This document shows positions 1 to 24,648 of a stretch of 24,648 bases of DNA, piece by piece. Where the stretch lies: IMG/VR virus record IMGVR_UViG_3300044858_002099, positions 1-24,648 of that record, one strand, 5' to 3'. Numbering within the stretch: position 1 is the first letter of the stretch; every line of letters begins with the position of its first letter. The translations under genes and the position numbers were made by a program. Origin of the DNA: a virus. The notes under the pieces are model-generated. The model was not told the origin of the DNA and searched no databases. It saw only the letters and a list, made by a program, of their open reading frames with translations.

Positions 1-914
1 TGCGAAATAATTGCGTTCGGATTTCTCACCCCCACCCAATCGGCAAGCACCGTTCCCTTGCACCACTCATAGGGATCGGTTCCGGTGTGCGACCACTCCC
101 GAATCCCCGCCTCCCAAACCGCGACACGGAGTTCCGGTGACACCCCCTTCGCGGTCAGGATCTTCTCAATCACGGACTTCTTCGCCGCGATTGTCTCGTC
201 GGTGACTCGGGAGTTACCGGGCCGACGAGTTATGCGCGCCATCTCGTCGGCGGTCGGGGATCTCATGCGCGAAATTGCGGAACGCGCCACGATGCTTTCA
301 GGCGCGTTCGAAGGGGTGGGGGTAGGTGTCGGCCCGTCTTGACGGATCGGACGCGGCTCCGCGCCTTCTAGCCGCCCTGCCGTCGAAGCGGCGGGCTTGG
401 GTCGGTTCCCTTCCAATGGTTTTACCTCCCCCTCCCCCCTAGAACCCCCCACCGACAGGTGGGGGGTTTGTGTAGTTGTAGTTGTAGTAGCCATCGTTTC
501 GCCATTGGGGTTGCCATTGGGCACCCTAATAGGGTCGCCATTAGGGTTGCCATTGGGCACCCTATTGGGGTTGCCATCCAAAGTCCGATTGCCCCATCGT
601 CTTTGTGCGCCGCGCTTGCCACTCTCGGCGGCCATTTCGGATCGACGCTGAACCGCCTCGCGCTCACGCTCCAACCGGAGATTGACCATGCTTCCCTTGA
701 ACGCTTGGAAGCGTGCGCGAAGCACCTCCCAATCCGCTTCGGTCAGGTCGCATCGGGTCAGGCGCGCACAAGCCACCCGGTCATCCGGCACGCTGCCGTT
801 CGTCCATTGGAACATGAGGAGTTGCGTGTAGGCCCACCCCTGCGCCGGGGTCATCGTGGCCGTGCTAGTCAGAAAGTCCGTGGGGTACAGCGGAAACCAT
901 TGTGGTGCGCTCAT
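1..914 (-). CDS. DUF1376-type phage replication protein (3' end off the window)
   Basis: The frame stays open from an ATG at 914 to the window edge (304 codons, no stop), so only the C-terminus is missing. The N-terminal ~105 residues match the DUF1376 pattern common in phage replication modules: APQWFPLYPTDFLTST, then an MFQW segment, VPDDRVACARL, and NLRLERERREA followed by SGKRGAQRRWG. Such proteins sit beside primosome or helicase-loader genes; a role in initiating phage DNA replication is inferred from that. A low-complexity linker follows (NPNG-rich repeats, six Thr, Gly- and Pro-rich stretches), then a compact C-terminal part ending WSHTGTDPYEWCKGTV..ADWVGV. A GGAG lies nine bases before the ATG. 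The gene follows a 489-base structured gap, so it probably heads its own transcription unit. Confident of the family, unsure of the exact role. Confidence 0.85.
   Translation of the reverse strand, partial: MSAPQWFPLYPTDFLTSTATMTPAQGWAYTQLLMFQWTNGSVPDDRVACARLTRCDLTEADWEVLRARFQAFKGSMVNLRLEREREAVQRRSEMAAESGKRGAQRRWGNRTLDGNPNRVPNGNPNGDPIRVPNGNPNGETMATTTTTTQTPHLSVGGSRGEGEVKPLEGNRPKPAASTAGRLEGAEPRPIRQDGPTPTPTPSNAPESIVARSAISRMRSPTADEMARITRRPGNSRVTDETIAAKKSVIEKILTAKGVSPELRVAVWEAGIREWSHTGTDPYEWCKGTVLADWVGVRNPNAIIS
443..468. other. Perfect 11-bp hairpin inside the replication gene
   Basis: AACCCCCCACC (443-453) pairs perfectly with GGTGGGGGGTT (458-468) around a GACA loop. It lies in the linker-coding part of the DUF1376-like gene. 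On the plus strand it is followed by TTTGTGTAG, a poor U-tract, so a plus-strand terminator is possible but weak. On the coding strand it would be a stable mRNA hairpin. Confidence 0.6.
501..577 (-). repeat. 36-base in-frame tandem repeat (NPNG/RVPNG linker)
   Basis: The 18-base unit ttgccattgggcacccta occurs at 511-528 and again at 547-564, a 36-base period, with degenerate gccatt-gggg units on both sides. It encodes alternating NPNG and RVPNG in the linker of the DUF1376-like protein. It is followed in the coding direction by an ACT-ACA run (about 471-491) that encodes consecutive threonines. A period divisible by three allows copy-number change without frameshift. Confidence 0.8.
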
Positions 915-930
915 CGTCCATGCTCCAAGC

Positions 931-1034
931 ACCGGGGCAGGGGCGGGGGAGCGGCTTGGCGATGCAACCCCACCCCTGCCCGGTAGTTCGTGTTTTGAGA
1001 GCAACTGCCAAGCCGCTCTGCGGCCTGTGCCGCA
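931..1034 (-). promoter_or_regulatory. Pseudoknot-type structured leader before the replication gene
   Basis: Arm A, ACCGGGGCAGGGGCGGGG (931-948), pairs with 968-984 (16 base pairs, one bulged G, one C-A mismatch). Arm B, AGCGGCTTGGC (950-960), pairs perfectly with GCCAAGCCGCT (1007-1017). The order A-B-A'-B' is that of an H-type pseudoknot, or of two mutually exclusive hairpins. A third hairpin, TGCGGC-CTGT-GCCGCA, lies at 1019-1034. On the minus transcript this would be a leader ending just before the GGAG ribosome site (923-926) and the ATG at 914. It could be a translational control element, a riboswitch-like RNA or an origin structure. The pairing is read from the sequence; the function is inferred. 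Confidence 0.55.
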
Positions 1035-1077
1035 CCTCCCATCCTACCACCGAATCAGGAACGCGCAAGGGTCAAGT

Positions 1078-1113
1078 GGGCGGCAACGGTCACTTTCTGC
1101 GACCGTCCCGCCC
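1078..1113. other. Interrupted 12-bp hairpin
   Basis: GGGCGG (1078-1083) and ACGGTC (1086-1091) pair with GACCGT (1101-1106) and CCGCCC (1108-1113), leaving a CA/C internal loop and a nine-base loop. No U-tract follows on either strand, so it is not a typical terminator. It belongs to the same structured gap as the interlocking repeats. Confidence 0.5.
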
Positions 1114-1145
1114 CGGCGACAGGTTGCATTACCCCATCGGTGATA

Positions 1146-1268
1146 TCAACGGCGGTCGTACCTCGCGGCCTTCTGCGCCGTTCCGAGTGGGATTCGCACG
1201 GCGATCAGGCGCGCTAGACCCACATCCTCGCACCGCAAGCGTACCCCGGCGTGGATCAAATCCACCAT
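1146..1268 (-). CDS. Possible small 40-residue protein
   Basis: An ATG at 1268 opens 40 codons ending in TGA, beginning MVDLIHAGVRLRCED and ending in KAARYDRR. Third positions are mostly G or C, as in the neighbouring genes, and the peptide is basic with a helical look. There is no Shine-Dalgarno site before the ATG, and the start overlaps a dyad, which weakens the case. I do not recognise it. It may be a small regulator or chance. Confidence 0.25.
   Translation of the reverse strand: MVDLIHAGVRLRCEDVGLARLIAVRIPLGTAQKAARYDRR
1251..1265. promoter_or_regulatory. Dyad GTGGAT-CAA-ATCCAC, candidate operator
   Basis: Two perfect 6-base arms flank CAA. The surrounding minus-strand sequence GGTGGATTTGATCCACGC is nearly identical to a site at 17747-17760 directly after the major capsid stop codon, which has one base less in the spacer. 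Two copies beside gene boundaries suggest a protein-binding site; this is inference. Confidence 0.35.
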
Positions 1269-1325
1269 ACTTGTGCAGAAGTGTCACCGTTGGCACCCAA
1301 CAACCGACAATCCCTCACATCCTAA

Positions 1326-1400
1326 AAGTGGAAGTTCAAGTTCCACTTACGACAACACCGTCACTCCGCAAACTGCTTACGACAGCGCCAAAACGCTTAC
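1326..1400. repeat. Palindrome plus short direct repeats
   Basis: AAGTGGAA (1326-1333) and TTCCACTT (1341-1348) form an 8-base inverted repeat with a 7-base spacer. The word CTTACGACA starts at 1346 and at 1376, and a related GCTTACGGG lies near 1395. The region is less GC-rich than its surroundings. It could be an operator or iteron-like binding region. Confidence 0.35.
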
Positions 1401-1403
1401 GGG

Positions 1404-1682
1404 CTAACCGTCCGCGCCCCGGCGGTAGCCCAACCTCCAAAGCAGGACAGATAGTTCCGCCGAAGCCGCCGCAACCTCTGATTCAGATTTGTCCGGCCAT
1501 ATCCCGTGCATGGCTTCATGCACCCAAGTATCCAACGCATCCTGCTCAGTCTGCCATGTCGCAACGCGCACTTCCCGCGTCACCGTGCCGTTGCGATGGC
1601 GCGTGATCTCGCATTGCCCACAGTCCCCGAGCCGCTTGGACTCGCGCACCGTGAACCACCGCTTGCCGAGCCGTACGCGCAT
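1404..1682 (-). CDS. Small HExxH protein, putative zinc metallopeptidase
   Basis: This 92-residue protein has HEAMH at residues 55-59, the gluzincin zinc-binding pattern, within WVHEAMHGIWPDKSESEV. Glu67 or Glu69 could be a third ligand. A C-terminal helix ends LLWRLGYRR. A CGQC motif near residue 21 could form a second metal or redox site. Small HExxH proteins of this layout occur in phages with no assigned role, so peptidase activity is inferred from the motif only. GAGGAG five bases before the ATG is a good ribosome site. It follows the phosphoesterase gene after 53 bases and is the last gene before the structured gap. Confidence 0.75.
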   Translation of the reverse strand: MRVRLGKRWFTVRESKRLGDCGQCEITRHRNGTVTREVRVATWQTEQDALDTWVHEAMHGIWPDKSESEVAAASAELSVLLWRLGYRRGADG

Positions 1683-1735
1683 CTGTCCTCCTCAAACGGC
1701 CACCTTCCGCCGAAACTAGCCGCCGCAGACGGCCA

Positions 1736-2674
1736 CTACTGCGCGTCGAACACTTCCCAATACAGGCGGGGCCGGGACACGCCCTTTGCGTTGATGCCCG
1801 CATCCATCTCGTAGCGGATGAACAGGCGCACCCACTTTGCCCGCGTGGGCTTCGGCCCGCCGTTCTTCTCCACAGCCCACCCGCCCGCGCCCGTTCCCCA
1901 ATCGTCCTTCATCGTGCCGATGCGAACAAAATCACAATGGCGTTTGCGAATCTCGTATTTTCCGTTACGGCTTTCGCAGTATTCGCGGCTGATTCCGACG
2001 ATGTTCGAATCGTGCGTGTGCCCCATTGCGATCATGTCCGCGCCTTCGATCCACGAATACATCCGGCGAGTGTCAAGCACGCCGAAGGTCATCGCGCCGC
2101 CCGCCGATCCACCGTGCGCGTAGCGAAGCGTCCAAGTCATGTAGTTGTTCGATGCCTGCACCTGAACCTTCACCCATCCGCCCCACCCGCCTGCGGCGAT
2201 GGGACTCTGCGGGTTCAGCATCTTGATCGCACGGACAAGGTGCGCGGTCGGGTCGCACTCGTGGTGCTTGAGCCACGCGGACTCATGGTTGCCCTGCCCA
2301 AGCACCGCCCAATGCGATGCGTAGGGCGCGTATCGCTCGGCAGTCTCCGTAATCACCTGATCGAAGTACGCCGCCGCAAGGTGCGAAGAACGCAGCATTG
2401 CTTTGGACTGCCTTCTATCCGAAACGCCACACATCAAATCGAGCGTGTCGCCGCAGTCGATGATGATGGCGTTGCGCTTCACCGCTTCCTTCAGGTGCGC
2501 AAGTTCGGTGGCGTGATCCGCCTTCGTGTTGTCCGTGTGAGCGTCCGAACGGAGGTAGATCCATTGCTCCCACCCGGTCGCGGGCGCACGGTCGCACTTG
2601 ATGACATGGACATTCTGCCCGTGGTGCGTGACCGACCACGGACGCTTGGTTGCCTTTGCCTTCGCCGCCTTCAT
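1736..2674 (-). CDS. Calcineurin-like metallophosphoesterase
   Basis: This 312-residue protein carries the motif series of the metallophosphoesterase superfamily in order: SDAH (Asp44, His46), DCGD (Asp76), GQGNHE (128-131), YAHGG (His187) and GHTHD (218-222). These bind two metal ions and hydrolyse phosphomono- or diesters; the substrate cannot be read from the sequence. Phages use such enzymes as nucleases, DNA-end or nucleotide-processing enzymes, or against host signals. The start at 2674 gives an ATGA overlap with the gene before it and has AAGGG seven bases upstream; the frame is open further upstream, but that would only overlap the preceding gene. No signal peptide is seen, so it should act in the cytoplasm. 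Confidence 0.9.
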   Translation of the reverse strand: MKAAKAKATKRPWSVTHHGQNVHVIKCDRAPATGWEQWIYLRSDAHTDNTKADHATELAHLKEAVKRNAIIIDCGDTLDLMCGVSDRRQSKAMLRSSHLAAAYFDQVITETAERYAPYASHWAVLGQGNHESAWLKHHECDPTAHLVRAIKMLNPQSPIAAGGWGGWVKVQVQASNNYMTWTLRYAHGGSAGGAMTFGVLDTRRMYSWIEGADMIAMGHTHDSNIVGISREYCESRNGKYEIRKRHCDFVRIGTMKDDWGTGAGGWAVEKNGGPKPTRAKWVRLFIRYEMDAGINAKGVSRPRLYWEVFDAQ

Positions 2675-3045
2675 TGCTCGCCCTTTCCGAACGGGAATGC
2701 CTTGTTGAGGTTGGCACGCCGCTTGGCGCACCCACCGCATTCCTTGATGCCTAGTTTGCTAGTCACCCTGTGGATCGCGTCCCCAAGCCCGCGCATCGGC
2801 TTGGGCTGCTGCGGCATCGGAGCAGGACGGAGCGCGGGTTCCGCCGCCGCCGTCCGGTCGCCGCGTCCGTAGACGGGCGGGTCGGAAAGGTTCCCGTTTC
2901 GGCTGTTTCGTTCGGGACAGGACGCGCACCCGGCGACATCAAGCCCCTTGCGACACCTTGCCCCCGCCTGCACCGCGTACCACGCCGTGCAGTCCACGAT
3001 GGGCAACTCCACGCCGGGTCGGAGTTTGATCGTGCCGGGCGTCAT
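2671..3045 (-). CDS. Small Cys-containing phage protein with C-terminal ECGGCAKRR motif
   Basis: This 124-residue protein has two cysteine clusters separated by a Pro/Ala-rich linker. The N-terminal cluster has VDCTAW, ARCRKG and GCASC (two residues between the last two Cys). The C-terminal one lies in VTSKLGIKECGGCAKRR, followed by RANLNKAFPF. CxxC pairs of this sort often bind zinc, and a tail of the type GIK-C-GC-KRR-LN recurs at the ends of assorted phage proteins as I know them. The ATG at 3045 overlaps the stop of the Cys-rich gene as ATGA, so the two are translationally coupled. Function is unknown; co-function with the Cys-rich protein is inferred from coupling. Confidence 0.75.
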   Translation of the reverse strand: MTPGTIKLRPGVELPIVDCTAWYAVQAGARCRKGLDVAGCASCPERNSRNGNLSDPPVYGRGDRTAAAEPALRPAPMPQQPKPMRGLGDAIHRVTSKLGIKECGGCAKRRANLNKAFPFGKGEQ

Positions 3046-4871
3046 AGCACCTGAATCACGCTTGCGGAAGTCTCGCAATACACCCCCGCGTTCTGCCATA
3101 CCCCGGTGCTGCATTCACCCGTGTACGGGGCAGTCCCGCACGCAGGAACGGCATATTGGAACGGGTATGAACGGCACTTGATCTGCGGCTCGGACGGCAT
3201 CGACCCTAGCCCGCCGCCGCACAGGGATTGCCACCCCGGAACGACAACGACATCGCCAACGGTGACATCAATGAGGGGGTAGCCCTCCACCGTGTCGCAT
3301 CCCGTGACCGTCACGCTCGGGTTCTCCTGAATGCAGATCGTCGTGTCGCAACCGATCTGCTCAATTTGCCGCATCGAATACCGCTCACCGCAGGCGTATT
3401 CCGCAGGCGACAGGCATTGCCGCTCGTACCCGTTCTCCGCGTCCCCGGTCGCGCTCACGGCAAGGTTGATGACATCCGTGAATGACGCAAGGCAATTCGC
3501 CGCAATGGAGTAGTCGGACAAGACTCTTTGCGCGGCGCACACATACAACTTCCGCGACCGACCCTTGAAGATCGCCCGGAACTTGTTGGCGTTCACGATC
3601 TCGCATCGGTCAAACGCGAGTTCGTCCGCGTCCTGACCGCCTGCGCCGTACACGGGACGAGTTCCCGGAGGATCGCCGGGGCAATTGTCGCAAGTCTGCC
3701 GCACACCGAACCAAAAGCACTCTGCCCAAGCCGGGTCAAAGGTTGCGGACAGCCACGGGAAGTTCGTGGACAGAGCGTTGATCGCGTCTGCGATGTTCTT
3801 GGCGTTGCCGCTGAACACGAACACGCTCGGGTCGCTGAATGCACCGCCGGGACACAAAGCAAGGCGAATACCCGTGTCTCCGCTTCCCCATACCGTGCCT
3901 GCGCTCCACGGCGTAACCGGGCTTCCTCCCTCAAAGATCGCTTCCAACTGCTCCAACGCATCGGGATCGTCGGGATCGACCACCGTTGAGCAGAAGTCGT
4001 AGGTGACGGTCAGCACATCCTCCTCAAACCATTCCTGCTCCGCTTCTTCGTCAAGGCACGGGTTCACCGCGTAGCAAGTCCGCACCGCAAAGGTCTGCGA
4101 AGGATCTTCGCAGTAGTCCAAATTCGGATCGACGCCTTCGCAGGGGTCGATGTCGCAGCACTCGCCGCAAGGATTGCATTCCGCGCACTTCAGAAACACC
4201 GTCTGTTCATAGGTGCGCTGCCCCAAGCACGATGACAGCGCATCGGTCGGGATGCACGATCCGATCTGCTGCGGGTGAAATACCTTCGCGTTGAAATGCT
4301 CAATTGGTTCGCATCCATCGCAGGGCTGATCCCAATTTCGCCCGAACGATGCGTAGCAATAGGTCATGGTGGACTGCACCGTGACGGGCTTCGACGGAAC
4401 GATTCCCCATTGGTCGGCTAGGTTGTATGGCTCAAACACATACGCATAGCAGGCGTTCCCGACGAGAGGGTCGATGTACGCCGCTTGCGTCAGGCAATTG
4501 TCGGGCGGTTCGATGACGGGGAAGTCGCAGCACCCCGCCTCCTCCGGGTCGATGATCGTCGTGCCGATGTATGTGCCGATGTTCCACGGACCCGCCCCGG
4601 TCGGGCACACGCCGCTTGGGTTCGGCACCACCGCCGTCATCACATAGACGCAGCACCCAACCTTGATCTTGATGCACTTCCCCGGCAACAGAACGACAGG
4701 CGTGATGAGTCCCTGCGCGGACGCATAGGACGGACACCACTTCATGTCCACGCCCCCGGCGCACTCAAAGTCGCAGCACGGGTACGCCTCGCACGGAGTG
4801 AACACATAGTATTCCGGCGGCCACGGGGAGCCACCACCGCAGCAGCAGGAGTACGCCGTGCTTGCGCTCAC
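3042..4871 (-). CDS. Large cysteine-rich phage protein, unknown function
   Basis: This 609-residue protein contains about 48 cysteines spread along its length. The N-terminus reads SASTAYSCCCGGG, and later clusters include CEAYPCCDFEC, CAECNPCGECC and CDNCPGDPPG. It is also acidic, with a DEEAEQEWFEED stretch near the middle. There is no signal peptide or membrane segment, so an oxidised disulfide-rich form would need folding after lysis or outside the reducing cytoplasm; metal binding is the alternative. I chose the GTG at 4871, which overlaps the upstream stop as GTGA, over an ATG at 4907 that would overlap the upstream gene by 40 bases. It sits after the membrane genes, where late structural or host-interaction genes are often found. 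I do not recognise the family. Confidence 0.8.
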   Translation of the reverse strand: MSASTAYSCCCGGGSPWPPEYYVFTPCEAYPCCDFECAGGVDMKWCPSYASAQGLITPVVLLPGKCIKIKVGCCVYVMTAVVPNPSGVCPTGAGPWNIGTYIGTTIIDPEEAGCCDFPVIEPPDNCLTQAAYIDPLVGNACYAYVFEPYNLADQWGIVPSKPVTVQSTMTYCYASFGRNWDQPCDGCEPIEHFNAKVFHPQQIGSCIPTDALSSCLGQRTYEQTVFLKCAECNPCGECCDIDPCEGVDPNLDYCEDPSQTFAVRTCYAVNPCLDEEAEQEWFEEDVLTVTYDFCSTVVDPDDPDALEQLEAIFEGGSPVTPWSAGTVWGSGDTGIRLALCPGGAFSDPSVFVFSGNAKNIADAINALSTNFPWLSATFDPAWAECFWFGVRQTCDNCPGDPPGTRPVYGAGGQDADELAFDRCEIVNANKFRAIFKGRSRKLYVCAAQRVLSDYSIAANCLASFTDVINLAVSATGDAENGYERQCLSPAEYACGERYSMRQIEQIGCDTTICIQENPSVTVTGCDTVEGYPLIDVTVGDVVVVPGWQSLCGGGLGSMPSEPQIKCRSYPFQYAVPACGTAPYTGECSTGVWQNAGVYCETSASVIQVL

Positions 4872-4984
4872 TTGAGTCGGTGGCCGTACTTGCCCTTGAC
4901 GAACCATCCGGCACCGAAGGCGACGAGCGCCACGAGAGCCGTGTAGAAGAAGGTTCCGAGAGCGTCAGCGAGAATCGGCGTCAT
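4868..4984 (-). CDS. 38-residue single-span membrane peptide
   Basis: The ORF starts at an ATG that overlaps the upstream stop as ATGA (4981-4984) and ends in TGA overlapping the next start as GTGA. The peptide is MTPILADALGTFFYTALVAL followed by VAFGAGW and a basic tail KGKYGHRLK. It is one hydrophobic helix with a positive C-terminus, so probably N-out/C-in. Position and topology fit a small lysis-region membrane protein (holin, antiholin or a small regulator). The tight coupling on both sides is the main evidence that it is a real gene. Confidence 0.7.
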   Translation of the reverse strand: MTPILADALGTFFYTALVALVAFGAGWFVKGKYGHRLK

Positions 4985-5478
4985 GCTTTGTCCTTGTCTT
5001 TCCTGCGTGCTTTGGCGCGGCGGTACGCAAGGTCGAAACTTTCGTCTTGCGCCCGCAGCGCCGCGATGAATTCCCGCTCCCCTTCGGGGCGGTCGGGGTT
5101 GAGCATATCGACGGCGAGTTCCGCCGTTGCTTGCTTTCGGCGGGGAACCCACCCCAATAGAACACGGATGAAGTTGCCGAGCCCTGTCTGCCAAAGCACA
5201 ACCACGACAGCAACCGCGACCACCGCCCCGGCGCACCACGCGAGGACGGACATCCACGCGGGGGTTCGGTCTGCCGTGCCGGGGAGTTCTTCGTGGATCG
5301 TCGCCGCGAGTTCTTCGATGCGCTTCGCATGGGCTACCGTCACCTTGTCCCCGGTCGCGGTTCCATGCTCCACGAGCAAAGAAGCCTCCGACCGGATTTC
5401 GTTCGCGCTTGCCGCGATCCTCGCGGTCGGGCTGCACCCGGCAAGCAGCAGCGCAAGCGCCGCCGCCGCCCGTGTCAC
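4981..5478 (-). CDS. Lipoprotein with internal transmembrane segment, spanin-like candidate
   Basis: This 165-residue protein begins at a GTG that overlaps the stop of the upstream gene as GTGA. The N-terminus MTRAAAALALLLAGC is a lipoprotein signal with lipobox LAGC, giving a lipid-modified Cys15. About 60 polar, helix-prone residues follow, then a strong membrane segment around residues 75-100 (CAGAVVAVAVVVVLW) and a charged C-terminal tail ending RRAKARRKDKDKA. A lipid anchor plus a later membrane span is the layout of one-piece spanins, which link outer and inner membranes in lysis of Gram-negative hosts. The ~65-residue tail after the span is longer than usual for them. The lysis role is inferred from topology and neighbours. 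Confidence 0.6.
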   Translation of the reverse strand: MTRAAAALALLLAGCSPTARIAASANEIRSEASLLVEHGTATGDKVTVAHAKRIEELAATIHEELPGTADRTPAWMSVLAWCAGAVVAVAVVVVLWQTGLGNFIRVLLGWVPRRKQATAELAVDMLNPDRPEGEREFIAALRAQDESFDLAYRRAKARRKDKDKA

Positions 5479-5741
5479 TTGCCCTCCATCCGCTCCAACC
5501 GCTTCTCAAGCATCGCCACCCGCTCACCGATGACGCGAATCTGCATATTCGCGTCCGCGTACCGCTCCTTCATCACCTTGATGTCGGACGCGATCTCCGA
5601 CAGCATCCGGCCCTGAGCCTCGTCCGATTCCGACCGCCTGCCGATGTAGACGAGCGAACCGATGATGAGGCTGATCGTCAGGAGAAGTTGCGCTTTCTCC
5701 AACCAAAGACGGGTCGCGGTCGTGGTCTGAATTTCGGCCAT
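5475..5741 (-). CDS. Holin-like membrane protein with coiled-coil tail
   Basis: This 88-residue protein has one membrane segment near residues 18-36 (LLLTISLIIGSLVYIG), then a long amphipathic helix with heptad character (MLSEIASDIKVMKERY to LEKRLERMEGK). One span plus a cytoplasmic coiled coil is common in small phage holins, and it opens a run of three coupled membrane-protein genes after the fibers. The Shine-Dalgarno site is weak (GAGAT). Holin function is inferred; a tail-associated membrane or superinfection protein is an alternative. No endolysin is seen nearby. Confidence 0.6.
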   Translation of the reverse strand: MAEIQTTTATRLWLEKAQLLLTISLIIGSLVYIGRRSESDEAQGRMLSEIASDIKVMKERYADANMQIRVIGERVAMLEKRLERMEGK

Positions 5742-5772
5742 GTCGTTATCTCACGGAATTCCTTGTGAAAGG

Positions 5773-6036
5773 TCAAGACCAAACCACCATCGGATGTTTT
5801 GGCTTGGAAATCAGGATTGGCGAAAGCACCTGAATTTGCTCCACGGTCAAGGCTTCTGCCGTTTTCAGGTTGGCGTGCCATCCCTCAATCGGCTGTTCGT
5901 CAATGACGAGCGTTCCAATCATCGCCAATGCCCATCCGGGATTGAAAATGGGCAAGATGCCCGCCGCATCAAGAAGGGTTCGCACTTGGCGTTCGTCGAT
6001 GCCGCGAATCCAATATTCGTTGTTGCCTTCGTTCAT
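5773..6036 (-). CDS. Small fiber-partner protein, tail copy
   Basis: This 87-residue protein starts at an ATG overlapping the fiber stop as ATGA, with AGGAA upstream (MNEGNNEYWIRGIDER). Its second half contains IEGWHANLKT and KPKHPMVVW. The protein encoded at 20444-20767, after the head-block spike, has LPGWHANLRT and TPKHPVRVW in the same order. The two are clear paralogs, each coupled to a lectin-like fiber. Such small genes directly after fibers often encode assembly chaperones or fiber-tip cofactors; that is inference. An upstream extension to 6114 exists but would overlap the fiber gene, so I reject it. Confidence 0.8.
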   Translation of the reverse strand: MNEGNNEYWIRGIDERQVRTLLDAAGILPIFNPGWALAMIGTLVIDEQPIEGWHANLKTAEALTVEQIQVLSPILISKPKHPMVVWS

Positions 6037-7913
6037 TGCGTCATTTCCTGCAATTGCGCGTCCGTCCAAGTCCCGGCCCGCCATTCCACCTTTCGGATGA
6101 TGACATTGGGCCATTTGGTGTAACTCGCCGGAACGCCGCCGCTGTCCGTGGCTTCTGCTCCAAGCGTCAGGAAGTCAATTGCGCTGAATGATGTGATGTC
6201 GTTGGTGCCCGACACCACCGATGAACCGTTGATGGAAAACCGAGAGTTGGTTCCGTTCCAATAGTGAACGGCCTTCTGCACGCCGCTTGTGCCAATGGTT
6301 CCGGGCGATGTGCTGCCGCTAGACCAAAATGCACGCGCCGCCGTGGTGCTGCTTGCCTCAATTCCCAATTGCGTGTTGGCCCCATCGTCCGTGCTGATGA
6401 TCGTGCCCGCCTGTCCCGGCGGATAGAAATGCACCACCAACGCGCCCGGATCTCCCCAAGAAGTCACGAGCGAGTCCAACAGGCTCACAAATTCTTCGGG
6501 ACGAATGACCGCAGCATTCGTTGTCGGTATGTATGAAGTCATCTTTCCCGCTGCTTCCGTTTGGAATCCCCAACAGAACGCGATGTCCTTTTCATCGCCC
6601 GCTGCGACCGTGTATTGGATGTAGTTCACAAACCAAGTCGGCGTCATTGATGGAGTGCCGCCGTAATACACCTGTGCGTTTGTATTGTTTGCTGCTGATG
6701 TTGCCGTGATCCAAATGCGATACCATCCGTTTCCGTAACTTTCGATTCCCTGCGAACCATTGGGCGTGCCTTTCGTTGCTGTCGATCCCGCCCCACCAAT
6801 GGTTCCGGCAACCAAATCAAATGTCGCAGCAAAACCCGTTGCGGTGCCGCCTTCAAAGTCAAGCGTCATGTAGAAGAAGTTGTTTCGCGTGTTTGATGAC
6901 GGCTTCTTCACAAACATGGATGCCACGTATGTCGATCCGGCAGTAAATGTAAAAGCCTTTTGGCCATGATGGAAAGATGTCCCGGCCGCTTCCACAAGCG
7001 TATCTGCCGTCATTGTGTTATTCGGTGCCGTGGTTGAGTTGGCCGTTACCGTGACTAAAGTTCCTGTGTTCGTAACCTCGCTGTTCAAGAATCGGTTCGT
7101 CCTGCTCTCCTCCACCAGAAGCCCGAGCCGGGTTCCGCTGCTGCTGTGCGTCAGGCGAGGAATGCCGTTGGTGCTTGTGGTCGTGAGACTGTAGGGAAGC
7201 GGGGATGACCCAACAACAACCTGAGCGCCCCACAACCACAACGAACGGGCCACCGAATTGTTTACATAAGACGGATTTCTTGTGGCCGTCGGATTGTTGT
7301 CGGTGAACGAAATATTGAAAGCGCGACCGTTGGTTGTGATGTTGTCACCCTTCAGCCAACACCGATACCAACCGTTGCCCACATTCTCCATGCCCGCCAC
7401 CAACCCGGCTGCTGTTCCGGCAGACCCAAGCACTCCATTTGCCAAGTCGAAGTTCTGCCAAAAATCGGTGCCGAATGTAGTGTCTGCGACCGAAAATTGA
7501 ATGACGGTTGCAGTGTCTGCCTTTGCGTATACGGACAGGGTGTACGAAAGTCCCGCCGTAAAGGTGATGTTGGCCGTAGAAATACGGCGTTCTCTCGCGA
7601 GAGTGCCAATGGAACCTTCAGTCACCGTGTCTGCGGTCATTGTCCCGTCAGGCGCAGTCGTGGTGTTGGTCGTTTCGGTCGTGTGTGTGTTTACCCATGT
7701 AGTGCCGAAATCCTCAGACTGCAAGCACAGGTTGGCAGCATTGGTAGCGATGTATCCGCTGCTGTTCACATAGGTTCCGGCGGTCCGCAACGATCTGTAG
7801 GTGTAGTTTGTTCCGTTAGACCACGGCTCACCCGCGCTGAAATCAAGAACCCATGACGGCGCGGGCAACAACGATGCAACACGCGAGAAGAACGATTTGG
7901 TGGCAGCAAACAT
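6033..7913 (-). CDS. Lectin-like phage fiber/spike protein, tail copy
   Basis: This 626-residue protein contains two copies of a fold seen in phage head-spike/fiber and carbohydrate-binding proteins. The hallmarks are LCLQSEDFGTTW and FLNSEV, TAPDGTMTADT and TAPNNTMTADT, FTAGLSYTLSVYAK and FTAGSTYVASMFVKK, and GNGWYRCW and GNGWYRIW. A region of SYIPTTNAAVIRP follows, and then a C-terminal concanavalin-like part (GIEASSTTAARAFW, WNGTNSRFSINGS). It probably binds cell-surface glycans. It lies three bases after the tail fiber gene and has no ribosome site of its own, suggesting coupling. The same hallmarks occur in the protein at 20764-22545 in the head block. Confidence 0.8.
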   Translation of the reverse strand: MFAATKSFFSRVASLLPAPSWVLDFSAGEPWSNGTNYTYRSLRTAGTYVNSSGYIATNAANLCLQSEDFGTTWVNTHTTETTNTTTAPDGTMTADTVTEGSIGTLARERRISTANITFTAGLSYTLSVYAKADTATVIQFSVADTTFGTDFWQNFDLANGVLGSAGTAAGLVAGMENVGNGWYRCWLKGDNITTNGRAFNISFTDNNPTATRNPSYVNNSVARSLWLWGAQVVVGSSPLPYSLTTTSTNGIPRLTHSSSGTRLGLLVEESRTNRFLNSEVTNTGTLVTVTANSTTAPNNTMTADTLVEAAGTSFHHGQKAFTFTAGSTYVASMFVKKPSSNTRNNFFYMTLDFEGGTATGFAATFDLVAGTIGGAGSTATKGTPNGSQGIESYGNGWYRIWITATSAANNTNAQVYYGGTPSMTPTWFVNYIQYTVAAGDEKDIAFCWGFQTEAAGKMTSYIPTTNAAVIRPEEFVSLLDSLVTSWGDPGALVVHFYPPGQAGTIISTDDGANTQLGIEASSTTAARAFWSSGSTSPGTIGTSGVQKAVHYWNGTNSRFSINGSSVVSGTNDITSFSAIDFLTLGAEATDSGGVPASYTKWPNVIIRKVEWRAGTWTDAQLQEMTQ

Positions 7914-7916
7914 GGT

Positions 7917-10037
7917 TCAGGGCGCGAAGTTCTGAATGAACGATCCGTACCAATTCGTCCCGTCCGCAAAGAACGAAAGGATGTCCATGCGACCGAGCGT
8001 GGCCGTGATGACCGGAGCCGTGCCGCCCGACCACTTGACGCCCGTAAAGGTCGCCGTGGTCGTGCTTCCCGATGTCGGCTGACGAAGAAGAAGAACGAAG
8101 GACTTTCCCGCCGTGGCGGTCGGCATCGTGAAGGTGCAGGCCGTTGCGGAAGTCAGGGTGGCCGTCTGCACCGTGCCGTTCGTCAGGGACAGCGTGTGGC
8201 TTGCACCTACCGTTCCGATGGAGACAACGCCCTCTGTGTACCCAAGAAATGTGGTATTTCCCCCCATCTCAACATTAGGGCCGTTTGTTGTCATCACGGT
8301 AGCGGTTGACGATTGAAGCGTGTCCCCGCCCAAAATCATGTTCGATACAACGGTCAAGTTCCGATTGGCCGTAATGTCCGCGTTTCCTGCATCAAGCGTG
8401 AGGTTCGTAACTCCCGCAAGATTCTTGATGGCGTTGCCTTCAATCTTGATGCTGCCTGTTACGGTCACATCGCCGCCCGTTGTCCACGATGGCCCTCCGG
8501 TAGTGAGGTTTGCAGGATCGACCACGCCATTGTCGATTGTCCAAGTCGCGCCCGTGGCCGATACGGTAATGTCGCCCTTGTCGCCGTCCCCCTGCGTGGC
8601 AAGCGCCCCCAAGCCGAGCGTGGTGCGCTGCGCTGTCGCGTCCGCATCATCAAGCAAGGCGCGCCCCGCCGCCGTGCAAGTGATCTCCTGAACGCTTCCC
8701 GCGCCTGCCGACTGCCGACCAAGCAGTCGATCCGTGGCGGTCACATTCTGAATCTTTGCGTAAGTGACCGCCTGCGCGTCAATTGTCCAAGTTCCGCCCG
8801 TTCCCGAAACGGTGATGTCGCCCTTGTCGCCGTCACCCTGCGTTGCGACCGCGCCAAGCCCGAGCGTGGTGCGCTGCGCTGTCGCGTCCGCATCATCAAG
8901 CAGGGCGCGTCCCGCCGCCGTGCAAGTGATCTCCTGAACGCTTCCCGCGCCTGCCGTGCTTCGCCCGAGCAGGCGATCCGTTGCCGTCACATTCTGAATC
9001 TTTGCGTAAGTGACAACTCCGTTGTCAATCGTCCAAGTCGCGCCCGAACCCGACACCGTGATGTCGCCCTTGTCGCCGTCAAGGATCGTGCCGAGCGTGG
9101 CATTCTGCCATACCCCGAGCGTCCCGTTCCATCGCAGCAGATCGCCCGTGACGGGGCTGCTGATGAGAACATCCGACAACTCCTCCAACTCCTGATAGTT
9201 CTGAATGTTGACGAAGATGCTGCCCGCGCCTGCGCCCGCCTTCTTGACGAGAAAGGCCACCCGAACGCCGTGCTTGGGCTGCGTGGGAAGGGTGGATTGC
9301 ATTTCTCCCGGCGTGGACGAAAGGTAAAGCGGCGTACCTTCCGCTCCTGAATACCCGTTCGTCGTGAGTCCTTGCAGGTAGCCGAACACCTGAACGAATC
9401 CCGTGCTGTTGGCCGCGATGGATTCCGCAGCAACGCCAATGGTGTCCGCGCTCGTCGCCTCAGAGTCCGCGTCCGCAAGGCCGATCATCAACTCCGTTCC
9501 GGCGTGCGCTCCGGCGACATACACCACCGCGCCTTTCGGGATCGCCGTGGTGTTGCTGATGTTTCTGCCGCGCTTGTAGAGCGCCTGCCCTTCCTTCAGG
9601 TTGACATTCGCGCTCAGGCCGAGCGTCAACGTGTTGTAGGTCGTGTCCCAATACTCGCGCCCGATGGCATCGGTCGGCGTGGTCGGGGTCGTGTCGAAGT
9701 CGATCCGCTCCGTGTTCAGGTCGATTACCGTCACTTCGTTGGGCAGTCCGACCGTGATGGTCGTGCCCGTCACCGAGGTCGTGACTTCGTTTGCCGTCCC
9801 CGCGACCGTGATCGTGCCCGTGCTTGTGATCGCCGTGCCGCTGCCGTTGTCGGCGGCAGGGGTGATGCTCGTCACCGTGCCGCTGCCCGCGTTCGACCAT
9901 ACCGTGTCGTAGTTCGTGTTGCTCGCCTTGACGAGAGACTGCCCGGTCGTGCCGCCCGCAGGCACGCCAACACCCGGCTGTCCCTGCGCGACCGTGATCG
10001 TCACATCCGTACCGTTGACCGTGACCGTTGCGCTCAT
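7917..10037 (-). CDS. Tail fiber protein with 82-residue repeats
   Basis: This 706-residue protein is rich in Thr, Gly, Ala and short beta repeats, as expected of trimeric tail fibers. The N-terminal part has VAQGQPGVGVPAGG and GTVTSITPAADNGSGTAI. A middle domain (NTTAIPKGAVVYV to GTPLYLSSTPGEM) is typical of receptor-binding fibers. About residues 316-505 hold two full copies and one partial copy of an 82-residue unit containing GDKGDITVSG, TWTID and VTATDRLLGR. The C-terminus ends GTNWYGSFIQNFAP, consistent with a small tip domain. The ATG directly follows the preceding TAA. It should attach to the baseplate and contact the host first or together with the following lectin-like fiber. Confidence 0.85.
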   Translation of the reverse strand: MSATVTVNGTDVTITVAQGQPGVGVPAGGTTGQSLVKASNTNYDTVWSNAGSGTVTSITPAADNGSGTAITSTGTITVAGTANEVTTSVTGTTITVGLPNEVTVIDLNTERIDFDTTPTTPTDAIGREYWDTTYNTLTLGLSANVNLKEGQALYKRGRNISNTTAIPKGAVVYVAGAHAGTELMIGLADADSEATSADTIGVAAESIAANSTGFVQVFGYLQGLTTNGYSGAEGTPLYLSSTPGEMQSTLPTQPKHGVRVAFLVKKAGAGAGSIFVNIQNYQELEELSDVLISSPVTGDLLRWNGTLGVWQNATLGTILDGDKGDITVSGSGATWTIDNGVVTYAKIQNVTATDRLLGRSTAGAGSVQEITCTAAGRALLDDADATAQRTTLGLGAVATQGDGDKGDITVSGTGGTWTIDAQAVTYAKIQNVTATDRLLGRQSAGAGSVQEITCTAAGRALLDDADATAQRTTLGLGALATQGDGDKGDITVSATGATWTIDNGVVDPANLTTGGPSWTTGGDVTVTGSIKIEGNAIKNLAGVTNLTLDAGNADITANRNLTVVSNMILGGDTLQSSTATVMTTNGPNVEMGGNTTFLGYTEGVVSIGTVGASHTLSLTNGTVQTATLTSATACTFTMPTATAGKSFVLLLRQPTSGSTTTATFTGVKWSGGTAPVITATLGRMDILSFFADGTNWYGSFIQNFAP
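8521..9092 (-). repeat. 246-base in-frame repeats in the tail fiber gene
   Basis: The 20-base word atgtcgcccttgtcgccgtc begins at 8569, 8815 and 9061, exactly 246 bases apart. Long stretches between copies are near-identical at DNA level, for example the block encoding SVQEITCTAAGRALLDDADA. Two units are complete and the third is partial. The DNA similarity suggests recent duplication or ongoing recombination. Confidence 0.9.
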
Positions 10038-10370
10038 TTACGCACCCACCTTCGGGTTGACTTGCAGATAGCCGTTGGCGATGTACCGCCGAACCACGCC
10101 GCCCGTCCACAGGATGTCGAAGTCATACCGCCCGTTCCCGAGCGGCATCGTCGCCGTGGTCGCGGATGGGATGGCGAGGATTTTCTGCGCCGACGATGTG
10201 CCGGGGATGAACAGGCCGTTCGCCGTGCTTGCCACAAGGAACGCCGCCTGATTCGGCATGGACATTGTGAGCCGCCACTCGGTCGCAAGCGCAATGTCGG
10301 AGATGCCCGACATCGTGAGCGTCACCTGATAGGTCGCTTCGCGGTTGATGATGATGTTCCAACTTGCCAT
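10038..10370 (-). CDS. Small tail or baseplate-associated protein
   Basis: This 110-residue, beta-rich protein begins MASWNIIINREATYQVTL and ends TGGVVRRYIANGYLQVNPKV. Both ends abut neighbours without a gap: its ATG follows the TAA of the upstream gene, and its TAA precedes the ATG of the fiber. It has no signal peptide or membrane segment. Small genes directly before a fiber often encode adaptors or baseplate upper-layer proteins. I do not recognise the family, so the adaptor role is inferred from position only. Confidence 0.65.
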   Translation of the reverse strand: MASWNIIINREATYQVTLTMSGISDIALATEWRLTMSMPNQAAFLVASTANGLFIPGTSSAQKILAIPSATTATMPLGNGRYDFDILWTGGVVRRYIANGYLQVNPKVGA

Positions 10371-12179
10371 TTAGACTTCCTCGCATTCGACCTTGACCGC
10401 GTTCGGCACCGAGAACCAATACTGCGGGGGATGCGGCGGCGGCGTTCCCGTGGTGTATGCCGTGGGGAACTGCTCCACCATATCGACAATCGCTCCTACT
10501 GCAATCGGAATCGGGTTGATCGTCGCCAACGGGTAGTCGGCCTGCAACACTCCGGGCATGATGATCCCGGCAGTCGGATCGTTGCCGTTTTCCATCAAGT
10601 TGCGAGCCGTGCCCGTGCGGGCAAACGGTTCGATGCTCACATACATCGGGCAATTGACGGTCGGATTCGGCTCAACCTCCTCAAACCCATAGATCCACTT
10701 CCACCCACCGCAGATTTGGTCGGCCCAAAGGATTCTTGCCGGAAATACTCGCGTGTTTGGCGGCGCAGAATCAATCATGGTCGTGCCCGACCACAACTTC
10801 CGAGCGTGCGCCATGCCTTTTGACAGAACAATGTCCTTCGGGTCGGAAGCCATCATCCCGTCCGGGCCGAGCAACCAATCGGTCGTTTCGCAGTCCGTGA
10901 TCGTCAAAGGGACAATGGCCCCATCCCGGCGGGCTAGGCCGTAGCGCAGCATCGTGCATCGGTAGGAACCCATCGGCACCTTCGGCCACCCCATCCACCC
11001 CACCTTGCCGAACATGACCGAAGCGCGGTTCTCCAACAGCGTTCCAACTTGCGTGCGGTAGGTCGCGTAATCCCAAGACGGCGCGGTAGTGCCGAGGATC
11101 GCGGAAGTCGGCGTGGCCGGGGTCAGGGCAGGGGCCGCGCTTGCGACCAATGGCCGTGATTCCTTGAGCGTGCGAACGCCGATGGTGGCTTTGCCTCGCC
11201 CTGCCGCAAGCGGTTGCTCCCACCCGAATTCCCGTTCGGATGCAAACATCAGGGTCGTGGTGTCCGTGGTCGTGTTGCCGTACCGGGTCTTTCCCTCCAC
11301 CGTCCGGTAGGGAAACGACACATTCACGGAGTCAGGAAGTTCGTTGCGGAACATCCGGTTGTCTCCGTACCAAAGTCCCAACAGCGGCTCAGTCGGCACC
11401 GCCGCGTTTCCCGGCGCGGTCAACCCCGCAACGAACGCCCTTCGCGTTTTCATCCAATTGTCAAGGTTCGCCACATCGTCGCCAACTGCCTTCAGCGTCA
11501 GGGCGTTCGCATCGCAATCCCATTGCACCATCCATCCTGTCCCTGCGGCAAGAAGATCAATCGCCATCGCAAGAGAACATTCGGGCGTAAACAGATGATC
11601 CGAAATTCGATCCAACAACGAGGCATCGGGCGTGTAGCCCGCCGGAATGACGATTGTTCCGGGCAACCCCGCCGTGGCGATGCTCGCCACGAGATGCGCC
11701 ATCAGCAGTCTTGGCGTGGCAAACCCGCAATCGACCACCTTCCATCGGCCATCGCTTGATTGCACATTGCCCCTAAACGGAGTCGCCGAGAACAGATCGA
11801 CCTGAGCCTGCGACCACCACCATCGCGCATCGACCGCCTCCACCACCGCCACGCCTGCTCCATCTGCCACCATGTAAAGAGGCCGAGGCGCACGAAGCCA
11901 TACCGCCATTGTCGATAACGGAGCGTTGGATGTCTCGCGCCACTTGAACAATGCCGAAGGGTTTGCGCCGTCCGATGCACTTCGATACAGCGCGTCTAGA
12001 GTGTCCTGCGCCACAAGCACGGTCACGCGCCCCGGCCTAGTCGCCCCGGACGGCAATTCGATCTTGAACAGGTCGCGTTCGGACATTCCGACCGTCTGCG
12101 CCAAGTCAAGAATGTCGCCATCCGGCACAAGTGCCGGAATAATTTCCTCGCTCGACGTTTCAAACCACGCGTGAATCAT
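10371..12179 (-). CDS. Tail-tip/baseplate structural protein candidate
   Basis: This 602-residue protein starts at an ATG overlapping the upstream stop as ATGA. The N-terminal half has the mixed, Trp-containing character of tail-hub proteins (WFETSSEEIIP, FKIELPSGATRPGRV, VVEAVDARWWWSQAQVDLF), with a LNLDNWMKTRR-like segment (actually ANLDNWMKTRR) around residue 245. The C-terminal third is Pro- and Trp-rich. No enzymatic motif is visible. Its place between the tape measure and the fiber suggests a distal tail, hub or fiber-anchoring role. I do not recognise the family. Confidence 0.65.
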   Translation of the reverse strand: MIHAWFETSSEEIIPALVPDGDILDLAQTVGMSERDLFKIELPSGATRPGRVTVLVAQDTLDALYRSASDGANPSALFKWRETSNAPLSTMAVWLRAPRPLYMVADGAGVAVVEAVDARWWWSQAQVDLFSATPFRGNVQSSDGRWKVVDCGFATPRLLMAHLVASIATAGLPGTIVIPAGYTPDASLLDRISDHLFTPECSLAMAIDLLAAGTGWMVQWDCDANALTLKAVGDDVANLDNWMKTRRAFVAGLTAPGNAAVPTEPLLGLWYGDNRMFRNELPDSVNVSFPYRTVEGKTRYGNTTTDTTTLMFASEREFGWEQPLAAGRGKATIGVRTLKESRPLVASAAPALTPATPTSAILGTTAPSWDYATYRTQVGTLLENRASVMFGKVGWMGWPKVPMGSYRCTMLRYGLARRDGAIVPLTITDCETTDWLLGPDGMMASDPKDIVLSKGMAHARKLWSGTTMIDSAPPNTRVFPARILWADQICGGWKWIYGFEEVEPNPTVNCPMYVSIEPFARTGTARNLMENGNDPTAGIIMPGVLQADYPLATINPIPIAVGAIVDMVEQFPTAYTTGTPPPHPPQYWFSVPNAVKVECEEV

Positions 12180-14035
12180 GTGACGAAGGATTCCGCAGGC
12201 ACGGCGTAGCCCTGCTTCGTGTCGCTCGGGTTCGCAAGCACGCTCCCGGCAGTCTGCTGCGATGCCGTGGTCGCAATCGGCGACAGGCTCGGCAGGACAT
12301 ACAAGTTAGGCGCGTTCCATCGGCGGCAGATCGCCCCGCCGGGAGTCGTGAAGTTGTTGTAGCCGCCGCTCGTGGTTCCATCGTCGTACATGGCGATCTC
12401 GCGCTCAAACACGCCGGAGAACACACGGTTGCCCTGCGCGTCGAACCGCCCGAACGACACGCGCCAATCCTCGCCCATCACATACGCATCCGCAGGCAGG
12501 GGACGCAGGGACTTCGGAGGGGCTTGGTTCATGCGGCAATTTTCCGTCCGCTCCGTGAGATGCACCACGGGCTTCTTCGTCTGAAAGACGAGTTCCGGCG
12601 CAGAGACATACATCGGGGACATCTTCACGATGCCCGACTCGTACCGCGTCACCGTGAACGACGATGCGTTCATCACCATCCGGGCATAGCCGTCACCGTC
12701 TGCCGTGGGCTGCTCCTGCGAAGTCTCAAAGCGCCCACCGAGGTCGGTGTTCATCAACGACACGCCGTTGGCGTTGCTGATGACTGCGACCACAACGCTG
12801 CCGTATACGTTCGCGCCCGTGATCGTGAACAGACTCGCCACGGGCATGGCGCTGCTGCCGCCCGTAGTACTCATGCCGTCCACGAGGTTGCTGATGTAGG
12901 TCGGCATCATCCCGTACTGCGTGGGATTGGTAGCGACATTGATGGCGTTGCCGTACGCCGTCGCTGCACGAGTCTCCGTCCGCGTCACGGTGAATTCGTT
13001 GCCCACCATGTAGGCGATGGGAAGGATGCTCGTGCTGCCTCCGGCATCGGAAGCCTTCGGCTGCACCATCGCCTCCAACTCAAAGCGGATGGCGTAGCCC
13101 GACATGATGTCGCGTTCTTCCACCCGGATGCGCTGCACCCACGACTTGCGGTACGACAGGTCAATTCGGGTCTTTGCCAACTGCACCGCAGCAAGCACCA
13201 ATTTGCGGTTGCCCGTAATCGTGGTCAAGACATTCTTGAGGTCTTGGCTTCCCTCCAAGTCTGCGGTAAATGTCACCATCGCAAACCCGTTGTTTTGCGC
13301 CGTCCGCTCGTAGGTGCAATTCGTGTTGCCGACGAGAACCCCATCGGGAAGGTCGTGCGTGTGCCGCTTGTCCACGAAGGAGTAGGTGAGCATCGTCCCT
13401 TGCTCGTCCACCGCGAATTCCTGCGACTCGCGCCGCCATCCCTCGCCCGGAACCGCCGGGATGATCGCGTTGCGGAACAGGTCTGCGTAAGCCGCCTTGC
13501 CCGACCACGAAGCATTCGTCGCAACGGTCGTGCCCGTGCCCGTGGTCGCACGGTTGATGTGCAGCACGCCGTTCGTGGAGCGCGTCACCTTGCCCGCCGG
13601 ATCAACGCTCATCGTCTGCCGCCATCGGTGCGCGGACACGGTGTTGGTTGAATTGAACGCCTGATGGTGCGTCACCTCAAAGCGGATCAGCGCCGTCTGC
13701 GTGCCGATGATCTCCGTTGCTTCGATGCTTGCGGTCGGCCACCCACGGGTATCGGTCGGGGTCGCGCCGCCCGTGGCGGTCACAAGCGTCTGACCGCCTG
13801 CCGTCAGGACGATGGAGTTGCAGCGCCCGGAGCCGTTCTTCAGGCCATCAAGGAAGGTGGAGTAATTCGACGCGCCCGCCGCGATGATGGCCGTGCCGCG
13901 CACCGTGATCTTCTGCGCGTAGACGGTCGTGGTTTCCCCGGCGTACTGCGGCTCGCAATTGTACGCATCGACAAACACATTGTCGAAGGTCGCCGTGCCG
14001 CCCGTGTTCAGGGTGATGGTGAGTGTCGCTGCCAT
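12176..14035 (-). CDS. Tail structural protein, baseplate/tail-tip candidate
   Basis: This 619-residue protein is beta-rich with no signal peptide or membrane segment. The N-terminus AATLTITLNTGGTATFDNV resembles tail-tube-like beta structure. The central part is mixed (GWRRESQEFAVDEQGTMLTY, TFTADLEGSQDLKNVLTTI), and the C-terminal part has a WRVSFGRFDAQGNRVFSGV segment. It follows the tape measure after 11 bases, where siphophages encode distal-tail or hub proteins. I cannot assign a specific family. Its ribosome site is weak, suggesting reinitiation from the tape measure gene. Confidence 0.65.
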   Translation of the reverse strand: MAATLTITLNTGGTATFDNVFVDAYNCEPQYAGETTTVYAQKITVRGTAIIAAGASNYSTFLDGLKNGSGRCNSIVLTAGGQTLVTATGGATPTDTRGWPTASIEATEIIGTQTALIRFEVTHHQAFNSTNTVSAHRWRQTMSVDPAGKVTRSTNGVLHINRATTGTGTTVATNASWSGKAAYADLFRNAIIPAVPGEGWRRESQEFAVDEQGTMLTYSFVDKRHTHDLPDGVLVGNTNCTYERTAQNNGFAMVTFTADLEGSQDLKNVLTTITGNRKLVLAAVQLAKTRIDLSYRKSWVQRIRVEERDIMSGYAIRFELEAMVQPKASDAGGSTSILPIAYMVGNEFTVTRTETRAATAYGNAINVATNPTQYGMMPTYISNLVDGMSTTGGSSAMPVASLFTITGANVYGSVVVAVISNANGVSLMNTDLGGRFETSQEQPTADGDGYARMVMNASSFTVTRYESGIVKMSPMYVSAPELVFQTKKPVVHLTERTENCRMNQAPPKSLRPLPADAYVMGEDWRVSFGRFDAQGNRVFSGVFEREIAMYDDGTTSGGYNNFTTPGGAICRRWNAPNLYVLPSLSPIATTASQQTAGSVLANPSDTKQGYAVPAESFVT

Positions 14036-14046
14036 CGGTCATCCGT

Positions 14047-15108
14047 TCAGTAGGGAAGCCCCGTCATCGCCATGATGTCGGCTTGGAACCATTCGTTTGC
14101 AACCGAAGGATCGCCGCGCTTGCTTGTATTTCTTGCGATTTCGCGCAAATACTGATCGCGCAACTTCTTGGCTTCTTCGTCGCCCTCAAACAACCTTTTC
14201 ATGCTGATCTGAAACAACTGTCCGTACGACAGCCCGGTGCGCTGCTGCGCTGCGTCGATCTGTTCCATTGCCGTGAATCCAAAACCAATCGCAGGCCCAA
14301 ACAAATGAGGGCGTCCGCGTGGTCGGACAAGTTCCGTTCCAAGTTGATACAGCGTTCCGCGCAATTCGTAAAAGGCGCGACTCAACATTGCCGTGGATTT
14401 GCCCAATTCAATGTTGAATTCACTCTGCTTGACAATCATTTCGGTTTGAGCGCGGATGGATCGTGCATACGCCTCACCATTCTTCTGCGCCTCCCTTGCC
14501 ACCAATGTCACCTTCGTAATCTGCTGTTCTGCCATTGCGCCAACGGTTGCAGAACTGTATAGCCATGTCTGTTCGATGCGCGACTGCACATGGTTGGTCG
14601 CCATACGCAATCCGCCCATAGCAAGCGTGGCCCCCGAAACCACGATGCCAAGTCCCATCATCCCGGCCATGACCTTGTGCCCGACAGTCCCCATCCCGGC
14701 CAATACCTTTGATGTCTTGGTGCCCTCCTGCATCAATGAAAGCGCCGCACCGTAAGTGGGCCTTCGCAGATACCCGGCAATTTCGCCACCAAGCCTCTGT
14801 GCGCTGAAGAACGGACGGAGTATCTGCGCGTTTTGAGCCGCGAACATATCCGTCCGCGTCTGCTTCACGGCTTCCTTCGCGGCCTGCGCGACCGTCCCGG
14901 TCAAACCCTTGATCGCCTCCGCGAACTGCAAGATGACGGCTTGGTCAATCCGAATGACCGCCTGTGCAATCCTGATCGGCTGATTGGCAAGCACCATCGA
15001 ACGCTGCGCCAACGCATTCGGTCCACCGCCCACGCCACCACTACCGCCGCCGCCCCCGCCGCCTGCGCCGTCACGGATCGTGATGTTGATGTTTCCTAGA
15101 TCCTCCAC
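14047..15108 (-). CDS. Short tape measure protein candidate
   Basis: This protein is 353 residues if started at the GTG at 15108, two bases after the preceding stop; a TTG at 15126 would add six residues. An N-terminal Gly-rich linker (about nine Gly in GAGGGGGGGSGG) precedes a mostly helical protein with AVIRIDQAVILQFAEAIKGL and a hydrophobic stretch (AGMMGLGIVVSGATLAMGG) near residues 148-175. Helical structure plus a hydrophobic centre, directly after the chaperone genes, is the usual setting of a tape measure. It is short: at roughly 1.5 angstrom per residue the tail would be about 50 nm. A split or accessory tape measure is an alternative. Confidence 0.65.
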   Translation of the reverse strand: MEDLGNINITIRDGAGGGGGGGSGGVGGGPNALAQRSMVLANQPIRIAQAVIRIDQAVILQFAEAIKGLTGTVAQAAKEAVKQTRTDMFAAQNAQILRPFFSAQRLGGEIAGYLRRPTYGAALSLMQEGTKTSKVLAGMGTVGHKVMAGMMGLGIVVSGATLAMGGLRMATNHVQSRIEQTWLYSSATVGAMAEQQITKVTLVAREAQKNGEAYARSIRAQTEMIVKQSEFNIELGKSTAMLSRAFYELRGTLYQLGTELVRPRGRPHLFGPAIGFGFTAMEQIDAAQQRTGLSYGQLFQISMKRLFEGDEEAKKLRDQYLREIARNTSKRGDPSVANEWFQADIMAMTGLPY

Positions 15109-15110
15109 GG

Positions 15111-15566
15111 CTACTTCACCGTCCAATCCATCTCATAGGCGTACTCGTAGGTGTCGGTCAGCGTGAGCCACCCTTCCAACTCCGCGACCGCCTGCACCTT
15201 GCCGCCGTTGCGAAAAGTGAGCGCCACCGTCATCAAGTCGAAGTCGCGCTGCACAAGCCATTCCCGCAGCACATCCACGAACGGCTGAATGCCGTCATCG
15301 CCCGCGATCCGGTAAGTGCCGCGCATCACGGGGTCTTGCATCCCGCGCCACCACACCACGATGTCAATGGACGAGCGCACTAGCCCCACGCCGCTGTTGG
15401 GGTGCGCCGCCGTGTCCGGGCCGGGAACCAACTGAATCGCGTACTGCGTTGTCACCTCGTCAATCGGCGCTTCCGCGATGTAGACATTCGACCCGTAGCC
15501 GAACCGAACCATCCAATCCGCGAGTTCGTCGCGCATCGTCGTGAGGATCTGCCCCGTGTTAGGCAT
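15111..15566 (-). CDS. Tail terminator-like protein
   Basis: This 151-residue protein begins MPNTGQILTTMRDELADWMV and contains YIAEAPIDEVTTQYAIQLVPG, SSIDIVVWWRG and ELEGWLTLTDTYEYAYEMDW. Length, the early helix and the alternating strands resemble tail terminator or neck proteins of the lambda gpU/HK97 type, which cap the growing tail tube. AGGGGG lies about six bases before the ATG, and the ATG overlaps the end of the frameshifted chaperone ORF by eight bases. Its position between the chaperones and the tape measure is unusual; terminators usually precede the tube gene. Assignment is by overall look, not a diagnostic motif. Confidence 0.5.
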   Translation of the reverse strand: MPNTGQILTTMRDELADWMVRFGYGSNVYIAEAPIDEVTTQYAIQLVPGPDTAAHPNSGVGLVRSSIDIVVWWRGMQDPVMRGTYRIAGDDGIQPFVDVLREWLVQRDFDLMTVALTFRNGGKVQAVAELEGWLTLTDTYEYAYEMDWTVK

Positions 15567-16070
15567 TCTTCCCCCTCATGCCGTCGATCTCCACGCGCTG
15601 CGCCAAGCGACCGTTTCCGGTCGCCTCGTAGATGGCGGCGGCAAGCGCCTTGGAATCACCGAACGCAATGCCGATGGCCCGTGCGAACACGAGCGACTGC
15701 GAGGCTTCGATGCGCGGAAGGTTGGCGGTCAGGCCCATTGCCATCTCCTTGTCGAATTCCGATGGCAGTCGCCCGTAGGCCGCGAGGAACCTAGCGACTG
15801 CCCTTAGCCGTTTCCCGACTGCTCCACCGCCTTCGCTGCGCGGGCGTAGGCAGCAAACAACTGCGCGTCCGTTGCCTGCGCCGCGATTTCCGGCGTGCGC
15901 GAAGCCTCGCGCATTGCGCGGGCCATTTCGGGAACCCCGGCCTGCCCCTGCGGGGGGGACATCGCCTGAAGGGTCGCCGTGACTTCGTTGAACTGAAAGA
16001 CGAGCCGCCCCGCCGGGATGGACACGGCGAACAGCATCGGATCGTCGGCTTCGGTGAGTTCAATAGGCAT
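15559..16070 (-). CDS. GT-type tail assembly chaperone made by -1 frameshift
   Basis: The first 87 codons are shared with the short G-type protein. Ribosomes then slip back one base at GGGAAAC (15816-15810) and read GGG-AAA-CGG-CTA into an open frame of 83 further codons, to a TAA at 15559. The product is about 170 residues. The extension reads RFLAAYGRLPSEFDKE, then MAMGLTANLPRIEASQ, a typical continuous coding sequence with no start needed. In lambda-like phages G and GT bind the tape measure and guide tube assembly. An ATG at 15744 inside the extension has no good ribosome site. The slippery site and hairpin make this one of the firmest calls in the window. Confidence 0.88.
15764..15816 (-). 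promoter_or_regulatory. Programmed -1 frameshift site: GGGAAAC plus hairpin
   Basis: GGGAAAC (15816-15810) is in the correct phase, G-GGA-AAC, in the G frame. Seven bases later GGCAGTCGC (15802-15794) pairs perfectly with GCGACTGCC (15772-15764), and an inner TAGG/CCTA pairing extends it. Lambda uses the related GGGAAAG. Slippery heptamer, spacer of seven and stable stem meet the usual requirements for programmed -1 frameshifting. Confidence 0.88.
15804..16070 (-). CDS. G-type tail assembly chaperone (unshifted product)
   Basis: This 88-residue acidic, helical protein (MPIELTEADDPMLFAVSIP to AVEQSGNG) ends at a TAA five codons beyond the end of its main helix and two codons after the slippery site. 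The ATG at 16070 lies two bases after the stop of the tail tube gene; the longer in-frame version from 16166 would overlap that gene heavily. Order tube, G, GT, tape measure matches lambda-like phages. The abundant short form and the minor frameshifted form together chaperone the tape measure. Confidence 0.85.
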   Translation of the reverse strand: MPIELTEADDPMLFAVSIPAGRLVFQFNEVTATLQAMSPPQGQAGVPEMARAMREASRTPEIAAQATDAQLFAAYARAAKAVEQSGNG

Positions 16071-16072
16071 GG

Positions 16073-16570
16073 TCAGGGAACCGCCGCGAAGGTGCAGAGG
16101 ACATTCGTAGTCGGATCGGGGATGCAACGGAAGTTCAGGGTCAGCACCCGTTCCCGGTTGCCCCATTGCGAGTCACCCACGCTGTCCGGTCGCAGGAAGG
16201 CGTGCGTGAAGGTGTATCCGGGCTGCGAGGCTGCAACGCTTCGGATCTGAAGCCCGAAGAAGGCGTTGCCGCTCACGAGCCTGCGGCCCACCGTGTTGTT
16301 GTAGGCCGCTCCGCGCTGATCCACGAGGATGTTGTTCAGGATCGTGTCCTCCCACTTGACGAGCGAAACCGTCACGCTCGCTTCGATGTTCTGCGCGACC
16401 ATCTCCTCCGGGGAAGCGCCGCTCGTCACCGTCTTGACTTCGTGGAGATGCTCCGTGAACTGAATTGACGGAAGGTTGTCGTTGTCGGAGTACCCGAGCG
16501 CAACATAACTGCCTGCCGTGGTGGCGACATTGATGATCGTCGGGCCGGGGACATAGATAGCCATTGCCAT
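16073..16570 (-). CDS. Major tail tube protein
   Basis: This 165-residue protein reads MAMAIYVPGPTIINVATT, then SYVALGYSDNDNLPSIQFTEH and ASVTVSLVKWEDTILNNIL. The opening, the early beta-strand with a Gly-Tyr turn and the repeated strand pattern are those of siphophage tube proteins, which stack as hexamers around the tape measure. It directly precedes the G/GT chaperones, as expected. AGGAA is nine to ten bases before the first ATG; a second ATG two codons on is also possible. Family assigned by pattern and position. Confidence 0.75.
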   Translation of the reverse strand: MAMAIYVPGPTIINVATTAGSYVALGYSDNDNLPSIQFTEHLHEVKTVTSGASPEEMVAQNIEASVTVSLVKWEDTILNNILVDQRGAAYNNTVGRRLVSGNAFFGLQIRSVAASQPGYTFTHAFLRPDSVGDSQWGNRERVLTLNFRCIPDPTTNVLCTFAAVP

Positions 16571-16573
16571 AGT

Positions 16574-17209
16574 TCAAATTCCTCGTAAGACGGATCGTAA
16601 GCCGATTGCGATGCTGCGTCCAATGATTCCCATGTCCTGACGGGTCGGAAGCAGGAACGGACGCGCCGGGACGGTCACGCCCCGCCGCGCCATGAAGTAG
16701 TCCTTGCCACGCTTCATCCCCTCCTCTTTCGGGTTCTTCCCCGTGGCGTGCCGTGCGCCTTTCTTCGTCAGCGGGATGAAGTTCCCTTTCGGCGGGTTGG
16801 TGCTGAAGCCCTTGTCCTGATAGGCGGCATGGGCAAGCCCGCGCAAGGTGACGCGCAAGCCGCCAACCACGCTGCCCGCCTGCGCGTTGAGCGACCGCCA
16901 CATATCCCCTTTGTTCCGAAGCGGATGCCCACCGTTGCGGTAGGACGGCACTTCCACGAGGTATTCCGTGCGCTTCTTCTTCTTGCCCACGGTGCGGGTA
17001 CGGATGACGCGCCCGCCGTCCGACTTGCGTTTCCACGCCCGCCCGAAAAGGTCTTTCAGGGGCTTGTGTGCCACCCGGCCCCCACCCGGCGCACGCCCGT
17101 AGGACTCGTCGATGTGGTCGCGCATGATCCCCACGAACGCCTGCGCGATGCCGTTCTGCACCGGAGGGGACGCTAGCGCCGCCTTCACCCGGTCGCGGAT
17201 CGGCTTCAC
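16574..17209 (-). CDS. Neck/tail completion protein (P2 gpS / HK97 gp10-like)
   Basis: This 211-residue protein starts at a GTG that overlaps the connector stop as GTGA. It is very basic, with a GKKKKRTEYLVEVPSYRNGG region, DMWRSLNAQAG near the middle, LAHAAYQDKGF, and VPARPFLLPTRQD near the C-terminus. A WRSL segment followed by AAYQDKGF and PARPFL is the signature of the phage virion morphogenesis family (Phage_tail_S), which completes the head-tail joint. A TTG at 17269 would give a longer version overlapping the connector by 64 bases; the GTGA start is preferred. Position after DUF1320 fits. Confidence 0.75.
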   Translation of the reverse strand: MKPIRDRVKAALASPPVQNGIAQAFVGIMRDHIDESYGRAPGGGRVAHKPLKDLFGRAWKRKSDGGRVIRTRTVGKKKKRTEYLVEVPSYRNGGHPLRNKGDMWRSLNAQAGSVVGGLRVTLRGLAHAAYQDKGFSTNPPKGNFIPLTKKGARHATGKNPKEEGMKRGKDYFMARRGVTVPARPFLLPTRQDMGIIGRSIAIGLRSVLRGI

Positions 17210-17691
17210 GGGTAGGTCGATCCCCGCCGCATCGGGAAGAATCCCGAATTGCTCACGGCGTTGTACCAAGTCAGGTTAGCGGACGGGACAGCCTTCACCA
17301 CCGGGGTTCCGGCGGTCACATTCGACTCCACGGAGCCGAACAGCATCTTGCCGTCCCGCAAGCCCTCAAGCATCGTGTAGGTCTGCTTGATGCGCTGCTC
17401 AATCGCCGGGGTGAGTTTCGCGCCCCGGCGCTGAAACAGGAATTCCGTAGCCAAGTCCACGCACATCGTCACGAGCAGGGGATCGTTCGCCGCGTCAAGC
17501 GCCGCGAGTTCCGTTTCCGTGTAGATGCCGCCCACCCGGACATACGAACGGATCAGGCTCGTAGCGCGGTCAAGCGCCGCGTCCGTGGCCGGGTTCGGCC
17601 CCGGCATCGGCGTACCCGCATCGCCGCACAACTGCGCGATGATCTGCTGATCCAAAGCGGCTTCCATGTCCGCATAGTTTGCGTATGCCAT
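17206..17691 (-). CDS. Head-tail connector, DUF1320 (Mu gp36-like)
   Basis: This 161-residue protein reads MAYANYADMEAALDQQIIA, then a helical body with ATDAALDRATSLIRSYVRVG and VTMCVDLATEFLFQRRG. The YANYADM opening, the central alpha-helical bundle and the VD.ATEFLF segment match the DUF1320 / Mu gp36 connector pattern. It should form a ring below the portal. GGAGG five bases before the ATG is a strong ribosome site, and a large GC hairpin lies just upstream, between it and the major capsid stop. Confidence 0.8.
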   Translation of the reverse strand: MAYANYADMEAALDQQIIAQLCGDAGTPMPGPNPATDAALDRATSLIRSYVRVGGIYTETELAALDAANDPLLVTMCVDLATEFLFQRRGAKLTPAIEQRIKQTYTMLEGLRDGKMLFGSVESNVTAGTPVVKAVPSANLTWYNAVSNSGFFPMRRGSTYP

Positions 17692-17711
17692 GCCGCCTCC
17701 TTTACGCGAAC

Positions 17712-17742
17712 GGGGGGGACAGGGCCGAAGCCCTGCCCCCCC
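17712..17742 (-). terminator. Very stable C(UUCG)G hairpin after the major capsid gene
   Basis: On the transcript, seven G's and CAGGGC pair with GCCCTG and seven C's around a UUCG loop closed by C-G, an exceptionally stable tetraloop (13 pairs, one bulge). It lies 20 bases after the capsid TAA. No U-run follows: the next bases are GTTCGCGTAAAGGAGG. It is therefore a partial terminator, or a processing/stability hairpin that keeps capsid mRNA abundant. The structure is seen; the role is inferred. Confidence 0.65.
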
Positions 17743-17746
17743 TCGC

Positions 17747-17760
17747 GTGGATCAATCCAC
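17747..17760. promoter_or_regulatory. Dyad GTGGAT-CA-ATCCAC after the capsid stop
   Basis: Two perfect 6-base arms separated by CA lie one base beyond the capsid TAA on the transcript. Almost the same sequence occurs at 1251-1265 in the gap before the replication gene. The 2-base spacer argues against an RNA hairpin and for a protein-binding site, or for both copies being remnants of a shared element. Confidence 0.35.
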
Positions 17761-17761
17761 C

Positions 17762-18796
17762 TTACGACACATCACCGATGCCGTAGCCTCCGACCGGGGC
17801 CACGACAGCGGCAACGCTGTTGTCGATGACTCGCCCCTCAAGGCGACGGTTCATCGGGTCGTTGAACTGCTCAACGGTCATGTCCTCGTAGGCGAAAATC
17901 TGCATCGTGGAGAAGGACGCAGCGCCCTCCACCCCGACGAGCCCGCCCGGACGCGACAGGAAGTACGCGCCGTTGCCGTAGACATAGGACGAGGTGAGCG
18001 AAGAAGCACCCTTCTTGCTCGTCACCTTGACCGAGTCATCGACCACGACATCGCCGAGCCCGAACAGGGTGGGCGGGATGCCCCACCGCGAGAAGGTGTC
18101 GCTGCCCTGATAGAACGACAGGGCGGCGGGGTAGTTCTTCACATACTCCTTAGTCTCAGGAGCCTGCGAAACCACCTGAGCGATGGTCGGGGAAATGACC
18201 ATGATGAGTTGGTTGGGAGCAACCGCGCCACCCGAAGACAGGCTCACCTGACGCATCACGGCCTGAATCGTCTTCTGAATGTAGGCGTTTGCAACGCTGC
18301 TCGCCGTCCACGAACCCGTGCTGATCGGGCTAGTGGCCGGGGTCGCAACATAGTTGCCGCCCCAATTGCCCGAGGTGGAAAGGACGCTTGCCGCACGGAT
18401 CGTGCGGGCCGTCATCGCCAACTGAGCCTTGCTGCGAGCGTGCTGCGCCACGACATCCCACGCCGCCTGATTCGCAGTCTCCTGCGGAATGTAGAACGGG
18501 TAAGCGTAACGCTCCGTGCTGTAGGACACGAAGTCAAACGAGTTCTGCTTGCCCGTGGGACGGTCAGTCCCGAGCGCCCAAGCAAACTCCTTCGTGTCGG
18601 TCACGCGCACATTGTCCGGCACATCCTGACGGAGATAGTAACCCGTCATCTTGGAAGTGGGGACGATCTGAGCGTAGCGCGACAGCGCGAACGAATTGAC
18701 GGTGCGCGTGAACTCCACCTGAAGCGCACCCGTGGCAAGATCATTGGTGGAAGGGACATAGGTCGAAAGTCCACCACCTGCAACAGTAAAAGCCAT
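17762..18796 (-). CDS. Major capsid protein, HK97-fold candidate
   Basis: This 344-residue protein follows the protease and decoration genes and has the best ribosome site in the window: AAGGAGG, eight bases before the ATG. Typical features are RLEGRVIDNSVAAVV at the C-terminus, an insertion domain with PNQLIMVISPTIAQVV, and FSRWGIPPTLFGLGDVVVDD. The first 19 residues (MAFTVAGGGLSTYVPSTND) closely match a stretch inside the upstream protease-scaffold protein (residues 170-184 there). It also contains YFLSRPGGL. It should form the icosahedral shell with the decoration protein. Assigned by length, gene order and pattern. Confidence 0.8.
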   Translation of the reverse strand: MAFTVAGGGLSTYVPSTNDLATGALQVEFTRTVNSFALSRYAQIVPTSKMTGYYLRQDVPDNVRVTDTKEFAWALGTDRPTGKQNSFDFVSYSTERYAYPFYIPQETANQAAWDVVAQHARSKAQLAMTARTIRAASVLSTSGNWGGNYVATPATSPISTGSWTASSVANAYIQKTIQAVMRQVSLSSGGAVAPNQLIMVISPTIAQVVSQAPETKEYVKNYPAALSFYQGSDTFSRWGIPPTLFGLGDVVVDDSVKVTSKKGASSLTSSYVYGNGAYFLSRPGGLVGVEGAASFSTMQIFAYEDMTVEQFNDPMNRRLEGRVIDNSVAAVVAPVGGYGIGDVS

Positions 18797-18825
18797 GATT
18801 CAGTCCTCCTTAGTTGGGTGATGGC

Positions 18826-19212
18826 TTACGGAACGATGCGAGTGCCGATGCGGAACGCACGGACGATCTCGCCCACAGCGCCCGTTTCAAGAGCGATGTA
18901 GTAGCACACATTCGTAGACGCCCCGGCAACGGCCTTTCCGTTCGCGTCCGAGGTCAGGAGGTTGCCTGCGGTGCAACCACCCGTTCCGAGTTCCACCTGA
19001 ACGGTGTTGCTCGGCTGAAAGTTGATCGGGTCGCCGCTGATCGCGTTGAGAGTCGCGTCAAACCGACGGACGCTGCCATCGGTCACGCCGATGATGTTGT
19101 CCGAAGCGGCGTTGGCCTGCGAACCGCCCCAAGCGCCCGAGAGTTCCACGAAGCGGAACGGGTTGATGTCGCCCGAGGCGACGAGATTGGGAATGAAACC
19201 GAAATCTGCCAT
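18826..19212 (-). CDS. Capsid decoration/cement protein (DUF2190-like)
   Basis: This 128-residue protein lies between the protease-scaffold and the major capsid genes, where siphophages encode decoration proteins. It is Gly-, Ala- and Ser-rich and beta-stranded: GDINPFRFVELSGAWGG, DNIIGVTDGSVRRF, GNLLTSDANGKAVAG and a closing AFRIGTRIVP. DUF2190/cement proteins share the order 'value at start, G-V-D/T-G turn, L-TSD..G', which this follows. It has no signal peptide. AAGGAAGGA is about eight bases before the ATG. Confidence 0.7.
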   Translation of the reverse strand: MADFGFIPNLVASGDINPFRFVELSGAWGGSQANAASDNIIGVTDGSVRRFDATLNAISGDPINFQPSNTVQVELGTGGCTAGNLLTSDANGKAVAGASTNVCYYIALETGAVGEIVRAFRIGTRIVP

Positions 19213-19230
19213 TTGAGTGTCCTTCCTTGC

Positions 19231-19854
19231 TTACCGCTTGATGCGGCTGTTGATTGCCTTCTTGAACTCTTCCGGCTTGCCCGCAAACTCGCGGACGAGG
19301 GAAGCCACTTCCTTCGCGTCGATGTCGCCGCCGCCCGTGGACGAACGGCTCATGTCGATGCGCACGCCCATCGGGTCGCGGGTAAAGAGTTCGCGCCAAC
19401 CCTCAACGGTCGAAACCGGGTCGGACGAAGCCTCAAGTTCCGCGATCAGGCGGGGACGCTGCGCGGCGGGGATGCGGTAGCCCTCATGCTCCATGAGGTC
19501 GATCTCGCGGCTGAACTTCTCGCGGCGCATCTCGCTCTTGATCGCGTTGAGTTCGCGGCGCAGGGTCGCGTTCTCGCGGCGCAGCGCGAAGGTGTCGGCC
19601 TTGCCGGGACGCGAGGCGGGGAACATAGCGTCCTCCTCCTCCTCCGACTCCTCGCCGTGCGAGTCGATGTCGATGTGAACACCGTCACCCTCGCCCGACT
19701 CCTCCGCGAACTGCTCGGTGAGCATATCGTCGGCGGCCATCTCCTCCTTCTTCTCCTCCGCTTCGCCCTCGCCAAAGTGCTTCTTCATCATGGACTTGAT
19801 TTCGTCCATGTCGCACTTCATCGCAGCGATCTCCTTCTCGTAGTCCATCGCCAT
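19231..19854 (-). CDS. Possible internal scaffold product, in frame
   Basis: An ATG at 19854 (codon 187 of the protease-scaffold) follows AAAGGA by seven bases and would produce a 207-residue free scaffold beginning MAMDYEKEIAAMKCDMDEIK. Lambda makes Nu3 from within its protease gene C in the same way. This internal start has a better ribosome site than the full-length start, which has none. Codon frame is unchanged, so only protein data can prove it. Confidence 0.5.
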   Translation of the reverse strand: MAMDYEKEIAAMKCDMDEIKSMMKKHFGEGEAEEKKEEMAADDMLTEQFAEESGEGDGVHIDIDSHGEESEEEEDAMFPASRPGKADTFALRRENATLRRELNAIKSEMRREKFSREIDLMEHEGYRIPAAQRPRLIAELEASSDPVSTVEGWRELFTRDPMGVRIDMSRSSTGGGDIDAKEVASLVREFAGKPEEFKKAINSRIKR

Positions 19855-20412
19855 GTTGGTGTCCTTTGTGCCGGGGACGAACGATGAAAGCCCGCCACCG
19901 ACCGTCCCCATGTCGAAGCGGAGTGAGCGTGCAAAGCGCACGGGTTCGCCCGTGCGCCCAAAGTGCGTGTCAGGAAGCGGCCTGCGCGGGGTTTCCCGCC
20001 CAAGCAGGGCAACTTCCGACAGATGGTTCTGATCGGCCCAAATCTCCGCGCTGCGGCGCGGAAAGGCGTTCGTGGCAAGCAGGCGGTCGAACACGGGGCG
20101 CTCAACCTCGCAGTCGCCCACGATGAAGCCCACGCCGTCCCGCTCCTCGTAGCGCAGGCTCGTGAAGCGGCCCACGGATGACTTCGGCTCATTGCCGTCC
20201 TTCTCGTGCATGACCACGAGCCGGGGGAACGAACCCTTCTCCATGTAGCGCCGGGTGGATTCCACGATGTCGCGCACGCGCCCGTTGTCGAACTTCTTGA
20301 GTTCGGCATCATGGTTCCCATCTAGGGCGGGGTCATACGCACAGAACACCTCCAAGCCGTGAATCGTCACGGTCTTGCCGTTCTCGGTAACGCTGTGCGA
20401 AGGCGTGTTCAT
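19231..20412 (-). CDS. Capsid maturation protease fused to an acidic scaffold
   Basis: This protein is 393 residues from the ATG at 20412. The N-terminal ~165 residues resemble prohead proteases: VVMHE (His69), SVGRFTSLRYEE, GVGFIVGD and RRSAEIW (Ser121), with ALLGRETPRRPLPDT. His69 and Ser121 are the likely catalytic pair. From about residue 187 it is an acidic, coiled-coil scaffold (GEGEAEEKKEEMAADD, ESEEEEDAMFPASRPGKAD, then long helices and a C-terminal KKAINSRIKR, probably capsid-binding). Fused protease-scaffolds self-cleave in related phages. A longer N-terminus to 20568 is open but would run through the neighbouring gene and lacks a ribosome site. A strong -35 and a fair -10 place a transcription start right at the ATG. 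Confidence 0.85.
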   Translation of the reverse strand: MNTPSHSVTENGKTVTIHGLEVFCAYDPALDGNHDAELKKFDNGRVRDIVESTRRYMEKGSFPRLVVMHEKDGNEPKSSVGRFTSLRYEERDGVGFIVGDCEVERPVFDRLLATNAFPRRSAEIWADQNHLSEVALLGRETPRRPLPDTHFGRTGEPVRFARSLRFDMGTVGGGLSSFVPGTKDTNMAMDYEKEIAAMKCDMDEIKSMMKKHFGEGEAEEKKEEMAADDMLTEQFAEESGEGDGVHIDIDSHGEESEEEEDAMFPASRPGKADTFALRRENATLRRELNAIKSEMRREKFSREIDLMEHEGYRIPAAQRPRLIAELEASSDPVSTVEGWRELFTRDPMGVRIDMSRSSTGGGDIDAKEVASLVREFAGKPEEFKKAINSRIKR

Positions 20413-20447
20413 GCTTGAAGTATTTGGCAATGGCATCAAGGTGTCAA
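20413..20447 (-). promoter_or_regulatory. Sigma-70-like promoter, leaderless start
   Basis: On the minus strand TTGACA (20447-20442) is a perfect -35, followed after 17 bases by AATACT (20424-20419), four of six matches to TATAAT. Six bases later is the ATG of the protease gene (20412), so transcription would begin at or beside the start codon. No Shine-Dalgarno is present, which fits leaderless initiation. The -35 overlaps the stop of the upstream partner gene. Confidence 0.5.
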
Positions 20448-20767
20448 GAACCAAATTGCGCGGCATCTTCCACGATAGGGGTTGTCTCAATGACTCCCAT
20501 CGTCGGAACATCGTCAAACCACACCCGAACGGGGTGCTTGGGCGTGTTGATGACCGGGAGTTCGTCAATCTGCGAATCCAAGAGTTCCACCGTGGTTCTC
20601 AGGTTGGCGTGCCAACCGGGGAGCGCCTGCCCGTCCTTGACGATCCCGCCGATGATTGACACTTCCATGCCGGGGAACGGGTTGCCCTCGCTGTCGATGA
20701 CGGCGGCTGCGTTCAGCGCGGCGTTCATGGCGGCTTCGTCGGTTGCCCGGAGGTAGTAGTCGCTCAT
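20444..20767 (-). CDS. Small fiber-partner protein, head copy
   Basis: This 107-residue protein starts at an ATG overlapping the spike stop as ATGA (MSDYYLRATDEAAMNAALNA). It shares GWHANLRT, the LPVINTPKHPVRVW segment and overall length with the 87-residue protein at 5773-6036. The C-terminus (PIVEDAAQFGS) is extended relative to that copy. Position directly after a lectin-like spike in both places suggests a folding helper or a second component of the spike. The longer frame to 20812 overlaps the spike gene and is not used. Confidence 0.8.
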   Translation of the reverse strand: MSDYYLRATDEAAMNAALNAAAVIDSEGNPFPGMEVSIIGGIVKDGQALPGWHANLRTTVELLDSQIDELPVINTPKHPVRVWFDDVPTMGVIETTPIVEDAAQFGS

Positions 20768-22545
20768 GCGGTAATAGCCTGCATGGTGGCGTTTGGCAGG
20801 CGGGTTGGCCAATAGGCGAGGCGAGAGATGTTCGTGTTCAGGTAGTTGCCCGACAAGCGAGAGCCAATGGACATCTGCGTGGGAGTCGGAATCGTTCCTG
20901 AAGTTGCAATAGCCGGAGCCAATCCATTGTAACTCGCCGCTCCATTAGCGACGGCATATGCGTGCGCGACACGCAAAGGGGCTGTCAAAGTCACGGATGT
21001 CAGGGCAATGCCCCATTGAGCAACATTCCCGTCAGTATTTAGCGCAATCAACGATGTCGAACTATTTGTGGCAACCGCCAATCGTTCGGCATTGCTGTTG
21101 TTGTCGATCTGATATGCAAATCCTGACAGGTAGCCGCTTGGAATGCCCTGATGCGACACAAGCACCGTCCCCTCCGCTTGGTTGTACCAAGACGAGAAGT
21201 TAGTGCCCGTCATCAAGGCGCTGTCCGCTCCACGCGCAACCGTGGCGGTCGTGGTCGGGATGTAGGAGGAGGCGAAGGATTGCTGTTCAATTTGTATTCC
21301 CCACAGATAGAACGAATCGCCCGCAGTAGCCGTACCGCCGTTGAAGCCGTAGAAGAATCGCAGGTTGTTTCCCGACACGAAGGTCGTCACGGACAATGCA
21401 ATACGCACCCATCCATTGCCGACATCCGTGGCCGTCATCGTCCCTGTACCCGATGTAATTGCGGTGGCTTTGGTCGCAAATGTGTATGTGCCTGACAGAA
21501 TCGTCGTGCTTGTCGTGCTGTCAACGATCCAAAATTGCACGACAGCCAACGATCCTTGCTTGATGAAAATCGAGCCCGTTGCGTTGGTTCCGGCAATTGC
21601 ATGAGTGCTGCCGCGAAGCGATGTTGCACCAGTCGTGGTTGCAGACACTAACTCCCCGGATGTCGTTCCATCAGGGGCGGTGATCTTGGTGGCCCCAATC
21701 GTAATGTTGGTTCGTGCTGCACCGTTGGTAATGTCGGCGCTGTAAAGTTGCAGGTTCGTCGCCCCACCTTCGATCAGCAGGCCACGGGCTTCCCCGGTGA
21801 TCGGGTCGTTCTCAAACCTTGGCACACCAATTCCCGCCGCAGCAATCTGCCCCTGCGTGATCGCCGCCGTGGTCGTTGGGATGTACGGGGTCAGCAGGGA
21901 GCCTTCGGTGAGTTGGGCACCCCAAACCTCGACGGTTGGGTTGGCGTTGATGATGCCGTGGCCGGAAACGCTTTGCCGAAGACCAAACTGAACAATTGTT
22001 GCAGCCCCGGCAATTTCCGTAATGATGAATCTTTGCCACCCGGTAGTCAGCGTCAGAAGCGTGTATGCCGCTTGTCCTACATGGCGAACAACAATTTTCT
22101 CTCCACCAACCGTTCCGCGAAGCCAAATTGAAAAGGTATATGGCTGACCAATTACGAGACCACTCAAATTTTGCACTAAACTTGAAAAGTCGCTTGATGA
22201 CGTTCCGGCGGCAGTGTTGAACACGATCGTGTCTGCCGTGGTCGTCCCGTCCGGGGCAACGGCGTTGTTCGCTGTTCTGATTGGAGCAACGCCCGTTCCG
22301 CCAAAGAAACTCGACCATATTGCCGTGACATCGAACTCCTGACTGCGAAGCAGCAGGTTCTGATTGAACGGCCCACGGTAGTAGGTGCCCGTGGTCGTGC
22401 GCTGAAAGTCGATGCGCGGATCAAGAATGCCCGTGCGGAAGTCAAGGTTCAGCGTGGCATCTTCCTGAAAGTCATTCGACAGCAGGACCGCCGATTCCGA
22501 AGAACCGGGCAGGCCGGGGCGGTTGAGTCGCCTTGCGCGGCGCAT
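20764..22545 (-). CDS. Lectin-like phage spike protein, head-block copy
   Basis: This 593-residue protein has a short, Arg-rich N-terminus (RRARRLNRPG), then NLDFRTGILDPRIDF and the head-spike/fiber hallmarks LLLRSQEFDVTAIW, APDGTTTADTIV, FSIWLRG, ITEIAG and SYIPTTTATVARG, and a C-terminal jellyroll-like part with SYNGLAPAIATSG and SIGSRLSG. Proteins of this type are annotated in other phages as head spike fiber domains and are thought to bind glycans. It lies within the head genes, unlike its paralog at 6033-7913. The TAATG overlap with the preceding stop suggests coupling. Confidence 0.8.
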   Translation of the reverse strand: MRRARRLNRPGLPGSSESAVLLSNDFQEDATLNLDFRTGILDPRIDFQRTTTGTYYRGPFNQNLLLRSQEFDVTAIWSSFFGGTGVAPIRTANNAVAPDGTTTADTIVFNTAAGTSSSDFSSLVQNLSGLVIGQPYTFSIWLRGTVGGEKIVVRHVGQAAYTLLTLTTGWQRFIITEIAGAATIVQFGLRQSVSGHGIINANPTVEVWGAQLTEGSLLTPYIPTTTAAITQGQIAAAGIGVPRFENDPITGEARGLLIEGGATNLQLYSADITNGAARTNITIGATKITAPDGTTSGELVSATTTGATSLRGSTHAIAGTNATGSIFIKQGSLAVVQFWIVDSTTSTTILSGTYTFATKATAITSGTGTMTATDVGNGWVRIALSVTTFVSGNNLRFFYGFNGGTATAGDSFYLWGIQIEQQSFASSYIPTTTATVARGADSALMTGTNFSSWYNQAEGTVLVSHQGIPSGYLSGFAYQIDNNSNAERLAVATNSSTSLIALNTDGNVAQWGIALTSVTLTAPLRVAHAYAVANGAASYNGLAPAIATSGTIPTPTQMSIGSRLSGNYLNTNISRLAYWPTRLPNATMQAITA

Positions 22546-23081
22546 TAGAGGGTGGTCACGAACACGCCCATCGTCGGCGTGCCGCTTGCGGCTCGGAACT
22601 GAACCGTCACCATCTGACTGCCTGCGATGTCCACCATCGCGGACGCGGGCTCAACATTGGTCGCCGCTGCCGTTCCGGGGCTGTAGAGATTCCCGGCAGG
22701 GGTTCCCGCCACCTGTGCGATGACGGCAAACGGTCGCTGCGTTGCGCCGTCCATGCTCCAAGTCGGGACGGTGCCCGTGGTGAACGACAGCGAGAAGTCC
22801 GCAAGCACGGTCGGCACATAGGTCGTGTTGCCCGTGCTAGAGTCGATGCGGATGTTCCACCCGACGAGGCGCATCCCCGTGGCCGCGCCGATGCTCGTGG
22901 CTGCCGAGTACGGCAGGACGCGCATGAGGCTCGGGGAGATGGCATTGACAACCTGATCGTGCAGCACCCCGGCGGCGGGCTTGGTCGTGGTGGGTGCGAT
23001 GGAGGGATAAGAGGCGGGGACGGTCGGGAGGGTGACGTTCCCGTACTGCCTCTGAACGGTGATGATCTGTGCTTCTGCCAT
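22545..23081 (-). CDS. Virion-protein-like gene upstream of the head spike
   Basis: This 178-residue, beta-rich, Thr/Ala/Val-rich protein (QIITVQRQYGNVTLPTVP, NAISPSLMRVLPYSAATS, MVTVQFRAASGTPTMGVFV) has no membrane or signal segments. AGGAA is about seven bases before the ATG. Its stop overlaps the spike ATG (TAATG). It may form the base that anchors the spike to the capsid; this is inferred from coupling only. I do not recognise the family. Confidence 0.6.
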   Translation of the reverse strand: MAEAQIITVQRQYGNVTLPTVPASYPSIAPTTTKPAAGVLHDQVVNAISPSLMRVLPYSAATSIGAATGMRLVGWNIRIDSSTGNTTYVPTVLADFSLSFTTGTVPTWSMDGATQRPFAVIAQVAGTPAGNLYSPGTAAATNVEPASAMVDIAGSQMVTVQFRAASGTPTMGVFVTTL

Positions 23082-23101
23082 TGTGTTTCCTGCCTTCGGA
23101 A

Positions 23102-24085
23102 TTACGCCTTCGCCTTGCTAGACCCCTTCGCGCCGGGGCGGGACGAAACGGACTTCGCAATCTTCAGATTGCCAACCGCCGCAATCACATCGGCATCCGT
23201 GTATTCCGTCGAATTGTCTCGGATTTCCTCGGCTTCGTTGTACCACCGCGTCCCCTTCATGCTTGCGTATTCACGCAGCATCTTCTGTAGGAACGCAAAC
23301 CCCGCGTTCGTCATAAACTTCGCCTTCGCGCCGGGGCGGGAGAAATGCTGCGCTGCCTTTGCCTTGACTTGCGCCAATCTCTTTGACAGACCGGGCAACT
23401 TCGTGGCTCCAATGCTTGCCTCTGCCCTGCGAATCAACTCTTTGACTTCTTCAACTTCCCACTTGAGCAAGCGAGGGGAATACAGGATTTGCTCTGCCTT
23501 CCCGATGATGTCACGCAATTCATCATCCGCCCCCATCTTCGCCTTCGCGCCGGGGCGGGAGAAAGTCACTCCGGGATATTTGGCAAGCAACTTGGCCTTC
23601 AAAGCCGTGTAAAGCGCGTAACGCTTTGAATTGAGTTCCGGGGTCAGATGCCCCATTTCGTCATGCTGCTGCATGATGCGGTTGGCTTCGGCAACATCAC
23701 CGGACGCGCCAACAAACTTCGCAAGCATCACGACATTTTCGCTGTGGTAGTTATCTGCTTCGTTGCGCTTCCACTTCTTCAGAAACGAAGCAAGTGCCGG
23801 ATCTGCGGCCATCTTCGCCTTCGCGCCGGGGCGGGAGAAGCCCATCTTGTCCATGTGCGCCACAAGATCGCGCAACTTGGCGAACGCCGGAATGTCCGCG
23901 TGTCCGTCCACCTTCCACCCGGAAGCGGACTTGCGCGCAACGGCATGACTGCCATCCTTCAGGATAATCGGGACTTCGCGCATGGAACCGTCAAGCATTG
24001 ACGAATCAATGCGCGCAGACTTCACCTTGCCCGCGCTGCCAAGACGCTCCGCAATTGACTTCCGTAGGTCGCTCATGTCCTGCAT
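23102..24085 (-). CDS. SRPG-repeat protein next to the minor head gene
   Basis: This 327-residue basic protein has an N-terminal domain (SDLRKSIAERLG to FAKLRDLVAHMDKM), then FSRPGAKAK at about residues 83-91, 175-183 and 248-256, and a final SSRPGAKGSSKAKA. The motifs separate helical modules of about 65-80 residues. Short FSR-type linkers between modules are known from polyvalent proteins that phages carry in the virion and inject, where they may be protease sites. The related SRPGKAD occurs in the scaffold part of the maturation protease. Position beside the MuF-type protein supports a virion-borne protein. AAGGAG lies ten bases before the ATG. I do not recognise the modules. Confidence 0.75.
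   Translation of the reverse strand: MQDMSDLRKSIAERLGSAGKVKSARIDSSMLDGSMREVPIILKDGSHAVARKSASGWKVDGHADIPAFAKLRDLVAHMDKMGFSRPGAKAKMAADPALASFLKKWKRNEADNYHSENVVMLAKFVGASGDVAEANRIMQQHDEMGHLTPELNSKRYALYTALKAKLLAKYPGVTFSRPGAKAKMGADDELRDIIGKAEQILYSPRLLKWEVEEVKELIRRAEASIGATKLPGLSKRLAQVKAKAAQHFSRPGAKAKFMTNAGFAFLQKMLREYASMKGTRWYNEAEEIRDNSTEYTDADVIAAVGNLKIAKSVSSRPGAKGSSKAKA
23126..23839 (-). repeat. Dispersed 27-base repeat encoding FSRPGAKAK
   Basis: The same 27 bases occur at 23318-23344, 23537-23563 and 23813-23839, and a shortened copy with cgcgccggggcggga lies at 23126-23143. All copies are in frame. Copies two and three are identical for a few bases more. Conservation at DNA level beyond what the peptide needs suggests recent spread, gene conversion or selection on the DNA/RNA. 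Confidence 0.9.
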
Positions 24086-24114
24086 CGTAGTAACGCTCCT
24101 TGCGCGTTCAAGTG

Positions 24115-24648
24115 TTAGCCGGAAACGAAACCCGGATCGGGCACCTTGCCCGTGTCGATCAATCCCTGCCGCCGCCCATTGTGCCGCTCAATCGCCTTGA
24201 AGTTGGGCACGCCGTCATCGTCCACCCACCCGTTCGCCTGTGCCTTTGCAACCGGGACGGGCTTCCATCCGCATCGGCAATTGAATCCAAGCGGGGTATT
24301 TATTCCCTGCGAGTCGATCTGTTCGACGGTCGCCACATAGCCGTCCATCGCCCGATGCGTGTCCCGCGTGCGGTTGTCCTTCGTCGCGCTGAATTGCATC
24401 AGCGGCACGAACTTCCGCACGGTCGGCTCCCGCACGATGTCCAATTGCCCCTGCGAGGCTGCGCGGTTGAGGTTCGTCCGGTAGACCGTTTCAAGCCTTG
24501 CCGCCGTCAGATTCGTTCCCGTGGCGAGCGTGGCCTGTTCGATGAAGTCGCCTACGCCGATGGTCTTGAGTTTCTTCCCGGCGACCGATACCGATTCCTC
24601 CTGCCGAATTACCTTCGCCAAGAGGTCTTGGGTTGCCTTCGCCTGTTC
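24115..24648 (-). CDS. MuF/SPP1 gp7-type minor head protein (5' end off the window)
   Basis: The frame is open to the right edge, so the N-terminus is missing; at least 177 residues are present. Hallmarks of the phage head morphogenesis domain are VYRTNLNRAAS, ATKDNRTRDTHRAMDG and GINTPLGFNCRCGWKPV, the latter the classic 'P-x-FNCRC' element. Such proteins sit at the portal and help the DNA or partner proteins to enter or leave the head. It ends DTGKVPDPGFVSG, and the next gene starts after 29 bases. Portal and terminase should lie just beyond the window. Confidence 0.85.
   Translation of the reverse strand, partial: EQAKATQDLLAKVIRQEESVSVAGKKLKTIGVGDFIEQATLATGTNLTAARLETVYRTNLNRAASQGQLDIVREPTVRKFVPLMQFSATKDNRTRDTHRAMDGYVATVEQIDSQGINTPLGFNCRCGWKPVPVAKAQANGWVDDDGVPNFKAIERHNGRRQGLIDTGKVPDPGFVSG

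Follow-up and report, generated by a model that had tools for sequence, protein, structure and literature searches.

Related fibre cassettes in the head and tail gene blocks of an uncultured phage, and a candidate socket-and-plug head spike

Introduction

Does a phage that carries related fibre genes among both its head genes and its tail genes display related fibres on both capsid and tail, and are the two copies the product of duplication? The question is raised by IMG/VR virus record IMGVR_UViG_3300044858_002099, a 24.6 kb sequence that was analysed over positions 1 to 24,648 (hereafter the window). A preliminary description recognized two pairs of genes of common layout, one in the head block (22545-20444) and one in the tail block (7913-5773), each consisting of a spike of about 600 residues and a small protein. 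It regarded the pairs as a duplicated cassette, and proposed that the phage presents related glycan-binding modules on capsid and tail, each with a dedicated helper, so that the head copy might aid adherence to mucus or other surfaces and the tail copy host recognition.

Tail fibre assembly chaperones of the Tfa and T4 gp38 type are familiar as the products of a small gene that immediately follows a fibre gene and is linked to the C-terminal type of the fibre. For RcGTA there is good documentation of head spikes with affinity for host polysaccharide, and such spikes have been suggested for a few other viruses. RcGTA, which binds the host capsule, is the nearest characterised case to the locus described here: its spikes mediate attachment to the capsule (PMC7296036, PMC10218006), and in the head spike a base pentamer of Rcc01079 holds one fibre by residues 2-10 (PMC7296036). 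HFTV1 carries capsid turrets built from the TBP gp30 and the THP gp31, the head having galactose-binding-like and deacetylase-like domains (PMC12494034).

Results

All of the window's genes under discussion lie on the minus strand, and no near relative of the window as a whole was found by megablast against 50,697 phage records. Assignments of head and tail genes were based on PHROGs. The head block runs from a minor head or morphogenesis protein (24621-24115; phrog_220, E 9e-17) through a 327-aa gene (23102-24085), a 178-aa gene (22545..23081), a 593-aa spike (20764..22545) and its 107-aa partner (20444..20767) to a putative protease or scaffold gene (20427-19231), a role suggested by its position and a Glu-rich stretch. 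It continues with the MCP (18796-17762), whose homologue in L007 matches the phrog_29 major head protein (E 6e-6), and a head-tail adaptor (17691-17206; phrog_195, E 8e-13). These neighbours, together with the terminase and portal found upstream of the corresponding head genes in the related record L040, bear out the placing of the first pair in the head block. The tail block is marked by a 706-aa fibre protein with DUF5907 repeats (7917..10037; phrog_9017 tail fiber, E 6e-8), directly upstream of a 626-aa spike (6033..7913) and its 87-aa partner (5773..6036), after which come an 88-aa gene and then a 165-aa gene. Both cassettes recur at the two matching places in the sibling record G001, with a counterpart of the 706-aa protein in the equivalent position; the tail small protein of G001 has diverged (YHTNLL).

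That the two cassettes are homologous and share their gene architecture is near certain, and in this respect the preliminary description was correct. Both spikes are open reading frames, and each contains the two hallmark motifs, APDGTxTAD and SYIPTT. Their alignment scores 296 against a mean of 73 for shuffled sequences (maximum 112; z 18), in agreement with BLASTP of head against tail (25 % identity, E 4e-29). Over their first 40 residues the two show no resemblance (z 1.1 in the shuffle test). By sequence, both are related to the GTA head-spike fibre: NF048003 (GTA_spike_fiber), which has a curated cut-off of 36 bits, scores 184.9 bits with the head spike (E 1.9e-54) and 206 bits with the tail spike (E 6.8e-61), and the solved RcGTA head-spike fibre Rcc01080 (6tb9_F3) matches them at E 1.6e-15 and E 1.4e-16, respectively. 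Each spike contains two copies of the domain, which in the head spike stand between an N-terminal anchor peptide and a LamG-like C-terminus. The domain was present in 35 of 35 proteins in an alignment made up mostly of fibres encoded upstream of small-protein genes. Membership of this family makes it probable that the spikes bind glycans.

The small genes are translationally coupled to the spikes in the way that had been described. Each starts with an ATG inside an ATGA overlap with the spike stop codon, at 20767 in the head pair and at 6036 in the tail pair; the listed TTG start of the head gene (20812) is probably unused. Both products contain the GWHANL and PKHPxxVW motifs, they are 38 % identical over 84 aa (BLASTP, E 7e-18), and their alignment scores 146 against a shuffled mean of 26 (maximum 54; z 26). 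The family profile matches the head copy at E 1.4e-30 and the tail copy at E 8e-26. Across the 58 viral loci of the family, 42 of the 49 small genes with a visible upstream gene overlap that gene by ATGA or GTGA. The family corresponds to PHROG 18574, where its function is unannotated, and no Pfam or NCBIfam family reached its cut-off, so the small proteins belong to no described chaperone family. Single-sequence patterns retrieved no relatives of the tail small protein, and the family profile found only three loci in genomes, in Paraburkholderia and Pseudoroseomonas, on which basis no host is assigned. The model of the head small protein (pLDDT 78) has a confident, compact fold up to residue 82; a fold search returned middling matches to common alpha/beta folds only (best Z 4.8), which we do not trust.

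Across the family, the partner gene tracks the C-terminal end of the fibre. The small protein directly follows 30 of 36 distinct fibres with LamG-like ends, none of which is followed by the unrelated ‘CQW’ protein. Glycine-rich-ended fibres are followed by the CQW protein in nine of 12 cases (in one, the small protein comes after it) and never directly by the small protein. Fisher p-values for this association, 5e-9 (30 against nine) or 3e-7 with unpartnered fibres included, are indicative only, because simple patterns at the C-terminus were used to define the classes and related sequences do not count independently. Nine unpartnered fibres that were inspected have an anchor of the MNRANRP type (see below) or are close kin of fibres that do, and the next head gene follows straight on. 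One clade of LamG-ended fibres manages without a partner gene, so the idea that every fibre needs the small protein was rejected. The tracking suggests a fibre-tip chaperone or cap that is dispensable for some fibres.

Head display finds its strongest support in the 178-aa gene, which the preliminary description overlooked. It lies directly upstream of the head spike, with its stop codon overlapping the spike start (TAATG). A profile search of viral contigs found 66 loci of this family; its place, in the lineage of the window as in most relatives, is between the morphogenesis gene and the fibre, ahead of the protease and the MCP. The gene that follows it nearly always opens with an Arg-rich peptide, in the window MRRARRLNRPGLPGSSESAVLLS (22477..22545), for which the consensus is MRRSxRxxRPGLxGSSxSAxLLG with the variants MQRxARxSRPGLxGSS and MNRANRPRMSRxxGSS. 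Between 11 and 22 of the 23 residues are common to sampled fibres with unrelated bodies (first two variants), and the peptide has no counterpart in the window's tail spike. The exceptions are L006, L008, L042, L046 and L052, in which the fibres behind the 178-family gene have clearly different N-termini.

Behind the anchor the bodies change completely, from GTA_spike domains with a LamG-like end to glycine-rich bodies (Gly_rich_2, PF21722, demonstrated for L025, with L016 and L017 similar in appearance), fn3 arrays (L039) and a GDSL esterase. The last is found in L040 (6831-10022, plus strand), where the anchored fibre combines a GDSL esterase domain (PF13472, E 1.2e-12) with fn3 domains and is a possible glycan-deacetylating head spike. 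In the L040 178-family protein (5683-6831, plus strand) a complete GTA_spike-type domain is inserted after the conserved VGW strand. The 178-family proteins of L133-L141 are about 272 aa long and have a smaller insertion close to that position.

From this pattern of sequence conservation we infer that the 178-aa protein serves as a base, bound to the capsid and exposed at its surface, and that the Arg-rich peptide is its plug. A socket-and-plug head spike is suggested because one anchor fronts very different bodies, because a fibre domain lies inside the L040 base, and because the anchor is missing from the tail spike. A model of the 178-aa protein was all-beta and poor (pLDDT 54), and a fold search with it gave no reliable match.

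The plan recalls GhsA/GhsB of RcGTA (Rcc01079/Rcc01080) and gp29/gp30 of phage RcapNL, in which a base gene is likewise followed directly by a fibre gene with a constant N-terminal peptide, and the fibre domain family is the same (NF048003; 6tb9_F3). RcapNL served as the comparison in place of Alphaproteobacteria genomes, a search of which for Rcc01080 relatives yielded no clear ghsAB pair. Its gp29 is clearly related to GhsA (E 2.9e-30 against 6tb9_E3), and the N-terminus of gp30, MGLGLGIGLGLS, resembles the RcGTA docking peptide. The parts themselves differ, however. The bases are 84-85 aa long in those systems and 178 aa here, with no detectable homology; the plug is GLGLGL there and RRxxRxxRPGLxGSS here, a different conserved, Arg-rich peptide standing in the head spike in place of the absent Gly/Leu docking peptide. 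The window's fibre is longer, with its two domains of the fibre family and LamG-like tip, and the window adds a coupled small partner and a paralogous tail cassette within one phage.

Searches of the PDB with the 178-aa protein gave no match from the single sequence (phmmer) and none that was convincing from the profile, and PHROGs and Pfam scans indicated no relation to GhsA. An hhalign comparison with RcapNL gp29 returned a probability of 4 %, and the weak ‘LPF...VVGW’ overlap was dismissed as noise; none of these searches detected homology to GhsA. It is conceivable that the 178-aa protein and Rcc01079 share a fold despite the lack of sequence homology. Because the plan is shared but the base and peptide differ, the locus would work like GhsA/GhsB while not being a member of that system by the tests made. 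The HFTV1 turrets, with a two-part base and head on the capsid, resemble the arrangement proposed here, and the GDSL fibre of L040 is comparable to them in plan; they differ in belonging to an archaeal virus, and the 178-family profile did not convincingly match any of the solved chains, that of HFTV1 included.

The claim that the cassette is duplicated did not stand. A duplication within this phage lineage would account for the common layout and motifs, and for the presence of both cassettes in G001, but it is contradicted by the C-terminal halves of the spikes; we consider it very improbable and rejected it. Over its C-terminal 375 residues the tail spike is 51 % identical to the L047 fibre, which lies behind a 178-family gene in the head position, and about 26 % identical to the window's own head spike, the nearest kin of which are the fibres of L006, L007 and L004 (51-59 % identical). 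Ranked by closeness of their C-terminal halves, the two window spikes stand 20th and 21st of 34 with respect to each other. Nor do the head and tail copies form a sister pair in the small-protein tree, although the tail copy is on a long branch. As the C-terminal likeness across phages exceeds that within the window, fibre bodies have passed from one phage to another, and between the head and tail sites. The partner is likely to travel with its body, less securely so for the tail copy.

Discussion

Our data are consistent with a model, fairly likely as a whole, of a head-spike operon that works like that of RcGTA with an unrelated base and plug, accompanied by a tail cassette. The head cassette would be a three-gene operon in which the 178-aa base docks on the capsid surface and offers a socket, and the 593-aa fibre plugs into it by the Arg-rich N-terminal peptide, so displaying its carbohydrate-binding-type GTA_spike_fiber domains and LamG-like tip. 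The 107-aa protein would aid the folding or capping of that tip. The tail cassette would attach a similar body and partner to the tail through its different N-terminus, downstream of the 706-aa fibre protein. As in RcGTA, head spikes could then provide a reversible, polyvalent hold on glycans of the host surface, and the tail copy would bind at the injection end; bodies with their partners would be traded among phages, and between capsid and tail sites, the local anchor staying in place. What remains of the original proposal is the presence, in the window and in G001 alike, of related glycan-binding-type fibres in both blocks with coupled partners, to which we add an anchor specific to the head spike; display of the 593-aa fibre on the capsid is probable.

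Alternatively, the two spikes could belong to the tail or baseplate, with the 178-aa protein acting as an adaptor for fibres and the location among head genes reflecting only the site of cassette insertion; this seems unlikely to us. In L006, L042, L046 and L052, where the surroundings are visible, the 178-family gene and its fibre do lie in the late or tail region, and gene position alone is therefore no proof of head display; equally, proven head-spike genes need not sit in the head block, as RcapNL gp29/gp30 illustrate, and the head-block position is stable across diverged relatives. PHROGs labels the GTA-fibre family ‘tail protein’, which would suit tail fibres, but it likewise names the GhsA family, which includes gp29 and whose solved member is the base of a capsid spike, ‘tail fiber protein’ (the families concerned are PHROG 12296 and 5939). 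Such labels therefore cannot decide between head and tail, and wrong labelling of head spikes as tail proteins may be widespread. The C-terminal half shared by the tail spike and the head-position fibre of L047 also fits tail fibres in both places, and the absence of the anchor from the tail spike argues against this.

Within the head-spike model, the role of the small protein may be read in two ways. We lean slightly towards a chaperone. Like the genes of Tfa and gp38 chaperones, the small gene lies directly downstream of the fibre and is matched to the fibre's C-terminal type; unlike them, its product falls in no described family and also serves head-block fibres. The small protein may instead remain at the tip of the fibre, as a structural cap or as a second subunit that binds ligand, a tentative reading with which the link between partner identity and C-terminal domain, the compact fold and the partnerless clade all agree, although the strict translational coupling equally fits an assembly factor.

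Under the socket-and-plug model, many uncultured phages would use a second base family, unrelated to that of RcGTA, head display would be recognizable by a short peptide, and receptor-binding bodies would pass between head and tail. A sequence rule follows from it: a 178-family gene upstream together with an RPGL-type peptide would predict head-displayed fibres among proteins now annotated as tail proteins, and the base and peptide may constitute a natural capsid display system. Whether they form a general socket-and-plug platform, bearing unrelated bodies with body-specific partners that move between capsid and tail, is in our judgement evenly balanced.

Several minor observations concern neighbouring genes. 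In the 327-aa gene an SRPGAKAK(M/F)-like motif occurs four times, the final copy being degenerate. Related phages (L018, L039 and L040) have it too, in genes upstream of the 178-family gene that occupy the same position or one close by, and the protease or scaffold gene has a similar SRPGKAD; the motif is possibly a processing or targeting repeat. In the MNRANRP-type clade (L125, L132, L133, L135, L139, L127, L130 and L137) the gene after the fibre, the protease or scaffold, mostly has an extra N-terminal domain (MIDLKPTTEMASNAARGLELREKHGRGGTE...) that is absent from the window's gene. Lastly, the late region of L042 brings together three receptor-binding types, with a 629-aa protein (3742-5631, plus strand), a beta-helix tailspike by sequence appearance, sitting between a tail spike and partner pair and a 178-family gene with its glycine-rich fibre.
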